Positions 1-64,000 of a stretch of 64,000 nt of DNA are shown piece by piece (the first letter of the stretch is position 1; the number at the start of each line of letters is the position of its first letter). Below the pieces are notes generated by a model. The model was not told the origin of the DNA. It was given only the letters and a program-made list of their open reading frames with translations, and ran no database searches. The stretch spans positions 1,426,001 through 1,490,000 of the forward strand of contig CP084613.1 of assembly GCA_025917655.1 (NCBI GenBank), written 5' to 3'. Source of the stretch: Chlorella sorokiniana. Lineage: Eukaryota; Chlorophyta; Trebouxiophyceae; Chlorellales; Chlorellaceae. The position numbers were made by a program, and so were the translations under genes.

Positions 1-6
1 ATCAGC

Positions 7-3000
7 ATGGTCGATGATCAAGAGCTGCCTCAGGGCGACGAACAGATGGCGGAGGCCAGTAGCGACTCAGACAGCAGCGACTCGGACTTTGAAGAGCTGG
101 ATATCAGCCCCGAGGACACCAGGCTGCTTTTAAAGCTTGAACAGCAGCTAAAGGAGAACCCCAACCTGTATGACAGTCACGTGCAGGTGCATCTCCGCCG
201 CCGTTGCTGCCGGTCACACCGCTGCCCAAACTGCCTAACTGCACGAGCTGCTGTCCACCACCACCGGCATGCTGATTTGCTGGCTACAACCACCTGCGCA
301 GTTCATTGAGGTCCTGCATCGCTGCAAGATGACCACGCGGCTGCGGGAGGCACGCCAGGCGATGCATGCAGCCTTCCCCTCACCGAGGCCCTCTGGTGCG
401 CCTGCTGGCCGGCACTGACAGCGCAGGCTGTGGCACCCCTGCGAACACACGCTCCCACTCCCCCACAGCTAAATTACAATGCAATCGGCAGGTTTGACTG
501 GCTGTCCGATGAGATCGAGGGGATCGAAGATGCGGAGGATGTGGGGCGCATCCGCACGCTGATGGCTGAGGCGGTACGCGACTACCTCTCCATCCCCCTG
601 TGGGCTCAGTACCTCGAGTGAGCGGGGAGGGGCGGGCAGCAGTGCTCTGGGTGCGTGAGGTAGGGCAATCGTGCCCTGCGCACGGCTGCGGCCGCCGACG
701 AGCGATGGGCACACGCATCGTGATGCGGGTCACGCTCCACCACATGGCCTTGCAGGTTTGTGCGTGATTTTGACCCCGAGGTCACCTGCGGCAGTGCCGA
801 GGGCCGCACACGCATACGGGAGCTGTGTGAACAGGCGCTGACGGCTGGCGGCCTGCATGTGTCGGGTGGGTGGGTGGCTGGGGAATGCAGCATGTCTGTT
901 GTGCTGAAATGAGCTGAGCTGCAGGCTTGTTGCCTCTCAACCGCTGCTCACATGCCCATCCGGACGCCTCCCTCCCCACCTCCTGCTGCCCTGCCAGAGG
1001 GGGCCCGCCTGTGGTCAATCTTGCGTGGTTTTGAGCAGGCGCTGCTAGAGGCTGAGCCCGTCGAGGAGCAGCGGGAGCGGGTGCGCGCGCTGTGGACCCG
1101 CCAGCTGGCGGTGCCCCTGGCCGACGGCGCCGCCACGCTGGCCGCCTACGAGGAGTGGGAGCGGCGGGAGGCGGCCGAGGGCGGCGGCGGCAACCTGGGC
1201 TTCCAAGTCCCAGCCGCCCTGGCTGCCGAGGCGCGCAAGGCACAGGCGGCCGCCGAGCTGCGCCAGCCGTACGAGGAGGCGGTGGGTGGGGGCGGGCAGC
1301 CGACGCCGACCTGCTGGCTGCGTACATGGCATACGTGAAGGTGGAGGAGCGGGCGGGAGATCCCGCGCGTGTGCAGGTGGGCGAGGCTTGGGGCGTGCCT
1401 CATGGTCAGGGGGTAAGATGAGAGCGGCCGAGGCGAGGGGGCTTGGTACCCTCGGTGCATGCAAACCCCGCCGGCCTCTACAGCTGTCATGCATGTCGCT
1501 GGCTCTCAGCGCTGCGCTCTTCGCTGCAACGCCAGCATTCCTCTGCGATGGAATCTCACACGCACACTTGGACGCCCGCAACCCCGCCCCTGCCCCGAAG
1601 GTTGTGTACGAGCGTGCCGTGGCCGCCTTCCCCGTCACGCACTACCTCTGGCTGCAGTACGGGCGGTACCTGGAGGCCCACCTGCGCATTGGGGCAGGTG
1701 AGGGCGAAGGGGCCCGTCTCGCATGCTGCAACGCGCACCGGCTGGCAAGGCGGATAAGGGAGCGGGGGCGGGGCAGCAGCAAAACTTTCAGACGCAGCAG
1801 CGAGCCGGCTGCGCTCATGGCAGCGCCCCTCCCGCCCCCCTCAACCCATCCCACACAGTTCTCAACTCTGTGTACGCCCGCGCCGTGCGCAACTGCCCGT
1901 GGGTGGGCGCGCTGTGGGCCAGAGCGCTGAGGGCGCTGGAGCGCAGCGGGGCGCCCGAGGAGGAGCAGGCGGCGCTCTTCGAGCGGGCGCTGGCTGCGGG
2001 GATGCAGGTGGACTAGGGAGGGGAAGGGGGCAAAGGCCGCCGGGGTGCTCATCCCTGCTGCCTGCTGTGCCTGCACCTCGCAAGCGTCCCCTGCCAGCTG
2101 CATCACCAGGCGCCTGCTTGCTGTCACAGGGCACTGCCCTTGCTCACCCCCTGCCCTGCGTGGAACCCCCCCAGGGCTACGAGGATTACTTGGAGGTGGC
2201 GCTGGCGCGGGTCGACGCGCTGCGCCGCCGCGGCGCCGAGGCAACCGCGCCGTTGCGTGCCGCCTTCACACGCGCCGCCGAGCTGTTGCAGTCGTACTTC
2301 CCAGACCACCTGGACCGTAGCTTCAGGTGGGCTGGGGGCTGTATGTGGTGGGGTGAATGGGAGCAGATGCCGTCGTTGCACGCTGGCGTCTCATGCTGTT
2401 TGGAGGTGAGGCGCACCCCGCGCCCCCGCCGCCCACGGTGCCCACCGCGCCCCTCCCCTCCCCCCCAGCAAGAAAGAACGCCCACCCATCCACCCACGGT
2501 CCCTCCCTTCACCCCCGCCCGAACAGGCTCACCTCCTACTGGGCCGAGTGCGAGGCGCGGGTGTGCGGCGACCTGGCAGCGGCGCGGCGCGTGTGGGAGG
2601 GCGCGCTCAAAGGCGGGGCGGGGCGGTACGCCGACACCTGGGCAGCCTACATCGACTTTGAGCGGCGGAGGGGCACACCCGGGAGGCGCGCACGCTGTAC
2701 AAGCGGTGCTACAGGTTGGCAGCCGGGGGAGCGCTGCAAGGTTGCCTGCGGGACCACCTGGCAAGGCTTGGCTGGCCACGTGGCTTTCCAGCGCTCCCCT
2801 TGCCGCCGTCGCAACCGTCCCCACGCCCCCATGCGCAGTCGGAGGCTGGAGGAGGGCGGTCAGGCCATCATGTGCGACGCTTGGCTGCGGTTTGAGCGGG
2901 AGGAGGGCAGGTGCGCAGGGTGCAGCCAGCATGCCGCCAGCCAGCGTGCCCGCCACTCCAGCTCGCACCAAGCCCCCTCCTGAGAGAGTGAGCCTCCAGC

Positions 3001-4461
3001 AGCCCTCCCCTGCACAACTTCTCGCCCACTCACCCATGCCCACATCCTGCCCTTGCCCCTCCAGCGCCGACGATCATCTGGCCGCCTGCCTCAAGGTGGA
3101 GCCGATACTGCAGGAGCTGCAGGCGGCGGCCGCTGCAGCGGCGGACCCAGGGCAGCATGCCGCCGCGCGCACGGCAGCGGACAAGGCTGCCCAGCTGAGC
3201 AGGGAGGAGGTGCGGGCGATGCGGCAACAGGCAGACCCAAACTACGGGAAGCGCAAGCAGCGGGGGCCTGAGCAGGCGGAAGGCTCCGCGCCCCCTTCAC
3301 AGGCTGAAGGCGGCATGCTGCCGCCGCCTGCAAAGAAGCCCAAGACGCAGCCCGCAGCAGATGCCAAGCGGGGAACTGGGGCTGCCGCGAAGCAGCATGC
3401 ACCGTTGGAGCAGCAGCAGCAAGCGGCTGGCACGCAGGACGCACCAGCCACGGGCGGTGAGCAGCAGCAGGCGCAGCAGGTGCTGGCGCGGCAGCAGGAG
3501 GCACCCCCATGGCCAGCAGCTCGAGGAAGAGGAGCAGCAAGCGGCGCAGCAGCGGGAGTCGTCAGCGCAAGAGGACCAGGGCAGGCCGGCCAAGGGCGGC
3601 GGGCTGGGCTGGCGCCAGCAGCGGCGCACCGATGCCAGCACCGCCTTTGTGAAGCACCTGGCGGAGGGCGTGGACGAGGCGGCAGTGCGGCAGCTGTTTG
3701 AAGGCTGCGGCCAGATCACTGGGGTGGAGATGGGGCGAGACCGGGCCACCGGCCGGCTGAAGGCGAGTGTATGGGGTGATTGGTGGGCGTGGGGGCTTGG
3801 CGGGGGAGGCGGCGAGGACGGGGGGTCAGGGAGGGGGCCTGCATGCCTCCACCCGCATGCTGTGAGGTCCCGCAACACCCGGCTGCCTTCGCCCGTTGAT
3901 CGCCTCCTGCACAAGCCGCTGCGGCGGACAATTGCCCGGCGCAGGCCCCGCCCGGGGACTGAGGCGTGCTGCTGCTTCACCCGCTTTCTCCACGCGCGCA
4001 GGGCTTTGCCTACGTCCACTTCGATTCGCAGCAGGGGCTGGAGGCGGCTTGCCGCCTGGACCGCACCGACTTCCGCGGCAAGCACATCTTTGTGGCGCCA
4101 TCCAAGCCCCCTGGCGGCGGCGGCAAGCAGGAAGCTCAGGCGCCGCCCCAGCAGGCGCAGGGACGCGGTGGCGGCGGCGGCGGCGGGGACGCAGGCCGCG
4201 GGCGTGGCCGTGGCGGACGGGATGGCGGCCGGGGCCGGGCGGGGCAGGGCCCAGGCACCGCAGTGTGGTGGACTTGGGGGAAGCCAGCCCGACTCGCAGG
4301 CAGGGCACCCTTCCGCTCCACCGCGCGGATTTGTGCCGCGGGCAGCAGCCCTGCAGGGGAAGAAGGGCGGCAGCCCGGGCCAGGCATCGACAGAGGGCGC
4401 GGATGGTGGGGCCCCAAAGAGCAACGACGAGTTCCGCAAGATGTTCCTGGGAGGGAAGTGA
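7..4461 (+). CDS. SART3: SART3/Prp24-like U4/U6 snRNP recycling factor
   Basis: Nuclear RNA-binding protein expected to re-anneal U4 and U6 snRNAs after splicing. An acidic Ser/Asp N-terminus is followed by about ten exons of half-TPR (HAT) helices, for example around 475-620 (RFDWLSDEIEGIEDAEDVGR), 955-1280, 1855-2010 and 2530-2900. A Lys/Gln-rich linker follows, then one RRM split over two exons (3637-3765 and 4003-4115, with GFAYVHFDS as RNP1). The C-terminus, SNDEFRKMFLGGK, resembles the LSm-interaction box that ends human SART3. That combination of HAT repeats, RRM and terminal LSm box is diagnostic. The ATG at 7 opens an acidic leader like that of the family, so the gene looks complete. 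The frame slips by one base at runs 376-379 and 2670-2673. Only one RRM is evident, where animal SART3 has two. Confidence 0.87.
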
Positions 4462-5395
4462 TGCGCTGACTTTGCTCCTGGATGTGAGCGTGCTGCGGTC
4501 TATAAGCAGAGTGTGCGTTGGGCCTGTAATTCTCACACAGCAAGGCGGAGGAAGCGCAGGCAGGTGTGACACAGGACGATAAGTGGAAGACAGTGGGGCA
4601 TGGCCTTTGATGCACAGGCCACAGTGGCAGAGACAGGCTACCAATTCAGTGGCAGGATACACTGTGGCCTGCCATCCTGAAGTTGCTAGAAATGTGCCTT
4701 ACTGAAGTTGCTAGAATTGCAAACTCTAAGCAGGATTGTACATGGTAGGGGCAGAAGTTAGGACAATGCTCGCTCCAGCTGCCCAGGAGCTGATGGCAGC
4801 TGACGGCAGCTATGGCGGCGTTGGAAAGAAAGGTCAAGAAGAATGGCACTTGCTTGAACCCCGCATCGCGTGCTTTCGGCGGTGCATAGCGCGTGGAGGA
4901 CGGTTGTTCTGCTCTTGAGACTGTGCCAGACGCTTTGGACCGGCAAGTCGCAATTGAAAGTTCCCCACTCCCCTGTTTCCTCGCCTGCGCGTTTCTGACT
5001 GGCCACCAGCGTTTCTAAGCGCGCCATCCAGCCTGTGAACAGCCATCTGGAAGCCGAAAGCAGGCTGCCTGGGCGCTTTGCAGCTTGGCGGTTTGGGGTT
5101 TTGCCGATTGGCAGTCGCAGCTGAGGGGCAGCCCATGATGAAGTGCTGCGCGGTGGTTTTACAGTTGTAACGGCCTTGGGAGCTCGTGGAGGCAAGCCGT
5201 GCCAGGGCGCAACAGCTGAACCCCTGTCAGCAGCTGCAGCGTGCGGCACACCGGTGCAGCTGTCCCAGTCTTCAAGAGAGGCAACGGGCGCAGCACGGTG
5301 GCCCGGTGTATGGACCAGGAGCCAGCGCGGTGGCATACGAGCGAGCAGGCGGCGGCGACGGCAGACGACCCCTGCCAGCTGCCCCTACAGGCAGC
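4462..5395. other. Intergenic DNA between SART3 and CDC45
   Basis: Lower-GC DNA holding the SART3 3' UTR and the CDC45 upstream region. Short open frames have no recognisable protein signal or splice context. The motif CTGAAGTTGCTAGAA occurs twice about 24 bases apart (near 4679 and 4703), a minor local duplication. No RNA gene was seen. Confidence 0.6.
4525..4529 (+). terminator. TGTAA polyadenylation signal after SART3
   Basis: TGTAA lies 64 bases past the SART3 stop. UGUAA is the known polyadenylation signal of green algae, and its position fits a short 3' UTR. Confidence 0.45.
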
Positions 5396-8300
5396 ATGAT
5401 CATCACCAGCTCCGATGAATGGACGGATCTGTATGCGTCCATTCGCGAGGAGAGCAATCGCAGCGAAGAGAAGCATGTCAACATTTATGCCAGCTCCTCG
5501 GACGCTGACTCTGTTTGCGCCCTTCGCATCCTGGAGGTGCGGCGGCGCTGCCCTGACTGCTCGCATTTGCATAAGCTCGGTGGCTTAAATGTGCACCTGT
5601 CTACAGTGCTTTTGCTGTGGGTGTTTGACGTTGCTGGAAGCTGGCCTGGTGTTCAGTGTTGACGCGCACAAATCTGGCCCCTGGACCCCCTGCAGCGGCT
5701 GTTCAAGAACGACCGCATCCCTCATGGCTGGGTGCCTGTGTGCCGGTACGAGGAAATCGAGGCCGACTTCAAGCAGACGTACCCAGAGGGAGAGACAGCG
5801 CTGCGCACTGCCTTTCTCCTCAACTGCGGCGCGGCGGAGGACATCCGCCAGCTGTTGCACCTGGACCAGCGGCCCAACGTGCGGGTGGTCATCATTGACT
5901 CACACAGGTCTGCCTGCAGGGAGGACCTTCGGCGTGGCAGCCGCACCGGCAGTGCGTGCTGCCGTCATGCATGCAGCCTGAGCATCGGAAGCAGCATGGG
6001 GCGAGCCACAGCAGTCGAGCTCCAGCCGGCCCGGCGCTGGCCACCCACTGTGGCGCCGTGCTGCCGTGCCTGGCTGCGGGCAGGGCGTGCAGAGCTGGCG
6101 CTCACCGCTGCCTGCGGCCCCGTTTCCCTGCGCCCACCCAAGCGCAGGCCCGTCTGCCACGTGCACAACCTGGATGCCAGGGAGGACAGCGTGTTTGTGC
6201 TGCTGGACGAGCAGGAGGGCGTCACCAAGGATGACATCCCCCTTCGACATGGACGACGGCGGCAGCGGCAGCGACGACGAGAACGACCCACCCCCAAGCA
6301 GTGAGCGCCGGCCTGCCTGGACCCAGCAGGCCCTCCCTCCCGCTTGCGCTGCTTCGCCCCTGCAAGCGTGTATCGTGCAACACGGCCTGCGCTGCACCAG
6401 TGCTCACGTTGGCCGCTGGCTTGCTCTGCCCAGGCGGCGGCTCTCCTCGCCGAGCAGCAGCGGCGGCGACAGCCGGTCCAGCCCGCGCGCAGCGGCGGAA
6501 GGAGCGGCAGCAGCGTGAGGCGTTTCGGGAGCAGTACTACTCGCGGGGGGTGGGCTACGGCAAGCCCGCCGCCTGCGTGCTGTTTGACCTGGCCTACTAT
6601 CTGAACCAGGACCTGGCCTCCATGCTGTGGCTGGCGCTGGTGGGCCTCACCGACCAGCTGGTGCACGGCCGAATCACGGGTGGGTGGCCGCCGCGTGCGT
6701 GTGCTGGGGAACGTGTGTCAGCTGCGGCGGCGCTGCCGCACGAAGGGCGTGCTGTGCCCTTTGCGCCAGCCTGGGAGGCCGCCACCCACGCAGCCCGTGT
6801 GCCGCCCTCTTTGTGCCGCGCAGCCGACAGGTACCAGGGCTACTACCTGCACTACGAGACGCACGTGCTGTCGGCGGGGCACCTCGACTTGCAGGTGGGC
6901 TGGTGGGGGCCGGGCTGGCCTGGAGCGGGCTGCTGAAAGGACTCGCCCCTGTGGCAGCAGTTTGCCCCAGGCGAACGCAGCATCGGCAGCGCCGCCCTCA
7001 ACTGTGGTGACGTGTCTTCCTCGTGACGATCCTGGTCCCCCGCTGCCCACCGCGCTGGCCCCCTGCAGGCAGAGCGCGAGGTGGCGGACGGCGACGGCGT
7101 GGCGATGCTGAACAACCAGATCACTTGCCGCATCCTGTGAGCGAGCCACTGGGCAGCCGAGCCAGACCATTTGTGATGCCTGTATTAGGGTTTGCCGCCA
7201 GCAAGCCATCACTCTCGCCCCTGCTGACCGCCTCCCTGGCTGCGGCCGTGCACTGCCCGCGCCCCTTGCAGCCCGCAGGACGACTACCGCTTTGGCCTGC
7301 TGTGGGAGTGGAACCTTTATGAGGCCATGCAGTTCAGCCCCTACGTCGCATGCAGGCTGCAGACCTACACAGGTGCGGCTGGGGCAGGGCTGCAGGCGTG
7401 GGCGGGCGGCGAGCTGCAGCGCCATCAGGCCTGCTGACATGCTGATGCTCAACCCCGGCCCCGCCCCGGTGTGCCCTCCCGCAGAGAAAGGGCGGCAGCT
7501 GCTGGACCTGCTGCTTGCCAAGCTGGGCATCCCGCTGGACGAGGCGCAGCGCAGCTTTGCGGGGGAAGGATGTGAGCGCCTGCGGCCCTTCTCCAGCCCT
7601 GCCTGCAGCACACAGGGCCGGCGTCGCGCCGAGCCATGCATGCAGCAAAGCCTGCACTCACGCTATTGCCGCCCCCGCCCTGCTCCCCCAGATGACATGA
7701 AGCCCAAGTACCGCAACAGCCTGCAGGAGAGGCTGGAGGCGCACGCCCCCGCCTTCCGCATGTCTGACGCCACCTTCAAGTCCTTCCAGTTGCAGGCGCG
7801 GCGCGCAGGGGGCGAGGGATGGCCGGGCTGCCTTCCCAACCGCCGCCGAGCCTCTGAAAACAATTGCAGGAGGTGCCCTTGCATGCGCCCATTCCCCACA
7901 CCTCGCCTCCCCCGTGACTGTGCTGCCTGCAGGACGGCCTGAAGCGGTGCGTGAATGCGGTGGACGTGGTGCACGCGGTGACGGCGCTGCTCGAGTGCGG
8001 CTCCAAAAAGGCGCCCTCCGCCAACTTTGGGGAGCACGTCGAGAAGTTCTGGTGCGGGCCGCGGCAGCAGGGTCCAGCCGCGGTTGTGGCGACTGTGCGA
8101 CAAACGCCGCTGCCAGGCCCCCGCCATGCCTGCAAGCAGGAGCTGACGTGTGCCTCGCCTGCCGCAGGTGCGCGTACTACGCGCTGAGCTGGGGCAACGA
8201 CCGGGGCAGCTGCGGCGAGGGCTGGACCTGGCGAAGAAGGTGCAGCAGGCCATTGTCAACGGTGAGCGCAGCGGGCCGGCGGCCACGTGTTCTGCCTTGC

Positions 8301-9263
8301 CACCTGCAGCGGCTCCCTTCACTCTGCGGCAGGCATGTTGGGTGTGCCGCCCGCCTCAACCCTCCCTGGGCCACCCCAACCCACGCTCTCCTGCAGATGG
8401 CGGCGCCGTCATCATCCAGCGGCAGTACCACAACTTCAAGCAGTTCCGCATCTTTGACCTGAGCGACGTCAAGATGAGCAGCCAGCACCTCGTGGTGAGG
8501 CGGCCAGCCCTGGCGGCGGCAGCGCTGCTGGGCGTGCAAGGGCCAGCACCCTGACAGGGGCTCGCCACGTGCGCACCCAGAGGGCATCCCCTCCTTTGCT
8601 GAGCCTCCCCCTCAACCCCCCGCGTGTGCTGCCCGGCGCCCCCTCCCCCGCAGGGTCACCCCATGGCCCTGCAGCGCCTGGCCGCCTTCTTCCAGGACCA
8701 GTACTTCCAGGCGCGGGGCACCCGCAAGCCCGTCATGCTCATAGGCCCGCGCTCCGGCGACGACCGCTGCCTGGTGGTGGGCTATGAAGCCTCGCAGCGC
8801 GCCAAGGTGTGTGTGGGGGTGGGGGGGGTGAGTCGCATGGTTTGTGCAGGCCTTGCCATCGGGCTGCAGCGCTCGAGTGGCCCACTGCCTCCCTCCCACT
8901 GGCCCCCCTCGCGCGCAGGGCAACCTGCTGGGCACTGCGTTCATCGAGGCCACGGAGCGGGTGGGCGCGCGAGCCTGCACGACCTCTTTGACACCTGCGT
9001 CTTCGAGATTGATGCCCAGGGTGGGTGGTGACAGCGAAGAGGCTGCATGCGCCGGTCCCGCTGAGGGCGCGGCTGAGCAGTTGACCTGTTTCGCGACGCG
9101 GCTGGAAACATGCCTGTGCTGCCATTTCATCCTATGCAATAGTTCGCTGCTCCTTGGCTGGCCCCCATCCCTCCATCTCCCCACCCCCACCCCACCCCAT
9201 CACACAGATGTGCCACGCTTCAAGGAGGAGCTCCTGCGCCGAGCCAACTTGCTGCTGGCGTGA
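5396..9263 (+). CDS. CDC45: CDC45 DNA replication initiation factor
   Basis: Subunit of the CMG (Cdc45-MCM-GINS) replicative helicase in the nucleus. The first exon (5396 to about 5535) encodes MIITSSDEWTDLYASIREES and the DHH-like motif SSDADSVCALRIL. Later exons carry RVVIIDSHR, an acidic loop around 6245-6300, GYGKPAACVLFDLAYYLNQD (about 6550-6610), DDYRFGLLWEWNLYEAMQ (about 7280) and GHPMALQRLAAFFQDQYF (about 8655). The last exon ends in FKEELLRRANLLLA at 9263. Order and content match Cdc45 along its whole length, with about 14 exons. The start is the first ATG in frame with the conserved exon. The frame slips at a CC run near 8974 (one base short before LHDLFDTCVFEID) and at the C run 6238-6242 (one base long). 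CDC45 lacks catalytic DHH activity but keeps the fold. Confidence 0.93.
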
Positions 9264-9834
9264 GCGACGGCAGCGCGGGACTGGATGCAGCAGCAGCTCA
9301 GCCAGCAGCGCTCCAGGCCGCGACCCCTTGCCGCCACTCGTCACCCGCCAGCCACCCGCACCGCCACCAGTTTTCTCAGTAGGGCGGGTGCGAGGCGCCA
9401 CAATGCAGGGTTTTGGCCCCCAGGGCGGTTCCGCTCCCAACTGCAACCAGGGATGGCACACCGACCCGGGTGCAGGCCTCCCACGGGCACAGTTACTTTC
9501 ACCGCTGCACCAGCCTCTCAGCTCCACCCTCCTGCTTCTCGAGTCTAGCAAACAGGGAACAGCGTCCCCCACTTCGCACTGCGCACTTGACTGACGCTGC
9601 TCTGGCGCTCTGTTCCCTGCAATGCTTTGGCACCACCCACAGCACTCCCTGCGCGCCTCTCTACCTATTCATCTTCACCGCCCCTGCATCCCCTTGCACA
9701 CCTCCCTTCCCTGCCCCACCTGCGTCCCAAGGCCGGCGCTGTAACATGGGCAGGCGGGCAGCGAGGAGGGGCACGCGTGTGCTGAGCAAGTACTCAGGAG
9801 TGGCGTGCCTGGTGCAAGCCGGCCCGCAGCTTCC
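9264..9834. other. Convergent 3' UTR region
   Basis: Separates the stops of CDC45 (+) and the AIM32-like gene (-). It holds a TGTAA at 9740-9744 that could end the CDC45 transcript, which would give a long 3' UTR. Otherwise it is C-rich and I see no gene. Confidence 0.5.
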
Positions 9835-11176
9835 TTAACCTCTGCGCCAGCTCAGCCTCCACCTCCTCCCTCCCTCGTCGTCACTCTCCTCCGCAGGCTC
9901 GTCCAGCGCACCAGCATCCACCTCCTCGATGCCGCCCCCTGGGCAGGCGGAGGAGGAGGGCTGGGCAGCAAGCATCACTGGCGGAGGGGCCAGGCGATGC
10001 GATGCTGCCGCGCTCCCAAAAGCCTCGGGTGCGTGCTTGCCAGGCTGGAAAGGCACCCTGCCAGCTCCCCACCTGCTCAAACAGCTGCAGCTGCTCCTGC
10101 TTGGTCAGCCCGAGGCGGCCCCGCCAGAAGGGCCGCAGCGCTGCATCCTCCGCCCCGCCGTCTACGCCCAGCTGCAAGCACAGCACGAGGGCGGGGCACG
10201 TGGGTTGGGGCACTCAGAAGCAGGATGCTGCGCCCACAACTGCAGGAGGGGCCGGGAGATGGGCGGGCGGCCAGAGCACCCTGCGGCCTTGCCCTGCCTG
10301 GCCCACCTCAATTCCCCACAGCGCAGACAGGAAACCCGGCGCATGGCGTGCCTCCAGGCCCCCAAACCAGTCGCCGTCGCATGGGTGCATGGGCCCGTAG
10401 CACACCACGTTGCCCGCGTAGCGGTGCCCCCAATGTGCGAGGTGGCAAAGACGCCCACCTCCCCCAGCCCGCGCTCCCGCACCAGCCGCGACAGCGCCGC
10501 CGCCAGCAGCGGGCCGCGCTGGCCGCAGCGAGCGTCGCGTGAGCCATGGCAGCACACGAACAGCGAGAGGATGGGCAGCGGTGCCTGCGCTGGGCAGGTG
10601 CAGAGGGGTGCTCAGCCAGGCCTGGACTCAGCCAACAGCGCAGGCGGGCACCGGCGCCTGGCCAGGTGCAGCGCTGCCCCTGCACCCAGCTCACCTGGTG
10701 CCCCTCCACCAGCCTCCTCGCCTTCTTGGCCTTGATCTGGTCGGGTTCGTCCACCGTGGCCAGCGCCACAGCCAGGCCCAGCAGGTGCGCAGGCAGCGCC
10801 TGCCAGCGCCGGCCCAGCGGGAAGGCAAGCAGGTCGACGGTGCCGGGTGGTGGGCCCTCCCCCGCGACAGCTCCTCGCACGCCGTCACCTTCACCTTGCC
10901 GCTGATGCTCCCCGCGTGCTCTGCCAGCGCCTGGAACACCGCCACAACCGCGGGCTCCTTCTCCACCAGCGGCGGCCACCAGGCGCCTGGTGGCGGCGGC
11001 GCGCCAGGCGGCCGGGGCAGCTGCAACAGGATGTGCTGGTCGTGTGGGGTCACGCTGCCGGGTTTCGCTGCTTCCAAGTCCGTCGCGGCGCAGCAGGAGA
11101 GGCGCCGCAGGGCTCGCAAGGCACCCAGCTGGGCGAGGAACACCTGGGCCTGGCGGGTCAGCATTTGGCCAAGCAC
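9835..11176 (-). CDS. Sucrase/ferredoxin-like family protein (AIM32-type)
   Basis: Thioredoxin-like [2Fe-2S] family related to yeast Aim32, a mitochondrial redox protein; some plant relatives are organellar. The two family signatures are present in order: CCHGSRDARCGQRGP near 10540-10500 and SHIGGHRYAGNVVCYGPMHP near 10440-10390, which supply the Cys and His ligands. The N-terminal exon begins MLGQMLTRQAQVFLAQLGAL, a helical, Arg-bearing leader typical of a mitochondrial presequence. A middle exon (about 10855-10705) reads VDLLAFPLGRRWQALPAH. The C-terminal exons include FWRGRLGLTKQEQLQLFEQ and an acidic tail ending in SWRRG. The frame slips at C runs 10427-10431 and 10859-10863; the HIGGH motif is only readable across the first of these. 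Family placement is strong, but substrate and compartment are inferred. Confidence 0.82.
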
Positions 11177-11489
11177 AAACCGATGCGTCTGTTACTGCAC
11201 AAACAGCGACCGGTCGAAGGGTGCAGCGTGCGGTACAAGTTTTGCGACACACCCACCGCCTGTCGCTGTCTGCAAGCCTCCATGCCTGCTCAGCTGGCTG
11301 GAGAGATTGACATGGACATGTAGCAGTGCAAGGTGAGAAAGAAGGAGGTGTAGGAGGGGGAGTCGTGGAGGGTAAGGCAAGGGGGTGAGGTGGCGTCAGG
11401 GGTCGGCGGTGTCGAGGGCGGTGGCAGGGGAGCCGACAAAAAGAATCGCGGTGATAGACAGCAAAAAAATGCAAAAGATCTCTCCCCAT
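11177..11489. other. Intergenic DNA between AIM32-like gene and KEA3-like gene
   Basis: Both neighbours are on the minus strand, so this holds the KEA3-like 3' UTR and the AIM32-like promoter. It includes an A-rich patch at 11466-11476. No gene seen. Confidence 0.5.
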
Positions 11490-14400
11490 TCACAAGTTAT
11501 CCTTCCTGCTGGCCGCAGCATCCTTCGCGCCGCCGCTGCCGCTGCCGCTGCCGTTGCCGCCAGCCTCCTCCGCATCGCTGCTGGCGTTAACCAGCGCATC
11601 CAGGGGCACCAGCCGCTCGGCAGCCCCCTCTGGAATGCTGGTGCTGTCTGGCTCCAGGTCGCCGCTGGCCAGCACCGACACCATGTCGTCCACCATGCTC
11701 AGGGTGGCGGCGTCGGCGTCGGCGTCCCGCTGCCGCGGCCGCTCCGCCACCGCCACCGTCGCGCCGGCGCCGCGCCTGGAGCCGCCGCCGCCCAGCTCCT
11801 CCTCGCCCGCCAGGTCCAGCGTTCCGCTGGAGCTGAGCGTGGAGATGATGGAGGAGAGCAGGCCAGAGCCGAGGGCGCCGCCGCCCTCTGCGGCAACAGG
11901 GGGGGCAGGGGAAGAGGAGGTTGTTTCCAGCCATGCCGCCCACCCAGCTGCTGTGCCGGTGCTGGCCCTCATGCAGGCAGGCGGTGCGGGGTGCAAACAG
12001 CTCGGCCCCCGCCCCCACCTGCCACCAGCTGGTCGTCCCGCGAGATGGGGTCGTCCGTGAAGGCGGGCGCCTTGGCCTGGTCGAAGCGGAAGACGGCGGC
12101 GGCCTTGCGCGCCTCGGGGTCCACCGCCAGGCGGCGCGCCAGCTCAGCCGAGTAGGCGCCCATCTCGGCGCGCAGCACCCCCGCCAGCCCCTTGATCGCG
12201 CGCTCCGGCACCCCCAGCCCCCGCGACAGCTGGCTGCCCACCACCAGCCCAGCCTCCGCCTCGGCGATGACGACGTCGGTGGCGCCTGGGGGGGGGGTGT
12301 GGGTGTGGGTGGGGGTGGGGGCGTCAGACATGTGCTGGGGCAGTGCTCAAGGTGGAGGGGAGGGAGAGGGCCATCTGGCAGACTCGTGCTTTCCTAGGCC
12401 CCCCATCCGCCCCGGTACCGCGCACCCCTCCCCACCCCCCACCCCCCACACACCATCCTGGGCACTCACCCGCCTCCTTGAGCGCCGCCGCGTGCTGCAT
12501 GTCCAGCGCACGCACGTAGATGGGCACCCCCGGGTACGCCTCGTGCAGCGCCTCCACCGCGCTCACCGCCTTCTGACGCGCGGTGTAGCCCACCGCGATG
12601 GCGCGCGGGCGGCCAATGCCCGCGGCGTGCAGCACCTGCGCCAAGGTGGCGGGAGCGGGAAGGGTGGGCGCGCGTACCCCTCAGAGCGTGGCCACCCCAG
12701 CCGGCTGGGAGTGCCAGGGCAGGGCAAGGTGGCTGGGAGGAGGCCCCTCGCTGTGCTGCAGGCGCTGACCGCCGCTCTCGCCGCACGCAGCAGGGGTGCG
12801 GCTGGCGTGGCGCCCCCACCTTCTTGCGCGTGCCGTCGCCGAACAGCACGTTGAAGCCGGCCTCCTGCGCGGCCTGCACGCGCGCCACGTTGTTGTCGAA
12901 GGCGACGTAAGGGTGGGGGCGGCCCAGCGCCGGGCTGTCCAGCATGTTGGCCACCGTCTGGCCCACGCCCCCAAACCCGCAAATGACCACCGGGTCCTCC
13001 TGGTTGTACCCCTCGCTGCTGTACAGGGCTGCGGGGGCGGGGCAAGGCAGGCGCGGTTGTTGCTGGTGAAGGGTGTGGTCGTGGCGTGTGTATGGGTGCG
13101 TGTATGGGTGTGGGAAGGGCCCAATGTCGGTGGCACCCAGGTCAGGTGAGCAGCAGGCCTGTTTAGGCAAAGGCGGCCAGGATGTGCTTGAGGGCCACAA
13201 GAGCGCCCGCCCACAGCGACACGCCAGCGGGTCCACCCAGCGCCCAGCCCTCACCGTCGCCGCCAGGGGTGGCCAGCCTGGTGGCAAAGCGCTTGCCGAC
13301 CTCGGTGAGCATGGGGGTGAGGGCCATGGAGAGGACCACCACAATGATGAGCAGGCGGTTGAGCTCCGCGGGCAGCACGTTCAGCTGGTTGGCCAGGGCC
13401 AGCAGCACAAACGCAAACTCGCCGCCCTGCATGCGAGGGGGGCAGGGAGGGTGGCACATGCATGGCGGCAAGGAGCGGCGGTGGGGACGTTGCCGGCCGC
13501 CCCAGGCTGGAGCCGGGCCTGGCGGCTGCCCAGCCCGCCGCGCTGCCTGCTGCGCACCTGGCTGAGGATGAAGCCGGTGCGGATGCTCTCGGCGCGGGAC
13601 AGGCCAAACAGGGGCCCCAGGGCGGAGATGACGGTGATCTTCAGCGCCAGCAGCCCGCTCAGCAGCGCCAGCGCCAGCGGCCACTCCTGGAGCAGCAGCC
13701 TGCACAGGCCAGGGGCAGAGGGCGGCACCCACGCATGTAAGGGATCAGTCGGAAGCCCAGCTGCCCCGCAGTCGCCGAGGCGCCCTTGCGAGCAGGCCCA
13801 GAAGGCAGCGGCACTGCCGCCGCTTGAGCGGCTGCTGCACGGGCGGCGCCGGCCGGCGGCGGCTCACCCCACGTCCAGCGAGGAGCCTGTGGTGACGAAG
13901 AACAGGCCCAGCAGAATGCCGCGGAAGGGCTGGATGTCGGCCTCCACCTGGGTCTTGAAGTTGGTCTCTGCACAGAGGCGGGGCACGGGCGGGGGGTTGA
14001 GCACGGCGCAGCGCAGCGCCTGCACGGGCGCGTGCAACGGCAAGAGGGAGGCCTGGGTGCCCGCTGCGTGCAGGGCACGCCTTAAAGCTAAGTTGTTGTG
14101 GTGACGAAATCAAGGTGCCCAACACAACCCGTGTCCGTCCTGCGGCTGCCCACCCGACAGCAGCACGCCGGCCACAAAGGCGCCGAGGGTGTCGGAGAAG
14201 CCGAGGCGCTGCGTCAGCAGCGACGCGCCCGTCACGCTCAGCAGGCACAGCGCGATGAAGGTCTCCTCGCTGCGCGCCGCCGCCACCAGCTCAAACACCC
14301 TGGGGCGGATGGAGGGGAGGAGGGGCTGGGTGAGGAGGGCGCGCCTGCTGCCCCACCCAACACCCGCCGGATGCAGCCTGCGGGTGAGCCCCCCATCTCC

Positions 14401-16187
14401 GACAGGCGGCTGGGGGCGCCATTCCACGGCGGTGCGGCCAAGGCCAGGCCGTCCACCTGCGTATGAAGAGGCGGCCACCCAGCAGCACCACCCCCAGCGC
14501 GCCCAGCGTCTTCAGCGCCGTCGGCCCCAGCTGCTGCAGCAGCGACATGGTGTCCTGACCCTCCAGCAGCGCTGCGATCAAGGGCGGGGGGGGCGGTTGT
14601 AAGGGCGCTGTGTCAGGCTGCAGGGGCAGGCACGCGTGCTGGGCAGGCCTGCCCCGACACCCGCACATATCGCGCCCGTCGCGGCGGCGGCGCCCCACCC
14701 GCGTTGCTGCCCTCCACCAGCGGCAGCAGGACGAGGAAGGGCACGGTGGCGATGTCCTGGAGCAGCAGGATGCCCAGCGTGGCCTGGCCGAAGCGCGTGT
14801 CGAGCTCGCCGCGCTCGCGCAGCAGCTGCAGCACAAAGGCGGAGGAGGAGAGGGAGAGGGCGGCGCCAATCACCACCGCCTCGTCCACCGTGCGCAGCTC
14901 CGCCAGGGCGGGGGCGCGTGCAGCACGTTCTCCAGGAACTGCATGGAAAGGGGGCGAGTGTGAGGGGGAGAGGGCAGGGGGGGCGAGGGCAGCAGGCAGG
15001 CGCGTCAGAGCTGGCAGGGGCGCAAAACTACACAATCAAACACGGCAGGCTGGCCTGGGCATGCACGCCCCCTCTACCGCGCTTGCCTGCGAGAAGAACG
15101 CGTCTCCCGGAGGCAGGCCCAACAGCGCAAAGGCGACGGTGCAGATGAGCATCTGGAGGGTGCCCATGCCAAAGGCAAACTTGGCAAGCGCCTGCAGTGG
15201 GAGGGCAAGGGGAGCGCCCCGTTGAGAAAGCCTTCGCTGATCAGATACCCTGCTGCTGCCGCGAAACACCCGACGGTGCGAGGACGCGCAGCCTCGCGGC
15301 CCTGCAGGCTGCCTGCGCTGCCGCCCACCCTGAGCCTGTCGATGGACAGCTCCAGCCCCATTTCAAACAGCAGGAAGAGCACGCCCAGCTCCGACAGCTT
15401 CTCCACCTCCTCCAGGTTGTTGAACAGGCTGGAAGGGCCGGGGCGGCAACAGCCGGCAATGGGCGACCAGGCCGGCGCATGGCGGCGGGGCAACACAGCT
15501 GTGGTGACGACAGGCTCGGGAGGGGCCCCCTTTTCTCCCGTGGTTGCCGTTGCCCACACACAAGCGCTCCCGCACCGCCCTGCAGCCCGCATGCACTCAC
15601 CCCAGTTGCCCCAGCACCAGCCCCGCAAAGAGGTAGCCCAGCACCGGCGACTGCTTGGCTGCCTTGAACACCGGCACCACCACCACCGTGGCAATCAGGA
15701 AGGTGAGGAAGTCGCCGCCCAGGGAGACGAGCGGGTCGGCGGCAAAGCCGCCAGACGCGGCCGCCACGGAGCGCCGCCCCGGAAGCACAGGCTGCTGCTG
15801 CGACGTCGCGCCTGGGCCCGTGCTCCCCACCAGCCGCCGTCGCTGCGAGAGAGGCGGCAGGCCCGCAAGCCGCTGGCTCGCCCATGTGCCAGCCGCTCTC
15901 GCTGCGCGGGCGTGGGCAGGGCGGGCCAGGCAAGAGCACAGGATGAGGGCAGCCGCGTCCTCATGGAGGCTAAATACGCAATGATGCCATGGATACAAGA
16001 CAACTCGCGATGCAACACACCTGGCTGCCGATGCTGCTGCTCGCTTTGTGGCCAGGGCTGATGCCGCTGCGGCGCTGGGAAAGCCGCAGCGCCTACCGCC
16101 GGGCGCACCACCCAGCCCCATCACGTGGCTGCTCCGTGCGGTCCTTGATCCGATAACGGGCGAATGGCCAATGCTAGCAGCCCGCAT
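11490..16187 (-). CDS. KEA3: Chloroplast K+/H+ antiporter, KEA3 type (CPA2 family)
   Basis: Thylakoid antiporter of the CPA2 family. In plants KEA3 releases the proton gradient and so relaxes non-photochemical quenching. The first exon (16187 to about 15597) encodes a Ser/Arg/Ala-rich leader of roughly 125 residues, fitting a transit peptide, then membrane helices through KQSPVLGYLFAGLVLGQLG. Following exons carry ELGVLFLLFEMGLELSIDRL, ALSLSSSAFVLQLL, LGFSDTLGAFVAGVLLSG, GLFFVTTGSSLDVG and LLIIVVVLSMALTPMLTEVG. A RCK_N (TrkA-N) domain follows with the nucleotide-binding motif VVICGFGGVGQTVANML (about 13000-12950). The tail is Ser/Gly/acid-rich and ends at 11490. The short leader separates it from KEA1/2, which have long coiled-coil N-termini. 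No frame slip was evident despite about eleven exons. The ATG at 16187 is the first in frame with the conserved exon. Confidence 0.9.
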
Positions 16188-16544
16188 CGTAACAGACGAG
16201 GCGCTAGGAGGAGATAGGTGGGTGTTTCTGAGGGGGCCACGGCCTCGAAGCTTAGGCAGCCATTGGCGCCGTCCAATTACGCTGTATGTATATATTTAAA
16301 TGTTCCTTGCACGTTGCAAGTCCGCCTGGCCCGCTCAACAGCAAGCAAGAGTGCCGCGCCTGTATGTTGTGGCGACTGGCGCGCTCTGCAATATTCCAGG
16401 GCTACAATACTGAATGTGAGCCCCAATGTGCCTCCATCCACGCCTCCAAACCACCATCCCAGGAGGTGAACATCCATCCCGTGCCAGCTCAGGCACGACG
16501 AGGGTCGGTGAAGATGGCCTTATTTGCCGGTAGCACAACATTGA
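16188..16544. other. Intergenic region between KEA3-like gene and hypothetical gene
   Basis: AT-richer stretch separating two divergently transcribed genes. It contains the TATA-like tract described separately and no other recognisable element. Confidence 0.5.
16289..16300 (+). promoter_or_regulatory. TATA-like tract upstream of hypothetical gene
   Basis: TATATATTTAAA, the most AT-rich stretch in this divergent intergenic region. It could be the core promoter of the downstream plus-strand gene about 245 bases away. Position and composition are the only support. Confidence 0.3.
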
Positions 16545-17498
16545 ATGGTAACAGCCCCACGCGCTCAAGTAGTGGTTGCCGCCCTTCTCTCGATGTGGAC
16601 TGTCGTCAGGCAGCGGGAGGACTCGGAGGAGATGGTTGAGCGCCTGTTGGTCACCTACGAGTCTCAGATTGCTGATTTGCAGGCCTCCACTAACACACCA
16701 TATTGGGACGGTGAGCTCGGTTGGCAGCTGCTGCCGGCGCGGCCGCCCGGCCAGCGTGGCCGCCCTGCCGCTTGCACTGGCGCTCCTCTGCCTGTGAAAG
16801 CTTGTCGGCATGCTGGTTCAGGTTACTGCGGCCTGGTCAAGGTGAGTGAGGAGGACCTTGTGCGCCAGGATGGCCTGGCCCAGAACGCGAACCAGGCGGC
16901 CCTCCCGCTCGACCCAGAGCGGCAGCCGCCCGCAGACCGCTCGGTGCACCCTCGGCCCGCTGGCCGCTCCTCAACCACCGGCACCAGGACGCCCCGCACG
17001 GCTCTCCTCGCAGCAGCGTCGCCGGCTCCTCCTCGCCCTTCAAGCCGGGGCCGGGCGCCGTGCCTCACAGCCAGCAGCCTGCCGCGGACCTGGCCCAGCA
17101 AGCCAGTGCGGCCATGCAGCAAGGCCGCCTCCACGACGCCGAGGCGCTGCTGCACACGGCGCTGGAGCGCTGCGCCCGGCGGCCACCCTGCTGGCCACGC
17201 AAATCATTGACCTGCTGCTGGATTGCGAGCGGGCCCTGGGCGGCGGCAGCGTGGCCGCCGCGCCTGCCAGCGGGGCACAGCAGGCTGGCGCGGGGCAGGC
17301 GTCGCAGCGGCATCGACAGCGAGCGCAGGCAGCGATGCGACGGCCTTGCTACGTCAGGCTGTGCAGGCGCTGGCAGCTGGGGAGGAGCGGCGGGCGGTGC
17401 AGGTGCTGCAGCGGGCGCAGGCCGCCTGTCCTGCAGAGCTGCAAGAGTTGCGTCGCCGCATAGCCCTCCACATTGAGTTGGTGCTGTGTAAGCGGTAG
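16545..17498 (+). CDS. Hypothetical protein with helical repeat segment
   Basis: I do not recognise a family. A possible first exon (16545 to about 16710) encodes a hydrophobic start then EEMVERLLVTYESQIADLQ, likely coiled coil, and ends at a good 5' splice site, GGTGAGC. A tiny exon around 16825-16842 would follow, bounded by AAGGTGAGTGAG. The downstream part (about 16990-17190) reads AADLAQQASAAMQQGRLHDA and ALLHTALERC, resembling a TPR helix pair. The last exon (about 17310-17498) gives LLRQAVQALAAGEERRAVQV and ends in IALHIELVLCKR. The repeated pattern of A/L-rich helix, short turn, and EAL or AVQVL suggests TPR-like structure. Exon joins are uncertain, and the start is simply the first plausible ATG. 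Confidence 0.4.
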
Positions 17499-18015
17499 CC
17501 CAGGGCTGGGTCCGCGAAACGCAAATGACAGCATTTCAAAAGCGGCTGTCCTGGCTGCGGTGCTGCTGTGTGAAAGGCCGCCACATGGGAGTTAGTACTG
17601 CTCCCGGCTGCTTGTGGAGCGAGCCCTCCGCGGCGTCCTCAGCTCCCTGTAGAGTGGGCATCCTTCGAGTTTTCCTTCCTGCCCTCGTACAGAAAGCGAC
17701 CCTTGCGGCCAGGGCGGGTGTAAGGTCCGTCTCCATTTGCAGGGCTCCCCGACTTACCCGTTCTCACAATTCATCCGTGATAAAAGGAGCGAGCTGGCAG
17801 AAGCTCAGGGTGGGTGCACTCGGGAAAGTATCCACGCCTCGAGCCGACTGACGGCCTGGCGGTGCTGCCCCTCACTGCAACAATGCCCTGTAGCAGTCAG
17901 CAGGTCGCATCGTACCTGTCCCCGCGTGGTGACCCTTGTGGTTGCCACCGCCACCTGCAGGCTGCCCGCCGAGCCCTCCTCCGCCAAGCGGATTCTCAGG
18001 TGCAGGGCTGGCGTC
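17499..18015. other. Intergenic region upstream of the MCTP-like gene
   Basis: Holds the 3' end of the hypothetical gene and the promoter and 5' UTR of the C2-domain gene. The open frame just above 18016 could extend that protein, but no start codon there is better supported. No other element seen. Confidence 0.45.
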
Positions 18016-21000
18016 ATGGCCAGGGACGACAGCTTGGAGAAGAAGGGGCGGTGGTCCCTGAAGTCCCTGCTCAAGCCGGGCCTGCGGCACCGCTCCTTCC
18101 GCCACGCACGCACGCCACCCGGGCAGCACGGCGGGCTGCCCCCGCTGCCTCCGCTGCCTGAGCACGGCCCCAGCAGCCTGCAGCCCCTGCCAGCCGGGCA
18201 TGGCATGCCCCCCACACCGCCCGCAGTGCCTTCCAGCGTGGAGCAGCAGGCCAGCCACAGCCTGGACGGCAGCCAGGCGGGGCCGCGAGCGTCGCTGGCG
18301 GCGCCGCTGCGCACCTTCTCGCCGGTCGCGGCCTGGTTGTGCAAGTGCTGGGTGCGCGTCGCCTGCGTGCCGCCGACTCCAACGGTCTCAGCGATCCCTA
18401 CTGCGTGGTGAAGGTGCGCAGAGGGGAGCCGACGCCGCACGTCGCCCGCTGCCTCTGTCTCCCCACGCATGGCCGGCACACCCGGCACCTGCGCTCCCAC
18501 CCCCACCCCCACCCACGCCGTCACCTCTTCCCGCCAGGTTGGGGAGCACAAGGCCAGCAGCAAGACGGAGCTGAAGACGCTGGAGCCGCGCTGGAACGAG
18601 ACCATGTGCTTCAGCGCAGAAGACGTGGCCGACGCGGTGCAGGGTGCGCGCCCGCTGCCGCCGCCGCGCCTGCTGCCCGGCGCGCCCGCACAGGTCGAGG
18701 TGCAACCCCTCCCACCTTTTTCTGCTGTGTTGAAGCCCACATGCTCCCCACTCATAGTTTCGGTGCACCACCCAGCCGCCCCCAAAGAAAAAAACACGCA
18801 CCCGTCTCTTCTGGCACCCCTGACACTTGTACGCCCCCCCCCCTCCCCACCCCTCCCAACACCAGGCGGCTGCCCCCACGTGTGCCTGCGCGTCTACGAC
18901 TGGGACCTCGTGTCCGCCGACGACTTCCTTGGGCAGTGCGAGCTGCCCTTTGACGCGCTGGCGGCGCAGGCGCAGGGCGGGGCGCGCCGCCGCGCTGGCT
19001 GCCCCTGTACGGCTTTGCGCGGGGCGGCAAGCGCGTGGATGCGGGGGAGGTGCAGGTGGCGGCCTGGTTCGAGGCGGGCGGCGGCGGCGGCGATGCGGGT
19101 GGGTGGCGCAGGCTGGATGGGCTGGACCACGCTGCCGCGCTGCGCTGCCTGCCCCGCGCGCTGCCCCCGCTGCTCCTGGCACAAGAATGGCGAGCGCTGT
19201 TTGCCCTGCCCCCGACCCGCCCGCGCAGGCGGCAACGCGCCCAGCACGCTGTGCTGCCAGCCTGGCATCCGCAAGCAGGTGCCGCAGGTGGTACACAGCA
19301 GGAGAGGGGTGCTGTACGAGGAGCCGCTGGTGGCCTGCCTGGCAGTCACGCTGGACGCGCTGGAGGGGGTGCCCTGCCGCAGCGGCGCCGCCCTGCCCAG
19401 CGCCGGCAGGCCGCAGGAGCCCAGCACCGACTCGCTGGGAAGCCTGGGCAGCCCCCAGGCCAGCTGGCAGGGGACGGCCTCGGGGCAGCGCGCCGCGCCG
19501 CGCTTCCTGGGCCGCCTGTTCCAGCGGCGGCGGCGGCAGCGGGGCCCCCCGCTGCCCCACGCCTCCTCGCTGCGCAGCTCCGGCAGCATCGCCAGCGAGG
19601 CCATGCTGGCGGGGAGGACCCCGGGACGAGTGTGAGCCTGCTGCGCGCCTGCTACGCCCTCACCAAGGCCCCGCCTGCAAGCTGCCTGCTGGCAGCGGCG
19701 GCCCACCAGGCCCTCCTGCCATGCCTGGCAGGCGCTCACACGCAGGCCCTCACCCTCCCCCGGAGCTGTCCGTTGCCCTGCCGCAGACGACGGCCTGGAT
19801 TTCTACTCGCAGAGCCTGGTCGGGCTGCCGGGGGCCCCCAGCACAGCCTGGGCGGGGAGGAGGAGGAGCTGGCGGCGGAGCTGGTACCGGCAGCAGTGCC
19901 GCCACTGGACACAGGCACTCCCCGCACGCCCGCCCGCGCACGCACCAGCTCCGACGCCGCCCTTGGCTCGCCGTTCGCGCTCGCCCGCCCCTCCGGCTTT
20001 GGCTCGACGGGGGAGGGGCCCGGGGTGGACGGCTCCCCGCCGCCGGGCGGCGAGTTCACCGGCTCCCGCCTGTACTTGCGCCTGGTGCTGGGCCGGCAGA
20101 AGCAGACGAGCTGGATCAAGAAGCAGCGGGAGGGCCCCCTGCTGCCCTGGCACCAGACGTTTGTGTTTGCGGCGCCGCTGCCGCTGCGCGACCGCCAGCT
20201 GCGGGTGGAGCTGTACCGCACCGCCAGCAGCACGCAGCGCGGCCGCCTCATCGCGCTGGCGCAGGTGGGCCCCGGCTGGTGTGGTGGGGCATGGCGGCGG
20301 GTCAAAGAACGGGGCCCTGTGTAGGTGTGTGTGTAGGCTGCTGCCACACTGTGTCGCCACCCTCACACTCCTCCCTCCCCTGCCCCCCATCCCACCCCCT
20401 CCCACGAACGCACACCCACACTACCATACACACCACCAGGTCTGGCTGCATGACCTGGTACCCCGGGCCTGGCACGCGACCGGCCAGCCAGCCGCGCCGC
20501 CACCGCGGAGCTGCAGAGCGTGCTGCGCGGCCAGGCGGGCGGCCGCGCGCACCTGCGCTGCACGCTGGTCGACACCGACTGCCGGCGGGCCATGTACGGC
20601 GCGGCGTTTGTGGAAGGGGAGGCGGAGGAGGAGGCGGACGCCGTGGCGGGCCCCCGCATGGACCGCCTGGAGAGCCGCACGGCGGAGCTGAGCGGGCGGG
20701 AGCTGCGCAAGAAGGCCATGATGTCGGGTGGGTGTGCGGCGGCGATGCCAGCTTCTCCTGAAAGTCGTGCCAGGGGGAGGGGTGGTGGGCAGGGCTGCTT
20801 GCAGTCCTCGCCGCCGTGTGCACCACGCCTGTGCCCTTTGTCCGCCCGCCCTGCCTGTGCTCCGCTGCAGAGAAGCGCTTCAACGAGTGGGAGGGCGGCC
20901 GGCCGCACCGCGCCCGCCAGCGCGCGAGGAGCTACCGAGACACAGCCATCGAGCTGGCGCAGCTGGGCTGGCAGCGCATCTCCACATACCTCTCCTCAGA

Positions 21001-23265
21001 CCAGGAGGCGCACCTGCCAGCAGACGGCACCCCACAAGCGGCCGGGCCTGGCGGCGCCGCCGCGCGCCGCCGCCGCCGCCCCGGCTGCCCGAGCCTGCGG
21101 GCACGCTGCAGCTGACGGTGCACAGCGTCTCGCTGCCCGCCCCCTCCACCGCCGAGTGCTTCCTGGTGCTCAAGTGCGGGCCACACTGGGGGCGCAGCAA
21201 GGCACTGCCCATGGCAGGTGGGCTGGCAGGCCGGACGCCCAGCGCGGCTGCGGGGCTCTCTCCGCAGCAGCGCCGCCACCCGGCATGCTCGCGGCACCCC
21301 AGATTGTGCCAGGTCAGCGTGCCCCACCGCCGCCCCTGCTGCAGGCGGCAGCAGCGCGGAGTGCGGCTGGCAGCTGTCGCTGCCGGTGCTCGACCCCGCC
21401 GCCGTGCTGACGCTGGCGCTGTTCCAGCACTCGCGCGGCATGAGGGCCACGGAGCGGCTGCGCAACGGCTTCCTGCCCGCAGCGGGGACCACCACGGTGC
21501 GGCGCGCCAGCGCTTGCAGGCACCCACACCCAGAGTAGCGGCTGCGTCGGCGCTTGTGGCTGCCTGCTGTGAGCAGGACAGGCCCCCTTCCACCTCGCTC
21601 CCCCTGCCCCTCCAAAAACAAGAGCTACTGACAAGCAAGCACTCCCCGCCCTGCTGGCGCAGGCTGTGGGCAAGCTGCGTGTGCGCCTGTCGTGCCTGCG
21701 CCCCAACGCCGCCCTCACCGCCGACCTGGCGCTGCTGGGGGAGCGGGCCAAGGGCGCGCACGAGGCGGGGGCGGTGCGGCTCAGCCTGCAGGCCTGCTAC
21801 CCCTCCCCCGCGCCCTGCTCAAGGGCTACGCCGCGCCGCCGCTGCCCCCGCCGCCTACGCGCACGGCCTGGCGGGGCGGGAGCACCAGGGGGTGATGTCG
21901 CGGGAGTGCCGCCGCATCGTGCTGCGCTGGCTGGAGTCGGCCAACCCGGCCATCGGGGCGGAGGCGCTGCTGGTGCTGGATGCGGAGCGGTGGGCGGGGC
22001 GGTGGGGGGTGGGGGCTGTGGCCGTGGCTGTGCCTTGGCCGCGGCTGCTGCTGGCAGGCCTGCGCGCCACTCTGTGCTGTCCAGCCATCTCTGGCCCTGT
22101 CATGCATGCGCTGCCGTGCTGACCCGCCCAGCCCCGCTCGCCCGCCCCCGCAGCGAGGTGTTTGCCATGAGCCGGGCGCGGGTGAACGTGCGGCGCATCA
22201 AGATGGCGCTGGTGGGGCTGCGCCGCGTGCACCGCAAGTTCGACGCAATCAAGGCGAGGAGGCTGCTGGGCCGGCTGTTGCGCACCTTCACCTCGATGGG
22301 GTCCTCACCGGCTGCTGCTGTGCAGGGCATGCCATGGGTGGCGATGACGCTGCCTGCCGGCCGATGCATCGATTGCCGCGCTGCCTCTTTCCCCCACCCG
22401 CTTCGCAGACGTGGCAGGATCCTTGGCAGAGCGTGGCAGCCATGGCCGCAGCCTGCTTCCTGTGCTTCAACCCCAGCCGGGCGGTGCCCCTCCTGCTGGG
22501 CTGGGTGGTAGTTGCCACGCTGTCGGCGCAGCCGGACTACGAAGGTGGGGGGCCGTGCGCCTCGACGCCCGCGCAGCCGTGCGCTGCCGCCGCCGCCGTG
22601 GTTGTCCTTCACCCAGCATGGAGCTGTGGCCCCGCGCCCGTGCCCGCCGCAGGCATCGTGCCGCGCATGGAGCAGGACCCGCCCGACATCCAGCCCGAGA
22701 ACGAGAGCCTGGAGGCGGGCAGCGCCAACCCGCTGGCGGCCCTGCGCGCGCGGCTGGAGCGCCTGCAGCGCATGGGGCTGCTGGTGCAGGGGGCGCTGGA
22801 TGAGGTGGCATGCGCCATGGAGCGTGCTGAGGTAAGGCGGCGGTTGGGGGATGCTGGGAACGTGGGGGGCAGGCGCCGAGGGGAGGGCTGGGGGGCAGCC
22901 CCCTTCTGAAGCCGTCTTTCTAGCCATTTCCAAGGCATTCAAGTGCTTTCCGTCGGGGCGACCCGGGCTGGAAGCTGTCTGTGCTTGAGATGGGCTCCGG
23001 CAGGGCAGCGCCGCCGTGCTGACAGCCGTACTGCCCGCGCCTGCGCCCTGCAGGCGCTGCTGTCGTGGCAGGACCCGTCTGCCACGCTGGGCGTGGTGTG
23101 CGTGCTGGCGACCCTGGCCCTGCTCGTCCTGCTGCTGGGCATGCCCGCTGTGCTGGCCTTTGCGCTGTGCTTCATCATCCGGCCCCCGCGCTGCGCACAC
23201 CTACCCCGCCGCTGCCAGCTGTCGTGTTTGGCAAGCTGCCCACGCGGCGGGACCGCATCGTATGA
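18016..23265 (+). CDS. Multiple C2 domain and transmembrane region protein (MCTP-like)
   Basis: Ca2+/lipid-binding, membrane-anchored protein. Land-plant MCTPs tether ER to plasma membrane and act at plasmodesmata. A Pro-rich N-terminus (MARDDSLEKKGRWSLKSLL) precedes a first C2 domain (about 18325-18960) with VLGARRLRAADSNGLSDPYC and VYDWDLVSADDFLGQCELPF, including Ca2+-binding Asp residues. A second C2-like unit covers about 20065-20270 (LVLGRQKQTSWIKKQREGPL), and a third covers about 21105-21480. The C-terminus matches the PRC domain of plant MCTPs: MSRARVNVRRIKMALVGLRR (about 22170), TWQDPWQSVAAMAAACF with a membrane hairpin, an NPLAALRARLERLQRMG helix, ALLSWQDPSATLGVVCVLAT with a second hairpin, and the end FGKLPTRRDRIV. 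The frame slips at 18330-18331 and 23183-23187, each one base short. About fifteen exons. Confidence 0.85.
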
Positions 23266-23652
23266 ATGCTTTTGTCGCAATTCGCAGGCCGCTGGGTGAT
23301 CGATTGTTGACACCGCCCTGCTGATTGACGATGCATTGTGGTTGGAAAATTCCCTGCACCGCTGCTTAGTGTGTCCCAGGTTTGCCAGGTTCACGTTGTG
23401 CTACCCAAATTCTCTCAATTGCACCTGATGGAGGGATTTGACGAGTTTGGCTGGCTCCTGCTCCGCTCTCAAATTTTGACACTTGAACCCCTGCCAGCGC
23501 GGCGCCTGCGGTCAAGCCCCTAGCTCCCCTGTAAAGTGAAGCTCAATAATCCCGCTTATTTGTTGCTTCCGACTGCCAATCACGGGAACGCACTGTTCAA
23601 GAGCTGAGTCAGGCTACCGCTTGACAAAAAAGAGCGGAGGGGAAGAGATGGC
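23266..23652. other. Intergenic region between MCTP-like and NDRG genes
   Basis: Both genes run rightward. It contains the MCTP-like 3' UTR with its TGTAA and then the NDRG promoter. No TATA box or further gene seen. Confidence 0.5.
23530..23534 (+). terminator. TGTAA polyadenylation signal after the MCTP-like gene
   Basis: TGTAA 265 bases past the MCTP-like stop and 119 bases before the next start codon, in AT-richer DNA. It is the only such motif seen in that gap. Confidence 0.4.
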
Positions 23653-25337
23653 ATGTCCGCTGCAGACGCAGCCGTCTGTTTGGATGATCCCATTCCTGGT
23701 AAGAAATCCCGATCAAAAATCCTAACAGCGAGTGCCGCAGGCAAAAGGTCTGCCAAAAACACTGTTCTGCTGCGGCCGCTCTGCGCACTGACCTTGCAGA
23801 AATTCTGCCACAGCGAACTCAAATTGGCCACTGGACATTTTCCGCCATGCTAGAGCTGCATCCTCCACTGCTGCCCTGCCGCCTGCCGCCGCCGCTGCTG
23901 CCAGGTTCTGAAGCCTGCCTGCCTTGCAGGGAAGGTGGAGACGGTGGAAACGCGGTGGGGCCCCATCACAGTGACGATCAGCGGCGACCAGGGGCGCACT
24001 CCATGCCTCACCCTGCACGAGGCTGGGCTGAACCACCGCTCGTGCTTCCAGGGCCTCCTGCTCGCCTCTGGCCCCAAGTCGCTGCTGATGAAGAACTTCT
24101 GCCTGTACCAAGTGGACGCACCCGGCTGCCAGGCACGTCGGCTGCACCGCATGCATGGGGACCCAGCTGACCTGGCAACAGCTGGCATGCGTGCCAGACC
24201 CGCTGCAGCGGCTGCCCCCTCCCCGCCAAATCCTGCGCACCCCCAGCCACCCCCCGGCCCGCTCTGCTCTGCAGGCGCCCTCCGCAGAGGTGCCCGCCTC
24301 TTTCCTTCCCCTCACCCTGGACAAACTCACGCAGTGCCTGGCCGACGTGGCCAAGCACTACCGGCTGCGGGAGGTGCTGGGGCTGGGAGTGGGGGCAGGC
24401 GGCCAGGTGCTGGTCCAGCTGGCGGCTGAAGACCCCGCGGTGAGGCTGGGGGGGGCCTGCCTGCGGGCCTGGGCCAGGCGTGCAGGGTTGGGGCTGCTGG
24501 CGCTCATGCAGGATCCCCCTCACCATTGTGCCTCACCCCAGCCGCCCCCTCCCCCGGCCGCAGCTCATGAGCGGCCTCATCCTCATCTCTCCCAGCTGCC
24601 AGCGGCCCGGGTGGTGGGAGTGGGGCTGGGGCGGCGTGGCGTGCCGCCAGCTGTGGTACCAGGGCTGGGCGCCCCGCGTGAAGCAGTACTTTGTGCAGCG
24701 CCTGTTTGGCGAGCTGATGCAGCAGGCACTGGGGGCGAGTCGGACCTGCTGCAGGCAAGCGGCCGATGTGGCCAGCAGGCCCAGCTGGGTGCTGAGCGGC
24801 TGGCTGTGCTTGACTGCCGCGGCGGCGTGCGGGAGCGAGGTCGAGGCCGACACCTGCATTTACCGCCGCCATCCCAGCCGCCCAGCGCCTCCCACGCGTG
24901 CACGCACCGCCTGTGCAGGCCTTCCGGCGCGAGTGCGACCAGCTGCCGCCGCGGGCGGCGTACCACTACCTGCGCGCCGCCCTGGACCGACGCGACTGTC
25001 GAGAGCTGGTGCGTAAGGTCCGCTGCCGCCTGCTGCTCGTGTACGGCGGCGAGGCGCTGCACAAGGAGGACTGCGTCGAGCTGGCCACGCGGGCAGCCAA
25101 GGAGCGGTTTGCGGTGCTGGAGGTACCGCAGGTGGGCGACGGGGGCCAGGGCGGTGCGAGTGATCATGTCGGGCTGTTGGGAGGCGTAACGCACACCCAT
25201 GGGTTCCTGTCGCGCAGGCCGGGCTGCTGTGCAGCGAGGAGAAGCCGCAGGAGGTGGTGGGTGTGGTGCAGTCTTTCCTGGTAGCACTGCAGTTGGAGGG
25301 GTATGGCCTGGGGCCTGGCCTGGTGGTGGGTGAATAA
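23653..25337 (+). CDS. NDRG-family (N-myc downstream-regulated-like) alpha/beta-hydrolase-fold protein
   Basis: Alpha/beta-hydrolase fold without known catalysis; relatives act in stress signalling and trafficking. Exon 1 (23653-23698, MSAADAAVCLDDPIP) ends at GGTAAGA and joins in phase to the exon opening KVETVETRWGPITVTISGD. Then come CLTLHEAGLNHRSCFQGL, VAKHYRLREVLGLGVGAGG, LILISPSCQRPGWWEWGWGG, WAPRVKQYFVQRLFGELM and LRAALDRRDCRELV. The last exon (25218-25337) ends in LGPGLVVGE. The nucleophile elbow is GVGAG, with Gly where hydrolases have Ser, as in animal NDRG proteins, so it is probably non-catalytic. The frame slips at the G run 24731-24735. The intron starting at 24755 begins GC (CTGCAG then GCAAGC) instead of GT. 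Confidence 0.88.
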
Positions 25338-25685
25338 TAAGCAACTGGCTCGCATAAGTGTGCTTGCAGGCGTCATTCCTTACATGTCAGTGCACAGACG
25401 TAACAGATGCGTTTCAGCAGACGCGCAGGGCAGATTATCGATTCGCGGGCAGCACTGAACGGGAATGAAATTCAAAGGAAAATGAAATGGGCGGCTAGCA
25501 CACGCTGACCGGCGCTACACGCATATAATGAACATCCGAGGTGCGGCAGTGCACAGCCAAAATGTGGTGGGGGCATTTCGGAGGGAGTAAAAGGGCCCAG
25601 CTTAGGCCATCATCTCATCAAGCGGTTCATTCGATAGAAAGGTATCAAGAGAAAAAGCATAGGGGGTGAGCGGTTTGGTCCAGCT
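25338..25685. other. Convergent 3' UTR region of NDRG and psbS
   Basis: The two genes face each other. A TTACA at about 25378, read on the minus strand as TGTAA, could end a long psbS transcript. The DNA is AT-richer than the coding flanks. No gene seen. Confidence 0.5.
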
Positions 25686-27271
25686 CACTTCTCATCCACA
25701 AACTTGCCAGAGCCCTCGTTGATGGCGGCAAAGAGGGTGAAGGCAATGAAGACCAGCAGCAGGGGCTCCGCCTCGTTCAGCGGGATGCCCGTCTCAATCT
25801 GGAACTGGCCAAGGATGCCCTTGCCGGTGATGGCCTCGCCCAGTAGGCCTGCAAGCGGATGGGGATGTGTGTCAGGGTGGGTGAGCTGCAGCCTGGAAAA
25901 CAAACCAGCTAGTTCAGCTGCCGCCGTGCTGCACCCTCAGCCAAGCGCAGGCTGCCCACTCACCGGCAGCGAAGCCCAACTGCGCCATGCGGCCCACAAA
26001 CAGCTCGTTCTGCTTGGTGAAGCCGAAGCCGGTGATGCCGAAGAACTTCTTAGGCTCCAGGATGGAGATGCGGGGTCCTGCAGGGGGCCCTTCGGGCGCT
26101 CCTCCAGCTCCTCCTCGTCGGGGATGAACTTGCCGCGCGCGGGCAGGAAGGCAGCAATCAGGTTGAAGGCGATGATGGCCAGGATCTGGTGGAAGTGGGG
26201 GGTGACGGGGAGGCGGTGAGCTTGGATGTGGACATCCCCAGAAACAATGGGCAGAGTGACGATCGCAACTGTTGGCTGGCACTGACCCTGCTCAAAACAG
26301 GTCATGCTGAGCACAGGCTTGCTTGCAGTTTGCGCTCTCACCTCCACCTCAACATCAAAGACCGACTCGTGGAACTCGTAGCCCAGCTGGGCCAGGGGGC
26401 CCTGCAGGGGGAGGGGGAGCACACTTGTAGGCATGCCAAAGAGGCCTGGCAAAAGAGACCCGGAAGACAAGCTGGAATGCAAGCCGGCGGGCGCCTGTCC
26501 TGCACGAAGGCAGGCCTACTCACCGAGCCGGTCAGGATCTCGCCCACCAAAGCGGTCGCGAAGCCCAGCATTGCGAGGCGGCCCACAAACAGCTCGTTCT
26601 TCTTCGTGAAACCAAACTCCACGGTCTTCTTGGTCACGCCCAGGTCAGCAGTGAACTGGGTGGCCTGCGGAACAGACAAGGCATGACATGGCACAACCGA
26701 TCAGCAGGTAGTCCACAAGCTTGCAGATAGGACAGTAGAGTTGGTTGGAATCGCACGCTGAAGTGCATGAGGCGTGTGGTGGCGCTTGCGCTGGCGCAAG
26801 CAGTGCACTCAAGGCCACGCCAGCGCACCAGCCCAACCCATCCTTCCCCTGCCAGCCTGCTGCAGCCTGGCCTCACCTTGATGTCCTTGCCCGCAATCAA
26901 CACCTTCTTGGGCTGGCCCTTGCCCTGGGTCTGCCTGCAGGGTTGAGAGGGTGCATGGATGGTCAGACACTGATCACCACACACACAGGCCTCCACACAG
27001 GCGGCTGCAAGTGCATTGGCATTAAATACAGCACACACGTGAAAATCACGTGCGCCGAGCGCAAAGTACTGGTGGATTTGGGCCCGGGCCGGGGCGTGGC
27101 GCCCGGGCCGTGACAACCAACCACAAGCACTCACTTGGTCTTAGGCTTGGTGGAGGTGCCAAAGAACGCCTGAACCACGGTGCGAGCAGCGGTGCGGCGG
27201 GCGGACGGCTGGCCCAGCACCAGGCGGCTGCCAGCCATGGAGGCAGACTGAGTGAACACAGCGCTCTGCAT
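25686..27271 (-). CDS. PSBS: Photosystem II 22 kDa protein PsbS
   Basis: Four-helix thylakoid protein of the light-harvesting superfamily that senses lumen acidity and triggers energy-dependent quenching of photosystem II. Exon 1 (27271 to about 27134) encodes a Ser/Arg/Ala-rich transit peptide (MQSAVFTQSASMAGSRLVLG). The mature part has the two internal repeats: TKKNELFVGRLAMLGFATAL then GEILTG, and GFTKQNELFVGRMAQLGFAA then GEAITGKGILGQFQIETGIP. Each is followed by a second helix, ILAIIAFNLIAAFLPARGKF and EAEPLLLVFIAFTLFAA, and the end is GKFVDEK. This duplicated LHC-helix order is specific to PsbS. Glutamates follow each repeat's first helix, as expected for pH sensing. Six exons. The frame slips at the run 26072-26075. 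It is divergent from the CDSP32-like gene. Confidence 0.94.
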
Positions 27272-28240
27272 GTTGAAGTTGTTGAGCTGTAGCGTGGTGT
27301 GGGAGGCAAAGTGTGGTGCAAGAGCTGTTTGTGTATGGATGACTGGTTGAAATGAGTGGTTTGAGTGGTGGGCCGCCAGATTTTATGCCCTCATGCCGCC
27401 CACCTGACAGCGCGCAGAGCATGGGAGACCCCAGCGCGTCAGTGCAACGCAGCAACCAGTGCATCAGCCTCAACTGCAAAACCGCGTCTAGAGGTCCCTT
27501 GGTTACCTGAACATACATCCCTGCCCTTCAGAAGTCTACAACACTGCATACAGAGGGCTACCATCAAACGGTTGCTGCCTGATCAGCCAAGCCATGGCTG
27601 GCCAGCAGCGCAAGCTAATGTGCGGGGCCACGCGGTACCCTGGCGGTCGCCCCTGCTGCATCATGGGCATTCAAGCATTTCGTCTGTCATTGGACCTTCC
27701 ATCCACTCAAATGATGCTCTGTCAAGGCTTTGAAGCGCTGCATGCAACAGAACGACGGCACAGCGGGTGCAGCCTTCACCCTCTGCGGCGGCTGTGGTGG
27801 TGCGCTGGTGGGGCTGACAGCGGCATGCGTCAGCATCCGGTCTGAGGCACACGCAGTCTGGACGGCTCTGCCGGAATGTCGAGTCTTAAGGGAGGGCCTC
27901 GGATACTGGTTTCACAACTATCAACTTTCAGGTTATGTACTGCACAGACGGCCCGAAATGTAACGGAAAGTCCCAACAGGCACAAGGCCTTGACATTGCA
28001 GGCTCTGGGGACTCGCATGCTTGGAGCGCAGCCGACGGGAGCGTGGCGCGCCACATCAGCCAGCGGGATATCCACCTTTCCCAATCGAGCTCATGCGGGC
28101 CTTTCGTACGTTACACGCCCCTGTATTCAACAGTCGTACCAATTGTCGGGTTTGGGGGTCCCTCGACAGCAAAGCACCCGCACCTTGCAGACTTGTTGTA
28201 CTCTCTCGTCACTTCCGGGTGCACTGCCCTTGGGATCATC
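27272..28240. other. Divergent intergenic region between psbS and CDSP32-like gene
   Basis: About 970 bases between the start of psbS (-) and the probable start of the thioredoxin-like gene (+). It must hold both promoters and 5' UTRs. I see no TATA box and no conserved protein signal in the short open frames. An open frame runs from 27935 into the CDSP32-like start, so that protein could begin further upstream. Confidence 0.5.
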
Positions 28241-30229
28241 ATGCCCGTTTCAGTGCGACCAGCTGCGCCAAACTTTAGGGTGTCCGCATGCCCCGCCTGG
28301 TCTTGTCCTCCGGCACCCAGGACCGGCCTGACGACCCGGGCCAACCTCACAAACGGCATGGAAGGTGCCAAGCCGCAGCAACCGGACCGTGTGCACCTCG
28401 CGATGCCCGGCCATCACCCTTGCCGCCGCTCGGTCGCCGCTCGTGTGAAGCCTGGCGAAACCCCGGAGCAGGCGCTTGAGCGTCGCAAGCGCGAGTCTGC
28501 GCAGGTCGAGGAGCGCGTCATCTACATCACAAACACGCGCGAGTGGGAGCGCGAAGTGGCTCGGGTGCGAGGGCGGCAGCACTGGCGATCATGAGGCTAC
28601 GGCCCAACCGCACGCCTGCTGCTGAGTGCCTGCGCTCGCTCAGCTGCGTTGTCCCCAGGCGCTACGCTGTGAACGCGTTGCGCCTTGGCTGCAGGCGGGC
28701 GACAAGCTGGTGGTGCTGGAGGTGCAGAGCCAGCTGGTGTGCCAGACAGGGTTTGACGAGGAGCCGGAGCTGCACTGGAAGGCAGACCAGCAGGCGGCCC
28801 TGGAGCCGTGCAGCGGGCTGAAGCACACCTTTGCCCGCACAGCCCGCGAGTGCAAGGACGTCGTCTTCCTCTCGCTGGAGGTGGGGCGTGTGAGGGGTGG
28901 CGCAGGCGGGCTCCAGGCGGCGCGCGCCCCTTGGGCAGCACACCCGCTTGTGGCCTGCACTGCGCTGCTGCATCGAACAGCCACCCGGGGCCGTTGGCTC
29001 TGCCCGAGCCGGAGCGCTGCACACTGCTGCGGCGGCCGCCCGCCCTCGGGTGCAGGCCGACAGCGAGGAGGGGAGCGAGCTGTGTGACCGTCTGGGTGTG
29101 GAGGTGCTGCCCACGCTGCAGTTCTGGAAGGGCGGGGAGAAGGTATGGGAGCACCGCGGCGTGGTGCAGCTGGATCAAAACTTGGGAGAAGGTGGGCTGG
29201 CACGAGGCGGCACAAGGCGCAGTCTGCTGAGCTGATGTGGCTCAGCTGACGCGCGCGGCGGGCGCGAGTAATATGCAGGGCCTCGCCAGGGCTGGGCTGA
29301 TTCCATAGGCAGCATGGGCAAGCTTGTTAAGGCTCCGGCCTTCTCCTCCCCACCCTCCACCGGCCCCACTCGCCGCCCCTCTTGACCCCCACCCACACCC
29401 TCCAACCCCCGGGTTGCGCCACCGCCGCAGGCGTGCTGTTTCTACGGCGACACCGCCGCCAACAACACCAAGGCCAGCAGCGTGGTGACGGAGCTGGGCT
29501 CCCGCGAGGACCTGCAGGCCTTCGTGCGGGGCCAGCCTGAGCGTGTGCTCACCGTGGTGGACGTGTCGCTGCTGGGGTAGGGGCTGAGGGGCGGCCGCCG
29601 GGTGTGTGTGTTCTGGGGGCGGGGGGGCTCTGCTGCAGGTCGAGTTCGACAGGGCGACCCGGCGTTGGGCCGATGCTTGTGTCACCGCTGGGCTTGCCCC
29701 TGCCTCAAAGGCCCCCTTCCCCACTCCGGAACCCCTTGTACCCGCAGCGCCTCCCCCTGCGTGCACATCTTCCCCGCGGTTCTCGCCCTGGCCACCAACT
29801 TTGTGGGCTACGCCGCCTTGCGCGCCTGCTGGGCGACGACAAGCCGGAGCTGCTGCAGGAGCTGGGCATCGTGGAGGTGGGGTGGGGGCGGGTCGCGTGG
29901 TTGCCTGCGCTGCTGGGCGTGCTGCTGCTCGCAAGCCGCGGCGGTGCTGCAGAGAGGGCTCCCTCCAACTAGAACCGGTGTCCTCACTGGCACTGCCTAC
30001 CTGCCTGCCCCTGTCCCTCCTCCCTCCCCTTGCCTCAGGTGCCCACCTTCATCTTCTACCGCAACGGCCAGGAGGTCGGCCGCCACGTGGGCAGCAGCCG
30101 GGCGACCTCATCGGCCAGATCCTGACGCAGCAGGCCAAGGCGGGCATCCAGCCGCCGCCGACGCCGGGCAACGCCGTTCGGCGTGAGCGGCGGCCCATGC
30201 GCCGCGGCCGCGTGAAGCTGGAGCGCTAG
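28241..30229 (+). CDS. CDSP32-like chloroplast protein with two thioredoxin folds
   Basis: Related to plant CDSP32, a stromal stress protein of two thioredoxin-like domains that reduces a peroxiredoxin and a methionine sulfoxide reductase. The likely start MPVSVRPAAPNFRVSACP resembles a transit peptide. A helical linker, PGETPEQALERRKRESAQVE, precedes domain 1: AGDKLVVLEVQSQLV, CKDVVFLSLE, LGVEVLPTLQFWKGGEKVW. Domain 2 has ELGSREDLQAFV, VLTVVDVSLL, CVHIFPAVLALATNF and VPTFIFYRNGQEVGRHVGSS. A basic tail ends RRGRVKLER at 30229. The active-site equivalent reads GASPC across the splice junction near 29745, where CDSP32 has CGPC, so only one Cys remains. The frame slips at 29818-29819 and probably at the T run near 29440. 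The start is uncertain. Confidence 0.8.
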
Positions 30230-30566
30230 GCCAGCAAGGGCTGGCCAACTCAGTGGGACCCTGCAGCCCTGTTGTGCAATTGAGAGCCTGCAGCCAGCAG
30301 CCGATTGTGGTGTGCGCAACGCGCTCCGAGGCTGACCCCGAATTGCCCATGTTCCTCTCGCCCCTCCCCTCCCCCTTTTTCCACCGATCCCCTGTACCCA
30401 ACCTAAATCGCAATGAAACTTTCTCAACTAATTGTGTACGTCACATACAACCGGCTGCAGGCCGCTCATGTAAGCAAGACCAGTGTTCAGGCGAGGCAGT
30501 GGTGCACAGCCTCCAGCCCTCAGGCCAGGCTGCCTTAGCCTGCACCCTGCGTGCACGGCACGCCGC
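30230..30566. other. Convergent 3' UTR region of CDSP32-like gene and RPL19
   Basis: Contains the TGTAA above and a pyrimidine-rich patch near 30355-30385. No gene seen. Confidence 0.5.
30469..30473 (+). terminator. TGTAA polyadenylation signal after the CDSP32-like gene
   Basis: TGTAA 240 bases past the stop, just before the convergent RPL19 gene ends at 30567. It fits the green-algal signal. Confidence 0.4.
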
Positions 30567-31546
30567 CTAGATGCGGAACTCCTTGGCGCTGCGCTCCCGC
30601 AGATAGTACAGCTTGGCGCGGCGCACCCGCCGGCGCTCCACCACCCGCACCTCCGTGATGTGAGGCGAGTAGCTGCAGCGGGAGGTGGGAGTGTGTGTGT
30701 GTGTAGGTTGAAGGGTGGGTGTGGGTTGTTCAAACTTGCACACAGCCCGACAATGCCAGCAGAACGTCCAACTGCCAATGCCCCTCACACCGGTAGGCTG
30801 TCTGGTTCAACAGCAGCGAAATGCTGCCAACTCCAGCCCCCACGCAACAGCAGCAAGTGCAGGCACAGCCACGAGTGCCGCCTCACAGTGGGAAAGTGCG
30901 TTCGATGCCGCCTGCGCCGCCGTAGATGTTGCGCAGCGTGAAGGAGGTGCGCAGGGAGCGGTTGCGGCGTGCGATGCAGATGCCCTTGAACACGGTGACG
31001 CGCCGCTTGTTCTCGGGCACAGATAGCTTCAGCTCAACCACATCCCCTGGCCCAAAATCAGGGCGCTGCAGCTGCGCAGCAAGTTCCTGCTCGCGCTCAG
31101 ACTCCAGGCTCTGCACCGCCGCCATGCGAGAACAAACGTCAGGACCGAGCCGGTGCATGGGGCAAGGAAGACATCAGGCAAAAAGGACACAAGGGCTGGC
31201 CGCAGCGAGGCCCCCAAAAGCAGGGAAACATGCACATGCAATCTGGATCACTTGCCGTGAGCAGATGCTGCATGCGCTTTGTCAAGACTTTGCGCTTCTG
31301 CAGCTCGCGCGTCGGCGTCCAAGGTGCGGGCGGCGCAGGTGCCGCCCCGTCCTGCTGCAGGCTGGGGAGGGGCGCCGCTGCGCTCTGCGCAGCCCAAGAT
31401 TGCTGCGTAAATCCTCTGAATCCAAGCAGGCTGGTCAGTGCCCGGGGTTCTATCTGCACAGCCGCTGGGCTCGTCGTGCTGGCTTGGCTAACGACCCAAA
31501 GCGCGGCTCTGGCTTTACTGAGTGCATGGCGCAGCATCTGAGCCAT
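30567..31546 (-). CDS. Ribosomal protein bL19, probably mitochondrial
   Basis: Large-subunit organellar ribosomal protein of the bacterial L19 family. Exon 1 (31546-31256) encodes MAQMLRHALSKARAALWVVS, an amphipathic Arg/Ala-rich leader typical of mitochondrial import, then a spacer ending KRMQHLLT. Exon 2 (from 31110) carries the L19 core: PDFGPGDVVELKLSVPENKR, RVTVFKGICIARRNRSLRTS, FTLRNIYGGAGGIERTFPL. Exon 3 ends with VRVVERRRVRRAKLYYLRER and AKEFRI, the classic L19 C-terminus. The first intron (31255-31111) begins GCAAGT instead of GTAAGT and ends CAG. The reading frame is clean. A chloroplast location cannot be excluded from sequence alone. Confidence 0.9.
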
Positions 31547-31841
31547 GCTGAGCTGCGGCGACTGTCAACAAGAGGGTGCGATGATGGCCTGGCCGTGACA
31601 GCAACGATGGCGGCTTAACTGGTATTCTGAATTGTGCAGGGGAAGGTACATGTGAATAGCAACAGGCTGCCCGGGAGAATGCGCGCAAAATCTGTGGGCT
31701 TGGACCGCAGCACGGCATGCCAGTTGTCTCTGCATGGGCCTCCACACGTAAACTCTGTGACTGGGCGGCCATGCACAAAGCCCGCTTCTGGGATCAGGAC
31801 CGTGCCCAATTTGGTGCCGTCCTGACCTAGTGGCGAGCTGA
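31547..31841. promoter_or_regulatory. Bidirectional promoter region, RPL19/fumarase
   Basis: A 295-base gap between two divergent start codons, both for probable mitochondrial proteins. It must contain both promoters unless transcripts overlap. No TATA box stands out. Confidence 0.5.
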
Positions 31842-32390
31842 ATGCTGCTGAAAGCAACACAGGCTCTCAGCTCCACGCTGGGCTCCCAGAAAGCCCGGGT
31901 GCTGCCAGGCAAGTCAAGGGCATATGTGATGGGCTGCATGTATCGGCGGGGCCTGGGCGGCGCCTGAGCTTTGGGTTCCGTTCCTTTGCAGCCCTGGTCA
32001 GAGCCATGGGCACCCGCACGGAATATGACACCTTCGGGCCGCTGGAGGTTCCGGAAGACAAGTGAGTGTGCGCGATGGCCGCCTCAACCCCTGAATTAAG
32101 CAGGCAGTGCAGGTTGACTCGCCGGCGGCACCGGCGGCCACCTTTTGCCACCTCTTGCTTCTCGCACCTGCGTGCCGCGCAAGCTCACAGCCACGCCTCT
32201 TCATGCTGCCGCCCGCAGACTGTGGGGAGCCCAAACGCAGCGGTCCATCCAGAACTTCAAGATTGGCGGCCCCACGGAGCGCATGCCCGAGCCGGTGGTG
32301 CACGCCTTTGGCGTGCTCAAGGGCGCGGCTGCCAAGGTGAACATGGACCTGGGCGTGCTGGAGCCCAAGGTCGGCAACGCCATTGTGCAG

Positions 32391-32421
<31 letters not shown>

Positions 32422-34861
32422 GTGGGGGGTGTTCAGGAGCAAAGCAGGGCGGCTGTGCATGGCGCAAGTCGCCGTAATGCGGCTAGCAAGGTGGGAGGCG
32501 TGATTGCAGCACATTCTGCCTAGGGCAGGGCTGCCTGCGTGCTCACGAACTCCTTTTCTTCGCTCAGGCCGCCAAGGAGGTGGCCGAGGGCAAGCTGTCG
32601 GACAACTTCCCGCTTGTGGTGTGGCAGACGGGGTCTGGCACCCAGTCCAACATGAACGCCAACGAGGTCATCGCCAACAGGTGTGGGTGGGTTCGGGAGG
32701 GGGATGGGGGCGGGGCGCGCGCCTGGCCTGTGAGGGCCCGGGCCTGAGCATGTGGACACTGGGACGTTGCTGCTTGTCTGGCTGCTGATGTGCCATGTGT
32801 GCCTGTGCCGCAGGGCCATCCAGCTGCTGGGCGGCAAGCTGGGCGACAAGGGCGTGGTGCACCCCAACGACCACGTGAACAAGGGGCAGTCCTCCAACGA
32901 CACCTTCCCCACCGTCATGTACATCGCGGGGTCACGGGTGGGCGGCAGCCGGCGCCAGCTGGCATGCTCCACCTGCCGGCGCGCCCCACCTGGTACTCCA
33001 TGCTGGCAGTGTTACGGCTCCGCACCGACGCGCTCAGCTCCTGCCCGAAAATTGCGCACCGACACTGTGCCGCCGTGCCGCCTGCCGTCCCGCCGTCGCC
33101 TGCAGAGATCCACGAGCGCCTGCTGCCCGGCCTGAAGCACCTGCACAGCGCCCTGGATGCCAAGGCCAAGCAGTTTGCGGAGATCATCAAGATTGGGCGG
33201 ACCCACACCCAGGATGCGACTCCCCTGACCCTGGGGCAGGAGTTCAGCGGCTACGCCACGCAGGTGGGCAGGGGGCCGGCACGGCGGCGCATGCCCGGGC
33301 CAGCATCGGTCGGGTGCAGCCAGAGAGCATGCCGTGCTGCCTGGCTTTGCTGCGGTTTTGCTGTCCGCCTGGACATGCCGTGCTGTTGGGTGTTGAGGCG
33401 CTGCCCGGCGCTGCGCAGGTGGAGTATGGCATCGCTCGCGTGGAGGCGGCGCTGCCGCGGCTAAGCATGCTGGCGCAGGGCGGCACAGGTGGGGGCAGCC
33501 TAAGCGAGCACACCCCGGCCTTGGAGAGTGCTGCAGCCTGTTCCATGCAGCTTGTGTTCTGCCAGGCCGAGGGAGCATCGACGCTGGTCATGACGGCCGC
33601 CCCGCCTGATGCCCACTGCCACCTGCCCCCGCTCCTGCCGTGCAGCTGTGGGCACCGGCCTCAACGCCAAGGTCGGGTTTGCCGAGAAGGTGGCCGCCAC
33701 GGTGGCCGCCGACACGGGGCTGCCCTTTGTCACCGCGCCCAACAAGTTTGAGGCGCTGGCGGCGCACGACGCGGTGGTGGAGATGAGCGGGCGCTCAACA
33801 CGGTGGGGCGTGGCTTGCGCTGGCTGGGCGGGGGCACCGCGACTGCCACCGCCTGACGCTCCATGCTGCCTGCATGTGTGCCTTCGCCCCGCCGCCCAAC
33901 CCTGGCGCCTGCCCGCTCCCTGGCTGCCCGCAGGTGGCGGCCAGCCTGATGAAGGTGGCCAACGACATCCGCTTCCTGGGGTCGGGGCCGCGGTGCGGGC
34001 TGGGCGAGCTGGCGCTGCCCGAGAACGAGCCCGGCAGCAGCATCATGCCCGGCAAGGTCAACCCCACGCAGTGCGAGGCCCTGACCATGGTCTGCGCCCA
34101 GGTGCGGCGCGCAAGGGGCACCTGCATGCTGGGTTGGGCGGGCGCGTGTGGTTAGGCGCACACCCACCCCGCGCCGCTGCGATCGGTGCTGCGTCTCCAG
34201 CATCCGTCCTGCCAGGCCGCACGCACAGCCCCCCCCCCACCCCGACCTCCCCCAGGTCATGGGCAACCACGTGGCCATCACCATCGGCGGCTCCAACGGC
34301 CACTTTGAGCTCAACGTGTTCAAGCCCATGCTCATCCGCAACCTGCTGCACTCCACGCGCCTGCTGGGCGACGCCGCCGTCTCCTTCACAGGTGAGCCCA
34401 TGCGCTGATGCGATGGGCAGGCGCGGCACCCCGCTGCGCGCCTGCTGGCCGTGGCTGCATGGGCTGGGAACCCTGCTTGTGACCCCCCCCCTTCCCCGCT
34501 CAACCCCCTGCGCAGACAACTGCGTGGCGGGCATCCAGGCCAACGAGGCCCGCATCTCGCAGCTGCTGCACGAGTCGCTCATGCTGGTCACCGCGCTGAA
34601 CAACAGGATCGGGTACGACAAGGCGGCCGCCATCGCCAAGAAGGCACACAAGGAGGTGAGGCGCGCTTTGGAGGGGGCCAACAGGCCGCTGCCTCATGCG
34701 CTCCAGCAGCCGCGTCTCGAGCGTATGCGCCGCCTCTAACAGCAGCATGCTCCCGGCGCTGCAGGGCACCACCCTCAAGCAGGCGGCGCTGGCCCTGGGC
34801 CACTGCACAGAGGCGGAGTTTAATGAGTGGGTGCGCCCGAGGACATGATTGCGCCCAAGTA
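31842..34861 (+). CDS. FUM1: Fumarate hydratase, class II, mitochondrial
   Basis: Interconverts fumarate and malate in the TCA cycle. Exon 1 (31842-31908, [20 protein letters not shown]) is an amphipathic presequence. It splices in phase through a GC-AG intron (31909-31991) to [20 protein letters not shown]. Family landmarks follow: [72 protein letters not shown] and the catalytic loop [20 protein letters not shown]. The C-terminus is [14 protein letters not shown] then PEDMIAPK. The tetramer active-site histidine and serine are present. The frame slips at the G run 33789-33791 (before ALNTVAASLM) and at 34836-34838; read literally the protein would end at 34848, a few residues early. About eleven exons. 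A (GT)13 tract sits near the start of the intron at 32391. Confidence 0.95.
32395..32421 (+). repeat. (GT)n microsatellite in fumarase intron
   Basis: About 13 GT units immediately downstream of a 5' splice site (GCAG then GTGCGTGTG). Confidence 0.9.
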
Positions 34862-35749
34862 GGGCGGCCCCACACGGGCCCACAGGCTTGGCGAGCACCT
34901 GCGCCGCTGGGCGGCATGAGTGCTTCGACCCAGGGCCGGCGTGATGCGAGCATCCTGCCGCAGTGCTGCCTGTGCATTGTTGGCTGCCAACCGCTGCCAT
35001 GCCCACCCTTGAAAATGCATCTGCTTGCGTTGCATCCATGTCCTACATGCAAGTGACGCGTTGAGGATGTTACAAGCAATGCAGTGAATGGTTGCTGCAC
35101 AACGATACCAGTGTAAGCAGCGGCAGAGGGTGGAAAGGAAGGCTCCGAGAGGTGTTGTTGCGCCTTGCTAGCGGCGGCTGCTCGCGTTTGATGACCACAG
35201 CAAGGCGGAAGAAAAGGCGCTGGGCATGAGTCAACCACTGCTGTGACGTTGTGATGGGCGATGTGATGGTTGCGGGCCATCTGTGACCTCGGCCCAATGC
35301 AAGGCAGGTGCCATGCATGCAAGCAAGCTAAAAACCACAGACGGCCTGCCTTGCGGTGGGCATTTTGTTACATGGAATAGCAGGTAGCATACGCTGATGA
35401 CGGCTCGATCGCAAGGGGCACGTTTGGATGGCGTCCTGGGGTGCTGCCGTTGTTGCCGGCGCTGCCATGCCAGGAGGCGCCCACTGCCGCCAGTCCCGCG
35501 CACATGCTCTTTGTTTCGTCATGCAGTGTAAGAAATCCTGCACAGGATACAGAGTTCTTGGTTAGCCTGCTGCCAGTGACTGCATGCAGGCTCTTTGTCC
35601 CACAGGCAGCAAGTCACCCAACAACACCACGAGGGCTTCTGTGTCAGGTCTGCGCTGGCTGCTTGTCAGCCAGTCACTAGTGCAGGCCCGATTTTGCGCA
35701 GGCTCAGGCCCCCTTCCCATGAATGTCAAGCAGGTAAACCGCAAACAGG
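34862..35749. other. Convergent intergenic region, fumarase to FAM32A
   Basis: Nearly 900 bases of lower-GC DNA between two convergent genes. It holds the fumarase 3' UTR and probably the FAM32A 3' UTR. Short open frames on both strands show no family signal. No RNA gene recognised. Confidence 0.5.
35112..35116 (+). terminator. TGTAA polyadenylation signal after fumarase
   Basis: TGTAA about 250 bases past the fumarase stop, in AT-richer non-coding DNA. Confidence 0.4.
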
Positions 35750-36365
35750 CTAAGCAACATCGGTGCTGCTGGGTGTGGCCAGCAGCGTGCATCTCACCTG
35801 AACAAGTCGAAATGCTGCAAACCAAGGAAGCAAGACAAGGCGGAAGTACTTGAGAAAAGCTGAACTGTTGGAGCTACCTGGCAGCTTGTGACGAGCCATG
35901 TCAAGCACCCCTTGCTGGGCCCACACAGATCTACACTCCGCCACACCTTCGCCCCCACTGACCCCAAGCAGGCCCCACCTCGGTCTCGGTGGCAAGGCGC
36001 TCGTTCAGCTCCTTGATGCGCTCGCGGTGGCTCTTGGACGCCAGCTTGCGGGCGCGCTGCTCCTCGTACTTCATAAAATGCTCGTCTGCCTTCTTCTCCG
36101 CCGCTGTACGCCGATCCTTAACGGCCGCTGGGTCCAACGGGACACCCTCAGTTGTCTTCCCAGCCTGCGCCGCCAGGTCGCCGCCGTCGCCGTCCTGCTG
36201 CTGCGCCTGCTCCTCGCCTTCACCGCCTTCTGCTACCACTAGCGCCTGCTCCTGCGCTGCCGCTGGGGAGGACTTGGCCTTCTTCTTCTTCTTCTTCACG
36301 CCGCCCTTGAGCTGCGACAGGTCCACGCCGCCCTTCAGCTTCAGCTTGCCACCCACAAACGACAT
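35750..36365 (-). CDS. FAM32A-like nuclear protein
   Basis: Small basic protein of the FAM32A family; in animals it associates with the catalytic spliceosome. It begins MSFVGGKLKLKGGVDLSQLK, where KLKLKG is the family start. A Lys run, an acidic/Gln spacer and the conserved block (DRRTAAEKKADEHFMKYEEQ, then LASKSHRERIKELNERLATE) follow. That last helix corresponds to HKQRVEDFNRHL of human FAM32A. The first coding exon ends at a good splice site after ETE (about 35979). The last exon is less certain; a segment encoding GVLDMARHKLPG near 35915-35880 lies after a plausible 3' splice site and could run on to the stop at 35750. The start lies 19 bases after the OST4 stop on the same strand, so the two may share one mRNA. 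Confidence 0.78.
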
Positions 36366-36384
36366 GCTGCTGCTGCTGGGAGGC

Positions 36385-36696
36385 CTAGTCTTGGCGCCTG
36401 GGTTCTGCCGTCACGTAGTTGTAGGCAATAAGCAGCGCCGCAATGAGCAGGCCTAGCACGTTCTGCACACGGCGGAGGCGCATAGGGAGGCGGCTTGATC
36501 TGAGGGCGAGCGGCAGAGCTGTCGGCAGGCTGACGGTCGGCGATCGAGCTGTTTTCCACATATTTCGCTGCATGTTGGGGCCGGTAATTGTTCGCCGGCG
36601 GCCAGCAACGTGGAAATTTCCTGCACAACCCACAATCCTCAGAGCTTCTGCAGCTTGGCGCACCGCAAAGCGACCCAAATCGCGGTCGTCAATCAT
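36385..36696 (-). CDS. OST4: OST4, small subunit of oligosaccharyltransferase
   Basis: Single-span ER membrane microprotein that stabilises Stt3 in the oligosaccharyltransferase complex for N-glycosylation. Exon 1 (36696-36664) encodes MIDDRDLGRFA. The intron starts GTGCGC and ends GTGTGCAG, and exon 2 (36462-36385) gives NVLGLLIAALLIAYNYVTAE followed by PRRQD and stop. The joined product is 36 residues, the usual OST4 size. It follows the plant pattern of MIDDQDLG, a hydrophobic helix, then IAYHYV and a short polar tail. The phase-0 junction and both splice sites agree. Exon 2 alone is too short to attract gene finders. The gene is immediately upstream of FAM32A on the same strand and divergent from RPS13. 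Confidence 0.87.
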   Translation of the reverse strand: MIDDRDLGRFAVRQAAEALRIVGCAGNFHVAGRRRTITGPNMQRNMWKTARSPTVSLPTALPLALRSSRLPMRLRRVQNVLGLLIAALLIAYNYVTAEPRRQD

Positions 36697-37100
36697 ATGT
36701 CGGTCGATCGAGGCTGTGCGCTCGCGCACACGCCGGCGCCGCTGTCAAGGTTTCTAGAGACACAGGGTCCGTGGGCCTGGTGGATCTATAAACAGTACTC
36801 GCGACACAGGAGTGTAGGAAACACTGTCGTTGGCCCTGCAAGCGGCGCAGAGTTAAACCTGCATGGACCATGGCGTGCCCTTCATGCTGCGCCCCTGGCG
36901 CCCAAATGCCCGTCCCGCCCCTGCTCCCGCCTCTTTCAGTCGAGTAGGTGAGTCAGCGTGTGCCGACAGCATCTCAGCCGTGTCCTTCATCGCTCGCATC
37001 AAGCAGCCCACCAGCGAGCCTCTTCCTCGCTTCTCATGCTTGCCTGCGAACCACCGCTGCAGGTTGAAACTCGGCGCGGGGGCAGCAACAGTCGACCACC
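36697..37100. other. Divergent promoter region, OST4/RPS13
   Basis: 404 bases between two opposed start codons. It includes a TATA box for RPS13 and probably an RPS13 5' UTR intron (donor GTGAGTC near 36948, acceptor CTGCAG near 37063). Confidence 0.45.
36787..36792 (+). promoter_or_regulatory. TATA box of RPS13
   Basis: TATAAA in CTATAAACAG, about 310 bases before the RPS13 ATG. The distance fits a promoter plus a leader interrupted by the probable 5' UTR intron. Confidence 0.45.
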
Positions 37101-38279
<1,179 letters not shown>

Positions 38280-38861
38280 GCCTGGGCAGCACAGTGAGCG
38301 GCCTGCTCATTGAGACTGCTTTGCCAAGCTGTTAACCAGGCTCTCAAGCAAGCTGCCGGCGGCGTTGCGCCATATCGTGCTGTAAGAGCAACTTCTGCGA
38401 GCATTCATGCTGCTTGTATCCGAGCGTGGGCGGCGGGGCAGCAACAATGGTCAGGTGGCCGGCATACGCGGGCTGCTTACACACAGCTTTCAGTCTGGTA
38501 CCTGAGGTCATTGTGCTAGCGACAAAGATGGCAACATTAAGGCATGGCGTACATATATGAATGTATTATGGCCCGGAAGACTTCTGCCACACAGGCTGTC
38601 CAACGTCCACAAATGAGCATTTACTGCTCAACAGATATCACTGATACTGCTTTTTAGAACTGGGCTACTGTGTATAAAGGAAATCTCAGCCTCGCAGGAT
38701 TGCTCAGTCAACAGGGCATGACATTCAGGGACAGGCGGAAGTTGTGTTCAATGGTGTGAAAGGCTCAGAGGTATTGTGCGAGGCCGCGCGGGGCACATAA
38801 CAGCATCACAAGATGGTCTGGCAGAAAGATTAACAACGGCTTCTGTTTGCTGCATCAACAA
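38280..38861. other. Convergent AT-richer intergenic region
   Basis: Separates RPS13 (+) from the Cys/His-rich gene (-). Beyond the RPS13 TGTAA it has no recognisable gene. Composition is clearly more AT-rich than upstream, for example around 38520-38720. Confidence 0.5.
38391..38395 (+). terminator. TGTAA polyadenylation signal after RPS13
   Basis: TGTAA 112 bases past the RPS13 stop, in the expected place for a short ribosomal-protein 3' UTR. Confidence 0.5.
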
Positions 38862-39974
38862 TCAGAGATGACAATCCTTGTAGCACATATGTGGAAGGAT
38901 TTGAAGGACGGTGATGGGTGTGCTTTTTGTAAGAAAACCCTTCTTGAGAGCATACGAAAAATCAATGCCATTGTGTTTGGAACACACAGGAGCAATGTAG
39001 CAGTACTCCTTGTTGCAGGTGCCATCTTCCTCAATCCGATACAAGTGCGCACCGCATTCTGCAAACTTTGGGCAGTTCTTTGCGCAGCACTTATCCGGAT
39101 TCAACTCTGTCAAATGTTGCCAAAGCGCCAGCCAATTGCCTTTCAAGGGCGCTTTGTCGCCCGTTGAGCCTATCACCCCTGCGACATGTGCCTCACTGAA
39201 CACTGCTCTCTTGAACTCCAGATCATCCAGGGTGCTTTTGCCTTCTCGCCTGCAACAAGGTTAAGTGGGATAACACCATTGTGTCATGGGAGGCAAGTCA
39301 TGGGGGACAGCGCAGCATTATGCGTCAGGCATGCAATTTTTACATGCACTGAGAGTCCTACCTTTTCACATCAGTAGGAGTGTTGTCAACAATGGTGACG
39401 GCAGGCTCGTGCCGGCGAGTCCTCCAAGCTGGGGTCGCCTGAAAGCTAGGGTCGATTGGCCTGTGCCTGCTGCAATACTCAAGGCCAGGCAGAGCATTGT
39501 GCTTGCACCTCCGCTTTGCATTTTTACCAGCGCGATGCATTTTGGTTTGTCTTGTGAACGCCCTGCTGCGGTAGCCACCGCCGCCGCGGATGCAGGCTTC
39601 TCAGGGGACGTTGGGTTGGCTGGTGGGTCACTGCTGCCTGGTGCGCGCTGTGGAGTTGGCGGCATCCCAGCTGCATCTGTATTTTGTCTAGGGGTAAGTG
39701 TGGAGGGTGTGTCCTCTTCCACACGCTCGCCAGTGGGGTCGGGCACCATGCTGCGCGGTGGGGTCTCTGGCGGCGCATCTGCTGAGCGCGTTGCCTCGCA
39801 TAATCGCTGCTCCAGGCATTGCAGACGATTTAACAGGGCTTCCACGGTCTCCCTAAGTACTATGACTTCCTTCACCGAGTCGGCGAGGACTTCCGAAAGG
39901 TCCATTCGGGACGACTCGCCTGCAGGGGCACAATTTTGCAAATTTGAGACTTGTAGGGGGTATCCAGCCCGCAT
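38862..39974 (-). CDS. Unfamiliar Cys/His-rich, probably zinc-binding protein
   Basis: No known function recognised. The N-terminal part (39974 to about 39560) has a coiled-coil-like helix (VLADSVKEVIVLRETVEALL) and a long Pro/Thr/Ser-rich linker. Next comes a compact Cys/His module reading KRRCKHNALPGLEYCSRHRP, with a further Cys upstream; its spacing (C, then CxxxxxxPGxxYCxxH) resembles small zinc-binding modules such as DUF5763. A GT-AG intron (donor GTAGGACT near 39357, acceptor TTGTTGCAG near 39259) joins in phase to EGKSTLDDLEFKRAVFSEAH. The second module is CCAKNCPKFAECGAHLYRIE then CNKEYCYIAPVCSKHN, another likely metal site resembling the GAH...PLC..HN pattern of treble-clef or HNH-like domains. 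GC content is well below that of neighbouring genes. The start is the first in-frame ATG; the domain analogies are inference. Confidence 0.6.
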
Positions 39975-40819
39975 ACTGCACGCAACATCAAGCGCTCACT
40001 CGTGAGGGCCTCGATACTCGTCTGGGCGCACTAGTTTCGGAATATGTGTACCGTGAAACAGAAATGCAGGAAGCTGGGGCAGCCACTGTAGAAATCGCAG
40101 GAATTTCCATGGGATGGGCCCTTGCTGGCACAGATTTGCGAGGCTGAGCATGGGTGATCATCCCAGGCCCCACAGGAATTCATGTTGGGTGGCTGATGTT
40201 GAAAGTTGTTCAGACTGCAACGTTGGCTTCATATTGTGGGTGACTCTTACGGCTACCATAGGTCAAACCGGCGCAGAGTAGATGCAAGTCGAACAAAAGT
40301 CAGCGTCAGCTGCACGGGTGTGAGCGGGTGTGCGAGGATACAGTGGAGGGGTGGGCAGGGGTCAAGGCATCCTGGCTTGACCCCTACCCAACCCTGACAG
40401 CCCTGGTGAGGGTGGTGGTCAGGTTGGGGCACTCTTGACAGTGCACCTGACATATCCCCAGCGCCGCCTGACAATGGGTGGTCCTGGCTCTAGCATCAGA
40501 ATTTTACACATTAGAATGGCTGCTTTCTTCAAACACAATGTTGGAGTCAGTGTGGAGACATCGTTAGTTGATGGGCGCAAAGCAGGGACCGAGAGCAGGA
40601 GTTTGGCAGCAATCGTGGCCAAAGGGAAGCACAAAGGCAATTCCATGTCAAGGAACGGGTTCAGAGAAACAATCAAAGCAGCGCACCCAAGTGCACACGC
40701 AGCGCAATGCTGGGCAGGAAAAATGGGGGGAACTTGGGCTGAATACAGTCTGCATGGGTACAGGCCGGGCGGTGGCCCGCGGCGGTGGCTGGCACGCTGT
40801 GCGCTGCCGCCCACTCGCA
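39975..40819. other. Intergenic region between Cys/His-rich gene and Mg2+ transporter
   Basis: 845 bases, holding the promoter of the Cys/His-rich gene and the 3' UTR of the transporter (both on the minus strand). An approximate inverted pair occurs at 40368-40405, CATCCTGGCTTGACCCCTAC against earlier GGGGTCAAGGCATCC. No gene recognised. Confidence 0.5.
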
Positions 40820-42089
40820 TCAGGCCACGCTTTTGAGGCCGGCGGCCAGCTGGTCGAGGATGAGATGGCACACCGAGCAGGTGAGCAGCACCCCGGTCAC
40901 ATCCATGATCACCTGGATGCTGGTGCCCGCGTTGGCGGGGTCCACACCCGCCTTGGCCAGCGCAAAGGGCAGCCCTGCGGCGGCGGCGGCGCCACAGGGG
41001 GGCGGCTTCAGCGGCAGACGCACCGGCAGGTGCGAGCTTGCACCATGCCAAGAGTAAATCGCGAGCGCTGTGCCACCTGCACTTCTGCCTCCTCCCTGCG
41101 CACCCCCTCCCCCAGCGCCCACCTGTGCCCGCCAGCACCGATGTGAGCACGATGAGGAAGAGGGAGACGGAGATGGCGGTGGCGTTGAGCGCGTTGCCGT
41201 TGGTGACGTACACGCGCAGCCAGCCGCCCGCCGCCAGGCCCACCCCCAGCATCAGCCCCACCGCCAGCTGCTGCTGCATCGCGCGGCGGATGCCCGCCGT
41301 CGTCGGCTTGAGGCTGCCGGTGGCCAGGCCCCGGATGACCTTGATGGCGGACTGGTTGCCGGCGTTGCCGCCCGCCCCCACCAGCATTGTGAGGAAGAGG
41401 GTGACCACCAGGTGGTCCTGGATCAGCTCCTGGTAGCTGTCCAGCACAAACGACGACATGCTCTGCAGCACCAGCAGGCCCAGCAGCCAGCGCCCGCGGC
41501 TCCACGCCTCCTCCACCGCGCCGCGCTCAGCGGGGGCGTGTTGATAATGCCCGGCAGCTCGCAGAACTCGAGGTCGGGGTCGCCTGATTAGTTTTTTTGG
41601 GGGGGCACGTCAGAAGGCGGTGGGGTTGATTCCTGCAATGGAGGGTGGTCCTGCAAGCCGGGCACGCTCTCGTGTGCACAGGCTGCATGCAAGCTTGCTC
41701 TGACCTTCGTCGCAGCGTGATGCCTCCTTCTTGCCCCACTCCTCCAGGGCCGTCATCTCTGCACGGGCAGGTGAGGTTGCGGTGGGCTGCCAGGCGGGCC
41801 GACCGCCATGCGCCCAAACAAAATGCATGTTCAACAACCCACCATCTTCCACCGCTGCCGGTAGCTGCATGCTGCTGCCGCGGCGGTGCATGGTGTGGTG
41901 CGTGCCGTGCAGGCCGTGCAGGCCTGGAGCCGAAGGGTGCAGCACTGTCGCGCCGCCGCTGCCACTGCTGCCCTTGTGTGGCTGCGGCGGCCGCGAAACC
42001 GCAGATTTCCCTGAAGACGTCATGCCGGCCTGGAGCCGGCGTCTGACGTTTCCAATTGACGTATGGGCTATTGCCGTAGATGGCCCCAT
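40820..42089 (-). CDS. MgtE/SLC41-type magnesium transporter
   Basis: Divalent-cation transporter with one MgtE membrane domain. Exon 1 (42089 to about 41710) gives an Arg/Ser/Gly-rich N-terminus, possibly a targeting leader, ending MTALEEWGKKEASRCDE. The next exon begins DPDLEFCELPGIINTP and runs into RGRWLLGLLVLQSMSSFVLD, then the family core TMLVGAGGNAGNQSAIKVIR, where GxxGNAGNQS is the MgtE signature in the ion path. LAVGLMLGVGLAAGGWLRVY and ISVSLFLIVLTSVLAGT follow. The last exon (about 41010-40820) has GLPFALAKAGVDPANAGTSI and VLLTCSVCHLILDQLAAGL. The bacterial CBS regulatory domains are absent, as in SLC41. The frame slips at the run 41532-41536. The start codon is inferred, and the compartment is unknown. 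Confidence 0.85.
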
Positions 42090-42395
42090 AGAGGGACTGC
42101 CCAGGCTGAGGCTGACTAGAGGTTATGCCAGCTGATCTATCCGAGTATCGATACTCGCCCAATCATCCTGAGGAGAGGCCCAAGCACAAGAGCAGCCGGA
42201 ATGTACCGTGAACTGTACAGCTGCAACCTCAGGGCCCGATTACGTTGAAAACCTATGCAAGCATATGTTACAAATTTGGATAGTTCATTCAAGTGCTCGG
42301 ACACCGAGACACCGTCTTCCTGGCTTCTGCTAGTTGCCGCAACAGGGACCGCTTGCAAATAGCAATCGAGCATATCAGTCCGTTTGCGAACAGCC
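42090..42395. promoter_or_regulatory. Divergent promoter region, Mg2+ transporter/UTP7
   Basis: 306 bases between two opposed starts, AT-richer than the coding flanks. No clear TATA box. Confidence 0.4.
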
Positions 42396-45314
42396 ATGGG
42401 GGATGAAGATGGGCCGCCAGCGGCCAAAAGACAGAAGAACAGCGGGGGCGAACCGGCGGGCCTCGCCAAGTTTAGGCGTGGGCCTGAGGTGGCCACTCGG
42501 AAGGTGATGATAGATAGTTGAAAGCGGAATGGGCCCTGCATGCTGAAGGCTGCGCATCGTACCCGAGCTTGTGTTGGGCCACCGCCGCCGCCGGCGCATG
42601 TAGGCTTGCCCACGCCCCTCCACGCGTGCCCTTCCCTCTTGCCGTGCAGATCGAGGACAAGAAGCTGAAGGGCAAGCTGCGGTACAGCGAGCGCGTGGTG
42701 CGCGAGGCGCAGGCCGCGGCCGCCAAGGTGGACGAGTGGCTGCTGCCGGCGGAGGCGGGGGGCTGGAGGCGGAGGGCATGGAGCGCACCTGGCGCTTCAC
42801 GCAGGAGGAGATTGCGGGGGCTGTGGAGGCCGGTGCGGCGCGCAAGGCCTTTGACCTGCAGCTGGACCAGCTGGGGCCCTACTGCCTGGACTTCTCGAGC
42901 AGCGGGCGCCACATGCTGCTGGCGGGCGCAAGGGCCACCTCGCCATGCTGGACTGGCACCGCTCGCGCCTCATTTGCGAGGTGCAGGTGCGCCTGTGCAT
43001 GAGGGACGGGGCGGGGCGGAGTTGGAGTTGAGTCAGGGACCCAGGTGCCTGGGGGAGGGTGAGCAGCGAAGATGGGGAACGGATGTGTTAGCGCCCATCC
43101 GCAGCATGGCATGATTACCCAAGCTGCTGAGCTCATTGTCGGCCCGCCGCTCGTGCATCAGAGCGCCTGCAATCCGTGCACCGCTATGCACCGCTTGGCA
43201 ATCCCAGCGCTCGTGCCCCCACCCTTGCCACCACCCACCGCGCCCCTGCCGCCAGGTCAAGGAGACAGCGCACGACATCAAATTCCTGCACAACGAGCAG
43301 TTCTTTGCGGCCGCGCAGCGCAAGTACGTGTACATCTACGACAAGCGGGGGCTGGAGGTGCACTGCCTCAAGGTGTGGCAGCCAGCGGGGCTGCTGCTGG
43401 CTGGGCAGGATGAGGCTGTAGGGCGCCTGGCAAGGGGGTACCATCAGGCCGCTGGCTGCGGAGCAGGCGGCGCATTTTGGTGGGAGCCCAGCAGCGCGTG
43501 CGGCATGCAAGCAGAGCCCCATTCCCTGCGTCCCCTCTGCGCAGGACACCACCGACGCGACCCGGCTCGAGTTCCTGTCCCACCACTTCCTGCTCTGCTC
43601 CGTGGGCAAGGCCGGCGTGCTGCGCTACCAGGACACCAGCACGGGGCAGGTGGTGGCGGCCCACCGCACCAAGCTGGGCCCCTGCGACGCGCTGCGCCAG
43701 AACCCGTGGAACGCGGTGCTGTGCCTGGGCCACGGCAACGGCGGCGTCACCATGTGGACCCCCAACCTGGCCACCCCGCGGTGCGCATGCTGTGCCACCA
43801 CGGACCCGTGCGCTCGCTGGCGGCAGACCCCCAGGGCCGCCACCTGGTCACCACGGGGGCAGACGGCCAGGTGGGCCGCCCGCCGCCGCTGCCTGCCTGC
43901 CGTGGCGGGGCCTCCTGCCTCCCACGTGCCCCACGCGGTTGGCTGGCCCCGCCATCCAACCGCCATGTTTCTGCTGCCCTTCCCCTTCGCCCTGCCCGGC
44001 CCCCAGCCCTCCCTCCCCTCTTCCCCCACCGTGCCGCCAGGTCAAGGTGTGGGACCTGCGCATGCTGCGCCCCCTGCACGCCTACTTCTCCCCCTCGCCC
44101 GCCGAGTGGTGCGACATCAGCCAGCGCGGCCTGCTGGCGGTGGGGTACGGGCGGCGGGTGCAGGTGTGGCGCGACGCGCTGGCCTCCAAGGCGCAGAGCC
44201 CGTACATGACGCACCGCCTGGCGGGCGGGGTGCTGCGCGACTTCCACTTCTGCCCCTACGAGGTGAGAGAGTGTGTGTGTGTGTGTGTGTGGTGGAGGAC
44301 TTGGGGGGGGGAGGGGCCGCATCAGATCAGTTTGGGCACCTCAGAACTCGACATCTCGCTGGCAGCGGGTTGCTCGCTGACAGCTGGTTGGTGTGTGCTA
44401 CCTGGGCATGAAGCAGCCCATGCATGTGGAGTCGGTGGCTGTGACTGCGACCCCCTGTGCCCGACCCTCCCCCGCCCCACTCTCTCCCCCAGGACGTGCT
44501 GGGCATTGGGCACGGCGGCGGCGTGTCCACCATGCTGGTGCCGGGGCGGGCGAGCCCAACTACGACTCCTGGGTGGCCAACCCCTTCCAGACCGCGCAGC
44601 AGCGGCGCGAGGCCGAGGTGCACAGCCTGCTGGACAAGCTGCAGGTGAGGACCGGGGGCAGTGGCCCTGAAATGTGCCGGGATGAAGGGGGAGGTGACGA
44701 TGGATGGAAGCCTGGGCGGAACGTGGCGTGCGTTGCTGATGCGCGACCGTGCATGCAGCCGGCGGGGGCTGGCGCCCCTATCTCAGGGGTGCCGTCCTTG
44801 GGCTGCCCCGCCAACCTCGCCTCCCCACGCCTGCCTCCCCTGTCCCGCGTGCGCGCAGCCCGAGATGATTGTGCTGGACCCCGGAGAGATCACGCGGGTG
44901 GTGCGGGAACCAGGCGAGGTGCAGAAGGAGCGGCAGGCGGCGGCGGAGGCAGCCAACCGCGCGCGCGCCGCAGAGCAGCAGCGCAAGAACGAGGAGAAGA
45001 CGCGCATGAAGGTGGGAGCTTGTGTGTGCTGGGCAGGCGGCATGCATGCGTTGGTTGGTTGTGGCCGCCCAGTCCTGTGCGGCTCAGCCTGCCTGCCCTC
45101 CATCGCCCTCGCGCCCATCATGCAGGGCAAGAACAAGCCGTCCAGGCGGCAGCGCAAGAAGCAGGCCAACATCATCGAGGAGCGCAAGCCGCTCGTCAAG
45201 GCGCGCATGCGGGAGCAGGGTGTCAGCGCGGAGCACGGCCACAAGCAGCAACGGGCGGAGGCGGCGGTGCCGGAGGGCGTGCCGCGCGCGCTGCATCGCT
45301 TCTTCAAGAAGTGA
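42396..45314 (+). CDS. UTP7: UTP7/WDR46 small-subunit processome protein
   Basis: Nucleolar WD40 protein of the small-subunit processome, needed for 18S rRNA maturation. Exon 1 ([20 protein letters not shown]) ends AAG then GTGATG and joins to [22 protein letters not shown]40 blades follow: [100 protein letters not shown]. The BING4CT region has [20 protein letters not shown], and a Lys/Arg-rich tail ([20 protein letters not shown]) ends ALHRFFKK. Content and order match UTP7 throughout. The frame slips one base short at 42757-42762, 42924-42926, 43774-43777 and 44543-44546, the most in any gene here. About ten exons. Confidence 0.93.
44271..44290 (+). repeat. (GT)10 microsatellite in UTP7 intron
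   Basis: Starts nine bases into the intron, directly after the donor GAG then GTGAGAGA. Confidence 0.9.
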
Positions 45315-45487
45315 CGAGCGTCTGCCCTGGCCAGCTTGACCGGTCCTGCCCCTGCTCGATCTGCTGTTCTTCTTCTGTACTCTGTTGCTGCTTGCTTTCC
45401 CTCTTGCTCACCTCTGTCGCTGCCAGTCCTGCTTCACAATGCTCATTAATGTGTGTCAAGCATCAAACAGAAACTCGTCAGGACACA

Positions 45488-47317
45488 TCAGGAAGGCTGA
45501 GTGGGGCTTGGCTGCCCTGCTGTGCTGCCGTTGTCACCGCTGCCGGCTGCTGTAGCCCCGTTGCTGTCTTCGGGGCCATTGCTGTCGGGCTCCACAGCCA
45601 CTGCTGTCGTGTACGCAACGAAGGGCAGTACATCAGACAGCCTGCAAGGTAGTGGACGGCAGCAGCGTTGCGGCCTGAGACTGGTGGAACAAACACTGGG
45701 CGGAGTGGGGGTGTGGAACGGCAGCGCGCGGCTGCTCAGCTGCTGCTTGCCTGGCCAGCAGGAGGGAGAGCAGCGTGCCCCCACCAGCACCACCAGCGGT
45801 ATTTCAACCAGCTCCTGCCAGTACCTGCGGCGGTACGGGCAGGGGCATGATCGCGCGGGGGTGAGCACCAGGGGCAGCTCAACAGCACCGTGCTCGTTGG
45901 TGGGCGGCGACGTGATCCTCATGTAGCTGTTGATGGCCACAGCCACGCCGGTGGTTGCCATGGTTTCCTCCCTGACTCCTCACCGTTGCGGCATGGCAGT
46001 CATGGCCGCCGACCTTGCAGTCTCCAGCAATCGCCGCACAGCCACCAACCCCACAAACGGCACCGCCAGCTGCCAGCGTACAGGACGCACCAGTTGCTGA
46101 CTGCGACGCAGCGCCGTCATGCCCGACAAGCCTGCAGCAGAGGTCCTAAGGTCAATCAGCAATGAGCGCGCTGCCTGATCCTGGTCTGGAGTTGCGGCAT
46201 CTTGTCAGGCGGCGGCGGTGCGCTCACCCTCAGCCACTGCCGCGGTGGCGGCTGCTTGCAGGTTGAGGATGATGGGCAGGGTGAAGGGCAGGGTGATGAC
46301 GGCTAGGCTGGCAAAGGTGAGGGGCACCACCGCTGAGGCCACCAGCAGCTCCACGAGGTACATGCGGCGGTACAGAGGGACCACCTGCGCACGCATGTAC
46401 AAGGGCGGGCTGCGCATCGGCCCAGGCTGCCCTCGACCGTCCCGCAAAGCAGGCCAAGCAGTGCCCCCAGCAGCACCAACGCCGGTGCCAGCTTGCCTGC
46501 GGCCAGAGGCTGGCCAGCTCTGCCAGCCCATGGCGAACGCCTCGCAGAGGCTGCCACCAGAGGGGCGCAGCGCCGCCGCCTCCCTCCCCTGCACAGCAGA
46601 GGGACGTGTGAGGGAGAGGGAAGCGGGGGGCCAGCAGGCAGGGTCAGGGGCACGAGTCTGCACCTGCTTGCTGCTGCTGCAGGCGCTCCTCCGCCTCCCG
46701 GCAGACGAGGATGGTGGCCAGCGTGGCCCAGCTCTTCACCGCCACCACAAGGGGGAAGGTGGCGATGAAGAAGAGGAAGGTGAGGGGCTGGTAGCCTGCG
46801 CAGCAGCGGCGGCAGCAGGGGCAGGTGAGGCAGAATGGGCGCAGAAAGTATGACCCGTTCATGCTCTGTGCAGGCCCCCGCCACGCACCTGTCTGGAAGT
46901 TGGCCAGCTTGGGGTCCACCGACAGCCACCACATGTTGCCGATGGCGGCGGGGCTCAGCGCTCCCCCAGCAGCACCGCCACCGCCACCTCGTTGGTCAGA
47001 CGATGCGACAGGCGGTGGAGCAAGAACACGGCGGCGTCAGCCAGCGCGTGCACGGTCAGCAGCGGCCACAGGCTGCTGCGCACCAGCGCCCAGCAGCGGC
47101 CCAGCATCGAGCGCCAGAGGCCCTTATGGCCCCGAGCCTGCCCACCGCCCGGCTGTGGCGCTGCCTCAGGCTGCTCCTGCGCTGCTGCTGGCTGCTGTTC
47201 CTCCTGTTTCCTGGACGCAGACATGTGGGTGTCATTTGGGGAGCTGCCACTGTCGGTAGATCCATCCTGCTGCTGAGCACCGCACTCAAGCCGGCGCTGC
47301 CGCCGCTGCCGCTGCAC
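45488..47317 (-). CDS. Unknown multispan membrane protein
   Basis: Family not recognised. A Gln/Glu/Pro-rich N-terminus ([20 protein letters not shown]) leads to a helix with [20 protein letters not shown] and [11 protein letters not shown]. The next exons give [20 protein letters not shown], a helix [20 protein letters not shown], a strongly hydrophobic segment [20 protein letters not shown] followed by [20 protein letters not shown], and [20 protein letters not shown]. An exon with [14 protein letters not shown] precedes a Ser/Gly/Asn-rich tail ending SPTQPS. That makes at least five likely membrane spans and no charged catalytic motif. The frame slips at 46963-46967. The start could lie further up (an Arg/Ala-rich open frame reaches 47505), which would add an organelle leader. 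Exon joins are moderately sure; the function is unknown. Confidence 0.5.
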
Positions 47318-47873
47318 TGGCCAACCCTGGAAGGAGGCGGCGGGGGTGCTGGCTGTGGTTGCTTGAGCTGCGCCTTCCGGGGGTGCTTTTGCACATGTTG
47401 CCTTGCCCAGGGTTGCGCAGTGAGCCGGTGCAGTGCAGCTGCTGTGTTGGGACCGACCGCAGCGACACGTTGCATTTTACTAACGAGTGCGCCTGATCGA
47501 CACAAGAGTGAGCGGGATCGGCGCTGAGAAGGCCCAGATACGATTAAAAAAGGAGCCTGCTGGGCCTGCTGGCCCAGGCCTCTCTACAGACTGGCACCCT
47601 CCCGCTGTGGGCCATGCATGCATTGTTCCGCCACTAACAAACATGATGTCGACTGTGTAGGGCTGTCAGCCGCGAGACTCCTCATTCCCTTGCCTTCGTT
47701 TTGAGCCCACAGACGCTGCAGGGCAATGAATATGTTTCACAAAGGGCACAACACAGGTAAGGAGGCGCCATGCGATGTGCTTGTGTGGTGTGGAAGGTTG
47801 CACTCTGGCCCTCTCCCTGCCTGGTCGTTGCGTCACGACGGCTGGTTTCACATGTGTGCCTCTGTCTGCAGTG
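47318..47873. other. Divergent region, membrane protein/Dus3
   Basis: Contains the upstream sequence of both genes. The bases TCTGTCTGCAG just before the Dus3 start look like the acceptor of a 5' UTR intron. An A-rich patch lies near 47545. No separate gene supported. Confidence 0.45.
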
Positions 47874-49828
47874 ATGCTTCGCACTGGCACCGGCAGGCTT
47901 GTGAGGGCTTGGCAAGCGCACCCTGCACCGTACTCCAGCACGGTTGCAGCTCGTGCAGCAGCCGCAGCATCGGACACCCCGGCTGTCGAGCCGGCGGCCC
48001 ACGCCCAGGAGTTTGAGCCGCTGCCTGCGGAGCAGCTGGAGCGCAATGCGGCGCTTGTGCAGCGCCTGAGGGGCCAACTGATCCTGGCGCCGCTGACACG
48101 CGGTCAGTGGGGCCGGCAGCGCTGCGCAGGGTGGCAGCCCGGGGCGGGTCGATCCAGGCTGCTTGCTGTTTCAGGTGCAGCCCGGGGCCCACAGCCTGCA
48201 CCCCCGCAGGCAACAACCTGCCATTCCGGCGGCTGTGCGCGGACTACGGCGCAGAGGTGACCTACTCGGAGATGGCGTTTGCGCGGCAGCTGCTCAAGGG
48301 CGACCGGAAGGAGCTGGCCATGCTGCGCCGCGCGCACAACGAGCGCTGCTACGGTGGGCACACGCCGCGCTCCACCCCGCCGCATGGCCGCGCCGACATC
48401 CACCTCACTGAAAAGCAGCCGTATCATATAGAGCTAATGCCGCCTGCGTGCCGCGCCTGCGTCGCTGCCCCCAGGCGTGCAGATTGCCACCAACGTGATT
48501 GACGAGGGGGTGGCGGCGGGGCTGAAGGCGGCCGAGGCGGGCGCCGACTTCCTGGACCTCAACTGCGGCTGCCCCATCCACGAGGCCACGCGGCGGGGGC
48601 TGGGCGCCGTGCTGCTGCGGCGGCCCAAGAAGCTGGCCAGGCTGGTGCGCGGGTGCGGCCAGGGGTGCACCACACGCAGCACAGAGCGGTGCGGCAGCCA
48701 TGGCAGGAGGGCTCACATCCCCCCCCCCCCGCCTTGCAGGTCAACGGCATCGCGGCGCGGCTGCCCATCCCGCTGACCGTCAAGGTGCGGCTGGGGGAGA
48801 GCGGCGAGCGCATCAACGTGCACGAGGTGGTGGAGCTGCTGGAGCGGGCGGGGCGGCGGCGGTCACCGTGCACGGCAGGTGCGTGGTGGTGGGGGGCTGG
48901 CACTGCGGGGCAGCGGTTACTGCATGTGCTGGCTGGCCGCTGTGCGCTCGCGGCCAGTGGCTCCAAGCCGCCCCCGCCTGCCCCCTGCCGGCGCCCTCCA
49001 GGACCATGGAGCAGCGGTACAAGAAGCCGGCCGACTGGTCCCTCATCCAGGAGGTGGCGGCGGCGCGCTGCGTGCCCCTGGTGGGCAACGGCGATGTGCT
49101 GACGGCGTACGAGGCGCGGCGGCGCCTCGCCTCCCGGCCTGCTGGCGGTCATGGTGGGCCGGGGGCGCTCATCAAGCCCTGGCTGTTCCAGGAGGTGCGG
49201 GAGGGGCGGGAGCTGTCGCCCAGCGCGGCGGAGCGGGTGGGGGTGTACCGCCAGCTGGCGGCCCACATGAAGGAGCACTTCCGGGACGACGAGCGCGGCA
49301 AGCGCTCCGCCTTCTACTTCCTCCCCTGGCACTTCAACTTCTTCTCGCGGTACAGGTGGGTGGGTGGAAGGGGGCAGGGGTGTGTGGGGGCTCGAGCGGG
49401 GAGGGGGCCGCAAAGCAGGGAGGTGATACGTATTGCAACACCTGCAGGCACGCCGCCATGGGCTGCTTGGCCACACGACAGTTGCTGTGCTGCCCCCCTC
49501 CCTGCCACGCCCCAGGCCCATGCCGGAGGCCGTGTTCGGCGCGGCCTCGCTGCAGCACCCCTGCTCAGCACGCGGTGGGAGGGCGTGGCGTACGCAGAGC
49601 TGGGCGAGACGCTGGACACGCTGCCGCCCCTGGAGCGCCTGCTGCGCTGCGAGAACGAGGCGGCGTTCGGGCCCATGGCGGAGGCGCTGTGGGAGGCGGC
49701 CTCCGACGCGGATGCCGTGGCGGCGCTGGAGCGGCTGGCGGCTGAGCACCTGGCGGAGTGGGAGGAGCAGCTGCGGGCAGGCAGTGACCGAGGGGGGCAG
49801 CCGTGCAGACAAGCAGGTGCAGGGCTGA
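47874..49828 (+). CDS. tRNA-dihydrouridine synthase, Dus3 type
   Basis: FMN enzyme that reduces uridine in tRNA; the Dus3 class acts on U47. The start MLRTGTGRLVRAWQAHPAPY, then an Ala/Ser-rich stretch, looks like an organelle leader. Conserved blocks: RGQLILAPLTR, NNLPFRRLCADYGAEVTYSE (FMN site), DFLDLNCGCPIHEATRRGLG with the catalytic-loop Cys, PIPLTVKVRLGESGERIN, RTMEQRYKKPADWSLIQEVA, CVPLVGNGDVLTAYEA and GALIKPWLFQEVREGR. RGALIKPWLF is the Dus3 hallmark. The C-terminus has LPWHFNFFSRYR then TLPPLERLLRCENEAAFGPM. No CCCH zinc finger is visible, unlike cytosolic plant Dus3. The frame slips at 48850-48853 and 49558-49561, and probably twice in compensating fashion near 49130-49165. The exact C-terminus is uncertain; the stop at 49828 is chosen because TGTAA follows 66 bases later. 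Confidence 0.85.
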
Positions 49829-49893
49829 CCTGGCCAGACCCCTTCCTGCTGACCGCACTTCCCTGCCTCTTTCTCCCATCGCGACCCTACTTT

Positions 49894-49898
49894 TGTAA
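49894..49898 (+). terminator. TGTAA polyadenylation signal after the Dus3-type gene
   Basis: TGTAA 66 bases past the assigned stop and before the convergent DDX41 stop at 50021. Confidence 0.5.
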
Positions 49899-50020
49899 GT
49901 CCATTTCTGTTGCTGTACCAACAACTTTGTTACCATCACGCAGCAGTCGTTGCACACAATACGCCGCAGTGCCAGCGGCTTTGCACCCACGCGAAAGCAT
50001 GCCAGCGCCAGCGGCGCCCG

Positions 50021-53702
<3,682 letters not shown>

Positions 53703-54532
53703 CACGGCGCCGGACTCCTGAAGCTCCGACTGATGCGCTGCTCGGAGCGTGTATGCGCCACTGAAATCACGACTAGCAGTTGCACAAATAAAAAAGTACG
53801 CCAACTTCCCCTTGAAGCACCGGAAAGCCAGCCCGCCTTGATGACGCAACGGCCGCACCCCGTCAGCGGCCGCTGATGTAGGCAGCGAAGGACATCAGCA
53901 CACCAGTCTTCAGGCAACTGGTAAGTTCACGTTGGCCCCTTTCTCAGGCGTACAGTGAAAAATATGTTATTTCTCGTTTCTCACAGGCTTTTGGAGGGAA
54001 AATTCACAAGGTGTGTTCCAGCGCTGGAATTTGCAGCTGACTTGGTGGTGCAATGTTTTCCCTTCCCACAAGCCAGCAATCAACAACATCTTTTGGTAAT
54101 GACTGGCCTGTTATCCTCATGTTTACTCTGGACCTGCCAGAAGTACTCCTGAGCTTGCCAGAAGAGACTGCATGTGTCGGGATGGTTGTCTGCCAAAAGC
54201 CGTCGCCGCCCCTCGTGCGGGCACCCACATTCACTTTCGAATCACTTTCGAACTCCAGTTAGCCAGGTTGGCATGACGCTGGACGGTTCAGTGCATGATT
54301 CAAGACGTAGCGTCTCTCAGGCGGAGACTTTGCTCTGGGGGATTGCCGACCGCTGGAGGCGTCGTACCTCTGGTGGAGGCGGGACGGGCGAAGGTCTTGG
54401 TGCAGCAGCAGCCTGACCCACTGCTTCGTCTCTAGGCTGGCATCGTGACTTGTCGCGACTTCAAGCCGGGAAAGAGCGTCCTGTTCTGTCCAGCCCTTCC
54501 CAGAAGCCCAAACTCGTCTGCTGTTGTCAGCC
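53703..54532. other. Divergent region between DDX41 and F-box/LRR gene
   Basis: 830 bases, AT-richer in its middle (53930-54150). It carries both promoters. Open frames are short and lack family signal. Confidence 0.5.
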
Positions 54533-56139
54533 ATGCCTAAGCGCTCTGCCCCCATCCACAGCCTGTCCCAGGAGCTGCTGGCTTTCTGCCTGGCGCCCTT
54601 GAGTCAAAGGGAGAGGTGAGTTGTAAAGCTGTTTGAAATCCAGCACAAAAGTTGCTTAACGCTCCTTGAAGGCCTGAAGGTTTGCCAAGACACAGGCATG
54701 CAAAGGATCACGACCTCCTCCCTGCAGGTTTGGCGGCGCGGCGCTTGTCAGCAAAAGCTTTCATGCCGCCAGCTCCAAAGCAACCACCCGGTTGAGTGTG
54801 CGATTGCGTGGACAGGACGCCTTGCAACACATGCAGGCATTCCAGTCCTGGCTTTGCAAGCATGCGCAGCATGTCCAGTTCCTGGATGTCGATGTGAGCG
54901 GCTCCATTCCTAGTGCTGATCGGGGCAACATCAAGGCTGCGCTCCAGCAAAGCCTCCTGCTTTACGGCGCAACCGGCCAGGATAGGCAGCTGAAACTGGT
55001 AGCACACTCCATGTTTGACAACACGCACTGGCTGGCAAGCATGACCAAGCTGTGCCACGCTGACATGGAGTGCCGCGGATTCCCAAGCATGCTGGTCACC
55101 CCGACATAACGGGCGCAACCAGCTTGCACACGCTGCGCCTGTCCGGTAACTTTGTTATTGATGAAGTGGCGCAGCTGCCGGCATCGCTCACCCGTTTGGA
55201 GCTGGGCGAATGTGGAAGTTTCAATCCCGCCCAGGTGGGGGAGTCAGCTTCCTGCCGGCTCGCCGCCACAAGTCACACCCCTGATCACATGCATCACATT
55301 TGTCCGCAGGTTGCCCTGCTGACCAACCTTGAACATTGGGACATTCGGTTTCAAGTGGACACTTACGACTTGGATGAGTCTCTAGCCCACCTGGGCAAAC
55401 TTACCGCACTTTGTTTGGATGGCTTCCAGGAGCTGCCAGACAGCCTGTCTTCTCTGCCCCACTTGAAGAGATTGGACCTTGCAGATGGTAATTCCATCTA
55501 AGTACTCCAGGCACCTCCTTCCACCTCAACTGACTGCTGTTGAGGCTGCCTGCAGGTACCTCTGACACGACTATGGCACGCATGCTGAGCAAGCTCGCGC
55601 AATTGACCAGCTTGTCGGTGAAGGATAGCAGTTATGGCTGGCGCTGGATGGATGGCATGAACATATGCTTAGATGCAGCATGCAACATGCCCTTACAGCG
55701 CTTTGCTTTCGAAATGCATAATCCAGCTGAAAGGAAAGGTCGCCATTTGTCTCCTGGGCCCTTGCAGCGAACCTTGCAGCAGCTCTATGTGCCCGTCGAT
55801 CTGATTCCTAGCAGCATGAAGTTTCTAAGGGGAGCTAAGAGCCTCAATGACATTGTGATTTACGGAATTTCGTGTCCTGAGCTGGCACGGCAGCTCTCTC
55901 CCTTCTGGCGCTGGGCTGCACAGCATCGCCCTCTCCGGTCTTTGACCCTTTCTACCAGTGAGCGGAACGAGGATTCTGAACAGCATTACCTGATGGAACA
56001 TTGTGACGATGCTGAGGCCATCCTACTTGAAAGCGTTGTGCATCTAAAGCAACGTCGCCCTAATCTGTACATAGACCACAGCTACAACTCTTTCCCTTTG
56101 GCTGCCAACGCCTACTTTTACAACCTTCCTACTCGCTAG
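54533..56139 (+). CDS. F-box-like leucine-rich repeat protein
   Basis: Probable substrate adaptor of an SCF-type ubiquitin ligase, by architecture only. Exon 1 (54533 to about 54614) gives MPKRSAPIHSLSQELLAFCL and APLSQRER, like the first F-box helices, and ends AGGTGAGT. It joins in phase to FGGAALVSKSFHAASSKATT, the rest of an F-box-like motif. Leucine-rich repeats follow across four exons: SLHTLRLSGNFVIDEVAQLP, ASLTRLELGECGSF, VALLTNLEHWDIRF, LGKLTALCLDGFQELPDSLS, SLPHLKRLDLADG and LAQLTSLSVKDSS. The C-terminal half is less regular and ends ANAYFYNLPTR. Base composition is noticeably less GC-rich than in neighbouring genes, and no frame slips are seen. Such F-box/LRR genes often form large families in green algae. 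Confidence 0.72.
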
Positions 56140-56200
56140 TGTGCCTTGCCTGCAGCTTTTGCAACTTGGCCGCTGCCCATGTTTATTAAAAGAGACTACA

Positions 56201-56205
56201 TGTAA
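56201..56205 (+). terminator. TGTAA polyadenylation signal after F-box/LRR gene
   Basis: TGTAA 62 bases past the stop, in ACATGTAAAG, before the convergent gene ending at 56266. Confidence 0.55.
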
Positions 56206-56265
56206 AGCAACCCAACTGCGCGCCGCCATCACAGCAGTCGGGGCACAGCCCGGTCGGTCGCTGGC

Positions 56266-57859
56266 TCACATCCATGCCAGCAGCTGCGCATCGTGATCAA
56301 ACAGCAGGCGCTGCAGGCTGCGCCCAAAGCCCTCCACCCCCGTGGCCGCGGACAGCAGCAGGGGGCCTCCCGCAGGAAGGGCGCGTAGCGCTGGGCGCCC
56401 AGCTGCAGCAGGGGGCAGGCGGCCAGGGAGTCCAGGCTGTCCAGCTCGCTGCGCGCTCCAGCACCTGCGGGGCAGTGGGGGCGTCGGCCTCGCAGCCAGT
56501 GCCCATACAGCCAGCCAGGCTGCACGCCTACACGCAGCGCGGCCCTCTTGACAACCGCACCGCTCCCCTCACAGCCCAGCTGCGGCCCACCCTGTCCAGC
56601 TCCCGCACGTAGTCGGCGTCCATGCGCTGCACGCTGCCCAGGGAGGAGGTCTGGCGGTGAAGGTGGCCGCCGCGCGGCAGCGTGGGGTGGGCGGGCCCAC
56701 GCTGTCGCCGCCCAGCCGCGACGCGAACGAGGGGCACAGCACGCTCTTGATGTAGGCTGAATGTGTAGAGTGGGGGGTGTGGGGGGCAGGGGAGGGGCAC
56801 ATCGTGCTGAGCAGCAGCGCAGCACAGCGCTGCCTGCTGCATCACAGGTTGCAAACAAAGGCGCGTGAGGCGGCGGGCGCCGCTTGCCCCCTGCCCACTG
56901 CGCACCCACCGCACTCCCGCTTCGACCCTCAGCAGCCCTCACCCGACACCGCAAAGGCCGCCAGGCCCACGCGCACAGCCACGTCCTGGTCCTGCTGCGC
57001 CACCTCGTCGTGAGCAGCGCCGCCCGCCTGCCGGTCCGCCAGCCGCGTCTTCACCCGGCTCAGCCCCCGCCCCACCGCCTGCAGGCCCGAGCTGATGCGC
57101 TGCCTCACAGCCTGGCCGGCGGCAGAGCCTCCTGGGGCGCCGCTGCCGACATCCAGCCCAGGCTGCCCCGGGTCTGCGGCGCCCAGCCACTGCTGCCGCA
57201 ACGCCTCGCTGGCGGCCACGCCGCCCCTTCCTCCGCCACCGTGCCCAGGCCAGGCCCGCTGTACGCCGGGCCCGACCTCGCGGAGCCAGGGGCAGGAGGG
57301 GGCACCGAGCTGGCGGCCGCACGCTCCTCCACGCCCGCCCACGCCTGCGCCTCCTCCTCCTCGCCGCCGCGGCCGAGGCGCGCCAGCCGACTGCGCATCT
57401 TGTCGCCCCACCCCTTCTTGCCAGCCTCGCCTGCAGCGCGGGTGGGCCGCCAGTGGGGCATCCTGCTCTGGCCTGGCTGGCAACAGGAGCAACAGCACCC
57501 TGCTCTGGCCTGGCTGGCAACAGGGGCAAGCAAGCACCTGCAGCAGCCCGCGGCTCACCCGGCGCCTGCTCCGCGCTGCCGCCACCACCCTTGCCCAGCA
57601 GGCTGCGGAAGCCGCTCCTCAGCTTCTGGCCCAGCTGCTGCTCCCCCGCCTCAGACACATGCGGGGCACCCGGGTCGGCTGCTGACCCTGCACCGCCGTC
57701 GTCAGCAAGGTGCGCCGCCGCGTCCTCGCCCGGCTGCTGGCCCGCCAGGCGCTGGCGCACCGCTTTGAAGCGGTCTGTGGCACTGCTGAGCAGGCGGTTG
57801 GGGCTGCTGCCGCCTGCGCAGCAGCAGGTCGAGCCCGGGTTTGAGAAGAACGGCCACAT
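56266..57859 (-). CDS. Hypothetical protein, possibly the C-terminus of the large gene upstream
   Basis: Family not recognised. The first part (from MWPFFSNPGS at 57859) includes ATDRFKAVRQRLAGQQPGED and KLRSGFRSLLGKGGG, then WGDKMRSRLARLGRGGEEEE and AVRQRISSGLQAVGRGLSRV, a set of basic amphipathic helices separated by acidic Gly/Ala linkers. Later exons give AYIKSVLCPSFASRLGGDSV, VQRMDADYVRELDRVGRSW, RSELDSLDSLAACPLLQLGA and a C-terminus with SLQRLLFDHDAQLLAWM. The repeated short basic helix plus 'SRLARL' or 'SRVKTRL' pattern is unusual. No start codon context is compelling, and the gap to the next upstream exon (about 57910-58010) has intron-like ends, so this may belong to the large minus-strand gene. 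Confidence 0.4.
57461..57534. repeat. Two-copy 37-bp tandem repeat in an intron
   Basis: CCTGCTCTGGCCTGGCTGGC followed by AACAGGAGCAAC occurs at about 57462 and again 37 bases later with two or three differences. It lies between exons of the hypothetical minus-strand gene. Confidence 0.8.
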
Positions 57860-57968
57860 TTGCGGCCCTCCCTGGGGCTCCTCCTCGTGCTGAAGCTGCT
57901 CAGCGGGGCATTGCCCGGCGTGTGCATCCCCGCCCCCACCCCCTCACCCCACCAGCACCAAGCACCGC

Positions 57969-60900
57969 TCACGGCACCCACTGCCAGCACCACCCACCCG
58001 GGCTGCCGCCCTCCAGCAAGAAGTCCTCGGGCTGGGCCAGGCGCAGCGCCGTCACCCGCAGGTCCAGCGCCTCCACCCACCCCGCCAGCGCCTCGCTGTG
58101 CGGCCCCGCGGCCAGCCGCCGCCAGCGCGAGTCGGCCACCCAGGGCAGCGCCGCCAGCCAGGCGGCCACCAGGTCAAAGGGTGACCCGGCTCGGCGTCGG
58201 CCCGCACAGCAACTTGCAGCACCTGCGCGGGGCGGCGGGCGGTGAGGGGCGGCTCTGGTAGGGCAGCAGCGCTCCAGCGAGCTTGTCTAGCGGGGGCGGA
58301 GCTGACAGCGGCGCCCCCACCCCCGGCTTCCCACCTGCTCCGCCAGCCTCTGCCACTCCTCCTTGGGCAGCACGGTGGTGGCCAGGCGCAGGCGCTCCGC
58401 AGCCAGGGCAGCGGTGAGCGGCGCGTGCGCGTCGGCCGCCCCGCGCAAGGCCCAGCAGCACCTCCGCGGGCAGGCCCGCCGCCGCCGACACCGCCACGTG
58501 CACCTGGCTGACGGCGGGCCTGCCAGCGGCGGCGCCGCCCGCTCCGCCCCCGGCCTCCTCCTCGGCGTCATCGTCGGCGACCTCCAGCGCAAGCACGCTG
58601 CCCGCCTCTGCGTCGCCTCCTTCCGCCAGCAGCGCCGAGGCGGCGGCGCCCTGGCCCAGCGGCCCGCCCTCGCTCTGCGGCGCCGCCAGGAAGCGCAGCA
58701 GCCCCTCCCCCAGCTGCACCGCCTCCGCGCAGGCGTGCAGGGCGGGGCAGGCGTACAGCAGGCGCAGCAGGCAGCCAGCCAACGGCAGCCCAGCCTCGGC
58801 CTTGCAGGCGGCCTGCGGGGGCAGGAACAGAGGGCGGCGACAGGTGGCAGCCTGCTGACCCCGGGGATGGCCAGGGTCTGATTCTGAAGCAACATCCGCA
58901 AGCTCACACCCCTCTCTCGCCCTGGCCCCCCACCTCGACCGCCAGCCGTATCTGGCCACGCAGCAGCGCGGCATCCACCGCGCCCGGAGCCAGCAGCGCC
59001 TGCTGCGCCCGCCGCCGTGCCCCGGCAGCAGCGCGGCCAGGGTCTGGTGCAGGCCGGCGCGGGGGCGGCGCCGCCGGGGCCGCGCTGCCGCCGCCGCCGC
59101 TGCCCGGGCCCACCGACACAAACAGGGCAGCCTCTGTGTCCAGAGGCAGCTCAGCATTGGCAAAGGACAGCCGCTCCGTGGTCAGGATGGTGAGGGGAGC
59201 GTTCGTGAGGGGGCCAGCAGTGCGGCGATGGCCGCAAGCCCCGCGGGCTCGCCGCCGCCGTCGCCGCCGCTGCCCGCCGTCGCCGCCGCCAGAGCGGCCG
59301 CCTGCAGCAGGTCTGGCAGAGCAGGCGGCCGCCACTGGTGCAGCGCTTCCTCGCCGCCGGGTCGCCCGCAGCGGCCAGCTCTCGAGGGCAGTCATGGGGC
59401 TGCAGCTGGGCGGCGGCGTCCAGCGAGGCCTGGCCGGCGGCCAGCGGCAGCAGCGCCTGATGCACCAGCTGGGCGTGCTGGTCGGCGGTCAGGCTCCAGC
59501 ACCGCTGCACCTCCACCAGCGGCAGCTGCCGCCCTGCGCACCGTCGAGCGCAGCCTGCCCGCCGCCCCCTCCCACCTGCCCCTGGGCAGGCTGCTGCTGC
59601 TGCAGGTGCAGCTGCTGCAGCCGCTCCCGCTGCTCCTGCTCCTGCTGCTGCAGCAACAGGAGCTGCTGCCCCTCCACCGTGTCGGCCAGCAGCTCCAGGG
59701 GGAAGCCCTCCGGCACAACCACCTGCTCCTGCTGCGCACGCTGGGCCGCCGCGTCGGCCTCCGCCGCCGCCTCCGCCGCCACGGCGGCCTGCTCAGCGCG
59801 CTGCTGCCCAGCCTGCGCCTCCGCGCTGTGCTTGGTGCCCTGGCACAGCGTGCACAGCAGCAGCGGGGCCACCATGCCGGCGGCGCACTGTGTCGCCGCC
59901 GCGGACTCGGCCAGGGCGGCCCCCGCGCTGAGCAGGGCGGCGGCCTGCACCAGCCTGCCGCCGACTTCGCCCGCGAGGCTGTCTGGCGCCAGCAGCAGGG
60001 GCACCAGCAGCCAGGGGGCCGCAGAGCCCGCGGCCGCCTGCTCCGCGTGCACGGCCGCGGCCAGGCGGCGCCAGCAGGCAGCCGCCAGCATGTGCGGCAG
60101 CAGCGGCTGGTGCGGGGCAGCCCGCTCCAGCAGGGGGCAGCATCGCCGCCGACAGCGGCGAGCGCATCAACACAGCCACGCTGTCCCCCTCCTCCTCGTC
60201 TGCCGCCGCCGCCGCGCCGCCGTGTGCAGCCTGCGGCGAGGGCGCGCCCTCCAGCAGGTGCTGCAGCCAGGCGGGCGTTCCTGCACAGCGCAGCGTGCAG
60301 GAAACAGCAGGCTCAGCGCGCGTTACGCCCAGAGCCGACGGCGCAGCTGCATGGTGTGCCGAGGCGGGCATGCCCCCTCCCGGGACCCAGCCCACCTGCG
60401 GCGGCAGCACCACACAGGCGTGCAGTGCCAGCAGGCCCAGCTCTGCTGCCCAGGCGCCGCGCTCCTGCCCCGCCGCCGCCGCCCCCTCCTCCTCCTCCTC
60501 CTCCTCCTCCCCCAGGCTGTACATGGGCTGCACGCGGGGCGCAGCCGCGGCCACAGCCTGCACAAGCGAGAGGCGGCAGAGCCAGAGGCCAGTCAGAGCG
60601 AGGCAGGGCATCCAGCACCTGCTTGGCCTGCACAGGCTCAAGGCTCGAGCGGCGCGGCCCGATCGCAGCGCGCATGCGGGCTGGCTGCTGCCTGGATGCA
60701 TCCACGGCCCGCCTGGGCCTCTGCAGCCGCACCTTGGCCACCACCGGCGCAAAGTCCAGCTCTCGCAGCAGCACAGCGGCAGCGCCGTCCCCGGGCAGGC
60801 CGTCAGGTGCAGCCGCAGGGGGCCAGGGCGGCGGGGGAGGCAGCATGGAAGGTGGCCTGGCGGGGGAGGGGGGCGCAAGACAGCAGGCGCGGCTCAAGAG

Positions 60901-63900
60901 TGAGGCGGGGGTGCAGCCGCCTTGCACCAGCTGCGGCAGGCAGGCCGGTGCGGGCGAAGGTTTTCAGAGACGGGCCGCAGCGTCCCCACCTGGCGCCACG
61001 GCAGCGAGGCCCAGTAGGAGAGGAAGGCGGCGGTGAGGGCGCCCCGCCGCCGCGTCCACCGCAGCCGACGCGTCGGCCAGGAACGGGCGCAGCGCCTCCT
61101 GCGCAGCCGGGAAAGTCAGCTGGCTGTTGCCACCGGGGCTGGCCGGGAAACTTGCCAATGGGCTATGGGAGGCCACCTGCACGGTTGCACCCCCAACAGC
61201 GTGCCCCCCGCCCCACACAGGCACACCGCTCACGCCAGGCAGGGCCCTCCCTCCCCCACCTGATACAAGTGCCGCCACAGCCACTCCAGCAGCCAGGGGC
61301 CCTGCTCCGCCGCCGGCATCATCACCACATCCAGCAGCTGCAGCACCTCCTCGCTGAGGGGCGGCAGGGGGGTTAAAACCAACTTGCACTTGAAGGCCGC
61401 TACTACTCCCAGTATCTTTGCCCTCAATGTAAATCGTGGGGGCGCGTGGCGCAGCTGGGAAGCGCAGGAAGGCAAAGCGCAGCGGGACCCGGGCCCAGCT
61501 GTGGCTGCACACCAGCCAGCGGGGGCTGCCTCAGCGTCGGCGGGGCCCCGCGCACCTGAGGGCTGCTGCGTCCAGGGAGGCGCCGGCGCGGCGCAGCAGG
61601 CAGCTGAGCAGGGAGCCCACCACCTGCTGCAGCAGCGCCGCCAGCGGCTGCGGGCTGGGCTGCACTGGCAGCAGCACCAGGTTGCGGCTGCTGGCGCTCA
61701 CAGCGCGGCCGACGGCGCCGCCCTGCGCCATGCGGCTGCTGCCGCTGGCTGCTGGAGCGAGCGCGTCCGCGCCGCCGTGCTGGGGACCGCCGGGCAGGTC
61801 ACCCCCAGGCGGGCGGTCCCAGCAGCTGCCCCCGTGCTGGCCAGCCTGCTCGCTCAGCGCCTCGGCCGCCGCCGCGTCCATGCCGCGCTCCACGCTGGCC
61901 CGCAGGCTGCGCATGACGTGGGGCGAGCGGTACAGCCGCCCCAGCAGCTCGTACGGCAGGAAGGGGGCGCCAGCTGGCCGCCGTCCATCGCCTCCGCCAC
62001 CTGTGCCAGCGCGTCGGCCACCGCCGCCGCCGGCAGCAGGTCTGCGGGCACGCGGCACAGCATGGCCAGCACGCTGCGCCGCCCCTCCTCCGAGGCGCTG
62101 CACAGCGCCAGCTGCAGCGCTGCTGCCAGGAAGCTGGCGGGCTGCAGCGTCAGCAGCCCCTCCAGCAGGGCCAGCCCCGCCCCCTCCGCCCCCGCCTGCA
62201 CCAGGCACGCGTGCGCCAGCGCCAGCACCTGCTGCATGCTCACGCCGCCCGCCCGCCCCGCCGCCTCGCCCTCGTCGCCCGCCCGGCCTGCCGCCTCGCC
62301 CTCGCCGCCCTCCCCCACCCCTCGCAGGCCAGCACCGCAAAGCGCGTGGCGTCAAAGGGCGACAGCAGGGCGGTGGTGGCGGCCGCAGGGAGGTCGGCGG
62401 CGGCACAGCCATCCACCACCATCTGCAGGGCGGCGGGCGCGGGCGGTGGGTGGAGGGTTAGGCTTGCACGCCTGCTGCTGGATGCACGAACGGCCGGCTG
62501 CACACCACTGGTGGCGGCAACGGGCTGCGCACCTGCACCCCTCCCGGCGGGCACACCCCCTGCCCCACAGGCTGCCAGCCCCCGCAGCTCCCCACCCACC
62601 CGCAGCGCGTCGTAGAAGCGGGTCAGGCGCCCCGCATTCAGCGCATCCTCCGGCTGCAGCAGGCTCTGCGCCAGGCCCAGGCCCTCAGCGGGCGCAGCAG
62701 GGGGCGGCCGCCGGCTTGGGGCGCCAGGCCGGCACAGATCATGGGAACGAGGCGGGCCTGCGTGCGTGTGAGTGATGGGGGAGCGGGAGGCAGGGGTCAC
62801 AGGCAGGGGGGCCAGCTGCTAGGGCACCTCACGACACCAGCCTCTGGCGTCGCCCCACCTGGTCCCTCTCCCCCACGCTCGCCAGCTGCTCCGCCCCCTG
62901 ACGGCGCAGCCCCTGCTGCAGAAGAGTGGCCAGCAGCGGGGCGGCCGCCGGCGGGGTGCTGCCGTTGAGCAGCGCTTCCGCGATGCGCAGCAACAGCTGC
63001 TGCCAAGCTGCGCCCGCCTCCGGGGGCAGCTGTGCCTCCAGCAGCAGGTACCGCAGCTGGTACAGCTTTTCAGCAGCAGCCACCAGCGCATCGTCTGCGC
63101 GCAGCGGGGAACGCAGGGGGAAGTGCGGGGTAGTTGAGGGGTAGTTGAGGCGGCCCAGCGGCAGTGGCTGTGCTGTCAGCACAAACGCTTCCCACCCGTG
63201 ACCAGCGCTTGAATGCCCAGGCAAGCACCACATGTCGCCTGAGCCACTCAGCTACTTCTCCCTCCCCCCCACGAGCACCCACCGCGCAGGAAGTGCAGCG
63301 CCTGCGTGCGCGCCCACCCCCGCTCCTGCACAAACTCGGGCTCGTAGCTCAGGCTGGGCTGGGCGGGCAGCCGCTCGCCGTCGCCGTACTGGTCGGCCGC
63401 CGCCTGCAGCGCCGCCAGGTCGAGGGGGCGGTAGCGCTGGCACACCAGCTGGCGCGTGCGCAGGTCGGAGGCAGCCTGCGCCTCGTCGTACGCCTGGCCC
63501 GCGGCCCACAGCGCTGCCTGGGCCTGGGGGCAGGCGAGGAGGGGGCAGAGGGGCAGGAACACTTGGCGGGCAGGGGTGCGGGCGGAGCTGGGCTGCAGGC
63601 CGCAGCATGCACAGCAGGCAGGGCACCACCTCTACCCTCCCCTGGCGCGTGGCTCCAACCCCTCGCACACACGCCACCAGCCCACCTCAGCCAGCATCGG
63701 CGGCACGTCGCCCTCCCGCCCCGCCCCCCCTCCCCCCCCGCCGCCTTCTCGCCGCGGCGCCCCAGAAGCGCAGCATGTCGGCGCCGTCTGACAGCTCCTC
63801 CAGCAGCGCGGCCTGGCGCCCACGCAGGCCCTCCACCGCAGCAGCCTGATCAGCCGGGAGGAAAGCGATGCCGCCGTCCACGCCACCTGCTGCGGCTGCT

Positions 63901-64000
63901 TCAGCCCCCTCCGGCTGCACAGCCGCCGGCGCTGCCTGGGCGGTCAGCACGGCAACAACCTCGCGGGGCGCCCCCATGCGCTGCCAGCAGGGCAGACGGG
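57969..64000 (-). CDS. Large helical-repeat protein, 5' end outside window
   Basis: Many minus-strand exons form one long, Ala/Leu-rich helical protein; the first visible exon starts beyond 63977, so it is partial. Typical stretches: ADQAAAVEGLRGRQAALLEE (63860), YRPLDLAALQAAADQYGDGE (63430), AEKLYQLRYLLLEAQLPPEA (63070), HACLVQAGAEGAGLALLEGL (62205), EVLQLLDVVMMPAAEQGPWL (61345), a poly-Glu run (60500), a Gln-rich coiled coil (59690-59580), NAPLTILTTERLSFANAELP (59200), and AGWVEALDLRVTALRLAQPE then DFLLEGG near 58020. The pattern suits ARM/HEAT-like superhelices such as plant RST1/focadhesin, but I cannot confirm a family. A frame slip is likely near 59210. The stop at 57969 is used, but splicing onward to 56266 is possible. 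Confidence 0.5.
60484..60510 (-). repeat. (CCT)n run encoding poly-Glu
   Basis: Nine trinucleotide units on the plus strand, read as GAG codons (Glu) in the large minus-strand protein. Confidence 0.85.

Follow-up and report, generated by a model that had tools for sequence, protein, structure and literature searches.

OST4 and FAM32A lie in tandem on the minus strand of a 64,000-nucleotide stretch of Chlorella sorokiniana DNA (contig CP084613.1, positions 1,426,001 to 1,490,000; hereafter the window), and they very probably represent the green-algal OST4_FAM32A bicistron, in which a single spliced message would carry both open reading frames (ORFs) and FAM32A would be reached by leaky scanning. 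The pair and its mechanism are already known and published for another green alga. An earlier note on this DNA was not aware of the two genes having been described as a unit, but Duenas et al. 2025 (PMC11892635) both name OST4_FAM32A and dissect it experimentally.

In that work, 43 bicistronic loci were curated from Iso-Seq data in Auxenochlorella protothecoides and 36 in Chlamydomonas reinhardtii, and Chlorella vulgaris and C. sorokiniana were surveyed for collinearity (PMC11892635). OST4_FAM32A (UTEX250_A05.11125/11130) is reported as an A. protothecoides bicistron conserved with C. reinhardtii, and it was one of two loci tested in vivo, picked partly for that conservation (PMC11892635). The A. 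protothecoides locus resembles the one described here in its two genes and their order, in a short ORF 1 and in the features expected of leaky scanning (PMC11892635). The Chlamydomonas OST4 bicistron, Cre16.g801965/Cre16.g686900 in a 2024 preprint (PMC11291117), has the same ORF 1 gene, and the pair is reportedly conserved with A. protothecoides (PMC11291117, PMC11892635), although C. reinhardtii belongs to another class and is separated by about 700 My (PMC11892635).

The coordinates of the C. sorokiniana locus are collected in the table below. ORF 1 is OST4. Its product of 36 aa, the length given in the earlier note, is encoded by two exons (MIDDRDLGRFA followed by NVLGLLIAALLIAYNYVTAEPRRQD); the 201-nt intron was picked from 11 possible choices by its fit to OST4, and with it the Pfam Ost4 score is 40.2 bits, versus 23.9 bits for the unspliced 103-aa frame (cut-off 25). 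A search of the alga's own genome with the Pfam Ost4 profile gave no matches, and such a search is uninformative for a short, split OST4, because it detected 0 of 14 controls although OST4 is present. Protein searches of the 38.8-Mb assembly placed the OST4 frame and FAM32A at a single site each, in both cases this locus.

ORF 2 is FAM32A, with a 140-residue product encoded by three exons. The Pfam FAM32A score passes its cut-off of 22 only narrowly, at 22.5 bits; 106 database proteins match at E <= 0.01, many of them carrying the FAM32A Pfam family or label, and in an alignment with nine algal relatives the match extends to the C-terminus. It is only 54-59% identical to FAM32A of Micractinium tetrahymenae, M. 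conductrix, Chlorella variabilis and C. vulgaris. In PsaD of this alga, 5 of 115 positions depart from chain 6zzx_D of Chlorella ohadii. FAM32A of the chlorellacean relatives closes with (E)H(H/F)D(L/I)FRISYTA, and the window encodes this ending in two additional small exons. With three exons, the coding sequence runs 231 bases beyond 35750, where the earlier note had closed its span; the third exon (RISYTA, 35537-35519) was left out. Bacterial and archaeal genome contigs were also searched with FAM32A for stray algal DNA, and none of the 587 pattern stretches proved to be a relative.

Features of the OST4-FAM32A locus, in window coordinates
Feature	Position	Strand	Description
Gap between OST4 and divergent RPS13-type gene	36697..37100	.	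404 bp; probable promoter region
OST4 exon 1	36664..36696	-	MIDDRDLGRFA; Pfam Ost4 on spliced protein; intron position same in P0108
OST4 intron	36463..36663	-	201 nt, GT-AG, phase 0; no in-frame stop, three ATGs in frame
OST4 exon 2	36385..36462	-	ends with stop TAG 36387-36385
Inter-ORF spacer	36366..36384	-	19 nt, without ATG and without TGTAA
FAM32A exon 1	35979..36365	-	ATG 36365, A at -3, T at +4; Pfam FAM32A 22.5 bits
FAM32A exon 2	35798..35814	-	HFDLF and part of next codon; GT-AG borders; alignment to relatives
FAM32A exon 3	35519..35537	-	end of R codon, ISYTA, stop TGA; GT-AG borders; chlorellacean relatives end FRISYTA
TGTAA, candidate poly(A) signal	35368..35372	-	146 nt past FAM32A stop

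The two genes are colinear on one strand, as in the published bicistron, and are separated by very little DNA. The OST4 stop codon is followed after 19 nt by the FAM32A ATG (36365-36363), so that the positions and the spacing proposed in the earlier note hold on the minus strand. Judged against the medians for A. protothecoides, which serves as the reference species, this spacer is far shorter than the 2,518 nt between colinear monocistronic genes and also shorter than the 40 nt between the ORFs of bicistrons (PMC11892635).

A shared transcript would begin in the 404-bp gap beside RPS13, be spliced at one intron in OST4 and two in FAM32A, and end beyond 35519. The RPS13-type gene lies on the plus strand; its ATG at 37101 was placed by reading, and Pfam Ribosomal_S13_N scores 44.6 bits on the next exon. 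The gap is common to this divergent gene and OST4 and is a possible bidirectional promoter. On the far side, the C-terminal part of a fumarase (34500-34862, plus strand; Pfam FumaraseC_C 43.3 bits, end placed by reading) is convergent to FAM32A.

The motif TGTAA is the candidate algal poly(A) signal; from 34801 to 36700 it occurs on the minus strand only at 35372 and 35074, both past the FAM32A stop. None is found on that strand from the OST4 start at 36696 to the FAM32A stop at 35519, which lends weak support to a shared message, since only 0.41 would be expected there by chance. This bears on the alternative of two transcription units, with a FAM32A promoter within OST4 and an OST4 transcript ending within FAM32A. 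Nothing specific to the locus speaks for such an arrangement, although Auxenochlorella isoforms with internal promoters are mentioned in the literature (PMC12636532). Besides the missing TGTAA, it is opposed by the A. protothecoides set, which is described as made up of loci whose ORFs are found exclusively on one transcript and in which OST4_FAM32A is treated as a member (PMC11892635). We regard two units as extremely unlikely. The earlier note's interpretation is partly borne out: one mRNA for both genes is supported by the anatomy of the locus, by the adjacency in relatives described below and by direct published work on this pair in A. protothecoides (PMC11892635).

The arrangement of the start codons fits leaky scanning. 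The OST4 ATG stands in the context GACATATGATTG, with C at -3 and A at +4, and the FAM32A ATG has the purine A at -3 without the consensus G at +4. The ORF 1 context is the weaker of the two by the -3 purine alone, as neither start has G at +4 and the comparison involves no species-specific score. In the spliced message the AUGs fall at +1 (OST4), at +131 (FAM32A) and then within FAM32A; the 127 nt between the two starts contain none, where 1.4 would be expected. Leaky scanning needs this stretch to be free of AUG, but its absence is not significant on its own, because 1156 of 5000 Markov resamples of the same 127 nt are AUG-free too. Upstream of the OST4 ATG, the closest ATG is 168 nt away. 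The details differ between the two algae, since OST4 of A. protothecoides contains a single out-of-frame AUG (PMC11892635), whereas OST4 and the spacer here have no internal AUG.

By extension from the Auxenochlorella work, we infer that in C. sorokiniana ribosomes would either begin translation at OST4, whose ATG is weakly placed, or continue scanning to the following AUG, that of FAM32A. FAM32A could instead be reached on the same bicistronic message mainly by reinitiation after OST4 termination, and a short OST4 of 36 codons with a 19-nt gap would permit some of this. A gap of that size leaves ribosomes little distance over which to reload initiation factors. Output from the same Auxenochlorella pair also runs against reinitiation, being inverse to ORF 1 start strength: the ORF 2 reporter fell 1.7-fold when the ORF 1 Kozak sequence was strengthened, rose over twofold when it was weakened and rose over fivefold when the ORF 1 start was removed (PMC11892635). 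The authors read these results as leaky scanning and not mainly as reinitiation or an IRES, although they do not fully exclude reinitiation (PMC11892635). We therefore consider reinitiation very unlikely as the main route; of the two mechanisms offered in the earlier note, leaky scanning is the one favoured by the Auxenochlorella work (PMC11892635).

Retention of the OST4 intron might be thought to tune the balance of OST4 and FAM32A output. The intron is stop-free, its length is divisible by three and it carries three ATGs in frame with OST4. If left unspliced, the message would encode a longer OST4 and leave fewer scanning ribosomes for FAM32A. A search with the unspliced OST4 frame, which could find only relatives with open introns, picked out, among 89 candidates, one relative (P0108) besides the window's own protein. 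The intron of P0108 occupies the same site and is likewise open in frame, but the intron sequences are little alike. Resampling left the OST4 intron stop-free in 827 of 5000 cases, before the 1-in-3 chance for length is taken into account. We hold such tuning to be very improbable.

Adjacency of OST4 and FAM32A, which the earlier note proposed to compare across other Chlorellaceae genomes, is seen in public protein models of two other algae. P0009 from Micractinium conductrix and P0091 from Elliptochloris bilobata are FAM32A-related models that begin with OST4, with Pfam Ost4 scores of 21.5 bits (below the cut-off of 25) and 25.8 bits, respectively. They were found among 108 fetched proteins by screening for OST4 with a loose pattern. 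Because that screen overlooks P0107 and P0108, there may be further fused models; a search for others with residues 1-40 of P0009 returned only P0009 itself. In each of the two models part of one frame is missing where OST4 meets FAM32A, as expected of a gene caller that runs two ORFs together. The adjacency is thus very probably real in at least two more trebouxiophytes, and the models are probably misannotations of the same bicistron.

Taken at face value, the annotation of P0009 and P0091 as single proteins would favour a fused product in C. sorokiniana also, with the OST4 stop spliced out and OST4 joined to FAM32A as in the M. conductrix and E. bilobata models. Against this, P0009 lacks the C-terminal end of OST4 and P0091 lacks the N-terminal KLKLKG of FAM32A, both ORFs in the window are complete, each with its own start and stop, and misannotation is said to be frequent at bicistronic loci (PMC12636532). 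We give a fused protein next to no credence, and two separate ORFs on one message remain the preferred reading.

The other test locus of Duenas et al. 2025, TOM22_SDHAF3, also appears from its predicted frames to be a colinear pair of this kind in the same 38.8-Mb genome, although the genes are different and the spacer is longer. A TOM22-like piece, which at 15.0 bits falls short of its cut-off of 28.7 and whose last exon and stop were placed by eye, is followed by 122 nt without ATG; next comes an ATG that precedes a frame with a Complex1_LYR_2 match (54.1 bits; L003:1500-2300). This ATG (L003 2023) is out of frame with the SDHAF3-like LYR domain that it precedes, which may reflect a small intron, another start or an assembly indel. 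A search of the genome for CYTH (TTM3), as part of a third known bicistron, CDC26_TTM3, gave 0 of 1, with 11 of 14 controls detected; introns may hide a match. Together with OST4_FAM32A, the TOM22_SDHAF3 pair suggests that at least two such bicistronic loci persist in this genome.

The locus raises no question that the published work has not already raised. It would add one more species to a bicistron whose conservation in Chlamydomonas and Auxenochlorella has been reported. A gene model is also corrected, as the public models in two relatives fuse both ORFs.
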